A stretch of 64,000 nt of DNA from Luteitalea pratensis (GTDB taxonomy: Bacteria > Acidobacteriota > Vicinamibacteria > Vicinamibacterales > Vicinamibacteraceae): contig NZ_CP015136.1 in the NCBI RefSeq assembly GCF_001618865.1, positions 186,001 through 250,000 of the forward strand, written 5' to 3'. Shown here piece by piece: positions 1-64,000 of this stretch. Position numbers and translations under genes: made by a program. The notes beneath the pieces were generated by a model. That model saw nothing but the letters and a program-made list of their open reading frames with translations. It was not told the DNA's origin and did not search any database. The number at the start of each line of letters is the position of its first letter. Within the stretch, counting starts at the first letter, position 1.

Positions 1-112
1 GCCTGAACGTGACCGCGCGATCGACGCCGATCTCGGGGGAGACCAGTGTCGGTGGCGTCTGGCCGCTGGCGGGGCACGCGAGGGCGACGGCCGACGCGAG
101 CGCGAGCCGCAT
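1..112 (-). CDS. Secreted esterase/hydrolase, N-terminal fragment
   Basis: The gene runs off the left edge; only 37 codons are visible. ATG at 112 opens a short hydrophobic, Ala/Leu-rich leader (MRLALASAVALACPASG) that looks like a signal peptide. It is followed by TLVSPEIGVDRAVTFR, which resembles the start of the early-set domain of enterochelin-esterase/feruloyl-esterase-like proteins (typically SPE-x-DR-x-VTFR). The catalytic domain lies outside the window, so the activity is inferred from this short match alone. It lies 57 bp downstream of the P450 on the same strand and may be co-transcribed with it. Confidence 0.5.
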   Translation of the reverse strand, partial: MRLALASAVALACPASGQTPPTLVSPEIGVDRAVTFR

Positions 113-169
113 CGCGGCCGAATGTGGCGTCACCGATCGTCGGTTGAGCGAGATGCGCATTGGGAGCCC

Positions 170-1558
170 TCAACCAGCCGAGCGTTCGTCACGCGCGTGC
201 CGCCTGCTGACGATCGCACGGACACTCGGCGCTGGCCGCAGCGTGATCAGCGGCTCGGGCCGGATCTCCTGACCTGGTACGAGCTCGATGCGATAGCGCT
301 GGGCAATGGCCGCGACGATCAGCACGGCCTCGGTCATCGCGAACTGGTTGCCGATACAACCCCGCGGCCCGCCACCGAAGGGCAGATAGGAGAATCGTGG
401 TCGCGCCGACACCTGTTCCGGTGTGAATCGGTCTGGATCGAATCGATCCGGATCCGGCCACAGAGCCGGCCTGCGATGGACCACGAACGGGATCATGAAC
501 ACGAGGAAGCCGCGCGGGAGGTGATAGCCGCACACGTCGTCGTCGCCGAGCGCTCGCCGCGAGAAGCCCCATGCAGGCGGATAGAGCCGCAGGGACTCCT
601 CGATGACGCAGCGCGTGAAGCTCAGGCGATCGATGTGCGCGAACCCGAGCCGCATGTCTCCGACGACGCGATCCACTTCGTCCACGAGGCGTGCCTCGAC
701 GAGTGGATGCTGCGACAGCAGGTAGTACGTCCACGACAGCGCCAGCGACGTCGTCTCGTGCCCGGCCAGCAGCATGGTCACGACCTCGTCGCGCAGCTGA
801 CGGTCCGTCATGCCGGTGCCGGTCTCCTCGTCGCGTGCCGACAGCAGCATGGAAAGCAGGTCCGCTTGCTCGCGCCGGGCCTGCCGCCGCTCGGCAATGA
901 TTCGATAGACGACCGCGTCCAGCTCGCGCAAGGCGCGCCAGAAGCGGCGATTCGCGGCAAGCGGTAGCGCCGTTTCCAGCTTCGTCGACCAGAACGTCTC
1001 GCCGATGCGGCGATTGATGATCGGCCACGTGCGGTTGACGATCTCGGCGGCCGCGCCGAGATCGGTGCTGAACATCGTCCGGACGATGATCGCCTGGGTC
1101 AACGCCATCATCTCCGAGACGAGGTCGATCGTCTCGCCGCGCGAGGCCAGCCCGTCCCATCGCGCCACCATCAGCTCCGTGCAGCCGACCATCACGTCCG
1201 CCATGTCCACCAGCCGTTGCCGATGGAACGCGGGTTGGGCGAGACGCCGTTGCCGCAGCCACGACGTGTCCTCGCTCGTCAGCAGTCCGTTGCCGAGATT
1301 GTCCCTGAGGCGATCGTAGAGCGGGCTCTTGTGGTAGTTGCGCGGGTTGTCCTGAAGGACATGCTTGATCCCGGCCGGATCGCACACGAGGAAGCCACGA
1401 TAGGGGCCGACTCTCATGTGGACGATGTCTCCGTAGCGATTAGCGGCGTCGAGAAACGTGCTGATCGGATCCGCGCGGAGATGTGGAAGGACACCGAGGA
1501 TCGGGTACCCGCGTGGGCCCGGGGGAAACGCCGACGCAGGCAGGGGGCGGCTGCTCAC
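170..1558 (-). CDS. Cytochrome P450
   Basis: A 462-residue protein with all the P450 hallmarks. These are the proline-rich start (FPPGPRGYPILG), the I-helix oxygen-activation motif AGHETTS (265-271), the K-helix ExxR in ESLRLYPP (E321-R324), and the heme loop FGGGPRGCIGNQFAM with proximal cysteine C401. It has no N-terminal membrane anchor, so it should be a soluble bacterial monooxygenase needing separate redox partners; none is visible nearby. The start is GTG at 1558 and no longer in-frame alternative is better. The substrate cannot be deduced. The following gene on this strand starts a secreted esterase-like protein. Confidence 0.95.
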   Translation of the reverse strand: MSSRPLPASAFPPGPRGYPILGVLPHLRADPISTFLDAANRYGDIVHMRVGPYRGFLVCDPAGIKHVLQDNPRNYHKSPLYDRLRDNLGNGLLTSEDTSWLRQRRLAQPAFHRQRLVDMADVMVGCTELMVARWDGLASRGETIDLVSEMMALTQAIIVRTMFSTDLGAAAEIVNRTWPIINRRIGETFWSTKLETALPLAANRRFWRALRELDAVVYRIIAERRQARREQADLLSMLLSARDEETGTGMTDRQLRDEVVTMLLAGHETTSLALSWTYYLLSQHPLVEARLVDEVDRVVGDMRLGFAHIDRLSFTRCVIEESLRLYPPAWGFSRRALGDDDVCGYHLPRGFLVFMIPFVVHRRPALWPDPDRFDPDRFTPEQVSARPRFSYLPFGGGPRGCIGNQFAMTEAVLIVAAIAQRYRIELVPGQEIRPEPLITLRPAPSVRAIVSRRHARDERSAG

Positions 1559-1567
1559 CTCGGCGCG

Positions 1568-1573
1568 ATTATA
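1568..1573 (-). promoter_or_regulatory. Perfect -10 box (TATAAT) just before the P450 start
   Basis: On the minus strand TATAAT sits 9 nt upstream of the GTG start of the P450, in otherwise GC-rich DNA. A -35 match is weak (TGTCAG with an 18-nt spacer). This close spacing would give an mRNA with almost no 5' leader. Confidence 0.4.
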
Positions 1574-1676
1574 GGCACGCGACCCTCACTACTGACAGGC
1601 CTCCGCGTAACACGTGGCGCAATCGCGACACTTCCACTCAGGACGCGCCGACAGGGGCCGCGTCAGGAGGTGGCCG

Positions 1677-2435
1677 ATGGCCCAGATCGACGAAATCGCA
1701 CCGGACTTGTATCGAGTCTCCATCTATGCGCCGCAGTTCGACCTGCAGTTCAATCATTTCCTGATCAAGGATGACGAGCCGCTGCTGTTCCACACCGGCA
1801 TGCGGCGGATGTTCCCGGAAGTCCGCGAGGCGATCGCCACGCTGATCGACCCGGCCGATCTGCGCTGGATCAGCTGGAGCCACTTCGAGGTGGACGAGTG
1901 CGGCGCACTCAACGAATGGCTCGCCGTCGCACCACGCGCGCAGGCGGTCTGCAGCCAGGTGGGCGCGGCCGTCAACATCGACGACTTCGCCAACCGCCCA
2001 CCGCGCGGCCTCACGAAGGACGAGGTGATCGACACCGGCCGGCATCGGTACCGCTTCGTGCCGACCCCGCACCTGCCGCACGGGTGGGATGCCGGCGTGC
2101 TGTTCGAGGAGAACTCGGGCGTCCTCCTGTGCTCCGACCTGTTCCACCAGATCGGCGATGTCGAACCGGTGACGTCCACCGACGTCCTGGGCCGTTGGGA
2201 TGCCGCCATCGCGGCGTACCAGCAGCATCCGGTGCTGATGGACTACGTGCCGCTGACCCCCAATACGCGACGCCGCCTCAACGAACTCGCCGACCTGCAG
2301 CCCAAGGTGCTCGCCGCGATGCATGGGTCGACGTTTGTCGGCGACGGTGGGGCGGCGCTGCGAGCAGCCGCCGACGTGCTGCAGCGGCGCCTGGGCGCCG
2401 TGCCGGCCGGTGTTGACGCCCCGGTCGTCGCCTGA
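1677..2435 (+). CDS. MBL-fold protein with flavodiiron (ODP-like) metal site
   Basis: A 252-residue metallo-beta-lactamase-fold protein resembling the oxygen-reducing di-iron domain of flavodiiron proteins, without their C-terminal flavodoxin domain. Candidate ligands occur in order: H69-x-E71-x-D73, H132 in PHLPHGWD, D154 in CSDLFHQ and H216 in AMHGS. Family members usually have His directly after the Asp of the first motif; here it is Glu74. Standalone ODP-type proteins can act as oxygen sensors or reductases, but the role here is unproven. ATG at 1677 is chosen because GGAGG lies 6-8 nt upstream. The gene is 14 bp upstream of a sigma factor whose promoter lies inside this gene's 3' end. 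Confidence 0.8.
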
Positions 2436-2442
2436 GTACTGT
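2413..2442 (+). promoter_or_regulatory. Putative leaderless promoter of the ECF sigma gene
   Basis: TTGACG (2413-2418), an 18-nt spacer and TACTGT (2437-2442) lie 7 nt before the ATG at 2450. There is no Shine-Dalgarno sequence between. The promoter overlaps the last codons of the preceding gene. Confidence 0.45.
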
Positions 2443-2449
2443 CCGGCTG

Positions 2450-3028
2450 ATGCCGGACACGCGCGCCACCCTCGAGGCCGTCAGCGACGAAGCGCTCGCG
2501 CGCCGAATCGCGGGCGGTCCACAGGGATCGACCGACACCGAGGAGGGCGAACTGTACCGGCGCTTCGCACCGCGCGTGCGGTTGTACGGCCGTCGTCACC
2601 TGCACAACGACGCGGCCGCCGACGATCTCGCGCAGGACGTCCTGCTGCTCACGATCGAACGGCTGCGCGCGGGTGAGGTGCGCCGGCCCGAAGAAATCGG
2701 GTCGTTCATCCTGGGTACGAGCCGGATGATGGCTCAGGCCGAACGCCGGGTTGCCCAGCGGAGGGAAGCACTGGCAGCGCGATTCATGGATACCCGCGTG
2801 GAGACGGCACCGTCGTCCAGTGCCACACTTGACGCACCGCGCATGGCGGCGTGCTTGCGCGCACTCGCCGAGCGGGACCGGCTGGTCGTGGTGCTCACGT
2901 TTTACGCGCACCATGAAGCGCCACGGATCGCGAAGGATCTCGGGGTGTCGCCGGGTGCGGTTCGTGTAATCCGGCATCGGGCGATGGCTCGCCTGCGAGA
3001 TTGCGTGCTGGGAGGCGCGCGACGATGA
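2450..3028 (+). CDS. RNA polymerase ECF sigma factor
   Basis: A 192-residue ECF sigma factor. Region 2 spans roughly residues 30-95, with the DDLAQDVLL stretch typical of helix 2.2 and RPEEIGSFILGTSRMMAQ as the 2.3/2.4 region. Region 4 covers about 135-185, with the helix-turn-helix APRIAKDLGVSPGAVRVIRHRAMARLRD. The linker has no extra domain. The stop overlaps the start of the downstream zinc-finger anti-sigma gene by 4 nt (ATGA), so the two are translationally coupled. It should direct RNA polymerase to a small regulon once released from its partner; the signal is unknown. Confidence 0.9.
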   Translation: MPDTRATLEAVSDEALARRIAGGPQGSTDTEEGELYRRFAPRVRLYGRRHLHNDAAADDLAQDVLLLTIERLRAGEVRRPEEIGSFILGTSRMMAQAERRVAQRREALAARFMDTRVETAPSSSATLDAPRMAACLRALAERDRLVVVLTFYAHHEAPRIAKDLGVSPGAVRVIRHRAMARLRDCVLGGARR

Positions 3029-3594
3029 CGATTCCGGGATGCGATCGAATCGGACTCGTCGAGCTGACCGACTACGCGGCCGGCGAACTGGCCGCGGCCG
3101 ACGCTGCGGCGATCGAGGAACACCTCTTCGCGTGCGCCGACTGCGGTGCGCGGGCAGCGGAGTTCGATGCTGTCGTCCGCGCGATTCCACCGGCGCTGCG
3201 ATCGGCGGACGTCGGCGGATTCGTGACTGACGACGTCCTGAATCGACTGGCGCGCGAGGGCGTACGCGTACGCACCTTCGCGCTCTCACCCGGTGCCATC
3301 GTCCCGTGCGCGGTGTGGGCAGACGATGAGCTGATGGTGCTGCGGCTGCGGGGTGACTTCGGAAGCGCCACGGAGTTCACGCTGTCGGAACGCGCAGCCG
3401 GCACCGAGCTGGTCCGGGTCAGCGGTCAGATCGTCCCCAGTGCCGACGGCGAGGTCATCTACACCCTGCCGGCCAAGTCGATCCGTCACCTGCCGGTCGT
3501 GAACGTGGAGATTCTCCTCACCGCGGTCGACGCCGGCAAGGAGCGTGAGGTCGGTAGCTACACACTCGTCCACGGCGGATCGCTGCACCGGTGA
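3025..3594 (+). CDS. Zinc-finger (HC2-type) anti-sigma factor
   Basis: A 189-residue protein beginning with an anti-sigma zinc-finger domain. The EEHLFACADCGA segment supplies the H-x3-C-x2-C ligand pattern, near residues 32-40. After a linker, the C-terminal part (about 75-189) is a beta-rich domain with no clear membrane helix, so the protein looks cytoplasmic, unlike many membrane-bound anti-sigma factors. The start ATG at 3025 overlaps the sigma-factor stop. It presumably holds the upstream sigma factor inactive by binding its region 2. The C-terminal domain is not recognised and may sense the signal. Confidence 0.8.
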   Translation: MTIPGCDRIGLVELTDYAAGELAAADAAAIEEHLFACADCGARAAEFDAVVRAIPPALRSADVGGFVTDDVLNRLAREGVRVRTFALSPGAIVPCAVWADDELMVLRLRGDFGSATEFTLSERAAGTELVRVSGQIVPSADGEVIYTLPAKSIRHLPVVNVEILLTAVDAGKEREVGSYTLVHGGSLHR

Positions 3595-3602
3595 TCGCGG
3601 TC

Positions 3603-3701
3603 GGCCGCGTTCGGCGAACGGCCCTGGATCTCGCGACGATGGTAGGGCCGGCTCTCCTTGGGCGCCGGAGCGCGCAGCGCGAAGGTGGCCGAGCCCGGCC
3701 A
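3603..3701 (+). repeat. Family A repeat, inverted short copy plus full copy
   Basis: A full 60-bp copy lies at 3642-3701: GTAGGGCCGGCTCTCC, a variable middle, then GGTGGCCGAGCCCGGCCA, whose ends are largely complementary. A short copy in the opposite orientation is at 3603-3625. The pair fills the gap between two convergent genes and could act as a bidirectional terminator; there is no T-tract. Confidence 0.75.
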
Positions 3702-3711
3702 GCCCCGCCGC

Positions 3712-6126
3712 CTACTCCTCTCTCAGCGCGCGCGACGGGTCGAGACCGAGCGCCCGACGAGCCGGCACGTAGGCCGCCGCCAGACCGCCCAGCACCAGGG
3801 CCGTCGCTGCACCGAGATACGCCGTCGCGTCGTCGACCCGCACGCCGGGGACTGCCGTGATCGCGGCGTTGGCGATGACGACGGCGACCAGGGCTCCGAC
3901 ACCCAGCCCCCACGAGGTCGCGCGTGCGACGGTGCCAAGCACCACGGACAGGACATGCGAGGGCGTGGCTCCAAGCGCTACGCGGATCCCGATCTCGCGC
4001 GTCCGCTGCCGGACGAGATAGCCGCAGACGCCCGAGACACCGAGAATCGCGAGGACCAGGGCGACAAGGCCCAGCGTCGCGGCGAGGCGGCTCGCGAGCC
4101 GTGCCTCGTCGAGGTGTCGGTACACGACCTCCTGCATCGGGGTCGTGCGGACGCGGATGCGCGAGTCGAGGTGCTGAACCGCCGCGACGACCGAGCCCGC
4201 CAGACCGGGCGTCGACGGCAGGAGAAGCCGAGGCACGGTTGTCGGCGACAGCGGCTCGAACACGACGGGATCCACGGCGTCGAGGCGTCGCAAGTGCGCG
4301 TCGCGAACGACGCCGACCACTCCCCGCACGTTCTTGCCGCCGAGGACGATCGCTGTTCCGACCGCGCCCGATCCGCCGAGCCACCGCCGTGCGAACGTCT
4401 CGTTGACGAGGACGGCCTCGTCGCTCCCGGAGGTCGGAAACAGGCGTCCGGCGACGAGCGGCATGCCGAGGACGGCAAAGTAGCCCGGGTCTACCTGGTG
4501 GACGTCGGTCGAACGATCGGCCTCCACAGGTTCGTCCTGCCGCCGTACGCTCGTGGAATAGCGGGCATTGGCGAGCGGCGGCGTGCGCGTGAGCGCCGCG
4601 TTCACCGACCCCGCCCGCTGCCAGGCGCGCAGCGTCTGCACGAGGGCGCCGACCTGCGCCTCGCCGTACGCACTGGCCGGGACGTCGAACTGCATCAGGT
4701 CGATGCCCTCGACACGGAAGCCGGGATCGGTGCCGCTCACCGCCTGGATGCCGCGGAGCATGAGCGCGGCGCAGACCAGCATCACGACGCAGCCGGCGAC
4801 CTGTGCGGCCAGGAGTACGCCGCGCAGCCGCAGCCGCGGACCCCACGCCCGATTGCGCAGGGCCGATGTCAGGTCGGGCCGGGTCGCGTGCAGGGCCGGC
4901 GCCAGGCCGAACGCGAACACCGAGCCGACCGTCGCCACCATGGTGAAGGCGATGCTTGCGACGCCAGGCGTCAGCTGGATGTTCGGCGCCGTGTCCATCA
5001 TCTGGCTGAAGAGCCACGCAGGGGCCACCTGCGCCACCGCCAGCCCGAGGGCACCACCGGCCGCCGCTGGCACGACGCTCTCGACGAGCAGTTGCCTGAC
5101 CAGCCGCGCCCGTGTGGCCCCGAGAGACAGTCGCGTGCCGATCTCGTGCTGCCGCTCCACCGCGCGCGCCAGCAGCAGGTTGCCGACGTTGCCACAGGCC
5201 ACCAGCAGCACGATCAGCATCGCTGCCTGCAGGAGGCCGAACACGAGCGACGCCTTGTCCCAGAATCCCGGGTGCGACAGCAATGCGGTGTCGGTGAGCG
5301 CGATGCCCTGGGCCTCCAGCCCGTGCTGGCGCGCGAAGGTTGCGGAGACGGACTCGAGTTGGGCGGCCGCCCGGCCCGCGGTGACGCCGGGACGAAGCCG
5401 GCCGAATACCGACGAGCAGCACCAGGCCGGCGCGACGAGCAGTGGTCCGACAGACTTGTCGAGCGGGCGCAGCAGCTGCAGGGAGGCGAAGGGCACCCAT
5501 GCCGACGCCTCCCGGTCGCTCGTTCCCCCGAAGCCCGGCGGCGCGACGCCGACAACCGTGAACGGCACGCTGTCGAGCCGTACACAGGTGCCCACGATCC
5601 CTTCGTTGCCACCGAACCGACGCTGCCACGTGCGGTGGCTGAGGACGACGACCGCCTGCGGGGACGAAGGCACGTCCTCCTCGGGGAGGAAGCCGCGGCC
5701 GCGCGCCATGTCCACCGTCAGCACGCGGAAGAAATTGCCCGTCACCATTTGCGCGGGTGAAGCCGGTGCCTCGTCGCCGTCGGCAAATTGCAGCGACAGC
5801 TCGCGGGTGGCGGCCACGCCGTCGAGCAGCGTCGCGTCGGCGTCGAGTAAACGGACGTGCGCAAGCGACGCGCCAATCGCTGCAGAGCCTCGCGGCCGGT
5901 CCGGCGGTGAGGTGTAGATGTTGACGAGGTGGTCCGCGCCCGGCACTGCCCACGGACGCAGGGCGACCGCTTCGTAAATGACGAACACGCTCGCGTTGAG
6001 GCCAATGGCCAACGCCAGTGTCGCGCCGATGGCCAGTGCGAGCGCCGGGTGCCGGCGGTGGCGCCGCCAGGCATACGCGAAGTCTCTCCAGATGCCCTCG
6101 AGCACCGTGCCTCCAGTTCGGGTCAT
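3712..6126 (-). CDS. ADOP-type ABC transporter permease (MacB/FtsX family)
   Basis: About 804 residues from ATG 6126. The protein starts with the short WRDFAYAWRRHRRHP segment and a first membrane helix (about residues 20-45), followed by a periplasmic MacB-like core domain. A first FtsX permease domain comes next (around 265-400: VFGLLQAAMLIVLLVACGNVGNLLLARA), then a second periplasmic domain and a second FtsX domain to the C-terminus (ILGVSGVCGYLVRQRTREIGIRVALGA). This double-unit layout without an ATPase is the 'acidobacterial duplicated orphan permease' type. Export of peptides, lipids or antibiotics is family knowledge; the substrate is unknown. No ATP-binding gene is adjacent. An upstream in-frame ATG at 6252 would add 42 residues unlike the family. 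Confidence 0.9.
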   Translation of the reverse strand: MTRTGGTVLEGIWRDFAYAWRRHRRHPALALAIGATLALAIGLNASVFVIYEAVALRPWAVPGADHLVNIYTSPPDRPRGSAAIGASLAHVRLLDADATLLDGVAATRELSLQFADGDEAPASPAQMVTGNFFRVLTVDMARGRGFLPEEDVPSSPQAVVVLSHRTWQRRFGGNEGIVGTCVRLDSVPFTVVGVAPPGFGGTSDREASAWVPFASLQLLRPLDKSVGPLLVAPAWCCSSVFGRLRPGVTAGRAAAQLESVSATFARQHGLEAQGIALTDTALLSHPGFWDKASLVFGLLQAAMLIVLLVACGNVGNLLLARAVERQHEIGTRLSLGATRARLVRQLLVESVVPAAAGGALGLAVAQVAPAWLFSQMMDTAPNIQLTPGVASIAFTMVATVGSVFAFGLAPALHATRPDLTSALRNRAWGPRLRLRGVLLAAQVAGCVVMLVCAALMLRGIQAVSGTDPGFRVEGIDLMQFDVPASAYGEAQVGALVQTLRAWQRAGSVNAALTRTPPLANARYSTSVRRQDEPVEADRSTDVHQVDPGYFAVLGMPLVAGRLFPTSGSDEAVLVNETFARRWLGGSGAVGTAIVLGGKNVRGVVGVVRDAHLRRLDAVDPVVFEPLSPTTVPRLLLPSTPGLAGSVVAAVQHLDSRIRVRTTPMQEVVYRHLDEARLASRLAATLGLVALVLAILGVSGVCGYLVRQRTREIGIRVALGATPSHVLSVVLGTVARATSWGLGVGALVAVVIANAAITAVPGVRVDDATAYLGAATALVLGGLAAAYVPARRALGLDPSRALREE

Positions 6127-6295
6127 TACGCGGCGGCGGGCAAAAGGTTGACAAAGTGAGACGCTGCTGACGAGCTCGACCGGTGAGAACCGTTGTGGGA
6201 GACTGACGTCCTCGTCAGCGCCAGTGCCAAGCCGCGCGTCCGTCGCCAGCAAGTGGCCTGGACGAGCGTATCGTTCTTATCGGAAGGACACAGAG

Positions 6296-6847
6296 ATGCG
6301 TGCTGTTGCGTGGCCGCTCGCGCTCGCCCTCCCGCTTCTCGTGGCCGCGTGCCAACGGGATACAGGTGCGCCCAAGGCCGCCGAGGCGGCGACAACTGCG
6401 CCGGCTGCGACGCCAGCGGCTGCGCCAGGTCCGACGTCCACTGCGCGCGTCGCCGTCACTCCGCCACCCGAAACACCGTCCGATGCCTTGGCATCACACC
6501 TGACCGACTGGGATGGCGTCGTCGCAGACGTGACGGAGTTCCGGCGCAAAGGCAATGTGCTCACGGCACTCGTACGGCTGCGCAGTCAGGGTACGCAGAT
6601 ACAAGTCATCGAGGTGTTCTTCGACAGCATCTACGTGATCGACGAGGCATCGGGGAAGAAGTACCAGGTCTTGAGGGACGAGAAGGGAACACCCATCGCC
6701 AGTTCGGGCGCGGCCGAGGGTATTCTCGGGGGTGCCACCAAGCTGATGTGGATGAAGTTTCCCGCGCCTCCGCCCGAGGTTCGGAAAGCAACCCTCGCCC
6801 TGATGAAGATGCAGCCCTTCGAAGACCTCCCTATCCAAGATCGGTGA
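6296..6847 (+). CDS. Hypothetical lipoprotein
   Basis: A 183-residue protein with a lipoprotein signal (LALPLLVAAC, lipobox Cys about residue 19), then an Ala/Thr/Pro-rich tether to about residue 60. A small domain follows (VVADVTEFRRKGNVLTALVRL...IEVFFDSIYVIDEASGKKY) that looks like a beta-sandwich. It should be anchored to a membrane facing the periplasm. ATG 6296 is chosen over upstream in-frame starts because GGAAGGA lies 9 nt before it and the signal peptide starts there. The domain is not one I can name. It overlaps the next small ORF by 4 nt. Confidence 0.75.
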   Translation: MRAVAWPLALALPLLVAACQRDTGAPKAAEAATTAPAATPAAAPGPTSTARVAVTPPPETPSDALASHLTDWDGVVADVTEFRRKGNVLTALVRLRSQGTQIQVIEVFFDSIYVIDEASGKKYQVLRDEKGTPIASSGAAEGILGGATKLMWMKFPAPPPEVRKATLALMKMQPFEDLPIQDR

Positions 6848-7047
6848 GACGGGACGCCACTGCATTGATCGTCGCGATGTGCCTCTGCACCAGCTCCTCG
6901 CCGGTGCCCGCGCAGACCGCACATGCCGGCCCGTGGGACCCGGCGGCAGAAGCCGCTGCCGAGTCTGCCGTCGCGTTGATCGGCGCGAAGCGCGCGCTCG
7001 ACATTCATGCGTCGGTGCTCTCGATTCCGGCACTCGCTCCACAGTAA
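6844..7047 (+). CDS. Small secreted hypothetical protein
   Basis: A possible 67-residue protein starting at GTG 6844, which overlaps the lipoprotein stop (GTGA). Its N-terminus (RRDATALIVAMCLCTSSSPVPAQ) looks like a signal peptide cut after AQ; the remainder is an alanine-rich segment without recognisable domain. Coupled translation and the leader argue that it is real, but it is short and the composition could be chance in GC-rich DNA. Confidence 0.4.
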   Translation: MRRDATALIVAMCLCTSSSPVPAQTAHAGPWDPAAEAAAESAVALIGAKRALDIHASVLSIPALAPQ

Positions 7048-7077
7048 CGAGGAACGATTTCGGCGAGAGAGGGACGC

Positions 7078-7632
7078 ATGCTGTTCCGCGCGGACATCCT
7101 GCAGGGTATCGCCGAGGGCCGTGTCACTCTCGCATTCCGGCGCTGGCGCAAGTCGCCGCCCGTCGATGGGTCCACGCTCCTCTCGCCCGTCGGCGTCCTC
7201 TCGCTCGATCGCGTGGCCGTGATCGAGAACGGCGACATCACCGCAGACGACATTCGACGGACCGGCATGACCGCGGAGTCACTGAGGGCATCCATCGCTG
7301 GCGACGGCACGTTGATCCGGATCGAGTTGCGCCTTGTCGGCGACGACCCAAGAATCGAGTTGCGCGAGCATCTTCCAGTGCAGGACGAACTCGCCGTCAT
7401 CGCTGCACGCCTCGCCAGGACTGACGCCGCTTCGGACGCGTCGTGGACGCAACCCTACCTGCAACTGATCGCTGACCAGCCGGCTGTCGTCTCGCGCGTG
7501 CTGGCCGCGCAGGTGAACGAGGAACTCCCGACCTTCAAGCGCCGTGTCCGGCAACTGAAGGCACTCGGCCTCACCGAAAGCCTCGAGGTCGGCTACCGGC
7601 TCTCGCCTCGAGGCCGGCAGGTGCTCGCGTAA
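7078..7632 (+). CDS. Hypothetical protein with ASCH/PUA-like start
   Basis: 184 residues. The first part (LFRADILQGIAEGRVTLAFRRW) resembles the start of ASCH-domain (PUA-superfamily) proteins, where such modules bind RNA or nucleotides. The C-terminal third is helical and basic (FKRRVRQLKALGLTESLEVGYRLSPRGRQVL) with a winged-helix look. No catalytic residues can be assigned. It begins with ATG 7078, 30 nt after the small ORF, and converges on the propeller gene at 7645. Function unknown; an RNA- or DNA-binding role is an inference. Confidence 0.65.
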   Translation: MLFRADILQGIAEGRVTLAFRRWRKSPPVDGSTLLSPVGVLSLDRVAVIENGDITADDIRRTGMTAESLRASIAGDGTLIRIELRLVGDDPRIELREHLPVQDELAVIAARLARTDAASDASWTQPYLQLIADQPAVVSRVLAAQVNEELPTFKRRVRQLKALGLTESLEVGYRLSPRGRQVLA

Positions 7633-7644
7633 CCTGGTCACCCG

Positions 7645-8676
7645 TTACTGACGGGCGCCTTTCGCGACGACTCGCGTGGTGTAGGCGACACCATCGGGAG
7701 TCTCGCCAACCGCGAGATGGCCGACCACGGTTCGCTTCGCCGGATCGATGATCGCGACCCGCCCCTCGGCACTCAGCGACTGGAACACGTGACGCCCGTT
7801 CGGGCTGATCGCGACGCCCTGCGGCGCACCGGGCAGGGTGAGTGTTCCTATCTCCTTGCGAGCCGCCCGGTCGATGAAATGCACTTCGTTCAGCGTCGGA
7901 TCGGGGACGATGACCTGCCGGCCGTCCGGCGTGAAGAGCATGCGATAGGGCCACTTCAAGCCTTCGGCGGCCCTGGTGACCGTGCCGGTGGCTGGATCGA
8001 GCACGCTGACCTGCCCGGTCTGATTGCTCCCGACCCACACTTCCTTGCCATCAGGCGTGACGTTGATCGCCTCGGGCACCGTCGGCACGGGAAAGCTCCG
8101 TACGAAGCGATGCGTGGTGAGGTCGAGCTCCGACACGGTGTGATCGCCCATGTTGCCCGTGTAGCCGCGTGTGCCGTCGGCGGTGACGCCAATCATGTGC
8201 GAGCGACCGGCCTCCGTTGAGACCGCGTGGCGGACGACGCCCCCGACAACGTCGACCAGCACGACGTCACGAGTCTGCTCGCAGGTGACCGCGACCACGC
8301 GATCGCCTGGCAGGAAAGCGATGCCGTGCGGCGCCCGGTGCTCGCCGAGATCGACCGTACGCGCGACACGCAGGCCGGGCACATCGATCACCGTGAGCGT
8401 GCGTCGTGCGCCGCCGTAATCGGTGGTCACCGCGAGCGCGCCGTCCGACGAGAGGGCGATCTCGTGAGGCGTGGTGCCCGTCGGCAGCGTGGCGAGCGTA
8501 CGCCCCGATGCGACGTCGACGATGGTCGCGGTGGACGGTGTCTTGTTGGTGACCACGAGCGTCCCCGTGAGCCCTGCCACCTGCGCGCGCGCCGCAGGAA
8601 CACCGACGAATGCCAGCGTGAGGCCCAGGGACACGAGGCGCTTCGCACAACGGAACGACGGGGCGGACATGGGCAT
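7645..8676 (-). CDS. Secreted YncE-like beta-propeller
   Basis: 343 residues with an N-terminal signal peptide (LVSLGLTLAFVGVPAARAQ). Seven repeats follow of the YncE/40-residue YVTN type; recognisable strands include TATIVDVASGRTLATLPTG, HEIALSSDG, VSVLDPATGTVTRAAEG and VAISPNGRHVFQS. Such seven-bladed propellers are periplasmic or extracellular binding scaffolds; no catalytic activity is evident. It is convergent with the hypothetical gene ending at 7632, only 12 bp away. Start ATG 8676; the in-frame second Met (MSAPS) two codons later is also possible. Confidence 0.85.
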   Translation of the reverse strand: MPMSAPSFRCAKRLVSLGLTLAFVGVPAARAQVAGLTGTLVVTNKTPSTATIVDVASGRTLATLPTGTTPHEIALSSDGALAVTTDYGGARRTLTVIDVPGLRVARTVDLGEHRAPHGIAFLPGDRVVAVTCEQTRDVVLVDVVGGVVRHAVSTEAGRSHMIGVTADGTRGYTGNMGDHTVSELDLTTHRFVRSFPVPTVPEAINVTPDGKEVWVGSNQTGQVSVLDPATGTVTRAAEGLKWPYRMLFTPDGRQVIVPDPTLNEVHFIDRAARKEIGTLTLPGAPQGVAISPNGRHVFQSLSAEGRVAIIDPAKRTVVGHLAVGETPDGVAYTTRVVAKGARQ

Positions 8677-8790
8677 CGGCGTCTCCTCGCGTGCGGCTGA
8701 TCGGCACGGCAGATGTCAGTGTACCGGGCCAGGCGAAGCCTATCTCACGATATGAGTGGCGGCCGGATTCTGTCCGGCAATTACGAATGA

Positions 8791-8871
8791 CGTAGGCGTC
8801 GAGCTTGCTCGCCGCTGACGCGTGGGCCGCCGCTGACGCATTGTCCTGCCGACCAAGGTCGGCAGCTACGC
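8791..8871 (+). repeat. Family B hairpin repeats (two units)
   Basis: The region 8677-8990 has no gene. It holds GTAGGCGTCGAGCTTGCTCG (from 8792), a twice-occurring CCGCTGACGC, and the hairpin GCCGACCAAGGTCGGC at about 8849-8864 followed by GCTACG. Both units match the family seen at 30.5 kb and 50.7 kb. Confidence 0.65.
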
Positions 8872-8915
8872 CCAACACTCGACCGACGGACAAAGGGTCG
8901 TTGGGCGAAAACATC

Positions 8916-8958
8916 TTGACGCGACGACGGCTCGGGCCTATTTTGTCAAACGAACAAA
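8916..8958 (+). promoter_or_regulatory. Promoter and candidate operator of the ROK regulator
   Basis: TTGACG (8916-8921), a 17-nt spacer and TATTTT (8939-8944) form a good sigma-70-like promoter. Overlapping and just downstream is the inverted repeat TTTGT-N7-ACAAA (8942-8958), a plausible operator for autoregulation by the ROK protein that starts at 8991. The AT-rich patch stands out in this genome. Confidence 0.5.
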
Positions 8959-8990
8959 CAATTGAACCCGACCGACGTCGGTGGAGGGCC

Positions 8991-10211
8991 ATGCGCCGGA
9001 TCAACCCGGACCGCTTCCAGGTCGCCACTCGCGGCACCAGCCGCGAGATCAACAGCCGTATCGTGCTGAGCCTCGTCCGCGAGCGCCAGCCGATCTCGCG
9101 TGCCGACCTCGCGCGTGCGATGGGCGTCAGCCGCGCCGCCGTGACGCTCATCGTCAACGACCTGCTGGCGCAGCGGCTCGTCGTGGAGCAGCCCGCCACG
9201 AAGACGATGCGCGGACGCCGCCCGTTGTACCTCTCGATCAACGCGCGCCGCCGCTCGGTGGCGGCAGTGGACATCCGCGCGACCGAGACGTTCCTGCAGC
9301 TGATGGATCTGAACGGGCACCCGATCAGTCCGGTGGTCGCCGTGCGATCGGCCCGCGACCCGAAGCGCCTTGTCGCCACCATCGCCAGGCGCGTCGCGTC
9401 CCTGCTCGCCGAGTTCAACGACGTGGGCGGCTGTGAGGGCCTCGGCGTGATCGTCCCGGGCATGGTCGAACGGACGACGATGCGCGTGCTGCACGCGCCG
9501 ACGCTCGGCTGGCGGGATGTGGACATCCGCGACCCGCTCGCGACGGCGACGGGCCTGCCGGTCCAGATCGAGAATTCCGGCCGTGCGTGCGCGTTGGCCC
9601 AGTGGTGGTCGCTCCGGGAGCGCCGGTCACCGGTGCATGGCGACCTCGTGTTCGTGAGCGTGTCCGATGGCGTCGGCGTCGGCGTGGTCATGGGTGGCGA
9701 GGTACTCCGCGGCAGCCACAACATTGCCGGTGAGTTCGGGCACGTGCCGCTGTCGCTCGACGGCCCCCGCTGTTCGTGTGGCGCCAACGGCTGCTGGGAG
9801 GCCTACGTGTCGAACCTCGCCACATTGGCGCGTTACTTCGGCCGGCCGGCGCGTTACGGCCCGCAGCCAGCGGAGGAGCGCCCGTTCAGCGTGAGCGACC
9901 TGGTGGTCTGCGCTCGCGGCGGTGACGTCAAGGCTCTCGCGTCCCTGCACGCGACCGCGCGCTACCTCGGGCTCGGGCTCGCGTCCGTGATCAATGCGCT
10001 CAACCCCGGCTTCGTGGTCATCGGTGGCGAGATCACGGAAGCCTGGGACCTAATCGAGGGCATCGTGCGGTCTGCGCTGGGCGAGCGGGCCCTCACGCCT
10101 GCGGCGGCCGCCACCGACATCCGCACCGTGGCGGCGTCCGAGCATCCACGGTTGCAGGGCGCTGCGGCGCTCGTCATCGCGCCCTCCTTTGCCGCGCCGG
10201 TGGTGGCCTGA
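8991..10211 (+). CDS. ROK-family transcriptional regulator
   Basis: 406 residues. An N-terminal winged helix (about 10-75: ISRADLARAMGVSRAAVTLIVNDLLAQRLV) is followed by an ROK sugar-kinase-like domain with the family zinc motif in GHVPLSLDGPRCSCGANGCWEAY. XylR/NagC-like ROK repressors bind a sugar or sugar phosphate through this domain and then release DNA. The start ATG 8991 has GGAGG 4-8 nt upstream and matches the usual N-terminus. It precedes, in the same direction, an outer-membrane receptor and carbohydrate enzymes, which it may control; this is inference from context. Confidence 0.9.
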   Translation: MRRINPDRFQVATRGTSREINSRIVLSLVRERQPISRADLARAMGVSRAAVTLIVNDLLAQRLVVEQPATKTMRGRRPLYLSINARRRSVAAVDIRATETFLQLMDLNGHPISPVVAVRSARDPKRLVATIARRVASLLAEFNDVGGCEGLGVIVPGMVERTTMRVLHAPTLGWRDVDIRDPLATATGLPVQIENSGRACALAQWWSLRERRSPVHGDLVFVSVSDGVGVGVVMGGEVLRGSHNIAGEFGHVPLSLDGPRCSCGANGCWEAYVSNLATLARYFGRPARYGPQPAEERPFSVSDLVVCARGGDVKALASLHATARYLGLGLASVINALNPGFVVIGGEITEAWDLIEGIVRSALGERALTPAAAATDIRTVAASEHPRLQGAAALVIAPSFAAPVVA

Positions 10212-10245
10212 GACATGGCCACGGCGCAAGCCATGCCCGCAGGGC

Positions 10246-10259
10246 GGGGACGTGTCCCC
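10246..10259. terminator. Small hairpin between ROK gene and receptor gene
   Basis: GGGGAC-GT-GTCCCC is a perfect 6-bp stem. No T-tract follows, so it may be a weak terminator or a remnant of a dispersed hairpin repeat. Confidence 0.3.
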
Positions 10260-10303
10260 CGATCCACCCGCCCAGTTCCGCCCGATCACGTCGAGGAGGT
10301 CTC

Positions 10304-13300
10304 ATGACGACATACCGTTCCGGAGTTCGCTGGCTGGTGTTTGCCGCCGCCGCGTTAGCGTTCACGCTGGCGGCGCCAGCCGCCGCCCAGGATTACCGCG
10401 CTCGCGTGCAGGGCACCGTGCGCGACAACAGCACCGCTGTCCTGCCCGGTGTCGCCGTCACCTTGACCAACGACGCCACCGGCGTCGTTGCGTCGCGGAC
10501 CAGCGACGGGAACGGTCACTACCTGTTCGATTTCGTGGACCCGGGCGTCTACACGGTCGGCGCCGCCCTCGATGGCTTCAAGACGGTGCAACAACGCGCC
10601 GTCAGGGTGACCCAACGCGGCGACCTGACCGTGGACCTGCAGCTCGAGCTCGGGGCGGTCACCGAGACCGTCACCGTGGAGGTGGCTCCGGTCACCGTCC
10701 AGTTCAACACCAGCAGCGCACAGCTGACGGTGGAGCAGCAACTGCTCGATCAGATGCCGATTCCGGGCCGCAACCCTTACAACATCTCCGGACTGGATCC
10801 GACGGTCGTAGTTTCTCCGGCCACCAACGAGAACCGGCCGTATCACCACGCATACGCCAACGACTACGACGCCGGCGGCGGCACGCGCCGCGCCAACGAC
10901 GTGCTGCTCGACGGCGTGCCACTCGGCGCCAGCTACAAGACGTCGTACACGCCGGCCGTGGACGCGGTCGAGCAAATCACCATCTCCAAGAACAGCGTCG
11001 ATGCCGAGAACGGCAACAGCCTCGGCGGCATCATCAGCCTGAACATGAAATCGGGCACCAACGTGTTCCGCGGCTCGACCTACGCCAACTTCCGCTCGCC
11101 ATCGATGAACGCACGTACCGACCCGACGCTGGTGACCGCACCCGGCGCCACACCGCTGCGCGGTAGTGACCTGAAGATGTACGGCGGCACCCTCGGCGGG
11201 CCCATCCTGAAGAACCGGCTGTTCTCGTTCACGTCCTTCGAGCAGTGGGACGACAGCCGCCCGCTGTCGATCGTCCGCACCGTGCCGACTGAACTCGAGC
11301 GCGGCGGCGACTTCAGCCGCTCGGCGCTGAACGGCGCCATCCGGACCATCTACAACCCGTTCACCTCTTCGCTCGATCCCGCCAACGGACGCGTCATCCG
11401 TTCGCCGTTCCCCGGCAACGTGATCCCCTCGTCCCTTTTCGATCCCGTGGCCGTCAAGATGCTTGCGGCCATTCCGTTGCCCAACCTCGCAGGCAACGTC
11501 GACAACTGGCAGGGCAGCGTCGACGAGAAAGTCAACTACTGGAACTTCTCGCAGCGCGTCGACATGACGGTCACCGACGCCGTCAAGGTGTTCGCGCGCG
11601 TCGGCGTCTTCAAGGCCGACCTCTACCAGGAGAACCCGATCAGCTCGGGCGCGGGGTTCTTCCCGCTCTCCGGCAGCAACCGTGACGGCATGAGCCTGGC
11701 GGGCGACGCGGTGTGGGTGATGTCGAAGAACACCACGCTGAACGTGCGCGGCAGCTACTACAACATGGTCGACGAGTTCTACAATCCGTCGCTGCTGCTC
11801 GGAGAAGAGGGCCTCAACAATTACTGGTCGAACAACTGGTACTCGTCGCTCTACAACAGCGGCTACGTGTACTACCCGGCGCTCGACGTCACGTCCGGCA
11901 CCGGCACCGGCACCGGCAACCGACTCGGCCGGCAGGGCCGCGAGTGGTATCAGCACCCCGATGCCTGGAACCTGTCGGCCCGCATGAACTGGTACGCCGG
12001 CACGCACAACCTGAAGTGGGGCGGCGAGACGCGTGCCTACTTCGGCGAAGCGGCGCGATTCGAGCCGATCAACCTCGTCTTCAACTCGACGCTGACGGCC
12101 AACAGCTCCGACTCGCCGCTGGTGGCCACCAGCGGCAACCAGTGGGCGACCTTCCTGCTCGGCGCGCTCGACAACCAGACGTCGGCGCGGCTGGTGCCAC
12201 TGCAGACGACGAACCTGCGCGGCTATTCGGCTTACCTGCAGGACGACTGGCGGGTCAGCGACCGCTTGACGGTCAATCTCGGCGTTCGCTGGGAATACGA
12301 GACGGGCGCCACCGATCCCGACAATCGCCTGTCGCAGGGGCTCGACCTCACTCAGCCCATCCCGGAGATGCAGTCGACGCCGCCGGCGATGCCGTCCAAC
12401 GCGGCACAGTTGATGGCCAGCAAGGGATACGGCTGGACCTACAACGGCGCCTGGCAGTTCGCCACCGAGCAGAGCCCGCGCGCCTGGGACACGGCGTGGG
12501 CCAACTTCATGCCGCGCTTCGGCATCAACTACCGCATCGGCGACGACGCGGTGCTGCGCTTCGCGTACGCGCGCTTCATGATGCCGATCAGCAACGTCCG
12601 CGATACGCTCGGCGACTTCGTCAGCCAGTACACCGGCTACGCGCAGACCACCACGTCGCTCGGGCTCTCCAACGGCCAGCCGCAGCAACTGCTCGCAAAT
12701 CCGTTCCCGGCCAACAACCCCGTGCAGGAGCCGACGGGACAGGCCCTCGGCCGCTATACCGGGCTGGGCGGCGCGGTCAGCTACGACCAGTACGCGCTCC
12801 GGCCGCAGATCAACGACCGCCTCAACCTGTCGTTCCAGAAGGAAGTGTGGGGCGGCACGGTCCTCGAGGGCTCGTACTTCTTCAATTACGGGACGCGCGT
12901 GCCGTACACCGTCAACCTGAACATGCGCGATCCCGCGTTCACCTACGAGCAGGGCGCGGCGCTGAACGCGCAGGTCACCAATCCCTTCCGCAACTACCTG
13001 ACGCCCGAGACGTTCCCGGGCCCATTGCGCAACAACGCGACGGTCACCCTCGGCAGCCTGCTCGTGCCCTATCCGCAGTACGGCGCGATCACGCAGACCA
13101 ACACCAACGGCGGCCGCACGATGACCACGCACAGCTACGAAGTGCGCGCGCAGCATCCGTTCAGCCACGGCGTCAGCTTCCTTGTCGCCTACGCGTTCCA
13201 GCGTGATCGCATCCAGAATTGGCTGGGCGACGTCGAGCAGTATCAGGTGATGACCACCAGCGGACAGGAAGGCTGGGAGTGGCAGCCAGCCAATCCGGCG

Positions 13301-13813
13301 TTGCCTGAACATCGCCTGACGGCGGCGCTGACATGGCAACTGCCGGTGGGACGTGATCGCGCGTATCTTGCCGACGCGCCGCTGCTTGTCGACTACATCA
13401 TCGGCGGCTGGCAGTACACGACCTCGCTGCGGGCGTACTCGGGCCGCCCGGTGCTTTTCACGAACGCCAACGCCGTCAGCGGCGACCCGACGCTGGACGA
13501 TCCGTCCCGCGCCCTCTGGTTCGACACGACCAAGTTCGCCACGCAGCCTGCCTTCACGCCGCGCACCAACCCGGTGTTCTACGACGGGCTGAACGGCCCG
13601 GGCGCGTGGTTTGTCGACATGACACTCACCAAGTCGTTCCCGATCGGCCATTATCGTCTCGAGGCGCGCGCCGAGGCCTACAACGCGCTCAATCACAACG
13701 TGTGGGACCAGCCGGACACGACGTTCGGCGGCGGGACGTTCGGCCAGGTGACGCGCAAGCGCACCGACGCCTCTGGCCGTGAGATCCAGCTCGGCCTGCG
13801 CTTCGTGTTCTGA
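10304..13813 (+). CDS. Oar-like TonB-dependent outer-membrane receptor
   Basis: 1169 residues. A signal peptide (ending AAPAAAQD) is followed by a carboxypeptidase-regulatory-like beta-sandwich (about 32-115: VQGTVRDNSTAVLPGVAVTL, DGNGHYLFDFVDPGVYTV). A plug-like domain (about 125-240) comes next, then a long barrel rich in aromatic-ended strands, finishing with a terminal Phe (IQLGLRFVF) typical of BamA-recognised barrels. This is the architecture of acidobacterial Oar/OmpA-related TonB receptors thought to import oligosaccharides or other large molecules. GGAGGT lies 6-7 nt before the ATG. No SusD-like partner follows, as is usual in this phylum. Confidence 0.93.
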   Translation: MTTYRSGVRWLVFAAAALAFTLAAPAAAQDYRARVQGTVRDNSTAVLPGVAVTLTNDATGVVASRTSDGNGHYLFDFVDPGVYTVGAALDGFKTVQQRAVRVTQRGDLTVDLQLELGAVTETVTVEVAPVTVQFNTSSAQLTVEQQLLDQMPIPGRNPYNISGLDPTVVVSPATNENRPYHHAYANDYDAGGGTRRANDVLLDGVPLGASYKTSYTPAVDAVEQITISKNSVDAENGNSLGGIISLNMKSGTNVFRGSTYANFRSPSMNARTDPTLVTAPGATPLRGSDLKMYGGTLGGPILKNRLFSFTSFEQWDDSRPLSIVRTVPTELERGGDFSRSALNGAIRTIYNPFTSSLDPANGRVIRSPFPGNVIPSSLFDPVAVKMLAAIPLPNLAGNVDNWQGSVDEKVNYWNFSQRVDMTVTDAVKVFARVGVFKADLYQENPISSGAGFFPLSGSNRDGMSLAGDAVWVMSKNTTLNVRGSYYNMVDEFYNPSLLLGEEGLNNYWSNNWYSSLYNSGYVYYPALDVTSGTGTGTGNRLGRQGREWYQHPDAWNLSARMNWYAGTHNLKWGGETRAYFGEAARFEPINLVFNSTLTANSSDSPLVATSGNQWATFLLGALDNQTSARLVPLQTTNLRGYSAYLQDDWRVSDRLTVNLGVRWEYETGATDPDNRLSQGLDLTQPIPEMQSTPPAMPSNAAQLMASKGYGWTYNGAWQFATEQSPRAWDTAWANFMPRFGINYRIGDDAVLRFAYARFMMPISNVRDTLGDFVSQYTGYAQTTTSLGLSNGQPQQLLANPFPANNPVQEPTGQALGRYTGLGGAVSYDQYALRPQINDRLNLSFQKEVWGGTVLEGSYFFNYGTRVPYTVNLNMRDPAFTYEQGAALNAQVTNPFRNYLTPETFPGPLRNNATVTLGSLLVPYPQYGAITQTNTNGGRTMTTHSYEVRAQHPFSHGVSFLVAYAFQRDRIQNWLGDVEQYQVMTTSGQEGWEWQPANPALPEHRLTAALTWQLPVGRDRAYLADAPLLVDYIIGGWQYTTSLRAYSGRPVLFTNANAVSGDPTLDDPSRALWFDTTKFATQPAFTPRTNPVFYDGLNGPGAWFVDMTLTKSFPIGHYRLEARAEAYNALNHNVWDQPDTTFGGGTFGQVTRKRTDASGREIQLGLRFVF

Positions 13814-13840
13814 TCGATCCGTTCTGCGACGACGCCGTTG

Positions 13841-15160
13841 ATGACGACGCGAGAACTGCCCTGGCCGTTTCTTCGCGTCACCATCGCGGCGTTGGCCGCG
13901 CTCGCGGTCATCTCCGGCGCCGTCGTGCCAGGCGGCGCCGCGGTGACACGACCACGCGTCATCGTCTCGACCGACATCGGGGGCACCGATCCCGACGACT
14001 TCCAGTCGATGGTGCACCTGTTGCTGTATGCAGACGTCGTCGACCTCGAGGGCCTCATCTCGTCGCCGTACGGGCCTGGACGACACGAACACATCCTGGC
14101 CGTGATCGACACGTACGCGTCCGATTACCCACGATTGAGGACACACGCCGCAACCTATCCCGAGCCGGAGCAGTTGCGTCGGATGGCGACCCAGGGCGCG
14201 CTCGACCGGGTGCAGGGCTCCGGCGTCGCTGGCGCGACGGCGGGGTCGGCGTGGATCGCCAAGCAGGCGAGGCGCGACGATCCACGGCCGTTGTACATCC
14301 TCGTCTGGGGTGGGCTCGAGGACGTCGCACAGGCCCTGCACGACGCCCCGGACATCCTGCCGAAGCTCCGCGTGTACTTCATTGGCGGGCCGAACAAGAT
14401 GTGGAGCGTGGATGCGTTCGACTACATCGAGCAGCACCACCCGACCCTCTGGATGATCGAGGCCAACTCGACCTATCGCGGCTGGTTCGTGGGCGGCACC
14501 CAGACTGGCGACTGGGGCAACCGCTCCTTCGTGGCAGCGCATGTCGCCGGCCGGGGCGCGCTCGGCGACTACTTCGCGACGCTGCTCGACGGCACGATCA
14601 AGATGGGCGACAGTCCATCGGTCGGATACCTGCTGCGCAATGCGCTCGAGGATCCCTCCAGGCCAGGCTGGGGCGGCCAGTTCGTGCCCGTGTGGGCGGG
14701 ACGCAAGACCGTATTCAATCGCCTGACGACCGCATCGGACGTCGCCGAGGCCTTCGGCGTGGTGGAGTTCGCCCTGCCGATCCCGGACGGCATGACGGCC
14801 CGGCACTCGGCGCGGATGATCGTCGACCGACGCATTCGTGTCGACGGCCAGCGCGAAGGGAACGTAGTGCGGTTCCGGTTCTCGCCGCGCGACGCGAAAG
14901 TGTGGCCGTACGCGATCGAGAGCGACGTGCCCGCACTCAACGGAAAGGCCGGGCAGTTCTCGGCAGTCCTTCCTGCTCTCGAGCGCACGCGCCGACGTTC
15001 CACGCGTCATCCGCACTGGTGGACCGACGAACCCGATCCCTCGGCTGCCGAAGGCGTCCACGCGGGCGCCCGGTCCGTGAACCGCTGGCGTGAGGAGTTC
15101 CTTCGCGACTTCGCGGACCGCCTGCTACGCACGAAGGCGTCCGGACCAAGCCAAAGGTAA
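13841..15160 (+). CDS. DUF1593-type nucleoside-hydrolase-like secreted protein
   Basis: 439 residues from ATG 13841. An N-terminal hydrophobic leader (FLRVTIAALAALAVISGAVVPGGAA) directs export. The core begins with VIVSTDIGGTDPDDFQSMVHLLLYAD, the Asp-rich calcium-binding start of inosine/uridine nucleoside hydrolases as found in DUF1593, and continues with WGGLEDVAQAL and the C-terminal beta-domain. Family members are secreted and suspected to act on glycosides; the reaction is unproven. The gene starts 27 bp after the receptor, suggesting an operon whose import and hydrolysis steps are linked. Confidence 0.85.
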   Translation: MTTRELPWPFLRVTIAALAALAVISGAVVPGGAAVTRPRVIVSTDIGGTDPDDFQSMVHLLLYADVVDLEGLISSPYGPGRHEHILAVIDTYASDYPRLRTHAATYPEPEQLRRMATQGALDRVQGSGVAGATAGSAWIAKQARRDDPRPLYILVWGGLEDVAQALHDAPDILPKLRVYFIGGPNKMWSVDAFDYIEQHHPTLWMIEANSTYRGWFVGGTQTGDWGNRSFVAAHVAGRGALGDYFATLLDGTIKMGDSPSVGYLLRNALEDPSRPGWGGQFVPVWAGRKTVFNRLTTASDVAEAFGVVEFALPIPDGMTARHSARMIVDRRIRVDGQREGNVVRFRFSPRDAKVWPYAIESDVPALNGKAGQFSAVLPALERTRRRSTRHPHWWTDEPDPSAAEGVHAGARSVNRWREEFLRDFADRLLRTKASGPSQR

Positions 15161-15297
15161 GCAGTCTCGGACGCGGCGCGCGAGTCGAGGCCCCTGGCAG
15201 AGGGCGCTCTCGGACGGAGTGCTTGACGCTGGGTAATCCTGGTAGCAGAGTGAGGGCCTCAATCAGGCAGTTCTCGACAAGGCCGGTCCTGTCACAT

Positions 15298-16944
15298 ATG
15301 ACCCACGCCTCACTGGCATTCGCTCTGTCCGCACCGGTCCTCGTCCTCGTGGCCTGTGCGCCGCCGCCGCCGTCACCCGACCTCGTGCTCATCAACGGCC
15401 GTATCTTCACCGGCGCCAGTGCGCAGCCGTCGGCCGAGGCTCTCGCCATCACGGGCGAGCGGATCTCCGCGGTCGGCTCGTCGGAGGCTGTGCGAGCAAT
15501 GGCAGGCAGCGCGACCAGGGTCATCGACCTGCATGGGCAGCGCGTAATCCCAGGGCTGAACGACGCGCACACGCATCCCGGGGCCCAGCCGCGGATGGAG
15601 GAACTGCGCGGACCGTCAGTCATCGAGCACGATCCGACTCTTCCCGAGGTCCTCGAGCGCATCAAGGCTGCCGTCGCTCGCGCTCCCCGCGACAGCTGGA
15701 TTTCGGGCGAAATCGGCGGAGCCGTTCTCGATGACCCGGGCGCGACGCGCTTCGCCGTCGACGCCGTCTCAGCCGACCATCCCGTGATCCTCGTGGCGTG
15801 GACCGGCCACGGGACGCTGTTCAACACTGCCGCGCTGCGGCGGCTCGGCGTGCGCGACGACGAGGCCGATCCGCTGGGAGGTTCGTTCAGGCGCATGCCG
15901 GGCACGACGACGCTGTCCGGGTTCGCGCAGGAGTATGCCGAGTTCCGCTTGCGCAGGCAGCTTGCCGACACCGTCACCGACGACGAACAGCGAGCGGCGT
16001 TCGCCGCGTTCACAAAAGAAGCGGCGGGTTTCGGCATCACGACGGCCCAGGCCATGATGTCGACGGTGTCAGTCGAGCGAGCCCCGGCGCTGCTCGCCTC
16101 CGCCACACTCCCCATTCGGGTTCGCCTGATCGACTTTCCGCTGGGTCCGGAACCATCGCCTCCGGCCCCGGCTCGCCCGGCGGGCCGGCTGACGATTACA
16201 GGAACGAAGCTCGTGTTCGATGGCACGCCTGTCGAGCGGGGCATGTGGCTGCGAGAGCCCTACGCGGATTGGGACACGCGGGGGCGTGCCAACTTCGCGC
16301 CAGAACAATTGCGCCGGTTCCTCCAGCGCGCGCGTGATGCGGGCGCGCAACCCATGGTGCATGCCGCTGGCGACGCCGCCATCGATGCGGTGCTCGACGC
16401 GCTCGATCGCACGGGCGGCGAGGCCTGGCGCCCGCTGCGGCCACGGATCGAGCATGGCGACCTGCTCGGTCCCGACCAGTACGAACGCGTGCGTCGGCTG
16501 GGTGTGGTGGTGGTGCAGAACCCGTCGCACTTCATGATCCCGGACGTGATCAACACCCGCTTCCGAGGCGACACGAGAAGACGCACGGCGACAGTGAAGT
16601 CGCTCGTCGCCGCTGGCATCCCCTTCGCGCTCGGATCGGATGGACCGCTCAATCCCTTCCTCAACATGATGTTTGCGACGATCAACGCCATCCAGCCGTC
16701 TGAGGCGCTGACGCTCGAGCAGGCACTGCGTGCCTACACCGCCGGCGCCGCCTTCGCCGAAGGCCAGGAATCGACCAAAGGAACATTGGAAGTGGGCAAG
16801 CTCGCCGACCTCGCCGTCCTCTCGCAGGACATCTTCGCGGTGCCGCCGGCTGCATTGCCGGGCACGACCAGCGTGATGACCATCGTCGGCGGCCGGATTG
16901 TCCACGAACGGAACTCGTCCGGGTCGTCTGCCGGCGAGAGGTGA
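15298..16944 (+). CDS. Lipoprotein amidohydrolase (YtcJ-like)
   Basis: 548 residues. A lipoprotein signal (SAPVLVLVAC) is followed by the composite beta-domain start DLVLINGRIFTGA and the metal-dependent hydrolase barrel: metal ligands in NDAHTHPG, later His in MVHAAGDAA and RIEHGDLL, and the catalytic Asp in LGSDGPLNP. C-terminal GTLEVGKLADLAVLS closes the beta-domain. YtcJ-type enzymes hydrolyse amide or ester bonds of diverse small molecules; the substrate is unknown. ATG 15298 is preferred over an upstream TTG because it places the lipobox correctly. It is 3 bp from the next gene, clearly one transcript. Confidence 0.88.
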   Translation: MTHASLAFALSAPVLVLVACAPPPPSPDLVLINGRIFTGASAQPSAEALAITGERISAVGSSEAVRAMAGSATRVIDLHGQRVIPGLNDAHTHPGAQPRMEELRGPSVIEHDPTLPEVLERIKAAVARAPRDSWISGEIGGAVLDDPGATRFAVDAVSADHPVILVAWTGHGTLFNTAALRRLGVRDDEADPLGGSFRRMPGTTTLSGFAQEYAEFRLRRQLADTVTDDEQRAAFAAFTKEAAGFGITTAQAMMSTVSVERAPALLASATLPIRVRLIDFPLGPEPSPPAPARPAGRLTITGTKLVFDGTPVERGMWLREPYADWDTRGRANFAPEQLRRFLQRARDAGAQPMVHAAGDAAIDAVLDALDRTGGEAWRPLRPRIEHGDLLGPDQYERVRRLGVVVVQNPSHFMIPDVINTRFRGDTRRRTATVKSLVAAGIPFALGSDGPLNPFLNMMFATINAIQPSEALTLEQALRAYTAGAAFAEGQESTKGTLEVGKLADLAVLSQDIFAVPPAALPGTTSVMTIVGGRIVHERNSSGSSAGER

Positions 16945-16947
16945 TCG

Positions 16948-18687
16948 ATGTGTCGCATGCTGGCAGTCGCGTGTCTCGGCCTGATGGTCGTCGGCCTGGC
17001 CCCGAGGCAGGCATCGCGTAACGATCCGGTGACGATTGCCGTCGACACGACCGCACCGATCGGGCCGATGCATCCCTTGTGGGCATGGTTCGGCCACGAC
17101 GAGCCGAACTACACCTACACGCCCAACGGCACGAAGCTGCTGTCCGCGCTGCAGGAGCTCAGTCCGGTCGCCGTGTTCATGCGCGTCCACAACCTGTTGA
17201 CGTCTGGCGATGGCCGTCCCGCGCTGAAGTGGGGATCGACCAACGTCTATACCGAGGACAGCCAGGGCCGTCCCGTCCACGACTGGACGATCCTCGATCG
17301 CATCGTGGACACCTACAGGGCGCGCGGGATGAAGCCGTTCGTACAACTCGGCTTCATGCCCGAGGCGCTAACATCGGCGCCGCCGGGCCTGCCTTACCGG
17401 CACTTCTGGAAGCCGGGTGATTCGTACAACGACATCTACACCGGATGGACATACGCGCCGAAGGACTACCGGAAGTGGGAGGCGCTCTGTTTCGAGGTGA
17501 CGCGGCATCTCGTGCAGAAGTACGGGCGCGAGGAGGTCGGGAGCTGGTGGTTCGAGGTCTGGAACGAACCGGACATCGGCTACTGGAGCGGGTCGGTTGG
17601 GCCGAGCCGTCCCGGCGATCCGTTGGCGGCGGAGAAGTCGCAGACGCGGCGCGACGAGTTCAACAGGCTCTACGACTTCGCGGTGGAAGGCGTGCGCCGG
17701 GCATTGCCGACGGCACGGATCGGCGGCCCGGAGGTGACCGGCGGTGCGCAGGGCATGCTCCGCACCTTCCTGCAGCACACATCGTCTGGAACCAACCACG
17801 CCACCGGACGGACCGGCACGCCGGTCGACGTCATCACCTTCCACGCCAAGGGCAGCCCGACGTTTGTCGACAACCGGGTGCGCATGGGCGTCGCGAACCA
17901 CCTTCGCAGCATCGATGCGCACTTTGCCGTCGTCGGCGAGTTCCCCATGTATGCCAGGACGCCGATCGTGATCGGCGAGTCGGATCCCGAGGGTTGCGCG
18001 GCGTGTGGCGTGAGCCACTATCCGCACAACGGGTACCGGAACGGCGCGATGTTCCCGACCTACACCGCGCTGCAAATCGCCCGCACCTACGAGCTGGCCG
18101 ACCGCCACGGCGTGAACCTGCTCGGCGCCGTCACGTGGGCGTTCCTGTTCGAGGATCAGCCCTACTTCGACGGCTTCCGTGACCTGGCGACCAACGGCAT
18201 CACCAAGCCGGTGCTGAACACCTTCCGGATGCTTGGCCAGATGTCTGGCGATCGCGTGAAGGCCGTGAGCTCGGCCGGGCTGACGGTGGACGAGATTCGC
18301 GACAACGGTGTCCGCGACGCTCCCGACATCTCGGCGCTCGCGGCACGGTCCGCGCGGTCGGCCACCGTCCTGATCTGGAACTATCACGACGACGACCTGC
18401 CGGCGCCACCTGCAGCGGTGACGCTCACCGTTGACGGCCTGCCCGCCGGACGAGCCTCCGTGACCCACATGCGGATCGACGATACCCACAGCAACTCGTA
18501 CGCGGCATGGCTGACGATGGGCTCGCCGCAGAAGCCGACGGCGGCGCAGTACGCGGAGCTGGAGCAGGCCAGCGCGCTGCAACCCCTGCGGCCCGCCCGC
18601 CAGGTGACGGTCGGCCCCGAGGGTCGGGTCATCGAGACCTTCGAGTTGCCCCGCAAGAGCGTCTCCTTCGTCAAACTGACCTGGTAG
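16948..18687 (+). CDS. GH39-family glycoside hydrolase
   Basis: 579 residues with a short secretion leader (MLAVACLGLMVVGLA). The TIM barrel carries the acid/base glutamate in FEVWNEPDIGYW (E207) and a likely nucleophile in VIGESDPEG (E344), the arrangement of clan GH-A family 39 (beta-xylosidase/iduronidase). A C-terminal beta-domain (about 450-579) completes the fold. It should hydrolyse beta-linked sugars such as xylosides in the periplasm or outside the cell. Its start is 3 bp after the amidohydrolase stop. Together with the ROK regulator and receptor upstream it suggests a locus for use of a plant- or polymer-derived glycoside. Confidence 0.85.
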   Translation: MCRMLAVACLGLMVVGLAPRQASRNDPVTIAVDTTAPIGPMHPLWAWFGHDEPNYTYTPNGTKLLSALQELSPVAVFMRVHNLLTSGDGRPALKWGSTNVYTEDSQGRPVHDWTILDRIVDTYRARGMKPFVQLGFMPEALTSAPPGLPYRHFWKPGDSYNDIYTGWTYAPKDYRKWEALCFEVTRHLVQKYGREEVGSWWFEVWNEPDIGYWSGSVGPSRPGDPLAAEKSQTRRDEFNRLYDFAVEGVRRALPTARIGGPEVTGGAQGMLRTFLQHTSSGTNHATGRTGTPVDVITFHAKGSPTFVDNRVRMGVANHLRSIDAHFAVVGEFPMYARTPIVIGESDPEGCAACGVSHYPHNGYRNGAMFPTYTALQIARTYELADRHGVNLLGAVTWAFLFEDQPYFDGFRDLATNGITKPVLNTFRMLGQMSGDRVKAVSSAGLTVDEIRDNGVRDAPDISALAARSARSATVLIWNYHDDDLPAPPAAVTLTVDGLPAGRASVTHMRIDDTHSNSYAAWLTMGSPQKPTAAQYAELEQASALQPLRPARQVTVGPEGRVIETFELPRKSVSFVKLTW

Positions 18688-18740
18688 GTGGCGAGGTCGG
18701 CTATCCTCGGTGTCGCTACGGTGAGGTAGGGCCGCTGAGG

Positions 18741-18802
18741 GTAGGGCCGGCTCTCCTTGGGCACCGAAGCGCGCAGCGCCAAGAGGTGGCCGAGCCCGGC
18801 CA
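18741..18802 (+). repeat. Family A repeat, full copy
   Basis: GTAGGGCCGGCTCTCCTTGG to CCGAGCCCGGCCAA, about 62 bp. A truncated head (GGTAGGGCCGC) precedes it at 18725. It ends 25 bp before the start of the VOC gene. Confidence 0.8.
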
Positions 18803-18827
18803 ATGGGTCACGTCAGAGGAGTCCGTC

Positions 18828-19403
18828 GTGAACAAGGTGCAGGTGCAGGGCGTTCATCACATCACCATCGTCGGATCGACCAAGCAGAGCGCCATCGACT
18901 TCTGGCAGGGCGCGCTCGGCATGCCGTTCGTCATGGAGCAGCCCAACCTCGGCAAGCCGGACGAGAACCATCTGTACTTCGATCCGGGTGATGGCCGGCT
19001 GCTGACCGTCTTCACGAACGAGTCCCGCGAAGACGCCGGACGGGACGCGCCGCGAGAGGTGGGTTGCGTCGAGCACATCGCCTTCAACGTGTCGAGGGCG
19101 ACGTTCCAGCAGGCGCCCGCGCGCCTTGGCGCGCGGGGCATCGACTTCATCCAGCGCGATCGCGGCTTCATGGACTCCATCTACCTTCGCGATCCGAACG
19201 GCCTGAAGGTCGAGCTCGCGTGCTACAAGTTCGAGACGCCCGCAGGCTTTCGCGACGTCGACGTGCTGATGAAGGCGCAGTTACTGCGCGTCGAGCGCGG
19301 CGACCATCACATCACCGACGAGCACCTCGCCGATGCGATCGAGGCGTTGATGACGTCCCGGCCTCGCCTGGACTCCATGGAGAAGGTCGCGACTCCGGGC
19401 TGA
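18828..19403 (+). CDS. VOC (glyoxalase/extradiol dioxygenase superfamily) protein
   Basis: 191 residues. It has two vicinal-oxygen-chelate modules: GVHHITIVGSTKQSAIDFW...LYFDPGDGRLLTVF and CVEHIAFNVSRATFQQ...MDSIYLRDPNGLKVELACY. Metal-ligand candidates are His near residue 8, His in VEHIAF and Glu in KVELACY, as in extradiol dioxygenases. A helical C-terminal extension of about 50 residues follows. The reaction is not determined. GTG at 18828 is chosen because GAGGA lies upstream and the VOC fold starts directly; an ATG at 18803 is out of frame. A family A repeat sits directly upstream. Confidence 0.8.
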   Translation: MNKVQVQGVHHITIVGSTKQSAIDFWQGALGMPFVMEQPNLGKPDENHLYFDPGDGRLLTVFTNESREDAGRDAPREVGCVEHIAFNVSRATFQQAPARLGARGIDFIQRDRGFMDSIYLRDPNGLKVELACYKFETPAGFRDVDVLMKAQLLRVERGDHHITDEHLADAIEALMTSRPRLDSMEKVATPG

Positions 19404-19469
19404 GCCCGGCGGCCTCGATTGCGATCCTATCCTGGGACCGTCACGACCGCCCCTGGCCAGCCGCACGAC

Positions 19470-21149
19470 ATGTCCGTGAACGGCCGTGACACGGCGCCCG
19501 AAGCCGCTCCCGCGGGCGTGCCGCTCCGCGAAAGCCTGGCGGTATCCCTGCTGGTCACGCTGGCGACGCTGTGGTACGTACAGCCGGTCTTCAATCTGCG
19601 GGCGATGGACCGCGCCATCTACTGGGGCGACGTGCGCCTCAACGTCTGGGCGCTGGCCTGGAACCATCGCGTGTTCACCGGTCATGCGTGGCCGTATTTC
19701 GACGGCAACATCTTCTACCCGCACCCGGCGACGCTGGCCTACTCGGAGCACCTGTTCGGCATCGCGCTGCCGATGCTACCGCTGCATCTGATGGGTGCGC
19801 CGGCGCCGCTCGTCTACAACATCGCCTGGCTCCTGTCCTTTCCCCTGCTCGGCCTGGCCACCCACCTGCTGTGCCGTCGTGCCGGCCTTGGCCGGGTTGG
19901 CGGCGCCGTGGCCGCAACGCTCACGGCCTGCAGCTTCGTGCGGATCCACCACACCGGGCACCTGCAGCTCCTCTGGCTGTTCGGCCTGCCGCTGGCGGTG
20001 TACCACCTCGATCGCTGGCGTGAGCATCCGACACCGGCTCGCCTAGGTGCGTGGGCGCTGTCGGTGCTGACCACGAGCCTCGCCTCCTGGTATCTCGCGG
20101 TGCTCGTCGTGTTCGTGCACCTGACATGGTGGCCACGCTGCGTATGGCCGCATCGCCGCCATCGCCCGGCCGTACATGCCGTGCTCGCGGCCCTCGGCGT
20201 TGCGGTGGTCCTCGGGATGTTTGCCCGCCCGTACGTCGGGACCAGCCGCGGCTCGCTTGGGGAGATGCGCGCCAATGCCGCCGATGCACACGCGTACCTG
20301 GTGCCGGCGGCGGCCACGAGCCTTGGCCACGCCATGAAGACGGCCGGGAGCGCGCTTCCGCGCTGGAGCTTTGGCGAGCAGACGCTGTATGTCGGCATCG
20401 TCGTGGCCGGGCTCGCGATGGTGGGGATCGTGCGGGTGCTGCGGGGTCACGCGGGGCGACCGGATCTGTGGGCACAACTCGTCGTCACCGGCATCGCCAG
20501 CCTGCTCCTCAGCCTGGGGCCCTCCGCGGACGGCACGCCACGCTTGTTGCCGTTCGATCTGCTCGCGGGTACGGAAGGGCTGTCGCTGTTTCGCGCGCCG
20601 GCGCGTTTCGGGTTGCTCGTCTCGCTGACGCTCGGGTGCCTCGCCGGCGCGGCGGTCGACGGCTGGAGACGGCCGTACGCGTGGGTGCTGGCGTCGGCGC
20701 TCGTGGTGGTCGCCCTCGTCGACCTGCGGCCGAACCACTACGAACTGAAGCCACCGCAGCCCGAGACGATCTCGCCGCTCTACGAGCATCTCGCCAGGCT
20801 TCCGCCAGGCGCCGTCGTGTCACTGCCGATTGCCCGTAACCATCCGCTGCCGTGGTACGACGCGGACTACGAGTGGTATGCCACGCGCCACTGGCAGCCC
20901 ATCGCCAACGGCTATTCACGCTTCGAACCGCCCGGCTACGCGGACCTCGCGACGCATCTCGCAGGCTTCCCCGGCAGCGAGGCACTGGACGCGATGTGCG
21001 CGCTGCAGGTGCGCTACGTCGTCGTGCACGCGCGACGGCCCGTTGCCGATCTGCGCGCGGCGATTGCGGCCGCAGGCGAGGTGACACGCCTGCGTCGCAT
21101 CTCGCGCGCTGGCGAAGACGTGCTGTACGAGGTCGCGTGCCCGAGTTGA
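19470..21149 (+). CDS. Polytopic membrane protein, GT-C-like
   Basis: 559 residues with about ten hydrophobic segments (for example LAVSLLVTLATLWYV, LVYNIAWLLSFPLLGLATHLL, HAVLAALGVAVVLGMFA) and a soluble C-terminal tail from about residue 435. An early loop carries acidic residues (YWGDVRLNVWALAWNHRVF) reminiscent of the catalytic loop of GT-C glycosyltransferases and other PMT-related proteins. The family is common in acidobacteria, but no function can be assigned. ATG 19470 is the first start close to the first membrane segment; an in-frame start at 19419 is also possible. It is convergent with the DHFR-like gene. Confidence 0.7.
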   Translation: MSVNGRDTAPEAAPAGVPLRESLAVSLLVTLATLWYVQPVFNLRAMDRAIYWGDVRLNVWALAWNHRVFTGHAWPYFDGNIFYPHPATLAYSEHLFGIALPMLPLHLMGAPAPLVYNIAWLLSFPLLGLATHLLCRRAGLGRVGGAVAATLTACSFVRIHHTGHLQLLWLFGLPLAVYHLDRWREHPTPARLGAWALSVLTTSLASWYLAVLVVFVHLTWWPRCVWPHRRHRPAVHAVLAALGVAVVLGMFARPYVGTSRGSLGEMRANAADAHAYLVPAAATSLGHAMKTAGSALPRWSFGEQTLYVGIVVAGLAMVGIVRVLRGHAGRPDLWAQLVVTGIASLLLSLGPSADGTPRLLPFDLLAGTEGLSLFRAPARFGLLVSLTLGCLAGAAVDGWRRPYAWVLASALVVVALVDLRPNHYELKPPQPETISPLYEHLARLPPGAVVSLPIARNHPLPWYDADYEWYATRHWQPIANGYSRFEPPGYADLATHLAGFPGSEALDAMCALQVRYVVVHARRPVADLRAAIAAAGEVTRLRRISRAGEDVLYEVACPS

Positions 21150-21210
21150 CCTGAACCGGCAACGGCTTGCGCGCCGCGGCCCTGGCGCAGGCGAGTGGGC
21201 CGGCTTGCCG

Positions 21211-21747
21211 TTACTTCTTGCGCTTGCGTCGAACCACGTCGTAATCGAGCCGCACCGTGCCCGTCTTCTCGTACACACGGTGTGTGGTCAGCGTCAGCCG
21301 GGCGCGGTCGGCCGGCACCGGCAGCAGCGGCACGCCACCGCCGAGCAGCACCGGAATGACCGCGACGCTCACCTCGTCGACCAAGCCCGCCGCCAGCAGG
21401 CTCCTGAAGAGCTCGCCGCCGCCAAACAACGAGATGTCCTTGCCTGGCTTTGCCCGGAGGTCGGCAACCGTCGCCACCGCATCGTCACTGAGCGTTGCCC
21501 CGGGACAGTCCTCGGGTCGCAGTGTGTGCGAGCACACGATGTTCCGGATCCCCCTGGCCGACTTACCAGCGCCACCCATCCCGCGCATCGCCTCGAACGT
21601 CTTGCGGCCGATCAGGAACGTGTCGAACCGGCCCATCAACGCCGCGAAGTCGACGTCGGGATCCATGACGATCCAGTCGTACTCGCCGTTGGGTCCGGCG
21701 ATGAAGCCGTCCAGGCTCATGGCGCCGCCATAAACCACTTTCCGCAT
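21211..21747 (-). CDS. Dihydrofolate-reductase-fold (RibD C-terminal-like) protein
   Basis: 178 residues of the YyaP/RibD-C family: MRKVVYGGAMSLDGFIAGPNGE at the N-terminus, a central DTFLIGRKTFEAM and the NADPH-loop motif ISLFGGGELFRSLLAAGLVDEV. Proteins of this type are often regulator-linked reductases of unknown substrate. The start ATG 21747 has a strong Shine-Dalgarno (AGGAGG, 5-6 nt before). It is transcribed divergently from the TetR gene; their shared promoter region holds matching palindromes, so it is probably the main target of that repressor. Confidence 0.88.
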   Translation of the reverse strand: MRKVVYGGAMSLDGFIAGPNGEYDWIVMDPDVDFAALMGRFDTFLIGRKTFEAMRGMGGAGKSARGIRNIVCSHTLRPEDCPGATLSDDAVATVADLRAKPGKDISLFGGGELFRSLLAAGLVDEVSVAVIPVLLGGGVPLLPVPADRARLTLTTHRVYEKTGTVRLDYDVVRRKRKK

Positions 21748-21761
21748 CGCGCCCTCCTGAC

Positions 21762-21801
21762 CTAAATTGGTATTTAGCACAAAGCTAAACCCACGTTTAG
21801 C
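21762..21801. promoter_or_regulatory. Tandem TetR operators in the divergent promoter
   Basis: Two perfect palindromes: CTAAAT-TGGT-ATTTAG (21762-21777) and GCTAAAC-CCAC-GTTTAGC (21784-21801). The half-sites also pair across the gap (TTTAGC-ACAAA-GCTAAA). The AT-rich block separates the DHFR-like and TetR genes. Confidence 0.75.
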
Positions 21802-21817
21802 TCTTGTCAAACCACCC

Positions 21818-22420
21818 ATGTCCGCCCGACGCCAGAAGGTGACCGACGACGACGTGTTCGCTGCGGCGCAACGCGTCATGGGCCGGCGCGGGCCGCATGA
21901 ACTCACGTTGGCCGACATCGCCGTCGAGGCCGGACTGACGCCGGGCCGGCTCGTGCAGCGGTTCGGCAGCAAGCGCGCCCTGCTCGTCGCCTTGTCCGAG
22001 CGATTCGCCAGTAGTGCCGGTCCGGTCTTCGCCGCGTTGCGCGACGAACACGGCACCCCGCTGGCGGCGCTGCGGGCCTACGCCACGTGCATGGCGGACC
22101 TCGCCCCGACACCGGACGCCCTGTTGCGCAACCTCGCCTACCTGCAGGGCGATCTGGCCGACGACGTGCTGCGGGGACACCTCGTCGAGAACGCGCGTGC
22201 GGCCCGCGGCGAGATCGAGACCCTGCTCGAGGCGGCCATCGCGGCCAGGCAACTCCGCCCCGGCGTGGACGTGCAGGCGCTTGCCCGGATCGTGGAGGTG
22301 GTCATCAGTGGATCACTGATGACCTGGGCAACCTATCGTGAAGGTGCGGCTGCCGACTGGATTGCCCGCGACGTCGACGCGGTACTGATGCCTTATCTGA
22401 CAGGTCCTTCATTGGCGTAG
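21818..22420 (+). CDS. TetR-family repressor
   Basis: 200 residues. The N-terminal helix-turn-helix (about 10-55) reads LTLADIAVEAGLTPGRLVQRFGSKRALLVAL; the rest is the helical ligand-binding and dimerisation domain. It should bind the palindromes just upstream and be released by a small hydrophobic ligand. ATG 21818 is used because the upstream in-frame start lies inside the operator. The divergent neighbour is a DHFR-fold reductase, a common TetR target. Confidence 0.9.
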   Translation: MSARRQKVTDDDVFAAAQRVMGRRGPHELTLADIAVEAGLTPGRLVQRFGSKRALLVALSERFASSAGPVFAALRDEHGTPLAALRAYATCMADLAPTPDALLRNLAYLQGDLADDVLRGHLVENARAARGEIETLLEAAIAARQLRPGVDVQALARIVEVVISGSLMTWATYREGAAADWIARDVDAVLMPYLTGPSLA

Positions 22421-22474
22421 CCACCGGACTCCAACGAATCGCGCGGGCCCGCCCGCCGTGCGCCCGCGAGCCGC

Positions 22475-22512
22475 AATGCTTGAATGCGCCAATGCGGAAA
22501 TGTCGAGAGCTT
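22475..22512 (+). repeat. AATGNNNN octamer array
   Basis: AATGcttg AATGcgcc AATGcgga AATGtcga followed by GAGAGC: four AATG units exactly 8 nt apart, ending in the same AATGTCGAGAGC as the array at 40239. Confidence 0.7.
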
Positions 22513-22564
22513 GCAGATTCGTTTGGGCCGGCGGCAACGCCACCGACCGGCGCGAATCTGGGAA

Positions 22565-22621
22565 GTTGTAGCCGCGGGACTTGTCCCGCGGGCAGCGCGC
22601 CGGACGAGTCCGGCGCCTACG
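22565..22621 (+). repeat. Family B-like double hairpin
   Basis: Two stems in a row: CCGCGGGAC-TT-GTCCCGCGG (about 22572-22591) and GCGCCGGAC-GA-GTCCGGCGC, framed by GTAGCC and GCCTACGA. It fills the convergent gap between the TetR gene and the LodB-like gene and could terminate both. Confidence 0.6.
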
Positions 22622-22642
22622 AGACTCGTTGGAGTCCGACGG

Positions 22643-23719
22643 CTACACGTGTCGGTATCGCCGGCGCCAGAATTCGGAACCGCGCGCGGATGTCGTCGCC
22701 GCGCCGTACATGGCAGTTCGGGCACGTCCGTAGTCCACCACGGCATCGTCGTACCACTGCGCGTAACCGGCATAGGTTCGTTCGTCGTGGCCAGCCAGGA
22801 CCGCCTCGGCTGCCCGCTCCGCGCCTTCAAGGGCGAACCGCATGCCATGACCCGAGAGCGGATCCCACGACAGGGCGGCGTCGCCAACGGCAAGCCACCC
22901 TTCACCAGCCGCGGCCGCGCGGTGACCGCTGCGCGCGTCACGACTCGTCAACGCTCCGAAGTCCGGACTGTTCTCGAGGTGCTGCGTGATGAGCGTCGCC
23001 TCGCGATACTCGTCGGCAAGCCAGGTCGCGCGTTGGCGCGCACGTGGCAGCAGATCCGCATCCGTCACGAATGCCACGTCGGTCGCGCCTTCACCTGCGC
23101 CGATGGCATACCACCAGCCGTGCGTCGATCGATCCACCAGAAGTATCGTGGGATCGAGGAGCGGCCCGGCGTGCCTGGTGGAGAGGCAGACCGCGCGGTC
23201 ATGGTGGTAACGCACCGGAAGCGCCGCGATTGGACGGCCTGAGCGCCCGGTCGCGTCGATCACGTGACGGCAGGAAATGCGCTCGCGTTCCGTGTGTTGG
23301 CCGGCGATGAGCGACCAGCGATCCCGCGCCCGTTCGCCGCTGACCAGACCGGTCGTGATCACATTCACGCCCGCGCGCATTGCCTGCTTGGTGAGGCATC
23401 GGGCGACGGTGCCGCGCGTGACGGCACGTGCGGGCGTGCAGCCGAGGAGTTCGTAGTCGGTGAAACCGGCCTGGTCGCCTCGCCAGCGGCTGAGGACACC
23501 GCGGCAGGTGCCGCCGAGTGTCCACACGTCGTCGACGCCCAATGCCGCCAGTGCGTGCACCGCCGCCGGTGGCAACACTTCCGCGGTATCACCGGATGCC
23601 CTCGCCGGCGCATGCGCCTCGATGAGGGTGACGCGCATCCCGCCACGCGCGAGCCGCAGGGCAGTGGCAGCGCCTGCGACACCAGCACCCACCACGCACG
23701 CGTCCACGCTGCGCTGCAT
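22643..23719 (-). CDS. LodB-like FAD-dependent oxidoreductase
   Basis: 358 residues. The N-terminal FAD-binding motif is ACVVGAGVAGAATALRLARGG (about 7-27) with a following acidic residue in LIEAH. A second dinucleotide motif (VGDAALSWDPLSGHGMRFALEG) lies near 285-305, as in the geranylgeranyl-reductase/halogenase superfamily. LodB-type flavoproteins are needed to build the cysteine-tryptophylquinone cofactor of LodA-type oxidases; its position 14 bp after the LodA-like gene supports that role. It is slightly shorter than usual. ATG 23719 fits the flavoprotein start. Confidence 0.82.
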   Translation of the reverse strand: MQRSVDACVVGAGVAGAATALRLARGGMRVTLIEAHAPARASGDTAEVLPPAAVHALAALGVDDVWTLGGTCRGVLSRWRGDQAGFTDYELLGCTPARAVTRGTVARCLTKQAMRAGVNVITTGLVSGERARDRWSLIAGQHTERERISCRHVIDATGRSGRPIAALPVRYHHDRAVCLSTRHAGPLLDPTILLVDRSTHGWWYAIGAGEGATDVAFVTDADLLPRARQRATWLADEYREATLITQHLENSPDFGALTSRDARSGHRAAAAGEGWLAVGDAALSWDPLSGHGMRFALEGAERAAEAVLAGHDERTYAGYAQWYDDAVVDYGRARTAMYGAATTSARGSEFWRRRYRHV

Positions 23720-23733
23720 TGACTTCCAACCCG

Positions 23734-25137
23734 TCAGAGCGTTGGATCGCGACCCACTTCGACCTGCGAGTCGCTGCCGGCCACGGGTGTGATCACGCCG
23801 AGACGCATCACGTCGCGGACCAGCCGCGCGTGGTTCATCGACGGGCGCAACCACGGCGGCCGCGCGCCGCCTGCCTGTGGCGCGACATCGGGACGCTGCG
23901 CCGGCCACCAGCCGCTGTTGCACTTGAGGAAGTCGGCCTGCCAGGGCAGTGCCATCAGCGCCGTGAGGTCGCCCGCCTTCACGGCCGCGTGATCGAAGCG
24001 GAACTGGAACGGCTGCAGATAGAGCTGCGGGTCGGTGACGATGATGCCGGCCTCGATGCCGGGGAAGAACCCCTGGCCGACCGTGCCGTCGAGTGCGGCA
24101 CGCGTGAGCTGTGCCGAGGAATCTGCCTCTCCCGGTGGGGTTGGGTCGAAGTCGCCTGCCTCCCACGCGCTCAGGCACTGTCGCTGCCAGTCGCGCAGCT
24201 CGGTCTGGTGCAGCAGGGCCTCCGCGCTGCGGACGAACTCCGCGTTCTCGGCACGCAGCGTCGCCGCCGACGGCGACGGATCCGACAGGGCGGCCCAGTC
24301 GGTGCTGACGAGCGGCCACGTCGCGTCGTTGGTGACCCACTGCAGTGTGGAGGCTCGATGGATCATCGGCTGCACGTCCCGCCAGAAATTGGGGGGTGCC
24401 GGCACAACCACCTGGCCGAGATCGACGCCCACCTGGAGCAGCACGTCGTACAACGTGACTACGCCGCCGCATCCCGGCGCGAAATCCGGAGGCGCCACGA
24501 TGACCCATGCGGGCTCGGCGGCGTGCACCGTGCCGTCCTCCAGCACGACCTCGGCGCTGACCGGCCCGTCGGAGAGGTCGTCGAACCAGCCGGGGTTGTT
24601 GTAGAAGCTGCCGCCGATGGGCGCGTTGGTGGGCGATGCCGCTCGTCCCGTGCCGCCAAGGACGAGCAGCCGCTGCGACGCATCGACCCGGACATCACCA
24701 AGGTGCACGGGTGTGCTGCGATAGGTGCCGTCCAGCGAGGCGGCACCGACCGCGTCGACGCTGACGTTGCCGCTGTCGATCACCCGATCCTCCGCACCCG
24801 CGGCGAGTACCGGCCGTGTCGGCTGCGACGGAGGCGACCCCGGCCGGACCACGGCGTCCTTCTTGTTCACGAGGCGGACCGTCCAGCGCACCGATGCGCC
24901 GTCTGGCAGCACCGCAGGCCGCTCCAGGCCGGCGGCGTCCACCTCGAACACCTGGAAGCGAGCGGCCTGCCGCTTCACGCGATGCTGGGCGTCCTTGGTG
25001 GACTCGACCTCCCGCTCGGTGCCGTCGGGCAACGGCTCGACGCCGAGGGAATCGGGCCGTTCGGGGCCGACGAAGAAGTCAGTCGCGCTGTTGCCGATGC
25101 GCGCGATACCGATCGGTGGGAAGACGGCGTACGACAT
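23734..25137 (-). CDS. LodA/GoxA-type quinoprotein amino-acid oxidase
   Basis: 467 residues, start ATG 25137 with AGGAGG upstream. The N-terminal YAVFPPIGIARIGNS and the C-terminal WQADFLKCNSGWWPAQRPD (about 399-417) are hallmarks of the LodA family, in which a Trp in this region and a Cys are cross-linked into cysteine tryptophylquinone. Known members oxidise lysine or glycine, releasing hydrogen peroxide. This protein is shorter than Marinomonas LodA (about 726 residues). Only three cysteines exist (C223, C321, C406); the PGIE motif is followed by Ala363. Which cysteine could form the cofactor is not clear from the sequence. No signal peptide is visible. Confidence 0.85.
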   Translation of the reverse strand: MSYAVFPPIGIARIGNSATDFFVGPERPDSLGVEPLPDGTEREVESTKDAQHRVKRQAARFQVFEVDAAGLERPAVLPDGASVRWTVRLVNKKDAVVRPGSPPSQPTRPVLAAGAEDRVIDSGNVSVDAVGAASLDGTYRSTPVHLGDVRVDASQRLLVLGGTGRAASPTNAPIGGSFYNNPGWFDDLSDGPVSAEVVLEDGTVHAAEPAWVIVAPPDFAPGCGGVVTLYDVLLQVGVDLGQVVVPAPPNFWRDVQPMIHRASTLQWVTNDATWPLVSTDWAALSDPSPSAATLRAENAEFVRSAEALLHQTELRDWQRQCLSAWEAGDFDPTPPGEADSSAQLTRAALDGTVGQGFFPGIEAGIIVTDPQLYLQPFQFRFDHAAVKAGDLTALMALPWQADFLKCNSGWWPAQRPDVAPQAGGARPPWLRPSMNHARLVRDVMRLGVITPVAGSDSQVEVGRDPTL

Positions 25138-25154
25138 GGAAGTCCTCCTGGAAA

Positions 25155-26528
25155 TCAGTGCAGCAACAGCCGGATGCGGTCCTGCAGTTTCTTGACGGCG
25201 TCGACGGCCACGCGGCCCTGCGCGTCGCCTGCATGTTCCGGCCTGGCCTGGATGGCGGCGATGGCGCTGTCTTCTGTCGCCAGGAGGTGCCGGTGGACGA
25301 CCTCGAAGGCGGCCGGATCGACGGGCCAGTCCTCGCGCAACAGCCCGAACGTCGGGCCTGCCGCCGGCGCGCCCGGCGAGTCGGCGATCGGCAGCTTCAC
25401 GATCTGTCGCGTGAGCAGGGTCAGCACCGGTCGCATCGCGGTGAGCGCGATGTCGATCAACTCGGCCCGCGTCTGGTCGCCGAACGGACGTGCGAGCCCG
25501 TTGGCGATGCAACCCACCACGTGGGTATACACGAGGTTGAGCAGCTCTCCCCATGCCGTGGTGTACGGGTGGGTCAACTGCACGGCACGCGGGTCTGCGG
25601 GCCGGGGTTGCCCTTGTACGAACGGCGAACACGGCAACGGCGCGACGGTCACCCGCCCGGCTTCGATCGCGTCGAGCACGGCGAGGAACTCCTCGAAATG
25701 CGAGTCATCGCTCGCCGAGACCCCCTCGCCCTGCGCCATGATCGCGTGCACCGTCTCGCACGCCGTGAGCGCGTCGGTGGCGACCGTGGCGATCAGCCCG
25801 GGGAAGTTGCGCCACTCGTCGATCGTCGTCGCGAACGTCGTGATCTCGTCCGCTCGCTGGAAGTCTGTCTCGCGCACGTGCCAGCCGCGCCGGAAGCCGT
25901 CCTCCACCGTGAACGGCTCCGGTCCGAACGGGTCGTCCGACGGTTGCAGGAGCCAGTAGATGGCGGCATACAGCGCCCCGACGCGGTTCGGGTCCAAGCC
26001 CGTGGCCGCGCGCACGTCGTCCTCCAGCGCCTCCACGCGCGCGAGGACAGCGGCATCGGCGATGTGTTTCGGACGCTCGACGACGACGTATTTCGCCGCC
26101 GAGGCGCGATCGAGCGGCTCGAGGACGAAGGGGATGGGCACGAAATCGGGATTGCCCACGTCCCGGCCGAAGTGATGGGCGCCGGGTCCACCGATCGCGA
26201 GCAGCAGGTTCTGCACCGCGATCAGGTGGCCCATCTCCTCGACGGCGATCGTGCGGATCGTCCCGCTGACCGACATCCCGCCTGTCGATCGCACGACCGA
26301 CGCGTTTGCGTACAGGTACTGCACGAGCAGTGCGTGCTCCACCTCGGCGGCCATCTGCAGCAGGCCGATGGCGTCATCGAGCGGCGTAATCGCATCCGCC
26401 ACCGACGGCAGTTGCGCGAACCTGGGCCGGGACGGTGCCGCCGGAGCGACTGCCCCGGCGGCGCCCGCCCGCGCCGCGCCGATGCCCGCTTCCACCTGCC
26501 GCCACATGAGCCGAGGTCGTTTCGGCAC
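25155..26528 (-). CDS. Ferritin-like (VioB/iminophenyl-pyruvate dimer synthase-like) protein
   Basis: About 457 residues. The ferritin-like segment (about 45-110) holds two metal-binding helices, AIGLLQMAAEVEHALLVQYLY and AVEEMGHLIAVQNLLLAIGG, each with an ExxH pattern as in the domain found in violacein enzyme VioB. A long helical C-terminal part follows. VioB couples oxidised tryptophan imines, so a product of the adjacent LodA-like oxidase could be the substrate; this link is inference. Start: GTG 26528 lies 9 nt after GGGAG and is preferred over ATG 26594 and ATG 26507. It heads the three-gene minus-strand operon. Confidence 0.75.
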   Translation of the reverse strand: MPKRPRLMWRQVEAGIGAARAGAAGAVAPAAPSRPRFAQLPSVADAITPLDDAIGLLQMAAEVEHALLVQYLYANASVVRSTGGMSVSGTIRTIAVEEMGHLIAVQNLLLAIGGPGAHHFGRDVGNPDFVPIPFVLEPLDRASAAKYVVVERPKHIADAAVLARVEALEDDVRAATGLDPNRVGALYAAIYWLLQPSDDPFGPEPFTVEDGFRRGWHVRETDFQRADEITTFATTIDEWRNFPGLIATVATDALTACETVHAIMAQGEGVSASDDSHFEEFLAVLDAIEAGRVTVAPLPCSPFVQGQPRPADPRAVQLTHPYTTAWGELLNLVYTHVVGCIANGLARPFGDQTRAELIDIALTAMRPVLTLLTRQIVKLPIADSPGAPAAGPTFGLLREDWPVDPAAFEVVHRHLLATEDSAIAAIQARPEHAGDAQGRVAVDAVKKLQDRIRLLLH

Positions 26529-26659
26529 GAGCAGTGTCTCCCTTTCCGCCGTCGTACGGCCACGCACGAGTCCGCGAGTACAGAACGCCGGCATTCGCGA
26601 GTTCGTACACCGCGCCGCCCGCGACGACGGCCACCGGCTGCATGTACAGTTGACGGGTC

Positions 26660-28156
26660 ATGTTCGAGTTCGTGCTGAACGGACAGGTCGTCCGCGTCCC
26701 CGGGGCGTCGGCCGACATGACGCTGCTCGACTACCTGCGATCGCGCGGCCTGACGGGTGCCAAGGAAGGCTGCGCCGAGGGGGAATGCGGCGCCTGTGCC
26801 GTGGTGATCCGGTGCGGACGTCCGAACGAGGCAGGCAGCGAGTACCGCGCGGTCAACAGCTGCCTGATGCTGCTGCCGATGGCTGCCGGCCGCGAAATCG
26901 ACACCGTGGAGTCGCTTGCAGACGACGATCGCCTGGCGCCGGCGCAGCAGGCCCTCGCGGCCGCTGGCGGATCGCAGTGCGGCTATTGCACGCCCGGCTT
27001 CGTCATGAGCCTGATGGCGGAGTACTACCGCCCGGGACGGGTCGGCGCCTGCGATCCGAGTGCCCTCGACGGCAACCTCTGCCGCTGCACGGGGTACCGG
27101 CCCATCGCCGATGCCGCGCGATCGCTCGGTCCGGCGACGCCCGACAGGTTCAGCGCCCGCCTGGAACATTCCGTGCCGGCCTTGGAGCAGGTGACCGTCG
27201 ACGGTTTCTCGCGGCCAACGAGCGTGGATTCATGCGTCGCCCTCCTCCAGGGAAACCCAACGGCCGCGCTCGTCGCCGGCGGCACCGACCTCGTCGTCGA
27301 GCGCAACCTGCGTCAGCGGCGCTGGCCGCACCTGGTCAGCGTCGAGGCGATCGAGGAACTCCACACGCTCGATGACACCGCGGAGTGCGTGCGCATCGGC
27401 GCCGCACGGCCGCTGGCCGACCTCTTGCGCGGCTGGTCCGACGCGCCGGAGGCCGTTCGCGAGTGGGTCACGCTGTTTGCGTCGCCGCTGATCCGTCATC
27501 GCGCCACGCTGGGCGGCAATCTCGCGACTGCGTCACCGATCGGCGACGGCGCCCCGCTCCTGCTGGCACTCGACGCCTCGATCGAGATTGCGAGCCCGGG
27601 GCACGACGATGCAGACCCATGGGCCGGGCTCGGCCACCTTCGCCCTCCGGGCGTCGGTGCCCAAGGAGAGCCGGCCCTGCCATCGACCCGATCTACCTCT
27701 TCGCCCGCGATCGGACAGCGGCAGGCCAAGCGGCGCGTCATGCCGCTGGCCGAATTCTTCACGGCGTACCGGCAGACGAGGCTCGCCCCTGGGGAGTTGA
27801 TCGTGGCCATCCGTGTCCCCCGGCCACTACCGCGTCGCCTGCGGTTCTACAAGGTCACGAAGCGTCGGCTCGACGACATCAGCACCATTGCGGCGGCATT
27901 CGCAATCGATGCGCCGGCGGGCATCGTCGGTCGCGCGCGCGTCGCGTTCGGCGGTGTGGCCGCCACGCCCCTTCGCCTCCCGGAAGCCGAGGCCGCGCTC
28001 GAGGGGCAGCCCTGGAGCCTTGCCACGGTCGCACGTGCGCAGGATGTCATCCAGCGCGTGCTGCAGCCCCTCTCTGATCACCGTGGCTCGCGGGAGTATC
28101 GACTGGCGATGGCCTGCAGCCTCCTGGAGAAGTGCTGGTGGGAGTCGCAGTCATGA
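26660..28156 (+). CDS. Xanthine-dehydrogenase-type small subunit (2Fe-2S + FAD), with repeat insert
   Basis: 498 residues. The N-terminal ferredoxin domain has CAEGECGACAV and a helical second [2Fe-2S] domain with CGYCTPGF and CRCTGYRP. The FAD-binding domain (about 180-490) has AALVAGGTDLV and ATLGGNLATASPIGD. Electrons pass from the molybdenum subunit through these centres to FAD. Residues 321-341 (WAGLGHLRPPGVGAQGEPALP) are the translation of a family A repeat on the opposite strand, read in frame between two strands of the FAD domain. It overlaps the large-subunit gene by 4 nt (ATGA). It is divergent from the LodA operon. Confidence 0.9.
   Translation: MFEFVLNGQVVRVPGASADMTLLDYLRSRGLTGAKEGCAEGECGACAVVIRCGRPNEAGSEYRAVNSCLMLLPMAAGREIDTVESLADDDRLAPAQQALAAAGGSQCGYCTPGFVMSLMAEYYRPGRVGACDPSALDGNLCRCTGYRPIADAARSLGPATPDRFSARLEHSVPALEQVTVDGFSRPTSVDSCVALLQGNPTAALVAGGTDLVVERNLRQRRWPHLVSVEAIEELHTLDDTAECVRIGAARPLADLLRGWSDAPEAVREWVTLFASPLIRHRATLGGNLATASPIGDGAPLLLALDASIEIASPGHDDADPWAGLGHLRPPGVGAQGEPALPSTRSTSSPAIGQRQAKRRVMPLAEFFTAYRQTRLAPGELIVAIRVPRPLPRRLRFYKVTKRRLDDISTIAAAFAIDAPAGIVGRARVAFGGVAATPLRLPEAEAALEGQPWSLATVARAQDVIQRVLQPLSDHRGSREYRLAMACSLLEKCWWESQS
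27620..27681 (-). repeat. Family A repeat inside the FAD-domain coding sequence
   Basis: Read on the minus strand: GGCAGGGCCGGCTCTCC to CCGAGCCCGGCCCA, matching the intergenic copies at 3642, 18741 and 35064. It lies wholly within an open reading frame and keeps the frame open. Confidence 0.85.
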
Positions 28157-30468
28157 CTGCCCGTGATGCACGCGGCCCGGTCCCGATCGTTGGCGCGGCC
28201 GTCCCGCACGAAAGCGCGGCGGGCCACGTCACGGGCGCTGCGCTCTACACTGACGACCTGCTGGCGCGTTATCCGGGCCTGCTGCACGCGTGGCCCGTGC
28301 TCTCGCCACACGCGCATGCGCGGCTGCTGTCACTCGACACTGCCCCCGCCCTGGAAGTGCCGCGCGTGGTGACGGTGCTGACGAGCGCCGACGTGCCGGG
28401 CGAGGGAGACACGGGTCCGGCCAGGCGCGACGAGCCGCTCTTTCCGGACGAGGTCATGTTCCATCACCAGCCCGTCGCGTGGGTACTGGCTGAGACACTC
28501 GACGACGCGCAGCGTGGCGCGGCGCGCGTCATCGCCGAGTACGAGGAACTTCCGGCGATTCTCACCATCGACGACGCGATCGCACACGACGCGTACCTCG
28601 CCGGGCCGTTCCGCATCACGCGCGGCGACGTGGGGGCGGTGGAGACGTGCGCGCTCCAGTGCACGGGCGAACTCCGCATCGGCGGGCAGGAGCACTTCTA
28701 CCTCGAGACGCAGGCGGCCCTGGCGTGGCTGGACGAGACCGATGGCGTGGCGCTGCACTCGTCGACGCAGCATCCCTCCGAGACGCAGGAGGTCGTGGCG
28801 CGTGTGCTGGGCGTGCCACGGCACCGCGTCACGGTCGAGTGCCTGCGGATGGGAGGCGGATTCGGCGGCAAGGAGACGCAGGCCTCGGCGTGGGCCGCGA
28901 TCGCGGCGCTCGCTGCGTGGAAGACGAAGTGCCCGGTGCGTGTGCGGCTGACCCGACAGCTGGACATGGCGCTCACGGGAAAGCGTCACCCGTACCTTGC
29001 GCGTTACGAAGCCGGCTTCGCGAAGGACGGGACGCTGCAGGCGCTGCGCCTGTCGCTCTGGTCCGACGGCGGTTACAGCCTCGACCTGTCCACCGCGATC
29101 ATGTGGCGCTCGATGTTCCACTGCGACAACGCCTACCACCTGCGCGCCGTGGACGTCGTCGGCTACGTCTGCCGCACGCACAAGACGTCGCAGACGGCGC
29201 TGCGCGGCTTCGGCGGACCGCAGGGCATGGTGGTGATCGAGGAGATTCTGGCGCAGGCCGCGGCCAGGCTTGGCCTGCCTGCCGACACGATTCGCGAACG
29301 CAATTTCTATCGTCCCGGCGATACGTCTCACTACGGTCAGCCAGTCGAGGGCGCCGAGCGTCTCGCGACGATCTGGACGATGCTGAAGGAGACGAGTGAC
29401 TTCGATCGCCGGCGCGCCGAGGTCACGGCCTTCAATGCGGGCAGCCCGCACCTGAAGCGCGGCCTGGCGATCACGCCCGCGAAGTTCGGCATCTCGTTCA
29501 CGGCCACGTTCTACAACCAGGGCAGCGCGCTCGTCCTGGTCTACCGCGACGGCAGCGTCCAGGTGAACCACGGCGGCACGGAGATGGGCCAGGGCCTGTT
29601 CACGAAGGTCCGGCAGATCGCGGCTGGCGCCCTGGGCGTGAGCGCCGATCGTGTTCGCCTGATGCCGACGCGCACCGACAAGGTGCCCAACACGTCGGCC
29701 ACGGCCGCCTCGTCGGGGACGGACCTGAACGGCGCCGCCGTGGAGGACGCGTGCCGGCAGATCATCGCGCGGCTCACGACGGTCGCTGCAGGGATCCTCG
29801 AGTGTGATCCGTCGATGGTGCGCATTTCGTCGGGCCTGGTCAGCGGCGGCGGGCGGTCGGTGCCGTTTGCCGACGTCTGCGAAGCCGCGTACCACGCCCG
29901 TGTGCCGCTTTTCGCGCAGGGGTTCTACCGCACGCCTGGCATCCATTTCGATCCGGCGACAGGCCAGGGCCACCCGTTCTACTACTTCACGTACGGCGCC
30001 GCCGTGTCCGAAGTGGAAGTCGACCGATTCACCGGGGCCCATCGCCTGCGGCGTGTGGACATCCTGCAGGATGTCGGCGATGCGATCTCGCCGATCGTCG
30101 ACCGCGGGCAGATCGAGGGCGGCTTCATCCAGGGTGCGGGATGGCTCACGGTCGAGGACCTGTTGTGGGATGGCGAGGGTCGCCTCGCCACGGGCAGCGC
30201 CTCCACGTACAAGCTGCCCTCGTGGTCCGAGGTCCCGGAGCGGTTCGAGGTGGCGTTCCTGCCGCGAGCGACGCAACCCGGCGTGGTGTCCGGCAGCAAG
30301 GCCGTCGGCGAGCCGCCGCTCATGCTCGCGATCTCGGTGCGTGAGGCGTTGCGTGACGCCGTCGCCGCGTTCGGCGATCGCAACGGCGCGGCCCGGCCGG
30401 TCGTCACGTTCGACAGCCCCGCCACTCCGGAACGCGTGTTCTTCGCCATTCAGGCTCACGTACGCTGA
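28153..30468 (+). CDS. Xanthine-dehydrogenase-type molybdenum subunit
   Basis: 771 residues. It contains the xanthine-oxidase-family motifs in order: RMGGGFGGKETQASA (about 240), TALRGFGGPQGM, VNHGGTEMGQGLFTKVRQIA (cofactor loop) and, near the end, SGSKAVGEPPLMLA with the catalytic glutamate (E in VGEPP). It should bind molybdopterin and hydroxylate an N-heterocycle or purine, passing electrons to the small subunit encoded just upstream. No XdhC-type maturation factor is nearby. The start ATG overlaps the upstream stop. Confidence 0.93.
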   Translation: MTARDARGPVPIVGAAVPHESAAGHVTGAALYTDDLLARYPGLLHAWPVLSPHAHARLLSLDTAPALEVPRVVTVLTSADVPGEGDTGPARRDEPLFPDEVMFHHQPVAWVLAETLDDAQRGAARVIAEYEELPAILTIDDAIAHDAYLAGPFRITRGDVGAVETCALQCTGELRIGGQEHFYLETQAALAWLDETDGVALHSSTQHPSETQEVVARVLGVPRHRVTVECLRMGGGFGGKETQASAWAAIAALAAWKTKCPVRVRLTRQLDMALTGKRHPYLARYEAGFAKDGTLQALRLSLWSDGGYSLDLSTAIMWRSMFHCDNAYHLRAVDVVGYVCRTHKTSQTALRGFGGPQGMVVIEEILAQAAARLGLPADTIRERNFYRPGDTSHYGQPVEGAERLATIWTMLKETSDFDRRRAEVTAFNAGSPHLKRGLAITPAKFGISFTATFYNQGSALVLVYRDGSVQVNHGGTEMGQGLFTKVRQIAAGALGVSADRVRLMPTRTDKVPNTSATAASSGTDLNGAAVEDACRQIIARLTTVAAGILECDPSMVRISSGLVSGGGRSVPFADVCEAAYHARVPLFAQGFYRTPGIHFDPATGQGHPFYYFTYGAAVSEVEVDRFTGAHRLRRVDILQDVGDAISPIVDRGQIEGGFIQGAGWLTVEDLLWDGEGRLATGSASTYKLPSWSEVPERFEVAFLPRATQPGVVSGSKAVGEPPLMLAISVREALRDAVAAFGDRNGAARPVVTFDSPATPERVFFAIQAHVR

Positions 30469-30473
30469 TCACG

Positions 30474-30554
30474 GCGTCAGCGTCGAGCAAGCTCGACGCC
30501 TACACATCATGTGGACGTCCGTGGATCTGTAGGCGTCGACCTTCAGGTCGACGC
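30474..30554 (+). repeat. Family B hairpins, two facing copies
   Basis: GCGTCGAGCAAGCTCGACGC with flanks (30474-30504), and GTAGGCGTCGACCTTCAGGTCGACGC (30529-30554). Each is a stem of 8-9 bp with a short loop. They fill the gap between the molybdenum subunit and the acylase gene. Confidence 0.75.
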
Positions 30555-30603
30555 ATCCCAACCGGACGATCTCCTGGACGACGCACTTCGCCTACGATCA
30601 GGC

Positions 30604-33048
30604 ATGCCCCGTCTCGGCTCGGTGTTGCTGTTCGTCGCACTCCTGCTTGCCTCATCGACGATTGGCGGCGCCCGTCAACCTGCGTCACCGCCCATGATGG
30701 TGCCGGGCCTCGAGCGTCCCGTGCAGGTGTTGGTGGACGAATGGGGCGTGCCGCACATCTACGCCGAACGGCTCTACGATGCCTTCGCCGCACAGGGCTT
30801 CATCGCGGCCCGCGACAGGCTGTGGCAGATCGACCTCTGGCGGAAGCGTGGGCTCGGCGAGATGGCCAGGGACTTCGGGCCCGCGTACGTCGAGAGCGAC
30901 CGGATGGCGCGGGCGGTGCTGTTGCGCGGCAGCCTGTACCGCGAGTGGCTCGCGTATGCCTCGGACGCCAAGCGTATCGCCGAGGCATTCGTCGCCGGCG
31001 TCAATGCGTACGTCGATCTTACACAGCGGCAACCGGAGCTGCTTCCGGAGGAATTCCGCCTTCTCGCGTACCGCCCCTCGCGCTGGGAGGCCGCCGACAT
31101 CGTCCGCATCCGGCACCACGGCCTGACGCTGAACCTCACGAACGAGATCGACCGCGCCGAGGTGTACTGCAAGGATGGCCCCGACGCGCCGCGCGTGGAC
31201 TGGCTGCGGCGTGCGCTGGTCCCCGAAGTCGTGCCCACGCTGTCACCCGGCCTCGATCCCTGCGCGCTGCCATTCGCGGCGCTTCGCCAGGCGTATGCAC
31301 TGGCGACCGCGCGCCCGCAATTCGCCGCAACGGCGACAGCGCCGGGTCACACCACCGCGCCAGGCGACCTGCTGGCGCTCGGCACGCCTGACGACATGTT
31401 GGCGCAGGGATCGAACAACTGGGTTGTCGCGCCCGCACGGAGCGCCACCGGGCGTCCGATCCTGGCAAGCGACCCGCACCGCACGCACGGGGCACCGAGC
31501 CTGCGGTACATCAGCCATCTCGTCGCACCCGGCCTCGACGTGATCGGGGCCGGCGAGCCGTTCCTGCCTGGCATCTCGGTCGGGCACAACGAGGCGATCG
31601 CCTTCGGGCTGACCCGCTTCTACATTGATCAGGAAGATCTCTACGTCTACGACACCAACCCCGATCGTCCCGGCGAGTACATGTACAAGGGGCGCTGGGA
31701 GCCGATGGCGACCGTCACCGAGCGCATCGAGGTGCGCGGCGAGTCGACACGGACGGTGACGATCGCGTTCACGCGCCATGGTCCGGTCTTGACGGCCGAT
31801 GCCGCCGCGCACCGGGCGTTCGCGCTCCGCGCGGCGTGGCTCGACGAGGGGATGTCGCCGTATTTCGGCGCGATCGAATACATGCGCGCGCGCAACTGGG
31901 AGCAGTTCTCGGCGGCGATGAACCGCTGGGGCGCACCTGGCGAGAACCAGGTATACGCAGACACCAGCGGCAACATCGGATGGATTCCGGCCGGGCTCAT
32001 GGTGGTGCGACCCAACTGGGACGGGCTCACGCCGGTCCCAGGCGACGGACGCTACGAGTGGGCTGGCTACCGCGACATGGACGAATTGCCTCGTGCCTTC
32101 AACCCGCCGTCGGGGTACGTGGTCACCGCCAACGAGAACACCATCCCGCCGGATCATCCGGCCGCGACCAAGGGCGTCGGCTACGAGTGGAGTGACGGCT
32201 TCCGCGCAGACCGCCTGAAGAGCCTGGTGGCGCTGCCGGAGCCACACCGTCTCGAGGGCTCGCGCGCCTATCAACTCGACACGACATCGCTGCCGGCACA
32301 GCGCGTCGTGAAGCTGCTCGGGGGCATGACGGACCCACGACCACAGGTGAGCCGCGCTCTCGATCTGCTACGCCTGTGGGACGCGAACATCCGCGCCGAC
32401 AGCGCCGCTGCCGCCGTGTTCGAGGTGTGGTTCGCCCGTCACCTTCGTCGCGCCGTCGTGCAGGCGGTCCTGCCGCAGGCCGCCGCCGCACGCGTCGGCA
32501 TCGGCGACACGACACGCGTGTTGCAGGTGCTGGAAGGGCACGGCTCGTGGCTGACACGGGAGCGACGTGACCGAGTCCTTGCGGACTCGTTGGCGAACGC
32601 GCTCGCCGAGATCGAGAAGCGCCTCGGTCCCGACTGGACACGGTGGCAATGGGGGACGCTGCACCAGGCCGTGTTCGAGCACCCGCTCTCGGCGCGCGTG
32701 GACACCGGGACACGCCGGCGTCTCGACGTCGGTGCGTGGCCGTTGGGCGGATCGAGCGTCACGCCAATGGCGACGGCCTACCGACCGTCTGACTACCAGC
32801 TCATCTCCGGCGCGTCCTTCCGGATGGTGGCCGACGTCGGCAACTGGGACGCGTCGGTCGCGATCAACACGCCGGGGCAGTCGGGTGACCCGGGTAGTCC
32901 GCACTATCGCGACCTCGCGCCGTTGTGGGCCGCAGGACGCTACTTCCCGCTCGCCTATTCGCGGGCCGCGGTGGAGAAGGCCACGCGCACACGCATCGAG
33001 CTCGTTCCGGGACGACCAGGTGTGGCCGCGGCGGCGGTGGCGCGGTGA
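30604..33048 (+). CDS. Penicillin-acylase-family (S45) N-terminal-nucleophile hydrolase
   Basis: 814 residues from ATG 30604. A signal peptide (SVLLFVALLLASSTIGGARQ) leads to the alpha chain, starting VQVLVDEWGVPHIYAERLYDAFAAQGF. The autocatalytic site is AQGSNNWVVAP: Ser270 becomes the N-terminal nucleophile of the beta chain after cleavage of G269-S270. The conserved ASDPHR and VTANENTI segments follow. Members hydrolyse penicillins, acyl-homoserine lactones or other N-acyl compounds in the periplasm, so quorum quenching or amide scavenging are possible. A -10-like TACGAT lies 5 nt before the ATG. Confidence 0.9.
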   Translation: MPRLGSVLLFVALLLASSTIGGARQPASPPMMVPGLERPVQVLVDEWGVPHIYAERLYDAFAAQGFIAARDRLWQIDLWRKRGLGEMARDFGPAYVESDRMARAVLLRGSLYREWLAYASDAKRIAEAFVAGVNAYVDLTQRQPELLPEEFRLLAYRPSRWEAADIVRIRHHGLTLNLTNEIDRAEVYCKDGPDAPRVDWLRRALVPEVVPTLSPGLDPCALPFAALRQAYALATARPQFAATATAPGHTTAPGDLLALGTPDDMLAQGSNNWVVAPARSATGRPILASDPHRTHGAPSLRYISHLVAPGLDVIGAGEPFLPGISVGHNEAIAFGLTRFYIDQEDLYVYDTNPDRPGEYMYKGRWEPMATVTERIEVRGESTRTVTIAFTRHGPVLTADAAAHRAFALRAAWLDEGMSPYFGAIEYMRARNWEQFSAAMNRWGAPGENQVYADTSGNIGWIPAGLMVVRPNWDGLTPVPGDGRYEWAGYRDMDELPRAFNPPSGYVVTANENTIPPDHPAATKGVGYEWSDGFRADRLKSLVALPEPHRLEGSRAYQLDTTSLPAQRVVKLLGGMTDPRPQVSRALDLLRLWDANIRADSAAAAVFEVWFARHLRRAVVQAVLPQAAAARVGIGDTTRVLQVLEGHGSWLTRERRDRVLADSLANALAEIEKRLGPDWTRWQWGTLHQAVFEHPLSARVDTGTRRRLDVGAWPLGGSSVTPMATAYRPSDYQLISGASFRMVADVGNWDASVAINTPGQSGDPGSPHYRDLAPLWAAGRYFPLAYSRAAVEKATRTRIELVPGRPGVAAAAVAR

Positions 33049-33063
33049 GAGCGCTCTGCGGAG

Positions 33064-33921
33064 TCAAGGAGCGCCGAACTCGCGGCGCAGGAACGCGAAG
33101 ATATCCGCGATCTCGTCGTCGCGGAAGTTGACGAAGTCCTCGCGGGCGGCCTCGCTCATCTCACCGAGATCGCGGCCGCCGATCGGCTGGCCCGTGCGCA
33201 ACAGGTGCGCGAACTGCGGCAGGTCGTATCCGCGCGCGATCGCGAGACTCGGGCTGCCGGCGTCGGCGTCGCCACCGAACGTGCGGCCGTGGCACTCCGA
33301 ACATGTGATGCTCGCGAGGTAGCGGCCACGTTCGAACGGCGTCGACCGGGGTTGCTCTCCCCAGCGAGGCGCGGACGGATCGATTGCAGCCATCGATGTC
33401 CTGAACCTTCCGATCACGAGGCCGATGCGAGCACGGAACGAAAGATGGCGCACGGGACCGGGGCCGCGGTCAGCCGCGGGCGGCAGGCTCCTCAGGTAGC
33501 CGATGACGCGACCGAGGTCATCGTCGCTCATCGGGTAGAACGTGGCCGCGGGCATGCCGAGGGCGGTGCGGCCGTCGCGGCGCACGCCGGCTCGCAGCAG
33601 GCGGACGAGTTCCGCATCGGAATACGTCGGCAGCACCTTCGTGAGGTTGGGCGCACCGAGTTCGAACACCCCCGGCATCGACACACGGCCGCCGCCACCG
33701 GTGCGGCCGTGACAACTCAGGCAGCCGATGAGGATCGTGAAGCGCCTCGCCTCCGTGGCGTCCGTCACCGTCGTGTTCAGCGCGACGGCGGGGAGCGCTA
33801 CATCGTGCGTGCGGCCAAGGATCCATGCCGTTCGTGCGTAGACGGCGCCGATGCCCAGCGCGATGAGTACGAGAAACGACAGCACGACCCGACGCAACAC
33901 GCCAAGGGCACGGTGGCGCAT
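33064..33921 (-). CDS. Diheme cytochrome c
   Basis: 285 residues. One N-terminal membrane anchor (VLRRVVLSFLVLIALGIGAVYA) is followed by two class I cytochrome c domains. Heme attachment sites are CLSCH (about residue 65) and CSECH (about 205); likely axial Met are in ALGMPAATFYPM and the later domain. It should be periplasmic and carry electrons in respiration or to a secreted oxidase. It lies 17 bp downstream of the CBM9-like gene on the same strand. ATG 33921 is selected because it starts the anchor; an in-frame start at 34020 would overlap that gene. Confidence 0.88.
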   Translation of the reverse strand: MRHRALGVLRRVVLSFLVLIALGIGAVYARTAWILGRTHDVALPAVALNTTVTDATEARRFTILIGCLSCHGRTGGGGRVSMPGVFELGAPNLTKVLPTYSDAELVRLLRAGVRRDGRTALGMPAATFYPMSDDDLGRVIGYLRSLPPAADRGPGPVRHLSFRARIGLVIGRFRTSMAAIDPSAPRWGEQPRSTPFERGRYLASITCSECHGRTFGGDADAGSPSLAIARGYDLPQFAHLLRTGQPIGGRDLGEMSEAAREDFVNFRDDEIADIFAFLRREFGAP

Positions 33922-33938
33922 GTGATGAGTCCGTCGTT

Positions 33939-34829
33939 TCAGCGCTTCCCCGGGACGGATCCGACCGTCTCGGTCGAGAAGCGCACGCGCGGGAAGAGCT
34001 CCGGGACGTGTGAGTCCCACACACCGTGCGGACTCCAGGCCCAGCCGCCGGGATCCTTCGCCGGCGGGGCTTCCTTGTACTGGTTGAACCGCGAGAAATC
34101 CATGCGCCAGACGTCGCCGTCACGTGGTGGCAGCGCGCGTCCATCCGGCATCGCGAGGGGCTCGAGCGACTTCCACGGGATGCGGAGTTCGACGGTCCAA
34201 CCGCGATCACGATCACGGTTGTCGTTGATCGTGCCGTCGACATGGACGGCCGTCGCCAGGCCGGGCATGTCCCAGTTCCAGTAGCCGATCCGCGGTCCGC
34301 GCGGATGATTCTTGAAGCCGACGCCAGGGAACGGTCTCACGCCATCGCGCGTGCGGTCGAACTCGGGCCGGCGCGCGTAGCCGGCCGACTCAAAGGCCTG
34401 CTCCCAGATGAAGTAGACCTCGTAGATCGTGCCGAAGGAGTTGATCTCGAACTCGTAGTACGCGTCTCGCCCGGCGATGAACAGCTCGACGTCGTTGTTC
34501 TTGTAGATCGGCGAGTCACGCTCGGTGAGCGTCGCCTCGACGAACGGTTCTTCGATCCAGTACCCGACGTACAGGTAGGTGTCGTCCCACAGCACTGCGG
34601 CTCTCGTGTCGTGGATGCCGGGATGTCCGCCGATCAGGTCGGCAAACCGCGGCGATCGTTCAGCCGCGCGCCAGTCGGCCTCGTCGAGCATTCCATCGAC
34701 GACGATCGGAGAAGAGGCGCGACGCGCCGTGTACTCGGCGATGCGGTCCTCGGGCCAGGGGAACGGCCATGACTGGGCCAGGATCGGCATGGCGCCGCAT
34801 GCTATCAGCGCCGCCACCAGATGGGCCAC
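33939..34829 (-). CDS. CBM9-like carbohydrate-binding secreted protein
   Basis: About 296 residues. The core ASSPIVVDGMLDEADWRAAERSPRF...RAAVLWDDTYLYVGYWIEEPFVEATLTERDSPIYKNNDVELFI is typical of family 9 carbohydrate-binding modules and related secreted proteins. The N-terminal hydrophobic stretch (HLVAALIACGAMPILAQS) is a signal peptide. The start is uncertain: GTG 34829 gives a clean leader, but this codon falls at the end of a family A repeat, and a longer in-frame ATG at 34886 lies inside a family B remnant. No hydrolase domain is attached; it may bind a glycan in the periplasm. Confidence 0.75.
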   Translation of the reverse strand: MAHLVAALIACGAMPILAQSWPFPWPEDRIAEYTARRASSPIVVDGMLDEADWRAAERSPRFADLIGGHPGIHDTRAAVLWDDTYLYVGYWIEEPFVEATLTERDSPIYKNNDVELFIAGRDAYYEFEINSFGTIYEVYFIWEQAFESAGYARRPEFDRTRDGVRPFPGVGFKNHPRGPRIGYWNWDMPGLATAVHVDGTINDNRDRDRGWTVELRIPWKSLEPLAMPDGRALPPRDGDVWRMDFSRFNQYKEAPPAKDPGGWAWSPHGVWDSHVPELFPRVRFSTETVGSVPGKR

Positions 34830-34886
34830 GCTCGGAGAGCGGGCCCTACCGCCTTCGGCCTCGCAACGATGTGTAGGCGTCGAGTC
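34823..34886 (-). repeat. Family A short copy and family B remnant at a gene start
   Basis: Minus-strand GGTAGGGCCCGCTCTCC...GTGGCCC (34850-34823) reaches the proposed GTG codon of the CBM9-like gene. GGACTCGACGCCTACA (34886-34871) is half of a family B unit directly upstream. The rest of 34887-35135 holds only repeats and no gene. Confidence 0.65.
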
Positions 34887-35016
34887 CATCCGTCTGCTGC
34901 CTGCCACCAGCCCGCGCCGCCATCGGCTCAGACACTTCGCAGCCCAGCCTTCACGGAAGAAGGACGTCACGTCCCCAGGCCACTCGCTGTTCATGGTCGG
35001 GTAGCTTACCGCCTGT

Positions 35017-35123
35017 GGTAGGCCGGCTCTCGGAGATGTGGTCGGGCGACGCGCGGAGCGTCGGTAGGGCCGGCTCTCCTTGGGCGCCGAAGCGTGGGGC
35101 GCGGAGGTGGCCGAGCCCGGCCA
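35017..35123 (+). repeat. Family A repeat, partial plus full copy
   Basis: A truncated head GTAGGCCGGCTCTCGGAGA (35017-35035) is followed by a full 60-bp copy (35064-35123). Confidence 0.75.
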
Positions 35124-35135
35124 CTGTGCGGCGAG

Positions 35136-35678
35136 TCAAACGCCTGAAGTGTCTATCCAGTAGCGACGTTTCGCCTTGGCCATCTCCGGACCCGCGATGA
35201 TGCTCTCGAGCACGCCGCCGTTCTTCTCGATCGTCCTGATCGATCCGACGTTGTCGTCGTCACACGTCACGAGGACGCGTCCCAGGGCGAGCCTGTCTCG
35301 AGCGATGACGAGCGCCTGCCGCAGCATCTCCGTGGCAACACCCCGGCGCCGGAACTCCGGCACCACGGCGTAGCCGATGTGTCCGCCGACGCGCTCGAGA
35401 TAGGGATTCAGCGCGTGTCGAATCGACACACGCCCGACGATGCGGGGGCCCGCGAAGGCAAAAAGGAACGTCGACGCGACATGGCCGGGCAGGAGCTCCT
35501 CACCGCGCGCCCGCTCCGCGAGCACCTCGAGGTAGCGGCCAAACGGCACGCCTTCTTCGTAGTCGTGCAGAAAGTTCGGCACGTCCGGTGACGTGGCCTG
35601 GTGCGCACGCAGGAACTCCTGTTCCTCGTCTGGCGTCGGCACGCGGAGCACCAATGGCATCCCCATGATCCGGTTCAT
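35136..35678 (-). CDS. GNAT-family N-acetyltransferase
   Basis: 180 residues. The acetyl-CoA-binding motif A is GYAVVPEFRRRGVATEML (R/Q-x-x-G-x-A form), with the strand HIGYAVVP before it and motif B in VTCDDDNVGSIRTIEKNGG, where Asn contacts CoA in family members. GNAT enzymes of this general type acetylate amines on small molecules or protein N-termini; the acceptor is unknown. The start ATG 35678 overlaps the stop of the upstream luciferase-like gene by 4 nt, so the two are one operon. Confidence 0.9.
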   Translation of the reverse strand: MNRIMGMPLVLRVPTPDEEQEFLRAHQATSPDVPNFLHDYEEGVPFGRYLEVLAERARGEELLPGHVASTFLFAFAGPRIVGRVSIRHALNPYLERVGGHIGYAVVPEFRRRGVATEMLRQALVIARDRLALGRVLVTCDDDNVGSIRTIEKNGGVLESIIAGPEMAKAKRRYWIDTSGV

Positions 35679-36685
35679 CGCGTCGCCCCGACCGGTCGCG
35701 CCACGAGCCGGCCGGCGTTCGCGATGAGTTCGAACGAACGACGACGCAGCGCGTAGTCGTAGACATCCGACACGACGATCAGCTCGTCGGCGGCCGTGCG
35801 ATCGACAAGTCCCTGCATCCCCTCCCGCACCGTCTCGAAGCCGCCGACGATGCTGCAGCGCAGCATCTGCGCGGCATGGAACTTCTCCTCGGCGGTCCAG
35901 TACGTGTCGATGTCGTCGATCGGCGGCTGCATCAGCCGCCGCATGCCGCGGACGATGTCGGCAAAAGACATCTGCTGTGACGTAGCGAGCCGTCTCGCCT
36001 CGGCATCACTCTCCGCGGCGATGATGTTGACGCCGACAACGGCGTAGGGCGCCGCGAGTTGCCGCGAGGGCTTGAAGCGCTCGCGATAGATCGACAGCGC
36101 GGCGTCGAGGTGCTGCGGCGCGAAGTGCGATGCGAATCCGAACGGCAGCCCCAGTTCGGCAGCCAACTGCGCCCCGAACAGGCTGGAGCCGAGGATCCAG
36201 ATCGGCACCTGCGTGCCTGCGCCAGGCACGGCCTCGATGCGCTGGCCCGGTGCGCTCGGCGCGAGGTAGGCCTGCAGTTCCAGGACGTCCTGCGGGAAGT
36301 GATCGGCGGCGGACGGATCGCGACGCAGGGCGCGGAGCGTGGCCTGATCGGTGCCCGGCGCGCGCCCGACACCGAGATCGATGCGTCCGGGGAACAGCGT
36401 CTCCAGCGTGCCGAACTGCTCGGCGATGACGTACGGCGAGTGGTTGGGCAGCATGATGCCGCCGGCGCCGACCCTGATGGAGGTCGTGCCGGCAGCGATG
36501 TGCGCGATCACGAGCGACGTCGCCGCCGTCGTCACCGTCGGCATGTTGTGGTGCTCGGCCACCCAGATCCGGGTGAAGCCGAGCGCCTCGAGGTGCTTGC
36601 CAATCTGGCGCGCATGATCGAGCGCCAAGCGCGGGGTGCCGCCCTGCCGTACACGTCCGAGTTCGAGCACCGACAATGGAATCAT
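35675..36685 (-). CDS. LLM-class flavin-dependent oxidoreductase
   Basis: 336 residues of the bacterial-luciferase-like family: IPLSVLELGRVRQGG, GFTRIWVAEHHNMPTVTTAA (about 38-57), and GRIDLGVGRAPGTDQATLRALRRD. It is close to the YhbW/MsnO8-like subgroup and should use reduced FMN from a separate reductase to oxidise a small substrate. Start: ATG 36685 with GGGAGGGAG 6 nt upstream; ATG 36691 is too close to that site. It heads a two-gene operon with the acetyltransferase. Confidence 0.9.
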   Translation of the reverse strand: MIPLSVLELGRVRQGGTPRLALDHARQIGKHLEALGFTRIWVAEHHNMPTVTTAATSLVIAHIAAGTTSIRVGAGGIMLPNHSPYVIAEQFGTLETLFPGRIDLGVGRAPGTDQATLRALRRDPSAADHFPQDVLELQAYLAPSAPGQRIEAVPGAGTQVPIWILGSSLFGAQLAAELGLPFGFASHFAPQHLDAALSIYRERFKPSRQLAAPYAVVGVNIIAAESDAEARRLATSQQMSFADIVRGMRRLMQPPIDDIDTYWTAEEKFHAAQMLRCSIVGGFETVREGMQGLVDRTAADELIVVSDVYDYALRRRSFELIANAGRLVARPVGATR

Positions 36686-36751
36686 GGGCATCTCCCTCCC
36701 AGTATCGATCCGGGAGGGCGAACTCGCCCTCGGCCGTACGGCGGGCGGCCG

Positions 36752-37186
36752 TCAGCCGGGTGGCAGGTTCAGCCCCACGCCGCACTGCTGGTACATTTCG
36801 AGGAAGTCGAAGCAGTTCCACCCCTCGACGAGTTGCCCGTTGTCGAACCGGCCCAGGGCGAACCCCCAGAACTCGATCGGCCGGCCGGTCGCGGCAAGTC
36901 CGATTCCGTCGCCGCTGTGCGTCCCCTTCACGCGGCAATGCGCCAGGGTCATGTCGCCCTGCGTCACCGAGTGGACGATCTCGATCGACATGTCGGGGAA
37001 CGCAGTGCGGAACTTGCGATAGAACGGCTTGAAGGCCTCTGGCCCGCGGATCGGCTGGCCGTCGGGGGTCGGGAGCCCGTGCACCACGCCATCGACGTGG
37101 AGCATCGTGTCGATGGTGGTCTCGTCGCCCTTGTTCCACAGGTTCTCGAACCACGCGTGCATGGCCGACTCAGGTGTGAGTGACAT
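36752..37186 (-). CDS. SnoaL-like ester-cyclase-family protein
   Basis: 144 residues of the NTF2-like SnoaL fold: AMHAWFENLWNKGDETTIDTMLHVDGVVHG, then GPEAFKPFYRKFRTAFPDMSIEIV and the C-terminal strand LVEGWNCFDFLEMYQQCG. The family contains polyketide cyclases and many uncharacterised proteins; Asp and His residues in the pocket are conserved but do not prove activity. It lies 66 bp upstream of the luciferase-like gene on the same strand and may be co-transcribed. Confidence 0.85.
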   Translation of the reverse strand: MSLTPESAMHAWFENLWNKGDETTIDTMLHVDGVVHGLPTPDGQPIRGPEAFKPFYRKFRTAFPDMSIEIVHSVTQGDMTLAHCRVKGTHSGDGIGLAATGRPIEFWGFALGRFDNGQLVEGWNCFDFLEMYQQCGVGLNLPPG

Positions 37187-37322
37187 GATCGTCCTCCGAA
37201 GACGTGATGTACCGCCGGGAATCCGGTGCGCCTCGGGAGGGGAGTCGCAGGAGCGGTCCATGGTCGCGCCGAATCGAGCGGGGCGCAAGCGGACCCTCGA
37301 GCGTGTGTTTCTGGTCGCGAGA

Positions 37323-37382
37323 GTAGGCCCCGCTCCTTGGGCGCCGAAGCGCGGAGCGCGAAGGTGGCCGGGGCGCGGCCCC
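37323..37382 (+). repeat. Family A repeat, divergent-arm copy
   Basis: GTAGGCCCCGCTCC...GGTGGCCGGGGCGCGGCC. The loop half (TTGGGCGCCGAAGCGCGGAG) matches other copies, but both arms differ from the consensus in ways that keep them complementary. Confidence 0.75.
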
Positions 37383-37409
37383 AACGGGCCCTGCCCGCCC
37401 GGATTCGCG

Positions 37410-38729
37410 TCAGGGGTCGACCCGTCGTCCTGGCCATTCCATGCCGGCCATGTGGAGGCGCATGCGGGGACACTGCTCGCCCGCGCAGTCCATGTGCAGC
37501 GCGACGCCCCACGGGTCGCCGTCGAGCGCATAGATCGCCGGACCCACGCGGACGAGATGTCCGTTCGGGCCGGGTGGGGGCGACACGACCTCGAGGGCGC
37601 CATTGCGTCGCCTCACCTCCAGCACGAACGGTCCAACGTCGAACCGTCCCGCATGCACCGCTGGTGGGTTGCCATCGAGCGGCCGCGGCGTGTCGACGTC
37701 GAGCAGCATCGCCGCGATCGCCTGTTCCACGGCGTCGGCCGAGACGCCGCCGATGCTGGTCAGCACGACGATTACGAGATCGCGTTCCGGATACCACGCG
37801 ACCATGCCCGTGTGCCCGGTCATGGCGCCGTGGTGTCCGAGCTTGCGGTGATCAGCCAGCGGTCGCAGCGAAATCCCATGGCCATAAGGCACTACCGTGC
37901 CGTCAGTCAGGCGCTGTGGCGAGGTGTAGGCCTGCCACGCGGGTGCTCGCGTGAGCGAGCCACCGGCCATCGCGCGAAACCAGCGGGCGAGGTCCCGCGC
38001 ACTTCCGCACAGGCCGCCATCGCCGCGCGCGGTCTCGTAGTTCTCCGGGGCGATGGCTTCCACTGTTCCGCCTCTCAGAACGTGACCGTTCACCTCCTCG
38101 GAGCTTCCGCGACAGTGATGCATGGACGCCATGCCCAGCGGCGTGAAGAACTCGCGTGTCAGGTACACGTCGTACGACACGGCGGCGATCTGCTCGACGA
38201 TGCGCGCCGCTGCCTGGTAGGCCGTGTTGCTGTAGCTGAAGCGCGATCCGGGATCGAACTGTAACGGCTCGCGTGCCATCACTCGTGCCAGGTCGGCCGC
38301 GCGAGCGGCCGGAACAGCGACGAGCTTTGCGGCCTGCGGAACGAACCAGAAATCGGGCACGCCGGACGTGTGGCCGAGCAACTGGTGCACGCGCACGGCA
38401 TGCCAGGCAGGCGGCCAGTCTGCCAGGTACTGCGCCACGGGCGCCTGCAGGTCGACCTCGCCACGCTCCGCAAGCCGGTGCAGCGCGGCTGCGGTGAACA
38501 TCTTCGAGATCGATCCGAGTGGATAGACGAGGTCCTGTGGATCGTGCCCCTGCGGAGTGCGATGACCGAGGTTCAGACGAAACGTGTTGCCCTCGAGCAC
38601 CAGCACTGACGTCGCCGGCCACGACTTGCGCTCGAGCAGCGCGCGCGTTTCGCGTTCGAGGTCGGAACCGGGCCCCGCGCAAGCAGCGAGGCCGAGCACC
38701 GCCATCGCCGCAAAAGCGCAGCCCCTCAC
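37410..38729 (-). CDS. Serine hydrolase of the beta-lactamase/class C family
   Basis: 439 residues as a lipoprotein (leader VLGLAACAG). The SxxK motif is GSISKMF with Ser73 and Lys76, the tyrosine motif is RFSYSNTAYQ, and the third motif HHG-like is in KLGHHGAMTGHTG. A C-terminal beta-domain (about 345-439) follows. Such proteins act as D-aminopeptidases, esterases or carboxypeptidases in the periplasm. The start is GTG 38729, overlapping the upstream stop by 4 nt (GTGA), which couples it to the sigma/anti-sigma pair; this suggests it belongs to that envelope-stress-like regulon. Confidence 0.85.
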   Translation of the reverse strand: MRGCAFAAMAVLGLAACAGPGSDLERETRALLERKSWPATSVLVLEGNTFRLNLGHRTPQGHDPQDLVYPLGSISKMFTAAALHRLAERGEVDLQAPVAQYLADWPPAWHAVRVHQLLGHTSGVPDFWFVPQAAKLVAVPAARAADLARVMAREPLQFDPGSRFSYSNTAYQAAARIVEQIAAVSYDVYLTREFFTPLGMASMHHCRGSSEEVNGHVLRGGTVEAIAPENYETARGDGGLCGSARDLARWFRAMAGGSLTRAPAWQAYTSPQRLTDGTVVPYGHGISLRPLADHRKLGHHGAMTGHTGMVAWYPERDLVIVVLTSIGGVSADAVEQAIAAMLLDVDTPRPLDGNPPAVHAGRFDVGPFVLEVRRRNGALEVVSPPPGPNGHLVRVGPAIYALDGDPWGVALHMDCAGEQCPRMRLHMAGMEWPGRRVDP

Positions 38730-39646
38730 CGGCTGATGTCCTCGGCGATGCGCGCGCTGATCTCGCGTGACGCGCTGCTTACCGCGAAGAGCCCGGTGGG
38801 GCGGCTCACCACGACCGTGCTCCGGAACGCACCATTGTCGCCGTGTTCGTCGATGGCGATCCCGGGTGCGCCGCCTGGCATCGGCAGCGTCTCGACGAAA
38901 GCGGACGCATCGTCTGGCACGTCCAGCAGCCAGGCGGGTGATGCCGCGTAGGCCTCGCCCAGGATGCGTGCCTCCCACCACGAGGACCCGGCGATGCGGA
39001 ACACCACCTCCGCGACTCGTGCGAGCGAGATGCCTGTCGGCACGCGCAGCTGGATCGGTGCCGACTGCACGATGGACACGTCGCCGGGATAGTCGGCGAT
39101 GACCAACGGACCGATGGTCGCTTCCAACCGTGCGCCGTTCCAGGTGTCGGGGACCTCGAGATCGGTCGCACCAGCACGTGCAAGCGCTGCCCGAAGATCA
39201 CCGGTGCGGAGCGTCTGGGTCAGCTCGAAGCGGCTGGTGACGCTCAGCGCAGGGGTCTCGCCTGACACCACGTCAGGTGACGGCAGGCGCGGCACGAATC
39301 CGGCACGCCTTGCGGCTTCCTCGAGCGTGGGCACGCCGACATGCGCGCCATCGGTGCTGATGTGCGTGTCCAGGGGAACGGCCGTGAAGTCGAGCCGCAC
39401 GACGTCGATGCGCGAGACGATCAAGCGATACCAGAGCGCCTGGGCAGCCGTACGCACGGGCTCGGCGAACACGAGGGCCGCCACGAGCGCCACGGCCACG
39501 GCTGCGGCACCGTACCGGGCAGCGCGGCGACGCACCGGTCTTTCGGATCGCACGAGGGCACGTGCAACAGAGGCATCCGGAGTCCACGCCGGAGCGACGG
39601 CCTCGAGCCGAGCCATCACCCACTGTGCTTCAGGATCGCGTTCCAT
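38726..39646 (-). CDS. Membrane-anchored probable anti-sigma factor
   Basis: 306 residues. A cytoplasmic N-terminal region of about 45 residues is followed by a single membrane helix (RYGAAAVAVALVAALVFAEPVR) and a periplasmic domain of about 235 residues with no known motif. There is no zinc-finger signature. Its position right after an ECF sigma gene, with a 17-nt overlap, makes it a likely anti-sigma factor or its sensor. The periplasmic part, including the CBM-like beta segments, may detect an envelope signal. The function is inferred from context only. Confidence 0.6.
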   Translation of the reverse strand: MERDPEAQWVMARLEAVAPAWTPDASVARALVRSERPVRRRAARYGAAAVAVALVAALVFAEPVRTAAQALWYRLIVSRIDVVRLDFTAVPLDTHISTDGAHVGVPTLEEAARRAGFVPRLPSPDVVSGETPALSVTSRFELTQTLRTGDLRAALARAGATDLEVPDTWNGARLEATIGPLVIADYPGDVSIVQSAPIQLRVPTGISLARVAEVVFRIAGSSWWEARILGEAYAASPAWLLDVPDDASAFVETLPMPGGAPGIAIDEHGDNGAFRSTVVVSRPTGLFAVSSASREISARIAEDISR

Positions 39647-40154
39647 ATCTGGCCTCGTACTCTTTCCGGAATGTGAGCTGGGCTCGCTTGAGCAGGCTGC
39701 CCACTGACGACGATCGGACCGTGAGCGCCGCGGCGATCTCTTCGTAGGGCACGTCTTCGCTCCACAGCAGGAGCGCAGTCGCGTCGCGGCGACGCAGCCG
39801 CGCCAGCGTCGCGTGTACCTGTTCACGCTCGCGCTCGCGCTCGTGCAGGACCTCGGGAGTTCGCGGAGAACCGCTGACGTTGGCCAGCACTCGGTGAAGG
39901 CGCGCCCATCGCCGTTCGCGGCGCCACGCGTCGAGTGCCGCCCGGACCGCCGTACGGTACAGCCATCCTTCGGCGCCATCGCCGTGCGCCGCCGGGTGCC
40001 GGCGCCACTTGACGAACACGTCGACCGCCATCTCCTCGGCGCGCGCCTGATCGCGAACGATGCGTCCGATGACGCGCGCCACACGGGCGTAGTGCTCCCT
40101 GAAGAGCACTTCGAAACGATCCGCCGGGTCGATTTGCGGGGAGAGCGGTGGCAT
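39630..40154 (-). CDS. RNA polymerase ECF sigma factor
   Basis: 174 residues. Region 2 is FEVLFREHYARVARVIGRIVRDQARAEEMAVDVFVKWRRHP (about 12-52), with region 2.4 in EGWLYRTAVRAALDAWRRE; region 4 is TALLLWSEDVPYEEIAAALTVRSSSVGSLLKRAQLTFRKEYEARYG. ATG 40154 is preferred over ATG 40220 because the latter adds 22 residues that do not belong to region 2. It is followed by a membrane protein and a secreted hydrolase in an operon. Confidence 0.9.
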   Translation of the reverse strand: MPPLSPQIDPADRFEVLFREHYARVARVIGRIVRDQARAEEMAVDVFVKWRRHPAAHGDGAEGWLYRTAVRAALDAWRRERRWARLHRVLANVSGSPRTPEVLHEREREREQVHATLARLRRRDATALLLWSEDVPYEEIAAALTVRSSSVGSLLKRAQLTFRKEYEARYGTRS

Positions 40155-40238
40155 TCTCAGCGCGTTCACGACACAAGAACGAACGAGGGCCCGGGTTTGT
40201 GCCGACAAACGTGCCGGCACCGGGTGGTGTGCACCAGA

Positions 40239-40274
40239 AATGCTGGAATGCTGGAATGCTGGAATGTCGAGAGC
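40239..40274 (+). repeat. AATGCTGG octamer array
   Basis: Three perfect AATGCTGG units, then AATGTCGA-GAGC, in the divergent region between the sigma gene and the DUF4019 gene. Confidence 0.8.
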
Positions 40275-40347
40275 AGTGCGCGTTGATGCTACGCGATGCC
40301 CGCGACTCGACCACTCCGGGCGCGTTCGCTGGTCCGAGGCCCGGACG

Positions 40348-40353
40348 TATACT
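40348..40353 (+). promoter_or_regulatory. -10 box TATACT, 7 nt before an ATG
   Basis: TATACT ends 7 nt before the start of the DUF4019 gene; no Shine-Dalgarno is present. The -35 candidate (TTCGCT with a 17-nt spacer) is weak. Confidence 0.35.
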
Positions 40354-40360
40354 GCCGCCC

Positions 40361-40783
40361 ATGGGCACCTTCATCACTCGCCGCACGGCGGTCGTGCTGA
40401 TCCTGCTGTTCCTCCTTGCCGGCCCTGCCGCCGCACAGGACACCGCAGCCGCCCAGAAGGCCGCGACCGAGTGGCTGGTCCTGCTTGACGCCGGCCGCTA
40501 TGCCGAATCCGGGACGGCCGCGGCATCGACGTTCAAGCAGGCGGTCACGACGGACAAGTGGCAGGAAGCGGTCAAGACGGCGCGGGATCAGGTCGGGCCG
40601 CTGAAGTCACGGGCGTTGAAGCAGGCGACGCCTGCGAAGGACCCTCCCGGGGCGCCAGCGGGCGAGTACATCGTGTTCCAGTACGGCTCGAGCTTCGAGC
40701 GCAAGGACACCGCCACCGAGTCCGTGTCGACGGTCCTCGACACCGACGGCACGTGGCGCGTCGTCGGCTACTTCGTGCGGTAA
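40361..40783 (+). CDS. DUF4019 secreted protein
   Basis: 140 residues. A signal peptide (VVLILLFLLAGPAAAQD) leads to a DUF4019 domain: AAQKAATEWLVLLDAGRYAESGTAAASTFKQAVTTDKWQEAV, and the strand GEYIVFQYGSSFERKDTATESV. Family members are secreted and small, with an NTF2-like fold; the function is unknown. ATG 40361 immediately follows a -10 element. Its 3' side shares the gap with the TfoX-like gene and two inverted family A short repeats. Confidence 0.75.
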   Translation: MGTFITRRTAVVLILLFLLAGPAAAQDTAAAQKAATEWLVLLDAGRYAESGTAAASTFKQAVTTDKWQEAVKTARDQVGPLKSRALKQATPAKDPPGAPAGEYIVFQYGSSFERKDTATESVSTVLDTDGTWRVVGYFVR

Positions 40784-40815
40784 CGCCTGGCGCGTCGGAC
40801 AAGTCCCACAGCCGG

Positions 40816-40884
40816 AGGGCCGGCTCTCCGAGCCCGGCCGTTAGCGTGATAACGAAGGGCCGCGTTCGGAGAACGGGCCCTACC
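40816..40884. repeat. Two facing short family A repeats between convergent genes
   Basis: AGGGCCGGCTCTCC-GAGCCCGGCCG (40816-40840, plus) and, on the minus strand, GGTAGGGCCCGTTCTCC-GAACGCGGCCC (40884-40857). Both lack the middle of the long form. Placed tail to tail between convergent genes they could terminate both transcripts. Confidence 0.7.
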
Positions 40885-40885
40885 A

Positions 40886-41215
40886 TCACTTGCGGGGCAG
40901 CGCACGCACGAACGCGAGCGCCCGATCGAGCAACTCGCGTCTGACGACGGCATCGGCGGCCACGCTCGGCGCTGCGCGAACCCATCCCTGCATCCGCCGG
41001 CTGCCGGAGTACATCGGGGTCACGCCGTCGATGTCCAGCGCCCAGGCGTCCTGGCCCTTGCCGAGACGGATCAGCAGGCCTTCATCACGTGCGCCACAGA
41101 GCAGGTTGCCGTGGAGGAGCCACACCCAGCCGCCGAACATGCCCTTCTCGGTGAGTCCGGAGACAGAGTCGAGTTCGTCGTTGATCAGGGCTTCCAGCCC
41201 CTTGTCGCGCGTCAT
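40886..41215 (-). CDS. TfoX/Sxy N-terminal-domain protein
   Basis: 109 residues, start ATG 41215. LEALINDELDSVSGLTEKGMFGGWVWLLHGNLLCGARDEGLLIRLGKG matches the TfoX N-terminal domain (competence regulator family), here standing alone without the helix-hairpin-helix C-terminal part. Standalone TfoX-N proteins are widespread and mostly uncharacterised; a role in DNA uptake is not supported by context. It ends close to a pair of short repeats and faces the DUF4019 gene. Confidence 0.82.
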   Translation of the reverse strand: MTRDKGLEALINDELDSVSGLTEKGMFGGWVWLLHGNLLCGARDEGLLIRLGKGQDAWALDIDGVTPMYSGSRRMQGWVRAAPSVAADAVVRRELLDRALAFVRALPRK

Positions 41216-41261
41216 CGGCAACCTCCGTCGCACCGCGCAAGCGCGTGCAGGAGCAACAAGG

Positions 41262-41316
41262 CTCAGGTGCAGTCTCAGGGCTCAGGTCTCAGGTCTCAGG
41301 GTCTCAGGTCTCAGGA
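41262..41316 (+). repeat. CTCAGGT/CTCAGGG heptamer array
   Basis: Six or seven copies of CTCAGG(T/G/A), mostly in 7-nt register. The stop codon and last residues of the propeller gene on the minus strand lie within it. Confidence 0.8.
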
Positions 41317-41987
41317 CTATCAACCTCCGGACGCAGCAACTGCAATGGCTGGTCCTGGCGACGCCGGCGCACGGTCCTGATCTTGCCGGTGCGCCCGCCG
41401 CCGCAGAAGAACTGGTCGCGGCCGTCGGACTCGAGTCCGGAGACGCCGACGCCGGCCGGCATCTCCAGCGTTTCCAGCACCTGGCCGGATCGGGCGTCGA
41501 CGCGCCTCAGCTCGCTCTCGTCGCCTTCCCATGTGCCGTGCCAGAGCTCGCCGTCGAGCCACGTTACTCCGGTGACGAAACGGTTGGAATCGATCGTGCG
41601 GAGAATCGCGCCGGTCTCGGGATCGACCTGGTGAATCTTGCGGTCGCGATACTGGCCGACCCAGAGCGTGCCCTCGGCCCACGCCAGTCCCGAATCGCCG
41701 CCGCCGCCCGGTGAGGGAATCGTCGCAAGCACCTCACCGGACTGCAGGTCGATCTTGTGGATGTGATTCTCGGCGAGTTGGAAGAGGTGCTGGCCATCGA
41801 ATGCCGTGCCGGCATCCGCGGCCACCTCGATCGCGCGCACCGGCGTTCCGGTCTCGGGATCGATCGCGATCAGCTTGTCGCCGGCCGCAAACCAGACATG
41901 CTGCCCGTCGCACGTGACGCCGTGCACGCCCTCGGCGCCAGGGAAAGGACCGTACTCGCGAACGATATCGGCAGGTGATCGATGCAT
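41304..41987 (-). CDS. Small PQQ/Vgb-like beta-propeller
   Basis: 227 residues. Repeated strands such as VHGVTCDGQHVWFAAGDKLIAIDPETGTPVR, HIHKIDLQSGEVLATI and KIHQVDPETGAILRTI form a propeller of the streptogramin-lyase/glutamine-cyclotransferase type, with no obvious signal peptide. No lyase active-site residues are recognised. The C-terminal residues (from about RPEVDSPET) are encoded by a heptamer repeat array, so the present stop codon may be a recent change. Confidence 0.75.
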   Translation of the reverse strand: MHRSPADIVREYGPFPGAEGVHGVTCDGQHVWFAAGDKLIAIDPETGTPVRAIEVAADAGTAFDGQHLFQLAENHIHKIDLQSGEVLATIPSPGGGGDSGLAWAEGTLWVGQYRDRKIHQVDPETGAILRTIDSNRFVTGVTWLDGELWHGTWEGDESELRRVDARSGQVLETLEMPAGVGVSGLESDGRDQFFCGGGRTGKIRTVRRRRQDQPLQLLRPEVDSPET

Positions 41988-41996
41988 GCGTCCAGC

Positions 41997-43217
41997 CTAG
42001 TCAATCGGGAGCGAGGCGGGGAGTAACAACGTCGTCGTGAATCCCGGCACCGGCTTGGTCATCCAGCGCCGGGATCGCCCCCTGCCGAACGATTGCACCC
42101 GGGATGAGGTGGCAAGTGAGTCGAGCGCTCGCTGCACGGTGCGCTGGCTGGTGCCGAGTGCCAGTGCCAGCGCCGAGCTCGACCAGGCTTCGGCGTCGGC
42201 CAGCAACGCCAGCACCGACGCATGCGCATCGTCGGTCGGCCGCGCCAGCACGACGACCGTGCGATTGCGGCGAGGGGTCAGCGCGAAGCCGCGGCGGGTC
42301 GCATCCACGCTGGCGAGCGGGCGAAGCTTGGTCCGCAGCCGGCCGATCTCGACGCGCAACCGCGCGCGATGCGAGTCGTCGGCATGAGTTGCGCCGAACG
42401 CGCGCGCAAGCAGCGTGTCGCGCGGCACGTCGGCGGGCCACGCTTCGCCGAGCGCCCGTGCGAGCGCGAACAGCACCGGACGAGTGGCGAGCGGGACAAT
42501 CGTGGCTGCGTCGCGCACCGCGTGACGGCAGGCGTCCACGACCAATGCCTCGGACGCCAGCAGGTTCTCGACCTCGGCGAGTCGTAGCGGGCGCTCCTCG
42601 CCACTGGCGATCAGGCGTGCGGAGGGGGCGTCCAGGACCTCGAACGCGCTGTCGACCTCGGCCACCAGCGCCGGAATGCCCGCACGGCGCGCCGCATCTG
42701 CAGCCCGTTCGAGCGCAGCCAGCGCCGGCCCCGTCCGCAGGCGTCGCAAAGCGATGCCCGCGACAACGAGCTCGTGCGCAGCCCGGGATGCGGCAGGGAA
42801 CGGCGTCGGATCGAGCGCGGCCAGCGCCCGCTCGGCCTCGTCCACACGGCCGATGAGGAGCAGGCGGCGCACCTCGAGATGCCGCGCATGCGCGGCGTTG
42901 AGTCGATCGCCGTGTGCGTCGAGCGTGGACCGTGCGGCGTCGAGGGCCCTGGCGGGAAAGCCGAGGTCGCGCGAGACGAGCGCGATCTCGGCTTCGGCGA
43001 CAACACAACGCGCACGTGCCACGGACTCCTTTGGCCCGAACGCGCGACCTGCCTTGCGCAGCAGCACCTTCGCCCGCGCAAGGTCGCCGAGCTGCGCCAT
43101 CGCGATGCCGCGCAACGCAAGGGCCGGCGCGTCGTCACGGAGGGCAACCCGCTTCAGCGCCCCCAGTGGATCACCTGCCGCGAGCGCACGCGCCGCAGCC
43201 GTGATCAGCGAGTCCAT
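41997..43217 (-). CDS. Helix-turn-helix regulator with helical repeats
   Basis: 406 residues. The N-terminal about 200 residues are alanine-rich helical repeats resembling tetratricopeptide-type solenoids. A middle winged-helix-like segment follows (HRARLRVEIGRLRTKLRPLASVDATRRGFALTP). The C-terminal helix-turn-helix is LALALGTSQRTVQRALDSLATSSRVQSFGRGRSRRW. This combination occurs in acidobacterial regulators beside DUF899 genes. It is divergent from the DUF899-DUF2182 pair, which it probably controls. Effector unknown. Confidence 0.75.
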   Translation of the reverse strand: MDSLITAAARALAAGDPLGALKRVALRDDAPALALRGIAMAQLGDLARAKVLLRKAGRAFGPKESVARARCVVAEAEIALVSRDLGFPARALDAARSTLDAHGDRLNAAHARHLEVRRLLLIGRVDEAERALAALDPTPFPAASRAAHELVVAGIALRRLRTGPALAALERAADAARRAGIPALVAEVDSAFEVLDAPSARLIASGEERPLRLAEVENLLASEALVVDACRHAVRDAATIVPLATRPVLFALARALGEAWPADVPRDTLLARAFGATHADDSHRARLRVEIGRLRTKLRPLASVDATRRGFALTPRRNRTVVVLARPTDDAHASVLALLADAEAWSSSALALALGTSQRTVQRALDSLATSSRVQSFGRGRSRRWMTKPVPGFTTTLLLPASLPID

Positions 43218-43348
43218 TGAAATCCCGCCACACTTGTCACTCCCATCGTTGGATTCCTGCCGCTCAATCTATCCCACGGCGACCGACGAACCGGCCGCCT
43301 CGACAAGACGACCCACTCACGGGACACCTGACGAGGGAGACACACGCA

Positions 43349-44146
43349 ATGGCGTCACAGGCAACATCGACGACACACGGCATCGGGACACGCGAAGAAT
43401 GGCTGGCGGCGCGTCTCGAACTGCTCGAGGCGGAAAAGGACCTCACGCGGCGCAGCGACGCGCTGGCGCAACGGCGGCAGGCACTGCCCTGGGTCCGCGT
43501 GGACAAGACGTACCGATTCGAGATCGACGAGGGGAGCGCGTCACTCACGGACCTCTTCCGGGGACGCACGCAGCTGCTCGTCTATCACTTCATGTTCGGG
43601 CCTGACTACACGGCAGGATGCCCGTCCTGCTCTTCGATCGCTGACGGGTTCGACGGCATCGCCGTGCACCTCTCGAACCACGACGTGTCACTCGTGGCGG
43701 TCTCGCGGGCGCCCCTCGCGAAGCTGCAGACCTACAAGCGGCGCATGGGCTGGACGTTTCCCTGGGCGTCCTCGCTCGACAGCGACTTCAACCCGGACTT
43801 CAACGTGCGCTTCACGGAAGAGCAGCAGCGCCAGGGCGGCATCGTCTACAACTACCGCCGCGAGACCGGGTGGCAGCTGCGCGTGCCGGCCCGGCCGGCG
43901 GACGGCGAAGGACCGGTCGCCCAGATCGCGGCCATGACCGGAACCGACGTGCCCACGTACACGCGCGAGCGGCCCGGCGTCAGCGCGTTCGCGCTCGAGG
44001 ACGGTGTCGTCTACCACACCTACTCTGCATACGCGCGCGGACTCGATGCGTTGTGGGGCATGTACCAGTGGCTCGATCGCGCGCCCCGGGGACGCAACGA
44101 GACGGGCGTGTGGTGGCGTCGCCATGACGAATACGACGCACGCTGA
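43349..44146 (+). CDS. DUF899 thioredoxin-like protein
   Basis: 265 residues. The family signature FMFGPDYTAGCPSCSSIADGFD with a CxxC (CPSC) lies about 85-105, and the fold is thioredoxin/AhpC-like: WVRVDKTYRFEIDEG, VSLVAVSRAPLAKLQTYKRRMGW. DUF899 proteins are predicted redox enzymes of unknown substrate. GAGGGAGA lies 9 nt before ATG 43349. It overlaps the DUF2182 gene by 23 nt, and the two are found together in many genomes, so they probably work in one pathway under the divergent regulator. Confidence 0.85.
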   Translation: MASQATSTTHGIGTREEWLAARLELLEAEKDLTRRSDALAQRRQALPWVRVDKTYRFEIDEGSASLTDLFRGRTQLLVYHFMFGPDYTAGCPSCSSIADGFDGIAVHLSNHDVSLVAVSRAPLAKLQTYKRRMGWTFPWASSLDSDFNPDFNVRFTEEQQRQGGIVYNYRRETGWQLRVPARPADGEGPVAQIAAMTGTDVPTYTRERPGVSAFALEDGVVYHTYSAYARGLDALWGMYQWLDRAPRGRNETGVWWRRHDEYDAR

Positions 44147-44936
44147 GCGCCGGCATGCGTCGCTGGACGCCGCGTTCCTCTGTGTGAGCGCGGGAGTGTT
44201 CGTCGCCACTGCGGCGGTCACGATCGTGTCGTGCCAGTCCATGCCCGCACCGGGCGGGATGCGGATGCCCGGCGACTGGACGATGTCGATGGTGTGGATG
44301 CGGATGCCGGGCCAGACATGGCCCGGCGCCGCGGCCTCGTTCCTCGGCATGTGGGTCCTGATGATGGTGGCGATGATGCTGCCATCACTCGTTCCCATGT
44401 TGTGGCGCTACCGCCAGGTCGTCGGCACGACGAGTCACGCACGTCTCGACGCACTGACAGCCATCGCCGCGGCGGGATATGTGATCGTGTGGACGGCGAT
44501 CGGGCTGGTGCTCTTTCCGTTGGGCATGTCACTGGCGGCGATTGCGATGCGCGAGGCAGCAATCGCGCGTGCCGTCCCGCTGGCGGCAGGTGTCGCCATT
44601 CTCGTTGCGGGAGCTCTCCAGTTCACTGCGTGGAAGTCACGTCATCTCGCCTGCTGCCGCGAAATGCCGGGGACCGGTTGTGGTCTGTCAGGAGGCGCTT
44701 CAACAGCATTGCGTCTTGGTGTCCGCCTCGGCCTGCACTGCGCCTGCAGCTGCGGCAACCTGATGGCCATCCTCATCGTCGTTGGCCTCATGGACGTACC
44801 GGCCATGGGGCTTGTGACCGTCGCGATCACGGCTGAACGTTACGCATCTGTCAGCGAACGCGCTGCTCACGCCATCGGCATCATCGCGGCGGTTACAGGG
44901 GCGATGGCGATCGCGCGCGCTGTCGGGCTCGGCTGA
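44124..44936 (+). CDS. DUF2182 membrane protein
   Basis: 270 residues with about seven membrane helices. The DUF2182 core MWVLMMVAMMLPSLVPMLWRY (methionine-rich) and a conserved Cys/His region (HLACCREMPGTGCG and GLHCACSCGNLMAIL) suggest metal binding. Family members are often annotated as metal-related integral proteins next to DUF1326 or DUF899 genes; the function is unproven. It starts inside the DUF899 gene, so expression is tightly coupled. Confidence 0.82.
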   Translation: MTNTTHAERRHASLDAAFLCVSAGVFVATAAVTIVSCQSMPAPGGMRMPGDWTMSMVWMRMPGQTWPGAAASFLGMWVLMMVAMMLPSLVPMLWRYRQVVGTTSHARLDALTAIAAAGYVIVWTAIGLVLFPLGMSLAAIAMREAAIARAVPLAAGVAILVAGALQFTAWKSRHLACCREMPGTGCGLSGGASTALRLGVRLGLHCACSCGNLMAILIVVGLMDVPAMGLVTVAITAERYASVSERAAHAIGIIAAVTGAMAIARAVGLG

Positions 44937-44975
44937 GCAGCGTATACTTCCGCCCACAACCCAACAGGAGGACAG

Positions 44976-46379
44976 ATGCCGCAGAGTGTTTTGGTCGACT
45001 GCGACGGTACGCCCGTCGACGTTGCCGCGATCGAGCCGTTCGTCGCCGCGTTCCGTGGATCGGTGGTGCGGAGCGGTGACGCCGAGTACGACAGAGCGAG
45101 GACGATCTGGAACGCGAGCATCGACAAGCGGCCCGGACTGATCGCGCGGTGCAGCGGCCTGGCCGACGTGATTGCCGCGGTGCGCTTCGCCCGCGAGCAC
45201 GGGTTGCTCGTCGCTGTTCGCGGTGGCGGCCACAACGTCGGCGGGCGTGCGCTGTGTGACGGCGGGATGGTGATCGACCTGTCGCGCATGAAGGGCATCC
45301 ACGTCGACCCCAGGGAGCGTCGCGCCCGCGTGCAACCCGGCGTGCTGCTCGGGGAGCTGGATCGTGAAACCCACGTCTTCGGTCTCGCCGTACCGGCAGG
45401 GGTTGTGTCCAAGACGGGAGTCGCCGGCCTGACCCTCGGTGGCGGTGTCGGCTGGCTCGCCAGGAAGCACGGGCTCACCTGCGACAACGTGGTCTCCTTC
45501 GAGGTGGTGTCGGCCGAGGGAGAAGTGCTGCATGTCAGCGCTGACGATCATCCGGATCTGTTCTGGGCCCTGCGAGGGGGCGGCGGCAACTTCGGGGTCG
45601 TGACCTCGTTCGAGTACCGCCTTCATCCCGTCTCCATGGTGCTGGGGGGATTGGTCATCCACCCGCGAGACCAGGCGACCGAGCTCCTGAAGTTCTACCG
45701 CTCGATGACCCAGTCGGCGCCGGACGAGCTCGGGACGTACGCGGCGCTGATGCACACGCCGGATGGCCATCCCGTTGCGGCCATCGCGACGTGTTACTGC
45801 GGCGATCTCGCGGAAGGTGAGCGCATCCTCGCCCCCTTGCGCGCCTTCGGCAGCCCGATGGTCGACGCGATCCAGCCGATGCCGTTTCCCGTGATGCAGA
45901 CGCTATTGGACGCGGCGGTGCCGGATGGCAACCAGAACTACTGGAAGTCCACCTACGTGCGCGAACTCAGCGACGACGCGATCGACGTCATCGTCAGTCA
46001 TGCCGACCAGGCGACGTCGCCGATGACAGCAGTACTGGTAGAGCAGTACGGTGGTGCCGTCAGTCGCGTGCCCGCGAGCAACACGGCATTTGGACAACGT
46101 CACCTGGAGTACGACTTGGGCGTTTGCACGCAATGGTCAGACGCCGCCGACTCGGCACGCCACATCGAGTGGACGCGCAACTTCGCCGACGCGATGGCGC
46201 CGTTCCGCACGGGTGACTACCTGCTGAACTTCCTGGGCGACGAAGGCGAGGACACGATCAGGGCGGCCTTCGGCACGAACTACGAGAGGCTCGTCGAGGT
46301 CAAACGCAGGTACGACCCGACCAACTTCTTCCGCGTCAACCAGAACGTCAAGCCACACCCGGCGCCGATCGCAGGGTAG
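44976..46379 (+). CDS. FAD-linked oxidase of the BBE (berberine-bridge-like) family
   Basis: 467 residues. FAD-binding domain (about 35-200): AVRGGGHNVGGRALCDGG holds the His that binds FAD covalently, and the segment TGVAGLTLGGGVGWLARKHGL follows. The Cys used for the second bond in some members (in a CPTVG-type motif) is absent here (SKTGVAG), so attachment should be single. A C-terminal BBE motif (NFFRVNQNVKP) ends the protein. Members oxidise sugars, alkaloids or aldehydes. AGGAGGA lies before the ATG, with TATACT 28 nt upstream. Confidence 0.88.
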   Translation: MPQSVLVDCDGTPVDVAAIEPFVAAFRGSVVRSGDAEYDRARTIWNASIDKRPGLIARCSGLADVIAAVRFAREHGLLVAVRGGGHNVGGRALCDGGMVIDLSRMKGIHVDPRERRARVQPGVLLGELDRETHVFGLAVPAGVVSKTGVAGLTLGGGVGWLARKHGLTCDNVVSFEVVSAEGEVLHVSADDHPDLFWALRGGGGNFGVVTSFEYRLHPVSMVLGGLVIHPRDQATELLKFYRSMTQSAPDELGTYAALMHTPDGHPVAAIATCYCGDLAEGERILAPLRAFGSPMVDAIQPMPFPVMQTLLDAAVPDGNQNYWKSTYVRELSDDAIDVIVSHADQATSPMTAVLVEQYGGAVSRVPASNTAFGQRHLEYDLGVCTQWSDAADSARHIEWTRNFADAMAPFRTGDYLLNFLGDEGEDTIRAAFGTNYERLVEVKRRYDPTNFFRVNQNVKPHPAPIAG

Positions 46380-46402
46380 GCGCATGTGGAGTCCGTCACG
46401 CG

Positions 46403-47557
46403 TCAGCGGTGTGTGCTGCCCTGCTGGAGGTACTCGTGCAGCGCCTGCAGCAGGGTACCGGTCCGGTCCGATCCGTGCTGCCAGTACATGACGCCGGCGA
46501 GCCCACGCTCGACGACGTACTGGGCCTTGCGGCGGACCGACTCGGGATCGTCGTAGGCGATGAAGATCCGGCGTGACGCATTCCACAGGTACGGCTGCTG
46601 CGCCGTCGAATCCCAGTGCCGTTCGTACCCGTCCCTGCCGACCAGGTCGGCGGCCAGCCGTGCGTAAGTCAACCCCTTCGCATCGGTGAGCGGGACACCG
46701 GGCTGGTACAGGCCGTTCCGCTCCGCACGGACGTCCATCCAGCCGCGCCCGTAGAACGGCACGCCGAGCACCAGTTTGGCCGCCGGCACGCCAGCCGCCA
46801 GGAACTCCCGCACGGCCGCGTCCCCGGACCGGTGCTTATCGTCGTCGGGATGGTCGAACAGGTTCGCATGGTGTCCGGCGATGGGATCGACGGCCGCGAC
46901 GCGGAAGTCGTACGTCATCAGGTTGACCCAGTCGATCGACGCCGCCACCTGCGCCAGTTCGGTGTGCTCGATGAACCTCGGGAAGGCCCCCGCGGCAAAT
47001 GTCAGCAGGTACGTCCGGCCGGTGCGCCGCCCGAGGTCGTCGAGACCGGCGCGCAGCGCGGCCATCATCGCGGTGAAGTTCGCCTTGTCCTCGGGGCGAT
47101 TGGTGTTGCCGTTGCCCGGCAATCCTGGATATTCCCAGTCGATGTCGAGTCCGTCGAGGTCGTGACGTTGCACGAAAGCCACCGCGCTCCGGACGAGGCG
47201 GTCGCGGCTCGCCACGGTCAGCGCTGCGTCCGAGAAGCCACCCGACCACGTCCACCCGCCGACCGCCACCAGCACGCGCAACTGTGGATGGCGCTGGCGC
47301 AGCTCGCGCAGGCGCCGGAAGTTCTCCCCGTCCGACGCGAAGCCCTCCACCACTTCGCCATCGCGCAGGTTGGCAAACGCATAGTTGATGTGCGTCAGCC
47401 GGGCGGCGTCGACGTCCGATATCTCGGCAACGGCGTTGCCCGCAAACAGGTACCCCACGATCAGGCGTCTCGCTGGTTGCACCAGGGCAGGCGAGGGTGG
47501 CGCGCCAAGCGACGCGATCCCCGCGATCACGGCGAGCACCATCGATCGGCTGAGCAT
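46403..47557 (-). CDS. Secreted GH18 chitinase-like glycosidase
   Basis: 384 residues with a signal peptide (SMVLAVIAGIASLGAPPSPAL). The family 18 catalytic motif is DLDGLDIDWEYPG with acid/base E142, and early strands are LIVGYLFAGN and LRVLVAVGGWTWSGGFSD. The barrel ends with WKA-like and VMYWQHGSD (substrate tryptophan). It should hydrolyse chitin or other N-acetylglucosamine polymers outside the cytoplasm. No chitin-binding module is attached. It is convergent with the BBE gene. Confidence 0.92.
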   Translation of the reverse strand: MLSRSMVLAVIAGIASLGAPPSPALVQPARRLIVGYLFAGNAVAEISDVDAARLTHINYAFANLRDGEVVEGFASDGENFRRLRELRQRHPQLRVLVAVGGWTWSGGFSDAALTVASRDRLVRSAVAFVQRHDLDGLDIDWEYPGLPGNGNTNRPEDKANFTAMMAALRAGLDDLGRRTGRTYLLTFAAGAFPRFIEHTELAQVAASIDWVNLMTYDFRVAAVDPIAGHHANLFDHPDDDKHRSGDAAVREFLAAGVPAAKLVLGVPFYGRGWMDVRAERNGLYQPGVPLTDAKGLTYARLAADLVGRDGYERHWDSTAQQPYLWNASRRIFIAYDDPESVRRKAQYVVERGLAGVMYWQHGSDRTGTLLQALHEYLQQGSTHR

Positions 47558-47590
47558 GGGGCAGTGTCACATACTTCGGAACGCCGAGCA

Positions 47591-47653
47591 GGTCGTTGGT
47601 CATTGGTCATTAGTCATTAGTCATGACGAATGATGCCTGACGAATGACGAATC
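47591..47653 (+). repeat. Nine-unit heptamer array
   Basis: GGTCGTT GGTCATT GGTCATT AGTCATT AGTCATG ACGAATG ATGCCTG ACGAATG ACGAATC: nine successive 7-nt units. The two halves are roughly inverted (ATGACT against AGTCAT), giving hairpin potential. It lies 3' of the PHP gene. Confidence 0.85.
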
Positions 47654-48764
47654 AGCTTGCCGCGCCCGACCGCTCGGACAGCCAGCCGAGCAGGCGGTCC
47701 AGGGGCCAGCAGTTGACGATGCGATCGGCGGGAATGCTCGCGAGCCGCGCGTGGGCCAAGGCGATGTCCGCGTACCACAACTGCGCCGTGGTGTGAGCGT
47801 CACTGTCGAGCGCGAAGATGCAGCCGGCGGCGAGGGCACGGCGCGCCAGCGTGTAGTCGAGATCCTGGCGCGCCGGGTCGCCATCGATCTCGACGGCGAC
47901 ACCAAGACGCGCGGCCTTTGCGAACACGGCATCCCAGTCGGCGACGACGCCTGCGCGAGAGCCTGAGATGCGACCGCGCGGGTGCGCGAGGATGCGGACG
48001 TGCGGATGGGCGATCGCGGCCAGCATGCGATGGGTCTGGTCGTCGTTCCTGCGGAGACGCGAGTGTGGCGCGGCGAGGACGAGATCGAATGTGGTCGCCT
48101 CGTCGTCGTCGAGATCCAACGCCCCCGCGATATCGATGTTCGCCTCGACGCCTTGCAACAGGTGGAAGCGCCCGCCCAACGACGCATTGACGGCATCGAT
48201 GGCGCGCCTCTGCTCGGCGGCCTCCTCCATCGACATGCCACCGGCGATCTTCAGCCCATGCGAATGATCGGTGACGGCTGCGTACGTGTAGCCGCGAGCC
48301 ATGCAGGAATCGGCAATCTCGTCGACCGTGGGCGAACCGTCGCTCCACTCGGAGTGCATCTGGAGATCGCCACGATACTCGTCGCTCGACGGGCCGCCGT
48401 ATGACGGGTCGCGGAGCACGCGCACGACTTCGGCGCGACTGAGCACGTTCTGTCGGAGCCGCCGGCGGCGCGTGATGTCGGCCTGCCGATCACTGTGCCC
48501 GATCGCGTCTTCGACCGTCGGCGAGTGGCCGCTCTCCAGGACCTCCCTGATGACTCGCGTCGAGCCCGGGCCGATGCCGGGAATCCGCGGCAGCGTGCCG
48601 TCGGCAGCCACCAGTTCGGTGAGCGGGGTCTCGAGACCGAAGATGGCCGCCGCGGCCCGTTTGTAGCCGTACATCTTCTGCGGCGACGCCTGCGCGAACG
48701 CCAGATCGCGCAGGTAGCCTCCGACAACAGCATTCACGTCCGATGGTGGTCGCACCTCGTGCAT
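47652..48764 (-). CDS. PHP-domain protein without polymerase domain
   Basis: 370 residues. An N-terminal helix-hairpin-helix pair ([19 protein letters not shown]) is followed by a PHP phosphoesterase domain starting [39 protein letters not shown], with metal ligands in QMHSEWSDG and TDHSHG, then ILAHPRGR and DSDAHTT. This is the C-terminal half of PolX-type DNA polymerases; the polymerase palm is absent. It may be a nuclease or phosphatase in DNA repair. The 3' end abuts the heptamer array. Confidence 0.85.
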
Positions 48765-48784
48765 TGCCCCATCCCCATCCAGAT

Positions 48785-48847
48785 TTCCGATTCCCCGCTT
48801 CCCGCTTCCCGCTTCCCGATTCGCGATCCGCGATCCGCGATCCCGTC
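48785..48847 (+). repeat. Heptamer array TTCCCGC / TCCGCGA
   Basis: TTCCGAT TCCCCGC TTCCCGC TTCCCGC TTCCCGA TTCGCGA TCCGCGA TCCGCGA TCCCGTC: nine 7-nt units in exact register between two divergent genes. Confidence 0.85.
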
Positions 48848-48941
48848 CCGACGTGAAGCAGGATGCATACCACCCCTCGTCCGGCCGTCGCGCAGCCCCG
48901 TCCTCCGGGACATTTCGCCTGATGTGCTAGCGTTTTCGGCC

Positions 48942-50615
48942 ATGTTCACTCGTGCCTCACGATTCGCGCCCGTCCTGGCGCTGGCCGGGTCCGCCGCGGT
49001 GCTCGTCGCCGCCTCGCCGGAACCCATCGATCACGCCATCAATGCCCGTATCCGGGCAGAGGCGCGCGATCGGTCGCAGATCATGCAGACGCTGCATGTC
49101 CTCACCGATGTGTACGGGCCGCGCCTGACCGGTTCGCCGAACCACAAGGCTGCCGCCGAATGGGCCGTCACCGAGATGAAGAAGTGGGGCTTCGACAACG
49201 GCAGCCTCGAAGAATGGGACTTCGGCCACCCCGGTTGGCTCAACGAGCGCCTGAGCGCGCATGTTGTCTCCCCGGTGAAGGACGCCCTGGTCGGTGAGGC
49301 GCTGGCCTGGACCAACGGTACGGACGGCCCGGTCCGCGCGGCAGCCACGCAGCTGATCCTGCCCGAGCGGCCGACGGCTGACGAGTTGAAGACGTACCTA
49401 GATGGCAAGGCCGCGGCGGTTGCCGGAAAAGTCGTGCTTGTCGGTGCCGGCAAGCCGGTGCCGGTGAATTTCTCGAAAGCGCCGCTTCGTCGCGATTACG
49501 ACGACCTCACGGCGATGCTGGATCCGGTCAATCCCAGGGCACCGCAGTTCGGTCCAGGGGGACCGGCCGGTCGCCAGGCGCCCGTCGTCGAGCCCGGCCG
49601 GCTGACACCGCGCCAGATCAACGAGCAGGTCGACGCGTTCCTCGTCGCCAACAAGGTGCGCGTCCGCATCAACGACGGCGGCCGCGATCACGGGCAGATT
49701 CGCGCCTTCAACAACCCGAGCTTCGATGGCGCCACCGCGCCGCCGACGATGATCCTGCGCAACGAGGACTTCGGCCGGATCGCCCGCCTGCTCGCCGACG
49801 GACGTCCGGTCGAACTCGACGTCGACATCGTCAATCGCTGGTACCCGGAGGGCCGGACGTCCTACAACGCCGTCGCCGAGATTGCCGGCTCGGACAAGGC
49901 CAGCGAGGTGATCATGCTCGGCGGCCACCTGGACTCATGGCACGCCGCAACCGGCGCCACCGACAACGCCATCGGCGTGGCGGTGATGATGGAAGCGGCT
50001 CGCATCGTCAAGACGCTGGGCCTGAAGCCGCGCCGGACGATTCGCGTTGCGCTCTGGGGCGGCGAAGAGCAGGGACTGCTCGGGTCGAAGGCGTACGTCG
50101 CGAAGCATTTCGGCACGGCCGAGGCGCCGACCGCGGAGTTCGCGACGTTTGGCGGCTACCTGAACGTCGACTCCGGCACCGGCCGCATCCGCGGCGCGAG
50201 CGTGTTCGGTCCGCCGGAGGCCGGTCGCATCCTGCGCGAGATCTTCGCGCCGTTCGAAGACCTCGGTATCGTCGGCGCGACCGTGACGAAGAGCCGCAGC
50301 ACGGGTGGCACCGACAGCACCTCCTTCAACGCCGCCGGCCTCCCCGGCATCGGCCTGATGCAGGACCCGATCGAATACCAGTCCTATACCTGGCATACCA
50401 ACCTCGACACCTACGAGCGCATCGTCGAGGACGACGTGAAGAAGAGCGCGGCGATGATTGCGTCGGCGCTGTATCACCTCGCGATGCGCGACGACCTGTT
50501 GCCGCGGTTCACAGGTACGGAGATGCCGGCGCCGGCCCCTGCGGCGCGTCCGTCGACGCCGACTCCAACCGCACCGGCCCCCACGGCACCGGCGGCGACG
50601 CCGACCCGGCAGTAG
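48942..50615 (+). CDS. Secreted M28-family zinc peptidase
   Basis: 557 residues. A signal peptide ([15 protein letters not shown]) leads to a PA-domain insert and the M28 catalytic domain: zinc ligands in [16 protein letters not shown] (His about 329, Asp 341), catalytic Glu in [12 protein letters not shown], further ligands in GTDSTSFN and the final His in [11 protein letters not shown]. The C-terminal tail is Pro/Ala-rich. It should act as an aminopeptidase or carboxypeptidase in the periplasm. ATG 48942 is close to a -10-like TAGCGT (8 nt upstream). Confidence 0.93.
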
Positions 50616-50743
50616 GTCTCCTGCCGACACCGCGCGACACAGCGCAGGCACTGCCTTCGGGAAACCCCGAGGGCAGTGCGATCACCCGCGAGCATCGTCT
50701 GGTCAGCCATGCGATGTGTCCTGCGGCATGAGGCACCCGGTGC

Positions 50744-50857
50744 CCGTCGACCAAGGTCGACGGCTACGCGCCACGGACAAATGGAACCAGGCAATGCCGC
50801 GATGTCGCAATGTCGAAAACGGTTTGCTCTCGCCATTCCCGCATTCAGCATTCGGCC
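50744..50857 (+). repeat. Family B hairpin and inverted AATG octamer arrays
   Basis: CCGTCGACCAAGGTCGACGG is a perfect hairpin (50744-50763). AATGccgc gATGtcgc AATGtcga follows (50793-50816), and its reverse (CATTCCCGCATTCAGCATTCG) comes at about 50833-50854. The 310-bp gap 50616-50925 contains only these repeats. Confidence 0.7.
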
Positions 50858-50882
50858 TTTGCGATGGCCGCTGGCTTGCACC

Positions 50883-50910
50883 CGGTCCCCGGTCCCCGGT
50901 CCCCGGTGAG
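50883..50910 (+). repeat. CGGTCCC heptamer array
   Basis: Three CGGTCCC units and CGGTGAG, directly upstream of the mutM start region. Confidence 0.8.
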
Positions 50911-50925
50911 AGGCTATCCTGAACC

Positions 50926-51789
50926 GTGCCTGAACTTCCGGAAGTGGAAGCCACTCGCCAGCTGCTCGAACCGGCGATGCGAGGCGCCCGCTTCGATCGC
51001 GTCCTGCTTCGGCGTGCGGATCTCCGTCGCGCGTTCCCGCCCGACTTTGCTGCCCGCCTGACGGGAACCACGGTCGACGCCGTCACGCGACGAGCGAAGT
51101 ACCTGGTGCTGCCGTTGTCGTCGGGCGAGACGCTGGTGATGCACCTCGGCATGTCCGGCGATTTCGGTGTGCAGTCCCGGGAGAGGGCGGCGTCTGCGGC
51201 GCCACCCCCGCCGCGAGCCCATGACCACGTCGTGTTCGAGATGTCGTCGGGGTGTGTGGTCACCTTCACCGACCCGCGCCGCTTCGGCGTGATGGACCTG
51301 CTGACGCGCGAGGCCCTGTCAGCGCACGAGACGCTCGTGGGGCTCGGGCCGGAGCCGCTCTCACCCGAGTTCGACGCCGCGGCGCTGGCGCGTGCGTGCG
51401 CGCGGCGACGAGTGCCGCTGAAAGTGGCATTGCTCGATCAGCGCGTCGTGGCGGGCCTCGGCAACATCTATGCGGTCGAGGCGCTGCACCTTGCCGGCCT
51501 CTCGCCATCGCGACGGGCCTCGACCATCGCGACGCCGACCGGCAAGCCACGTCCGACTGCCATGCGCCTGGTGGCTGCCATCAAGAAAGTGCTCACCACC
51601 GCGATCGCGCGCCAGTCGAACACGACGTATCGCTCCGCCTTCGCCGAGGCTACGGCGGACGAGTCCGCGCGATTCCGGGTCTACGACCGCGAGGGCGAGG
51701 CATGCCCGACGCGCGGCTGTGCCGGCGTCATCCGGCGTTCGGTGCAGGGCGGCCGCTCCACCTTCGCCTGCCGCATCTGTCAACGGTGA
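50926..51789 (+). CDS. mutM: Formamidopyrimidine-DNA glycosylase
   Basis: 287 residues. After removal of the initiator (GTG 50926) the N-terminal Pro is the catalytic nucleophile and Glu follows (PELPEVEATR). The H2TH DNA-binding domain is near 160-185 (RVVAGLGNIYAVEALHLAGLSP), and the C-terminal zinc finger is CPTRGC...CRICQ. It removes oxidised purines such as 8-oxoguanine and nicks the strand. Between the second conserved basic segment and the zinc finger, residues 237-247 (SAFAEATADES) have unusual composition and are encoded by a palindromic stretch that looks like inserted repeat DNA. TATCCT lies 5 nt before the GTG. Confidence 0.95.
   Translation: MPELPEVEATRQLLEPAMRGARFDRVLLRRADLRRAFPPDFAARLTGTTVDAVTRRAKYLVLPLSSGETLVMHLGMSGDFGVQSRERAASAAPPPPRAHDHVVFEMSSGCVVTFTDPRRFGVMDLLTREALSAHETLVGLGPEPLSPEFDAAALARACARRRVPLKVALLDQRVVAGLGNIYAVEALHLAGLSPSRRASTIATPTGKPRPTAMRLVAAIKKVLTTAIARQSNTTYRSAFAEATADESARFRVYDREGEACPTRGCAGVIRRSVQGGRSTFACRICQR
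51634..51659 (+). repeat. Palindromic repeat-like stretch inside mutM
   Basis: TCCGCC (51634-51639) pairs with GGCGGA (51654-51659) around TTCGCCGAGGCTAC. It encodes SAFAEATAD, a segment that I know as frequent in unrelated acidobacterial proteins; here it replaces the normal loop before the zinc finger. Confidence 0.45.
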
Positions 51790-51792
51790 CGT

Positions 51793-52398
51793 TCAGGCCT
51801 GCTTGTCGTCGACGCGCACCACGCGGGTCTTGGAGAGCAGTTCGAACGCGCGCTGGCGTCGCTCGGTGAAGAGCGCGAACAACGCGTCGATCCAGAAGAT
51901 CTGGAAGACCAGCGACATCTGTCGCACCACCGATTGCCCCAGCGTGATCGGTGCGCCACTCTCCTGGACCACGAACAGCCCGTACCGACGCTTGCCGAAC
52001 GTCTGCCCCGATCGCCACTCGGCGACGATCGTGTAGATGAGGAAGCCGAACCCCGCGATCAGCACCGCCACGCAGATCAGGATGACGGTCATGCCTCCCC
52101 GCGGACTCAGCCACGCGAGGACGAGGGTCACGGCAACCAGCAGCAGAAAGGCGAGTGCGTCGACGACCTTCGCGAGCACGCGCGGCCCGAAGTCGGCCGG
52201 CACGAGTGAGAGCCCCGCCAGGTACGACTCCGCCAGTACTGCCGGGTCTCCCAGCTGCCGCAGCACGTCGTCCAGCGGCTGCCCGGTGGCGAGCCGTTCC
52301 TCGATGTGGCCGCGCAGCTCGAGAGCGATCTGCGGGCGGTGCGGCGTGGTGCGTGGGAGGTGCGCGAGCACCTGATCGAGATAGTCGTCGGTGGTCAT
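51793..52398 (-). CDS. HAAS-RDD membrane protein
   Basis: 201 residues. The N-terminal part (TDDYLDQVLAHLPRTTPHRPQIALELRGHIEERLATG) is the helical HAAS signalling domain that commonly works with PadR regulators. An RDD-family membrane part follows (LAFLLLVAVTLVLAWLS, VILICVAVLIAGFGFLIYTI) with three or four helices and conserved Arg/Asp residues (SGQTFGKRRYGL). The function is unknown. The start overlaps the PadR stop by 4 nt (ATGA), so they form one unit. It ends only 4 bp from mutM's stop (convergent). Confidence 0.85.
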   Translation of the reverse strand: MTTDDYLDQVLAHLPRTTPHRPQIALELRGHIEERLATGQPLDDVLRQLGDPAVLAESYLAGLSLVPADFGPRVLAKVVDALAFLLLVAVTLVLAWLSPRGGMTVILICVAVLIAGFGFLIYTIVAEWRSGQTFGKRRYGLFVVQESGAPITLGQSVVRQMSLVFQIFWIDALFALFTERRQRAFELLSKTRVVRVDDKQA

Positions 52399-52769
52399 CG
52401 TGGTCTGCCTTGTGCGAGCAGCCGGGCCATCGCGTCGGCGAAGGCCTGCCAGTCGTTCCTGAGGGTGGCGAGTTCCAGTCGCCCTGCCTCCGTCAGCTGG
52501 TAGTACTTGCGAGGGACGCCCCGGGATGGCGTGTCCCAGCGCACTGCGACGAACCCGGCGCGTTCCAGGCGGTAGAGGACCGGGTAGAGCGTGCCGTCGG
52601 TCACCTCGAGCGCGCCGTCGGTCTCGCGGGTGAGCTTGGTGACGATCTCGTAGCCGTAGGCCTCGCCCGGTTCCAACAGGTGCAACACGATGAGCTCGAG
52701 CGACCCACGCCTGAGTTCGCGGGCGATGCTGCCCTTGCGGCGGTCGGACCTGTCGTGCTCGGTCGCCAT
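52395..52769 (-). CDS. PadR-family transcriptional regulator
   Basis: 124 residues from ATG 52769. The winged helix is ELIVLHLLEPGEAYGYEIVTKLTRETDGALEVTDGTLYPVLYRLERAGFVAV, followed by the PadR wing RKYYQLTEAGRLELATLRNDW. PadR proteins repress their own operon and respond to small molecules or membrane state, here with the HAAS-RDD partner. Palindromes just upstream are its likely operator. An in-frame start at 52799 would put that operator inside the gene and is less likely. Confidence 0.88.
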   Translation of the reverse strand: MATEHDRSDRRKGSIARELRRGSLELIVLHLLEPGEAYGYEIVTKLTRETDGALEVTDGTLYPVLYRLERAGFVAVRWDTPSRGVPRKYYQLTEAGRLELATLRNDWQAFADAMARLLAQGRPR

Positions 52770-52783
52770 GGGTGGAGTGTCTC

Positions 52784-52810
52784 GCAAGGTATCTTGCATG
52801 ACAAGCTATA
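52784..52810. promoter_or_regulatory. Candidate PadR operator
   Basis: GCAAG-GTAT-CTTGC (52784-52797) is a perfect inverted repeat, and CTTG-CATGA-CAAG follows, giving alternating CTTG/CAAG half-sites. It lies 15-41 nt upstream of the proposed PadR start. Confidence 0.5.
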
Positions 52811-53057
52811 TGACGACGCAAGGGCCATCCTGGTTCCCGGCACGGATCGCCAAGGGGCGGGCGAGTCACCCTGCTGTCGCCGGCGCCCCCGTCAGGGGCC
52901 GGGAAGCGTGGCCCCATCGCAAGAGTGCAACTCGAGCTGCAGTTCCACCGCGATCTGACACACGCTCGCACCGCCGAAAGGAGGCGAGCAGGTCGTCCCG
53001 GCCGTCCCCTCTCACGCCAGTTGCGGAGTATCTTCGTGCAGAAGATCAGAGGTATCC

Positions 53058-53552
53058 ATGCCGGCATCGATCGTTGTGCTTGTGGTGACCGCACTGTTCG
53101 CGGCATCGCATCCAGCGGAACGCTCTGCTGCGGCACAGCCGCGCCGCGACTACGCGAAACTCGACGTGTGCGAGGCGGTGCCGGGCGAGATCATCGCGCA
53201 CGCAGTGGGTGGAAAGCTCACCGCCGTGCGCGGCACGACCGACAAGTCCTTCAGCCGGTGCAGGTATACCGTCGCGATGCCCGGGACTGACACGCCGTCG
53301 GGCTATGTTGTCTGGATCTCGCCACCAGATGACTTCGAGGACCTCAAGCAGTCGATCGAAGAACCACGCGCCACGGTGACTGGTCTCGGCGACGGCGCCT
53401 ACATATACCGGGACAAGGGCGACGGTCGGTTCAAGATCTACGTTCTGAAGAAAGGCGACCTGACCTTCGAGGCAACGGCGGACTCGCCGGAGTCCGCGCG
53501 CAAGGTCGCCGACGCGGTGGCGGCGCATCTGTGGAAGACGCCGATACGTTAG
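53058..53552 (+). CDS. Secreted hypothetical protein
   Basis: 164 residues. A signal peptide (SIVVLVVTALFAASHPAERSAAAQ) is followed by a domain with two cysteines (LDVCEAVPGEIIAHAVGG...SFSRCRYTV) that could form a disulfide. The sequence continues with GYVVWISPPDDFEDLKQSIEEP and GLGDGAYIYRDKGDGRFKIYVLKKG. The spacing is faintly like DUF3558-type lipoproteins, but I cannot assign it. The 288 bp between it and the PadR start contain no other convincing gene. It lies at the left edge of the defence island and faces it. Confidence 0.7.
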   Translation: MPASIVVLVVTALFAASHPAERSAAAQPRRDYAKLDVCEAVPGEIIAHAVGGKLTAVRGTTDKSFSRCRYTVAMPGTDTPSGYVVWISPPDDFEDLKQSIEEPRATVTGLGDGAYIYRDKGDGRFKIYVLKKGDLTFEATADSPESARKVADAVAAHLWKTPIR

Positions 53553-53559
53553 TAGGAGG

Positions 53560-54000
53560 TTACTCCGACTGTTCCGGAATCGGCGGTAGACTTCTGACCT
53601 TGCCTGCGACCTTGCGGCAGGCGCCAATCAGGTCCGAGACAAGCCGGTCGTCCACGTCGAGGACGCCTTCGTACTCGGTCCGATTCCGCATGTCGTGGCA
53701 CTTTGACAGGACTCGCCAGACCTCAGGCCCCAGGCCAAGTGTGGCCGGCAGTACCTGAAAGACGATGTATCGCTTCGACGGTCGGAATCCGTGGTGGCGG
53801 AGCGCCGCCAAGCAGAGTGCGTGAGCGGCGCTGTAGGCGAGATCGAACCTGCTGTCCAACGAGTTCGCTGCGTTCTCCGCATCCTTCAACCGCGCGAGGC
53901 CCGAACGGACGAGACCGGTAAACTCCTTCGCATCGGGAGGTTCCTTTCCGAGGACGTTTCCCGGACCCGCGAGGCGCTCAAGTGGCGATGGGGAGGTCAT
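53560..54000 (-). CDS. HEPN-like protein paired with a nucleotidyltransferase
   Basis: 146 residues. A helical protein with SRFDLAYSAAHALCLAALRHHGFRPSKRYIVFQ in the middle and CHDMRNRTEYEG (about 110) where HEPN-type RNases have their R-x4-6-H active site; here it reads RN-x3-Y, so a nuclease activity is doubtful. Size, helical content and position right after a nucleotidyltransferase match the MNT/HEPN toxin-antitoxin arrangement. It overlaps the nucleotidyltransferase stop by about 23 nt. ATG 54000 is favoured by GGAGG on the neighbouring sequence being absent for ATG 54012; both are possible. Confidence 0.6.
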   Translation of the reverse strand: MTSPSPLERLAGPGNVLGKEPPDAKEFTGLVRSGLARLKDAENAANSLDSRFDLAYSAAHALCLAALRHHGFRPSKRYIVFQVLPATLGLGPEVWRVLSKCHDMRNRTEYEGVLDVDDRLVSDLIGACRKVAGKVRSLPPIPEQSE

Positions 54001-54619
54001 GTTCGGATCCAATCACCCAGAGTTTTGGCTGCTCGAGCACCCGTGTCACGAATGCGTTTTCAGTCCTGGCGCGCTTGGAAAACTCGGCGGCCGTGTACAC
54101 CGTGGGGTTGACTTTCCGACCCACGGCGCGCGTGACCCGCTCGAGGGCGCCGAAGACCTCGCCGTACGTGAGGCTGTCGCTAATGATCATCAGGTCGATG
54201 TCGCTTGCCGCTTGATCCGTCGCCTTGGCCACGGAACCGTACACGAAGGCCGTGCGAATCGCCTTCGACAACGGCTTCAGGGCCTCGCGCAGCGGCTCGG
54301 CGAGACCGACTGTCTTCAAGACGATGTTCCGCAGTTCGAAATACAGAGGTGACGTCGCGTTGGCCTGGTAGTGCTTCTGATGGCCAATCCGCCGCGCCGA
54401 GATCAGCCCGCTTCCTTCCAGCTTCGCAAGTTCGCGCTGGGCTGCGCCAGAGCCCGTGCCCGCGTCTCGAATCAGCTCCGAGGCATAGAAGCTACGCTCG
54501 GGCTGGCCGAAAAGCACACCGAGGACGCGCTGCTGTGTCTTCGTGAACAGCGCATCCGCCAGGCTCTTTCGACGGGACCGATTTGAAACGGCCTTGGCAC
54601 CCAATATGGGCACAATCAT
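53978..54619 (-). CDS. Winged-helix nucleotidyltransferase (MNT-like)
   Basis: 213 residues. The N-terminal winged helix (LFTKTQQRVLGVLFGQPERSFYASELIRDAGTGSGAAQRELAKLEGSGLI) precedes a minimal nucleotidyltransferase domain with FVYGSVAKATDQAASDIDLMII, which has the GS-x10-DxD active-site motif. Such proteins modify and silence a partner (often a HEPN toxin) by adding nucleotides. It sits between the HEPN-like gene and McrC on the same strand. The start is uncertain: ATG 54619 and ATG 54634 both lie in an operator palindrome, and the family usually begins near residue 27. Confidence 0.8.
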   Translation of the reverse strand: MIVPILGAKAVSNRSRRKSLADALFTKTQQRVLGVLFGQPERSFYASELIRDAGTGSGAAQRELAKLEGSGLISARRIGHQKHYQANATSPLYFELRNIVLKTVGLAEPLREALKPLSKAIRTAFVYGSVAKATDQAASDIDLMIISDSLTYGEVFGALERVTRAVGRKVNPTVYTAAEFSKRARTENAFVTRVLEQPKLWVIGSEHDLPIAT

Positions 54620-54635
54620 GCCCGATCTGGGCATG
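54600..54635. promoter_or_regulatory. Tandem palindromes at the NTase gene start
   Basis: CATGCCC-GATCT-GGGCATG (54617-54635) has perfect 7-bp arms, and CCCA-ATA-TGGG (54600-54610) is a second, weaker palindrome. Both sit at the 5' end of the nucleotidyltransferase gene, just after McrC's stop, and may be sites for its own winged helix. Confidence 0.6.
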
Positions 54636-54658
54636 CACGTCAAAAGGTTCGCTGCTGG

Positions 54659-55999
54659 CTATGCAGCCACGTGTCGGGCTGCGCCGATCCCCTGCTGAAC
54701 GGCCTCGATCAACGCCTTCGTGGCGGACCCGTGGATCTGCCCGGTCAACTCGGCGAGAACGTCAGGAATAGACAGGCCAAGCGCAAGAATCTCGGCCGCA
54801 GCAAGGGCCTGCGCACTGCGGACCCGAAGGCGGACGGCACGACTCGACCGACTCGAAGACGGATACACGAGAAGTGCAGCAGGGAGGGCTGGACCGCCAG
54901 CGGCGCCGTAGGCATAGGCGTAAAGAAAGCTCTGATACACGTCCGAGCTGCTAAGTTTTCGCTCGTCGTACAACTTGTATTTCGCGTCGATCGCAAGGCG
55001 GGCGGTGGTGTCAGCAGCGCTTCGTTCGACCAGGATGTCGGGGACCACGCGAGCGTAGGGCTGACCGGTGGATGCGTTCAGAATGATCGAGCGGTCCGCG
55101 CGCTGATAGTGAACGCGCATGGCCGATCCCGCGAGCAACGTGTCTACGAGGCGGAACACGAACATCTCGAATAGCCGGTTCATGTCGATCAAGAACGCGA
55201 AACAGTTCGTTTCGCCGGTGACGAGCACGTCTCTCGTACCCAACCCGTCCAGGATCAACCACGCAAGTGCGTGCGGATTCCGGTAGTGTTCGTTCAGCCG
55301 GTGGTACGTCATCCGGTTCCGGATCCCCTCCAGGTCAAGATCGTCAGGGCGGCACGCCTCCTGAAGAATCGCCAGGAGCCGCCGGACGCGTCGGCGAACC
55401 GAATCGTACGTGACGCGCGTCGCGCATCGGCTCAATGCGGCTGCCAGAAGTTGGTTCTCGGCGATGTTCTGCTCGTGCTCGTCAAACCGGCAGACGAGAC
55501 GGTCTACCTGCCCGAATCGTCGGAGCACTTGTTGATCACCGAGCAGTCGCCCTCGTAACACTGGGAGCTCGTCCTCGCGTTCGACGTAGTCGGCGAGAAG
55601 TCCACCGCGGAGGATCAGCTCCGTACCCTCCGCGAGCAGAAGCGCAATAAGGTCGAACAAGCCGGTGCCTTCGGCATGTAAACTTCTCGCGCTGGAGCTT
55701 CTGCGTAGAGAGTCGAGTCCGGTTGCAAACTCGATCATCTCGACAAGCCCGATGTTGTTGCCGGCCAGCTTGGGAACAACCCGCACCTCGAATCGTTCGA
55801 AGCGCACAATGCCGACCCACGAACGAGCCGTGACTCGCACCCCGGCGCGAAGTTCATCCACCAGCAGTCGGCCCTCTTCGCCTGACCGGAGTTCTTCCTT
55901 CAGACGCTGATCCGATGGCGTGAGTACTTCGCCGTCGATCTTCAAGGTCTCCCACTCGGCGATTTCGAAAACAGGCCGGTCACCCGACGTGTGTTTCAC
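54659..55999 (-). CDS. mcrC: McrC, nuclease subunit of a McrBC-type restriction system
   Basis: 446 residues. The N-terminal beta-domain (FEIAEWETLKI...RVTARSWVGIVRFERFEVRVVPKLAG) binds the McrB ring and the C-terminal nuclease domain has the PD-(D/E)xK pattern: VVPDILVE followed by LAIDAKYKLYDERKLSSSDVYQ. It should cut DNA carrying modified bases together with McrB. The start ATG overlaps the end of the mcrB gene by 4 nt (GTGA/ATG region), as usual for this pair. Length is somewhat longer than E. coli McrC. Confidence 0.9.
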   Translation of the reverse strand: MKHTSGDRPVFEIAEWETLKIDGEVLTPSDQRLKEELRSGEEGRLLVDELRAGVRVTARSWVGIVRFERFEVRVVPKLAGNNIGLVEMIEFATGLDSLRRSSSARSLHAEGTGLFDLIALLLAEGTELILRGGLLADYVEREDELPVLRGRLLGDQQVLRRFGQVDRLVCRFDEHEQNIAENQLLAAALSRCATRVTYDSVRRRVRRLLAILQEACRPDDLDLEGIRNRMTYHRLNEHYRNPHALAWLILDGLGTRDVLVTGETNCFAFLIDMNRLFEMFVFRLVDTLLAGSAMRVHYQRADRSIILNASTGQPYARVVPDILVERSAADTTARLAIDAKYKLYDERKLSSSDVYQSFLYAYAYGAAGGPALPAALLVYPSSSRSSRAVRLRVRSAQALAAAEILALGLSIPDVLAELTGQIHGSATKALIEAVQQGIGAARHVAA

Positions 56000-58551
56000 A
56001 CGACGCCTCCCTCGCGGCGACCGAACTCCTCTTCAAGGGCCGCCACGAGCGCGTCGGCATCTGCAAGACGTTCCCGGTCGAGCGTCTGGGCATTCTTGTC
56101 GACCAGCTTCGGACCGATGTACGACGCCAACGCAGTGTAGTCGTCGTAACAGTACTCTTGGAGTAGAGGCAGGATCTCCTGCCGAAAGCGGCGCGCGAAT
56201 TCGTCCGCATCAGTGATCGGCTCGCCGTCCTCCAGCAGGAAGGAATGGCCGATCTGCTTTTCCCTGCCTTCTGTTTTCGCGATCCGGCGATTCAACTCCT
56301 CCAGGAAGTCGTCGAGCGCCAGTGTTCCGACCTTCGACCCTCGCAGCACTTCGACATCCGGCATGAGCTCGATGAACGCGAATCGGCGCCGCAATGCAGC
56401 ATCCAGCAGCTTGATGCTCCGGTCCGCGGTGTTCATCGTGCCCAGGAGAAAGACGTTCGGAGGGATACAGAAGCTCTCCTTGCTCTGCGGAAGAGTGATC
56501 AATAGACCACGCTTGTCGATTTCGAGGAGCGTAATGAGCTCTCCCAGCACTTTTGCGACGTTGGCACGATTGATCTCGTCGACAACCAGCAGGAACCGTT
56601 TCGCCGGCTGCGCAAGGGCCGCATGGCACACGCGCTTGAACACGCCGTCTGCCAGGCGAAGCGAGAGCGAGCGGTCGCCGGTGTCGTGCGGTCGGAAGCC
56701 CTCGATGAAGTCTTCGTAGCTGTAGGAAGGATGAAAGGTCACGCGCGTGAGCGGGCTGACGACCTCGTCGTCGCCGACGAAGGGCTGGAGGTCAGGGTCT
56801 CGCTCGGCGAGGAGCGATAGGACGTGGTCAGCCTCGTCGGCGCTGAGTCCAAAGAGCGTGCCTTGGTTGCGGAACCGCATCGGCTCAGACGCTTTGAGGA
56901 TGGCATCGGCCGCCAATTCATCGTACGTGAGGCCATTCGTTACTCGGGCGAGCGGCGTAATCTCAATCGTTGGCTCCTTGCCATCATGCGCGCCGAAGCC
57001 CTTGGAGACGCGCGCCAGCGCCACGACTCGTTTCTCTGGCGTTGACTGGTAGCCGATCACCAAATCGCCCGCCTTCACATGCGGGTAGTTTCGCTGGAGC
57101 CGACCGTGCCGGTAGCTCACTCGCTTCTCTTTGAAAAGCCGGTCCCAGCTCCACTCTTTCGGGTTCGCGACGACCCACCAGACGCGACGGGAGACCTGAA
57201 CCGTAGATAGTTCGCGCTCCACCTCGAGGAACTTGTCGACGTCGGCCAGGACCGTTTGGGCGTCGGCCGTTCGACCCTCGTGCTGGAGCAGCCAGGCCAC
57301 GGCGAAACGGCGCGCATGGTACGTCTTCCCCGTCCCCGGTGGACCGTACAGGATCACCTGCCCCTTCCGTTCGAGTGCTTCAGCGATGTCCCGCGAGAGC
57401 GGATCGATAGGGGATGGCGAAACCGGGGCAGCCTTCTCACCGACGATGGTTTTGTAGAGCGCCGCAGGCACGGGTGCCACAGTCACGAGCGCCCACCGAT
57501 TCTGCGGCGGGATAGTCTTCGCGTAGGAGGTATCCCATTCGACCTGCGCCGTGTGTCGGAACTCCTCTCGGTCGGGCATCCACGTATAAGCTGGTTCGAC
57601 AACCTTGCCGATACCGAGGATCTGGGACGTGCCCTTGTTCGCAACCACGAGATCGCCTGGCTCGAGCTCGCTCAGCGTCCAGACCTCGTTGGCCTTCTTG
57701 CTGATCGTTGGTCTGTGGTTGCTGTAGGTGTCGCTGTACTCCTTCTCGAATCGCGCGCGAAACGACTCCTTGGACTCAAAGTCACGAAGGTCGCCCACCT
57801 GGTCCCATCCCACGCAGATATATCCCTCGCGCAGACAGTCGTCCCAATACTTAGCGTCCTCACCAGGCGCGATCTTGACGATGCGCCGCTGATCGCGCGG
57901 GTCAGCCCAGTGGTAGAAGAACCGTTCGACTTCAGGCGGCGACCATCCCTCGAAGTCGGACCGACTGCGCACGGCATCGAGTAGGGCGCGGTTGAGGCGT
58001 ACGACATCCAGGCCGCGGTCGTCTGCCTCTTTGCGATCCAGGGCCCGCAGGAAGTGGCGAAGGTGTTGTTTCGAAGCAATTGGCAGGACGTCGGCAGGAA
58101 AGTACACGCGAAGCGTCTTCAGCCGAAGGGCGGGTCCGCCGGACAACGGCGTGAGATCGTCAATCGTGTTCCAGTCCCCAACTTTGGCTTTCTCAAAGGC
58201 TTGGATGAATGCCTGCCGAACGGCGACCCACGCTTCCTGTTCGTCCTTGTACTCGGGGTCGCAATACCACCCCGGCTTGTCCTTGTGCTTGTAGATGATC
58301 AGCTTTCGTGCCGAGCCGCCCCGAATGCTCCCGAGATGCTGAGAGCGGTACTCCATCCACTGGCAGAACGTGTCGTCCGATGTGTCTTGACCGAGCGCAT
58401 AACGCTCCAAGGGCATCGTAGGCCACTGGTCAAGCGGAAAGCGATCCGTGACTTGTTTCCTTTCGTGTTCGCCGAGGGCGATGTGTTCATGGGCAGAGGT
58501 ACGATCGTAAGAGGCAAGTGCCGCATCGAGAGATGGACGTTCATTAGGCAC
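55996..58551 (-). CDS. mcrB: McrB-type GTPase with EVE-like domain inserted in its AAA+ module
   Basis: 851 residues. Residues 1-230 hold an N-terminal module seen in other McrB-like proteins (GGSARKLIIYKHKDKPGWY, GGPALRLKTLRVYFPADVLP). Residues 235-370 look PUA/EVE-like (KYWDDCLREGYICVGWDQVGDL, GDLVVANKGTSQILGIGKV). The AAA+ domain starts with Walker A GPPGTGKT (403-410). A second EVE-like domain (about 453-595: RRVWWVVANPKEWSW, KAGDLVIGYQSTPEKRVV) follows, then the McrB segment FHPSYSYEDFIEGFRP, Walker B LLVVDEINRAN (654-664), the GTPase signature MNTADRS (706-712) and the arginine region RRRF. It should recognise modified DNA and drive McrC. Confidence 0.9.
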   Translation of the reverse strand: MPNERPSLDAALASYDRTSAHEHIALGEHERKQVTDRFPLDQWPTMPLERYALGQDTSDDTFCQWMEYRSQHLGSIRGGSARKLIIYKHKDKPGWYCDPEYKDEQEAWVAVRQAFIQAFEKAKVGDWNTIDDLTPLSGGPALRLKTLRVYFPADVLPIASKQHLRHFLRALDRKEADDRGLDVVRLNRALLDAVRSRSDFEGWSPPEVERFFYHWADPRDQRRIVKIAPGEDAKYWDDCLREGYICVGWDQVGDLRDFESKESFRARFEKEYSDTYSNHRPTISKKANEVWTLSELEPGDLVVANKGTSQILGIGKVVEPAYTWMPDREEFRHTAQVEWDTSYAKTIPPQNRWALVTVAPVPAALYKTIVGEKAAPVSPSPIDPLSRDIAEALERKGQVILYGPPGTGKTYHARRFAVAWLLQHEGRTADAQTVLADVDKFLEVERELSTVQVSRRVWWVVANPKEWSWDRLFKEKRVSYRHGRLQRNYPHVKAGDLVIGYQSTPEKRVVALARVSKGFGAHDGKEPTIEITPLARVTNGLTYDELAADAILKASEPMRFRNQGTLFGLSADEADHVLSLLAERDPDLQPFVGDDEVVSPLTRVTFHPSYSYEDFIEGFRPHDTGDRSLSLRLADGVFKRVCHAALAQPAKRFLLVVDEINRANVAKVLGELITLLEIDKRGLLITLPQSKESFCIPPNVFLLGTMNTADRSIKLLDAALRRRFAFIELMPDVEVLRGSKVGTLALDDFLEELNRRIAKTEGREKQIGHSFLLEDGEPITDADEFARRFRQEILPLLQEYCYDDYTALASYIGPKLVDKNAQTLDRERLADADALVAALEEEFGRREGGVV

Positions 58552-58804
58552 GGTCTGGGTTCCTCTACTGCTCGGGACGCAATTGCTCGGAAGGGTCGAG
58601 CCCGGTCGATTCTATTGGAGGGCAGGTCGTCGACCAAGCAGGCAATCAGACGGCACCAGCGACCGGCAGCCCCGGACACCACCCGATAGCACCCAAGCGT
58701 GAATTGCGGTCGTGCCGCGGCTCTGCTCATACTCGAAGCACCGCGCGTAGTTGGCCCCAGCGCGAGAGCCGCGCTCTTAGCTGGATCCACGAAGAAGCAC
58801 AGGA

Positions 58805-59225
58805 GAGGAAACGTGTGGCAGAGGTACGATCCGCGGGAGAACGATCGCGATCGTTGCAGCGTCTTGGATCGCGATCTGGGTGGCCGAGGCAGCACGAGCG
58901 ATCGCGTTTGGGATAAGGAACGCGCCCCGCGTGACTTATTTGTGAAGGATCTCGACCTCGCACGTGGAAGCGAGCGCCGACCGATTCGGGAGCGCGACCG
59001 TGTCTACGAGATTGACGGTGCCGAGCCGCGCGCTGGCAACGATCGGCGCGTTTCGAGCCGTCGCCGAGAGCGACCTGCACGATATCCGGGACGATTCCCA
59101 AAACTCGCGGCGAAGCCTCAAGCACCTTGAGAAGGAAGGGCTGATTCACACGTCACCGCTCAGATCAGATGATCGCGCCGTGACGTTGACGGACCGAGCG
59201 CGTCGCCACCCGCCGCGAGCGCGAG
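58805..59225 (+). pseudogene. Decayed helix-turn-helix gene of a mobile element
   Basis: Two reading frames join to give one recognisable protein: an arginine/acid-rich start (YDPRENDRDR..., DLFVKDLDLARGSERRPIRERDRVYEIDGAEP) shifts near 59035 into RALATIGAFRAVAESDLHDI and RRSLKHLEKEGLIHTSPLRSDDRAVTLTDR. The C-terminal part is winged-helix-like. Intact versions, as far as I know, accompany conjugative or relaxase-bearing elements; I recognise the family only by this pattern. The frameshift makes the gene non-functional here. Confidence 0.55.
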
Positions 59226-59269
59226 ATGATCGAAGAGCTGGACACGGCCGGCTCTCCGCCGATGAACCG

Positions 59270-60240
59270 GGACCGAAGCGATTGTCAGAGGCGATCGACG
59301 CGTACCTGACGGCAAAACGGATCCGGTGTTCCGCTCGCACCATCGAACTCGAGGAGGAGCGGCTCAGCATCGTCGAGCAACACTTTGGCGATGTGCTGCT
59401 CTCCGCGATCACCACGACGACGATTGCCTATTTCCAGCACCTCCGTCACGATGCCGGCAGGGCGAACCGCACGATCAACATGGACGTGGGCGTGTTGTCT
59501 CGGGTGCTGACGTTCTGCGGCGGATGGCGAGCGCTCGCGGATCACGTGAAGAATCTGCCCGAGCGCCAGCGTCCGGTCGGTCGCGCGCTGACGCCAGAGG
59601 AGCGGAAGCGTCTCTTCGACGCTGCCGCATCGAATGCAGAGTGGGAGCACGTGTATTGAGCGGCCGTTGTCGGCGCCAACACGTCGATGCGACCGGTCGA
59701 GGTGAAGCACCTTCGGCGCTGCGATGTGGATCTCGTCAAGCGGCTCGTGCCCGTTCGACGCAGCAGGAACGAGACGAGCCATCGCGTCATCCCGCTGAAC
59801 GCGTCGGCCATCGAAGCGGCGGCGCGTATGTTCGAGCGCGCGGATCTCCCTGGACACACGGAGCCCGAGCACCACCTCTGGCCGTGCCAGTGGCGCCGCT
59901 ACGACGCCACCAACCCGATGTTGAAGTGGGACACAGCTCGGCGCTGCGCGACGCCGCGGGCCTGCCAGGCCTCCGGTTCCACGATCTGCGCCACACCGTC
60001 ATCACCGAGCTGGCCGAGATGGGCGTGGCGGACCACGTGCTCGAGTCAACCAGCGGTCATCTGTCGCGCCGGATGCTCGAGCACTACTCGCAGATCCGCA
60101 TCGACGGAAACGGCAGGCGCTCGATGCCCTCGATGCCGCCCGGCGCTCGACAGCGCATAAGGGCGATGGCAATGGGGATGGCGCAGACCAGACGGAGATC
60201 CCGGCGATCGCGGAGGTCGGCGACGACCTCACGTCACAGT
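59270..60240 (+). pseudogene. Decayed tyrosine-recombinase integrase
   Basis: The core-binding domain (LSEAIDAYLTAKRIRCSARTIELEEERL...QHFGDVLLSAITTTTIAYFQ) runs to an in-frame TGA at 59657. Translation resumes in the same frame with the Arg-I motif TSMRPVEVKHLRRCDVD, shifts frame near 59937 to LRFHDLRHTVITELAEMG (HxxR) and TSGHLSRRMLEHYSQI (His and catalytic Tyr), then shifts again near 60108. One stop and two frameshifts make it inactive. It points at the tRNA-Ser fragment about 40 bp downstream. Confidence 0.8.
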
Positions 60241-60278
60241 CACGTCAGAGGTTGGTTTTGCGCGGATTCCACTTGCAC

Positions 60279-60322
60279 GGAGAGATGGCCGAGAGGCTGA
60301 AGGCGCACGCTTGGAAAGCGTG
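60279..60322 (+). tRNA. tRNA-Ser(GGA) 5' fragment
   Basis: GGAGAGATGGCCGAGAGG starts a near-exact 5' half of a bacterial tRNA-Ser(GGA): acceptor strand, D arm, and the anticodon arm with stem CACGC/GCGTG (60306-60322) around loop TTGGAAA (anticodon GGA at 60313-60315). The expected 3' acceptor strand TCTCTCC and a matching T-stem are missing, although GGGTTCG occurs near 60361. It is therefore a fragment, not a working tRNA, and probably a remnant of an integration site. Confidence 0.75.
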
Positions 60323-60369
60323 GCCGCATCGCAGGCGAACGCCTGACGGGAGAGGCTGTCGGGTTCGTT

Positions 60370-62115
60370 TCAAGTGCCACCGACGACGTGGTGGCCGCGA
60401 AAGACGTGGTCGGGATCGTATTTGCGCTTGATCGGCGCGAGTCGCGCATGGTGCTCGCCCCAGTACGCGGCCTGCCAGTCGGTGTCGTGATAGTTCGCTT
60501 CCGACATGTAGGTGCCGGCGCCAGGCACCAATCGACGTAGCGGCGCCATCGCCTGCTGCACGTGCGAGGCCTCGGTCTTCGCCTCGGCGAGATTCGGCTC
60601 ATGGCCTGGAATGCCCGGCCACGCAGGTGGCGCGTCGGCCGCGCAGATGACCAGCGCGAACGCATCGAGCACCTGCGGATTGGTGGCCGTCTCGCGGCAG
60701 GCGGCAATCGCCTCCGGCGCGCCGCCCGCCATGCCCTTGTTGACGTGCAGCGTGACGCCCCAATTCGTGGCGGCCACCACGAGCGCCTCGACGAGACGCG
60801 CCTGCTGGCCGGCGTCGAGCAGTCGCGCCGGCAACCACATCGACTCGTAAGCGCGCAGTAGCTGCCCGGCCTCGCCGAGATTGGTGGCCCAGAACACGTT
60901 GCCGGAAGGGGCTCCGGGACGATCGTCGCCCATGACCACGCCGGGGACCTGCCGCAGGGCGGCCGGATCCCAGAAGCGCCGGCCCGGGATGGCGAGGATC
61001 AACGGCTCGCCATTGAGCTGGTAGTCGCTGCCGTGCGCCGAGATCCACGACAGGAACGGCTTCCACGCCGCCTCGATGGCGTCGCGATCGAGGCCATGAC
61101 ACACCATCGATACGCTGAGCTTGCGGCCGCGATCGAACCGCAACTGCTCGCCCCACGTGGGATTGAACAGCGCCTCGGCATAGAACGCGATCACGCGCGC
61201 GACCAGCGCCGTCCACGCGGCATCGGTATTGGCGGTGACCGTGAACAACACCGCGCCAACCGTGTCAGGCAGGCGGTGCGTGGCGAGCGTGAGACGCGTG
61301 ACGACGCCGAAGGTGCCGCCGCCGCCCCCGCGCAGCGCGAAGAACAGGTCCGGGTCGCGCCACCGGTTCACGACGCGCGTGCGGCCGTCGGCGGTGACGA
61401 CCTCGGCCTCGAGCAAGCTGGCTGCGCCGGTGCCGAATGCCTTGGAGAAGCTGCCGAATCCGCCGCCCTGCACGAAACCCGATACGCCCACCGTGAGGCA
61501 ACCGCCGCCCTGCACGTAGCGTCCGTGCGTCACCGAGACGATGTCGTACACGCGCCCCCACATGGCGCCCGCGCCAACCGAGACCGCTGCGCGTGCCGGT
61601 GTCCCTGGCGGCGCCGCCGACGGCACGAATGCGTCATGCATTTCGACGCGATCCAGCGCGCGCGTCCAGACGAGCAGCGAGTCGGCCGCGTTGGAGTTGC
61701 CGAAGTAGCTGTGGCCGCCACCCTTCACCACGAGGCGGACGCGCTGGGTACGTGCGAAGGTCACCGCCGCGGCGACGTCGTCAGCCGACTCGGCGCGCAC
61801 GGCGTACCGGCTCGCGCGCGAGACCCAGGCTCCGGCCCAGCCGAGCGTTTGCGTGAGTCCGGGCTCGTCGCCGAGGTAGTACGGGTTCTTCAACTTCGCA
61901 AACAGTGCTGGCGCGTCCGCGCCACCGGCCCCGGCGCACGCGTCCAGTGGCGAGCGGATCGCGAGGAGCCGTGATCCGAGCCGCTGTTGCAATGTCCTGA
62001 ACGGCTGTGCCTCCGTCCATACCGGGGCCTGCGCGGCTGCGGCGAGGCGGCCTCGCGCAAAACCGGACAGTGGCCACAAGGCCAACAACGAACGGAGGAG
62101 TCGGCGTCGCTGCAT
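60370..62115 (-). CDS. FAD-linked BBE oxidase, secreted, probably bicovalent FAD
   Basis: 581 residues. The N-terminus (QRRRLLRSLLALWPLSGFARG) has adjacent arginines before a hydrophobic stretch, as in export signals, possibly twin-arginine-like. The FAD domain has VVKGGGHSYFG (covalent His) and GGGCLTVGVSGFVQGGGFGS, whose Cys aligns with the second FAD-linking residue of berberine-bridge and hexose oxidases. C-terminal YDPDHVFRGHHVVGG is a variant BBE end. It should oxidise a sugar or alcohol with oxygen. ATG 62115 is used because AGGTAGG precedes it by 9 nt. Confidence 0.85.
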   Translation of the reverse strand: MQRRRLLRSLLALWPLSGFARGRLAAAAQAPVWTEAQPFRTLQQRLGSRLLAIRSPLDACAGAGGADAPALFAKLKNPYYLGDEPGLTQTLGWAGAWVSRASRYAVRAESADDVAAAVTFARTQRVRLVVKGGGHSYFGNSNAADSLLVWTRALDRVEMHDAFVPSAAPPGTPARAAVSVGAGAMWGRVYDIVSVTHGRYVQGGGCLTVGVSGFVQGGGFGSFSKAFGTGAASLLEAEVVTADGRTRVVNRWRDPDLFFALRGGGGGTFGVVTRLTLATHRLPDTVGAVLFTVTANTDAAWTALVARVIAFYAEALFNPTWGEQLRFDRGRKLSVSMVCHGLDRDAIEAAWKPFLSWISAHGSDYQLNGEPLILAIPGRRFWDPAALRQVPGVVMGDDRPGAPSGNVFWATNLGEAGQLLRAYESMWLPARLLDAGQQARLVEALVVAATNWGVTLHVNKGMAGGAPEAIAACRETATNPQVLDAFALVICAADAPPAWPGIPGHEPNLAEAKTEASHVQQAMAPLRRLVPGAGTYMSEANYHDTDWQAAYWGEHHARLAPIKRKYDPDHVFRGHHVVGGT

Positions 62116-62305
62116 GGCCTGCATCCTACCTGCGATTGTTGACTCCGCAAACGCTGCGGCCTACCCTTCCCGAAGGGCGCACAAACGGCGCCTGCGGGTT
62201 CGCGCGAAGGGCCAAGCCCACGGTCAGCAGTCCCACGAGGACGTCGGTCGTACACCGCCGTGCCGCCTGCTTGCGAACCGCAGGAGAAGGCATGGAGGTC
62301 GTACG

Positions 62306-63883
62306 ATGCCACGCTCACTCCCCGAACGCCCCGATCTCGAGAACCTCAAGACCCAGGCGAAATCGCTGCTGCGCGCCGCGCGTGAGGGCGACACCGCAGC
62401 CGTCAGCCGCTTCACGATCCTGCCCGCTTTCGGCAACAGGCCACCGGCTCAGTGGCCGGTGACCGATCTCGCCCTGCACGACGCGCAGTCGGTCCTCGCG
62501 CGTGAGCACGGGTTCGTGTCGTGGAATGCCATGCGCGAGGAGGTCGAGGCGCGCACGCTGACGTTCGACGCCGCGAAGGACGAGTTCGTCCGTTGCGCCA
62601 CGGGTGGCGCGTCCGGACGCGCCGAACGCATCCTCGCCCTGCACCCGCGCATCGCGACGGCGTCGTTGCAAACCGCGATCGTGCTCGGCGACGCCGCGAC
62701 CGTGAGCGCGCGCCTGCAGGCGCATTCCGAGCTCGCGACGCAACCCGGCGGCCCCCAGGAGTGGGAGCCACTGCTCTATGCCTGCCACACGTGCCTGTGC
62801 GGTCGCGACGCGTCGCGGCTCGACGGACTGGTCGCCATCGCGCGGCAGTTGTGCATCCTTGGTGCGAATCCGAACGGTGAGTATCACTGGAACTGGCATC
62901 CCGAGCTGCCACGCACCGTGCTGTGGGGCGCCCTGTGCGCGGTGTCGCACCTGCCCCTCGCGGAGGTGCTGCTCGAGGCCGGCGCGAATCCCACCGATGG
63001 CGTCTCCGCGCACATCACCGGCGGCGGTGGCAACATCGCGGCACTCGAGTTGTTGCACCGGTACGGCTTGTGCGCCGACGGCATTGCCGGCGCAGTCCCG
63101 CCGCTCCTGCACATGATGTTGTGGGCGACCAATCCCACCGGGCCGCGTTGGCTACTCGAGCACGGCGCGGACGCCAACCTGTCCTGGGGCCTCGACGGAG
63201 AGGCGCCCCTGCACGTCGCGGCGCGCCGCTGGGACGTCGCCATGGTCGACATCCTGCTCAATCACGGAGCTGATCTCCATCGGCGCCGCAAGGATGGCCG
63301 CACCGCGCATGCGCTCGCGGAGCTGCACGGCAATCGCGATATCGCCCAGCACCTGCTGGCCACGGGCGCGCACGACGAACTGTCGGCGCTCGACCGCTTC
63401 GTTGCCGCATGCGCGCGTGGCGATCGCCACGACGCCGCCGCCATGCTCGTGGCGCAGCCGTCCTTGCGCGGCCAGCTGCGACCAGACCATCACCTGCTGC
63501 TGCATCGGCCCGCCGAAAGCGGCGATAGCGCCGCGCTCGAGACGATGCTGGCATCCGGATTCGATCCGGACGCCCGTGACCAGGACAACGTCACACCACT
63601 GCATCGCGCGGCCATGGGCGGCCACCCGGACGCGGTACGCGTCCTCCTCGCCCACGGCGCCGACATCGGCGCGCTCGACGGCATGTTCGCTGCTTCGCCG
63701 CTCGTGTGGGCGGTAGAGGGTCGGGATCACGCCAGTCCTGGCTCCGATCACGTGGCTGTCGCGCGAATCCTGATCGACGCGGGCTGCTCACTCGACTGGC
63801 AGCCACCGCCTGGCGCGCCTGACCAGGAGCGTACCTTCGAGCGGCTGATCGATCTGCGCCGGGCGGCGCTCGAATCGGCCTGA
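62306..63883 (+). CDS. Ankyrin-repeat protein
   Basis: 525 residues. The N-terminal part (LENLKTQAKSLLRAAREGDTAAVSRF, LALHDAQSVLAREHGFVSWNAM) is a shared leader of bacterial ankyrin proteins. Then come about eight ankyrin repeats, most clearly APLHVAARRWDVAMVDILLNHGADLHRR, TPLHRAAMGGHPDAVRVLLAHGADIGALD and SPLVWAVEGRDH. There is no signal peptide, so it is probably cytoplasmic and binds a protein partner. GGAGGT lies 6 nt before ATG 62306. It diverges from the BBE oxidase. Confidence 0.85.
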   Translation: MPRSLPERPDLENLKTQAKSLLRAAREGDTAAVSRFTILPAFGNRPPAQWPVTDLALHDAQSVLAREHGFVSWNAMREEVEARTLTFDAAKDEFVRCATGGASGRAERILALHPRIATASLQTAIVLGDAATVSARLQAHSELATQPGGPQEWEPLLYACHTCLCGRDASRLDGLVAIARQLCILGANPNGEYHWNWHPELPRTVLWGALCAVSHLPLAEVLLEAGANPTDGVSAHITGGGGNIAALELLHRYGLCADGIAGAVPPLLHMMLWATNPTGPRWLLEHGADANLSWGLDGEAPLHVAARRWDVAMVDILLNHGADLHRRRKDGRTAHALAELHGNRDIAQHLLATGAHDELSALDRFVAACARGDRHDAAAMLVAQPSLRGQLRPDHHLLLHRPAESGDSAALETMLASGFDPDARDQDNVTPLHRAAMGGHPDAVRVLLAHGADIGALDGMFAASPLVWAVEGRDHASPGSDHVAVARILIDAGCSLDWQPPPGAPDQERTFERLIDLRRAALESA

Positions 63884-63912
63884 CCGTCGTCGGAACCGCC
63901 GAGCGGCGTCGT

Positions 63913-63929
63913 CCTTCGGGGTCCGAAGG
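63913..63929. terminator. Hairpin after the ankyrin gene
   Basis: CCTTCGG-GGT-CCGAAGG is a perfect 7-bp stem 30 bp after the stop codon. No T-run follows. The remaining 70 bp to the window end contain no gene I can support. Confidence 0.4.
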
Positions 63930-64000
63930 GGGACGCCCTCGGTCGCGGTGGCATAATCGGCAATCCATCGACCTTTGTCAGCCGGCCTTCGGCCTTCGAT

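What the first reader, a model, noticed from the sequence alone, without database searches (positions are those of the whole stretch)
55996..58551. McrB GTPase with an EVE-like domain between Walker A and Walker B, plus a second PUA/EVE-like domain
Walker A (403-410) and Walker B (654-664) of this McrB are about 245 residues apart, much farther than usual. The space holds a compact domain (about 453-595) with EVE-like features (RRVWWVVANPKEW, KAGDLVIGYQ). Another PUA/EVE-like segment (about 235-370) precedes the AAA+ domain. EVE domains read modified bases. McrB proteins with N-terminal EVE or YTH readers are described; I cannot confirm that an insertion inside the AAA+ core is. Two readers in one subunit might check two modifications or link recognition to GTP turnover.
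Basis: partly seen in the sequence, partly recalled or inferred. Interest (0 to 1): 0.78.

Follow-up and report, generated by a model that had tools for sequence, protein, structure and literature searches.

The report
DNA-mark reader built into restriction motor
A bacterium carries a DNA-restriction motor protein with one domain of a kind that recognises chemically marked bases in front of the motor and a second one built into the motor domain itself; the enzyme family and the habit of inserting domains are known, but this precise layout gives a clean handle on how recognition is linked to the motor.

Summary
The gene lies on the minus strand (55996-58551, 851 aa), is an NxxD-type McrB with mcrC overlapping downstream, and has a real EVE domain (Pfam E 5e-11; EVE structures match the model, Z up to 17) between Walker A and Walker B. 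A second EVE/YTH-type barrel sits at 222-374, and residues 8-219 match the N-terminal part of the anti-phage protein PD-T4-1. The inserted EVE lies between helix alpha1 and strand beta2 of the AAA+ core. Relatives about 50% identical elsewhere, one in the same order, lack exactly this module; on a GTPase tree its presence changed at least 4 times by well-supported branches. In a survey of seven phyla, 29 of 106 placed McrB-type motors had a large insert between Walker A and B: 6 at this site (4 EVE), 23 at a second site before Walker B (6 EVE-like by weak matches). Bell et al. 2024 already state, in one sentence, that McrB GTPase domains often hold inserted specificity domains. So: a new variant of a known kind, probably modification-dependent restriction with one reader fixed to the motor at both ends. 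Coupling to GTP hydrolysis, or a need for two marks, is untested.

The parts
55996..58551 (-). mcrB-like gene, 851 aa, GTG start; domain order: PD-T4-1-like N module, EVE/YTH-type domain 1, AAA+ GTPase interrupted by EVE domain 2
57886..58551 (-). N-terminal all-helical module (residues 1-222), related to the N-terminal part of anti-phage protein PD-T4-1
   Evidence: PADLOC PDLC04021 E 1.8e-20, residues 8-219, model positions 10-217 of 383; helices in the model; plasmid tblastn hits annotated 'DUF3883 domain-containing protein' in 4 Salmonella records, 25.7% identity
57430..57888 (-). EVE/YTH-type barrel 1 (residues 222-374), N-terminal of the motor
   Evidence: fold match PH1033 Z 10.8, VcaM4I Z 10.2, YTH about 9; PADLOC PDC-S02 E 1.1e-14; below the Pfam EVE cut-off
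57322..57345 (-). Walker A GPPGTGKT (residues 403-410)
56761..57189 (-). Inserted EVE domain 2 (about residues 455-597), between helix alpha1 and strand beta2 of the AAA+ core
   Evidence: Pfam EVE E 5.3e-11; EVE structures Z 13-17 on model residues 451-597; absent as a block in insert-free relatives
56566..56592 (-). Walker B (residues 654-662, D658 E659)
56422..56433 (-). NxxD signature motif NTAD (residues 707-710)
   Evidence: sequence; N707 and D710 invariant in the 40-row alignment
54659..55999 (-). mcrC (446 aa), overlaps the end of mcrB by 4 bases
   Evidence: PF10117 E 1.9e-47; overlap read

Best explanation
This is a modification-dependent (type IV) McrBC restriction operon whose McrB has two EVE/YTH-type base readers: one N-terminal, next to a PD-T4-1-like helical module and joined to the motor by a flexible linker, and one inserted between helix alpha1 and strand beta2 of the AAA+ GTPase. 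Shown by computation: the domains, their order, the insertion point, the McrC partner, and the repeated presence and absence of the module. Inferred: the readers bind DNA carrying a modified base (probably modified cytosine for the EVE domains) by flipping it out; McrB forms a GTP-driven hexamer; McrC cuts. Also inferred, and least certain: because the inserted reader is held at both ends, right after helix alpha1 that follows the P-loop, it holds DNA in a fixed place on the ring and can pass binding to the motor more directly than the N-terminal reader on its linker. The result would be firmer capture of marked DNA, or triggering of GTP hydrolysis by it.
For: Domain and fold matches. The motor matches McrB structures best (T. 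gammatolerans 6ut5 Z 28.8, 43% identity over 287 residues; E. coli 6ut6 Z 23.3). NxxD and Walker motifs are intact. McrC was found in 19 of 20 loci with the inserted EVE. The inserted EVE is as conserved as the N-terminal one among 12 two-EVE proteins, Bacillota left out (53% mean pairwise identity each; GTPase 59-62%, N module 40%, bridging helices 25%), which speaks for a working domain. Linker 373-379 has pLDDT under 50, whereas the stretches on both sides of the insert are modelled at block means of 72-95, lowest at the two junctions. VcaM4I's EVE domain flips 5mC/5hmC into a pocket (PMC7897488, abstract and passages), and T. gammatolerans McrB's YTH domain targets 6mA DNA (PMC7680126 passage).
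Against: No binding or restriction data. pTM 0.52 means that the domain arrangement in the model is not reliable, and no hexamer was modelled. Pocket residues of VcaM4I (P24, W82, Y130) could not be mapped onto the insert, so the target base is unknown. Niu et al. [quoted passage not shown] coli McrBC in vitro (passage), which argues against tight coupling in general. The module's coming and going suggests that the motor works without it in relatives.
Confidence: 0.68

Rival explanations
1. The inserted EVE is a second, independent reader with no special link to the motor: insertion there is only a tolerated place, and either reader alone suffices to load DNA.
For: The module comes and goes (at least 4 changes forced by starred branches, 7 on the best tree), while relatives lacking it are otherwise alike. 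Inserts of several kinds occur at two sites. Some proteins have only one of the two EVE domains.
Against: Two separate insertion sites, both in loops that lead into core strands of the GTPase, are used again and again although simple N-terminal fusions also exist.
Confidence: 0.4
2. The inserted EVE-fold domain has become a structural or oligomer-contact element and no longer reads bases.
For: Canonical EVE pocket positions could not be mapped; the Pfam match covers positions 2-124 of 145. EVE domains can serve other roles: the McrB-family protein PcdA acts in cell division (PMC10602043, passages).
Against: Conservation equals that of the N-terminal EVE-type domain. Aromatic and polar positions (W458, W469, N488, Y501, F567) are kept in at least 16 of 18 inserts.
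Confidence: 0.15
3. The system targets RNA, as proposed for the CoCoNuT branch.
For: EVE/YTH domains also bind RNA; some CoCoNuTs carry YTH-like domains (PMC11090510, passages).
Against: Signature motif is NxxD, not NxD; the longest modelled helix is about 21 residues, so no long coiled coil; McrC matches the ordinary McrBC family.
Confidence: 0.08

Closest known systems
EVE-McrB fusions and McrB GTPase-domain insertions (Bell et al. 2020 BMC Biol PMC7641849; Bell et al. 2024 eLife PMC11090510)
   Same: McrB with EVE-family readers; the 2024 paper states that GTPase domains frequently contain insertions likely encoding specificity domains (section 6 read)
   Different: The passages and sections I read do not name EVE as the insert, nor give insertion points between Walker A and B. 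The 2020 legend of Fig. 7 says that EVE can occur in either of two positions 'but not both'; the figure itself is not held, so which class this means is unknown to me
PcdA of Staphylococcus aureus (PMC10602043, passages)
   Same: McrB-family protein with two EVE domains
   Different: Both EVE domains are N-terminal and in tandem, Walker A is degenerate, and the role is cell division
T. gammatolerans McrB (YTH-McrB; structures 6ut3-6ut7)
   Same: Closest solved motor (Z 28.8, 43% identity); an EVE/YTH-superfamily reader before the motor
   Different: Walker A lysine 221 to Walker B aspartate 356 is 135 residues (numbers) against 249 here (K409 to D658)
VcaM4I (EVE-HNH endonuclease, 6yex)
   Same: EVE reader of 5mC/5hmC; fold match to both barrels (Z 13.2 and 10.2)
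   Different: Reader fused to an HNH nuclease, no motor
PD-T4-1 (anti-phage defence protein)
   Same: About 210 N-terminal residues are related (E 1.8e-20)
   Different: A table lists PD-T4-1 under PD-(D/E)XK nucleases (PMC10952713 passage); only model positions 10-217 of 383 match here
RuvBL1/RuvBL2 (recalled, no call)
   Same: AAA+ motors with a nucleic-acid-binding domain inserted between Walker A and Walker B
   Different: Inserted domain is an OB fold; ATPase; eukaryotic complexes

Membership tests
McrB (NxxD branch) | AAA+ GTPase core with Walker A, Walker B and NxxD | tested here: met
   GPPGTGKT 403-410, D658 E659, NTAD 707-710; best fold matches are McrB structures
McrB (NxxD branch) | McrC encoded next to it | tested here: met
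   PF10117 E 1.9e-47 in the gene that overlaps mcrB by 4 bases
McrB (NxxD branch) | GTP-specific hydrolysis in a hexamer, stimulated by McrC | not testable with these tools
   No assay. Y411 sits where T. gammatolerans has W223, which stacks on guanine (passage): suggestive only
EVE domain (inserted, 455-597) | Pfam EVE profile above its curated cut-off | tested here: met
   43.2 bits against 23
EVE domain (inserted, 455-597) | EVE fold | tested here: met
   1zce Z 17.3, 2.7 A over 135; 2eve Z 15.8, 2.4 A over 127
EVE domain (inserted, 455-597) | Modified-base pocket | tested here: inconclusive
   Several aromatic and polar columns conserved, but VcaM4I pocket residues not mapped; alignment to the genome's own lone EVE protein is good only over the first half
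EVE domain (N-terminal, 222-374) | Pfam EVE profile above its curated cut-off | tested here: not met
   13.4 bits against 23
EVE/YTH superfamily (N-terminal, 222-374) | EVE/YTH-type barrel fold | tested here: met
   PH1033 Z 10.8, 2.3 A over 112; YTHDF2 Z 9.3, 2.9 A over 117
CoCoNuT | NxD signature motif | tested here: not met
   NTAD, an NxxD motif
PD-T4-1 | Whole protein (N module plus the rest of the 383-position model) | tested here: not met
   Only model positions 10-217 of 383 match; the rest of the protein is EVE-type and AAA+ domains
Type IV (modification-dependent) restriction | Cuts DNA only if it is modified | not testable with these tools
   No assay

The most novel reading that the evidence does not exclude
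A two-key, mechanically gated restriction motor: the EVE built into the AAA+ core senses one base mark and directly sets the ring's GTP hydrolysis, while the N-terminal module and EVE-type domain check a second mark or a phage feature, so that McrC cuts only when both are met. The same solution, a reader inside the motor plus one in front, arose at a second insertion site in other McrB proteins (EVE-like domains both N-terminal and before Walker B in L177 and L178, weak matches).
Probability: 0.17. Interest if true: 0.75.

Novelty: new variant of a known kind. Interest (0 to 1): 0.5.

Why it matters
How McrB's reader domains talk to its GTP motor, and by what path DNA moves, is open: Niu et al. 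2020 place the N-terminal readers of T. gammatolerans McrB at the outside edges of the ring, find the pore plugged by McrC, and say that the means of DNA translocation is yet to be elucidated (passages). A reader held at both ends inside the motor fixes where DNA sits, and relatives with and without it (for example this protein and L084, same order, 53-62% identical in the shared parts) give natural controls. The survey also turns a one-sentence remark in the literature into two defined insertion points that can be modelled and tested.

Tried and rejected
Rejected: sequencing or frame artefact (an EVE between both Walker motifs in 19 further loci; a 20th, L042, is cut before Walker A). Rejected: insert as the usual McrB helix-2 hairpin; a hairpin is still present after the insert (strands 617-623 and 629-635 in the model). 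Rejected: filing the whole as CoCoNuT or as PD-T4-1 (membership table). Not settled: whether the divergent Bacillota inserts (L012, L014: 17-18% identical in the insert, against 34-35% over the whole protein) are an independent capture. On the EVE tree they lie on a very long branch, but all 21 inserts still fall on one side of the 8 N-terminal EVE domains (100/99). That tree has three long end branches (L015, L108, L113), L113's insert sits next to the N-terminal group (90/94), and its bootstrap had not settled, so one origin is neither shown nor excluded. My script first put L149 at site 1; the printed sequence and a better motif rule put it at site 2. The count of 107 held one gene twice (L151 and L157), hence 106. 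A scan of viral contigs gave one relative, without the insert (L081); plasmids gave 151 records, none covering 80% of the protein. A PDB profile search with the N-terminal EVE-type domain gave only chance-level hits (E 0.35 and above). N module: the fold comparison did not cover it, so its fold is untested. Literature: searched for McrB or McrBC with EVE and insertion wording, another the preprint text; supplements and figures are not held, so an explicit listing there cannot be excluded. One search was a badly framed search and gave nothing.
Full report
What was checked. The gene is on the minus strand, 55996-58551. It overlaps mcrC by 4 bases (54659-55999, PF10117 E 1.9e-47). Walker A is at 403-410, Walker B at 654-662 and the signature motif NTAD (NxxD) at 707-710.

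The insert is an EVE domain. Pfam EVE matches 457-558 with 43.2 bits against a cut-off of 23. In the full-length AlphaFold2 model (40-row alignment, mean pLDDT 89.1, pTM 0.52) residues 457-584 form a barrel. VIA-align places EVE structures on it: 1zce Z 17.3, 2ar1 17.1, 2eve 15.8, THYN1 with 5mC DNA 15.4, VcaM4I 13.2. A profile of 17 inserts finds the chain 2gbs by sequence alone (E 3.3e-5). The motor itself matches T. gammatolerans McrB best (6ut5, Z 28.8, 43% identity).

Where it is inserted. The model gives helix alpha1 at 409-424, two further helices at 428-436 and 438-448, the EVE barrel, then strand beta2 at 601-605 and a hairpin at 617-635. Insert-free relatives, many of them actinobacterial, keep the N module, the first EVE-type domain and the motor, some also part of the bridging helices, but lack the block of about 145 residues. 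One such relative, L084, is in the same order and 53% (residues 6-449) and 62% (601-842) identical.

The front of the protein. Residues 222-374 form an EVE/YTH-type barrel (mean pLDDT 92.0 for residues 1-378; PH1033 Z 10.8, VcaM4I Z 10.2, YTH domains about 9), although Pfam's EVE cut-off is not met (13.4 bits against 23). Residues 8-219 match the N-terminal part of PD-T4-1 (E 1.8e-20). The same match was found in all 5 relatives tested (E 1.5e-15 to 5.7e-30), and 4 Salmonella plasmid records with proteins annotated 'DUF3883 domain-containing' carry a related N module (25.7% identity). One paper's table lists PD-T4-1 under PD-(D/E)XK nucleases (PMC10952713, passage). So this McrB may hold three recognition modules, not two; that the N module recognises anything is inference.

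Presence and absence. On a tree of the motor alone (39 rows, insert columns left out) the insert's presence needs 7 changes on the best tree, and 4 are forced by well-supported branches; shuffled labels need about 13, so it is also inherited in part. Many inner branches are weak (12 of 36 starred), and recombination could mimic changes. The 21 inserted EVE domains fall on one side of a branch against 8 N-terminal EVE domains of other McrB proteins (100/99), with the Bacillota inserts very divergent, L113's insert next to the N-terminal group, and bootstrap values that had not settled. A one-time capture with losses, or several captures, both remain possible. McrC was found in 19 of 20 insert-bearing loci; in L113 none was found in the 3.6 kb held.

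Survey. A profile of the motor was run over genomes of Chloroflexota, Bacillota, Bacteroidota, the phylum of L015 (Obscuribacterales, called Cyanobacteriota here), Actinomycetota and the archaeal phylum of L075, and P0001 itself over the window's own phylum, which I call Acidobacteriota because a near named relative, L003, is a Vicinamibacteria genome. Seed genomes' hits, the viral locus L081, the duplicate L107 and non-survey loci were left out beforehand. Of 142 open-frame matches in 139 loci, 107 could be placed (Walker A, beta2 and Walker B all found), 106 of them distinct genes; 24 had no Walker pair and 11 no beta2 motif. Of the 106, 29 had a large insert between Walker A and B; the other 77 had spacings of 74 to 156 residues. 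Six inserts are at the alpha1-beta2 site and 23 between helix alpha2 and the Walker B strand. Of the 6, 4 match the EVE profile (L082, L083, L113, L131) and 2 do not (L160, L175). Of the 23, 6 match the profile of the N-terminal EVE-type domain at E 1e-3 or better (L163, L177, L178, L181, L231, L233; 8e-8 to 7e-4) and 17 do not. In the archaeal set 8 of 9 placed had a site-2 insert, in Actinomycetota 0 of 11 had any. L075, found and therefore left out of the counts, carries the N-terminal EVE-type domain at site 2. One search searched with the whole protein and gave loci for the best matches only, so that set is slightly selected.

How it probably works. Established for relatives: EVE of VcaM4I flips 5mC/5hmC, YTH of T. 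gammatolerans McrB targets 6mA, McrB is a GTP-hydrolysing hexamer whose pore McrC enters and whose activity it stimulates. Inferred here: type IV restriction of modified DNA by this McrBC. The N-terminal readers hang on a low-confidence linker (373-379), while the inserted EVE is joined on both sides to modelled motor elements. From general AAA+ topology (recalled), the alpha1-beta2 and alpha2-beta3 loops lie on the same edge of the core sheet, away from the nucleotide; two recurring insertion points on one edge would fit a common docking face for readers. This was not modelled in the hexamer.

Novelty. Bell et al. [quoted passage not shown] My literature searches and the passages and sections read showed no statement that EVE is inserted between Walker A and B, nor of the two insertion points; supplements and figures were not available. 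PcdA shows that two EVE domains in one McrB-family protein is known. Hence 'new variant of a known kind'.

Noticed in passing
53560-54643 (minus strand): The two genes after mcrC match the candidate defence system PDC-M05: 53978-54643 is PDC-M05A (E 3e-83, with a nucleotidyltransferase-type domain) and 53560-54012 is PDC-M05B (E 7e-58). So mcrBC may sit in a small defence island. No relative of this pair was found by phmmer in the loci held.
   Followed up: partly
58964-60300 (plus strand): Remains of a phage-type integrase upstream of mcrB: the C-terminal catalytic part (PF00589 E 3e-7 in 59326-60300) and, by eye only, an N-terminal-looking part in 58964-59659 lie in different frames.
   Followed up: no
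L177, L178: Proteins with an EVE-like domain before the motor and another at the second insertion site, just before Walker B: the same two-reader plan by another insertion point (weak profile matches).
   Followed up: partly
L160, L175: Inserts at the alpha1-beta2 site that do not match the EVE profile; they resemble each other by eye. A different module may use the same place.
   Followed up: no
L226-L233: In the archaeal phylum of L075, 8 of 9 placed McrB motors carry a large insert just before Walker B.
   Followed up: no
L206 (phage NatCom_35866, PV036449.1): A phage gene annotated 'hypothetical protein' encodes a McrB-type motor with an EVE domain (E 1.5e-21) in front of it, not inserted.
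   Followed up: partly
L101, L103: McrB proteins of the window's phylum with both EVE-type domains in tandem before an uninterrupted motor, the same two domain types as here but in the usual place.
   Followed up: yes
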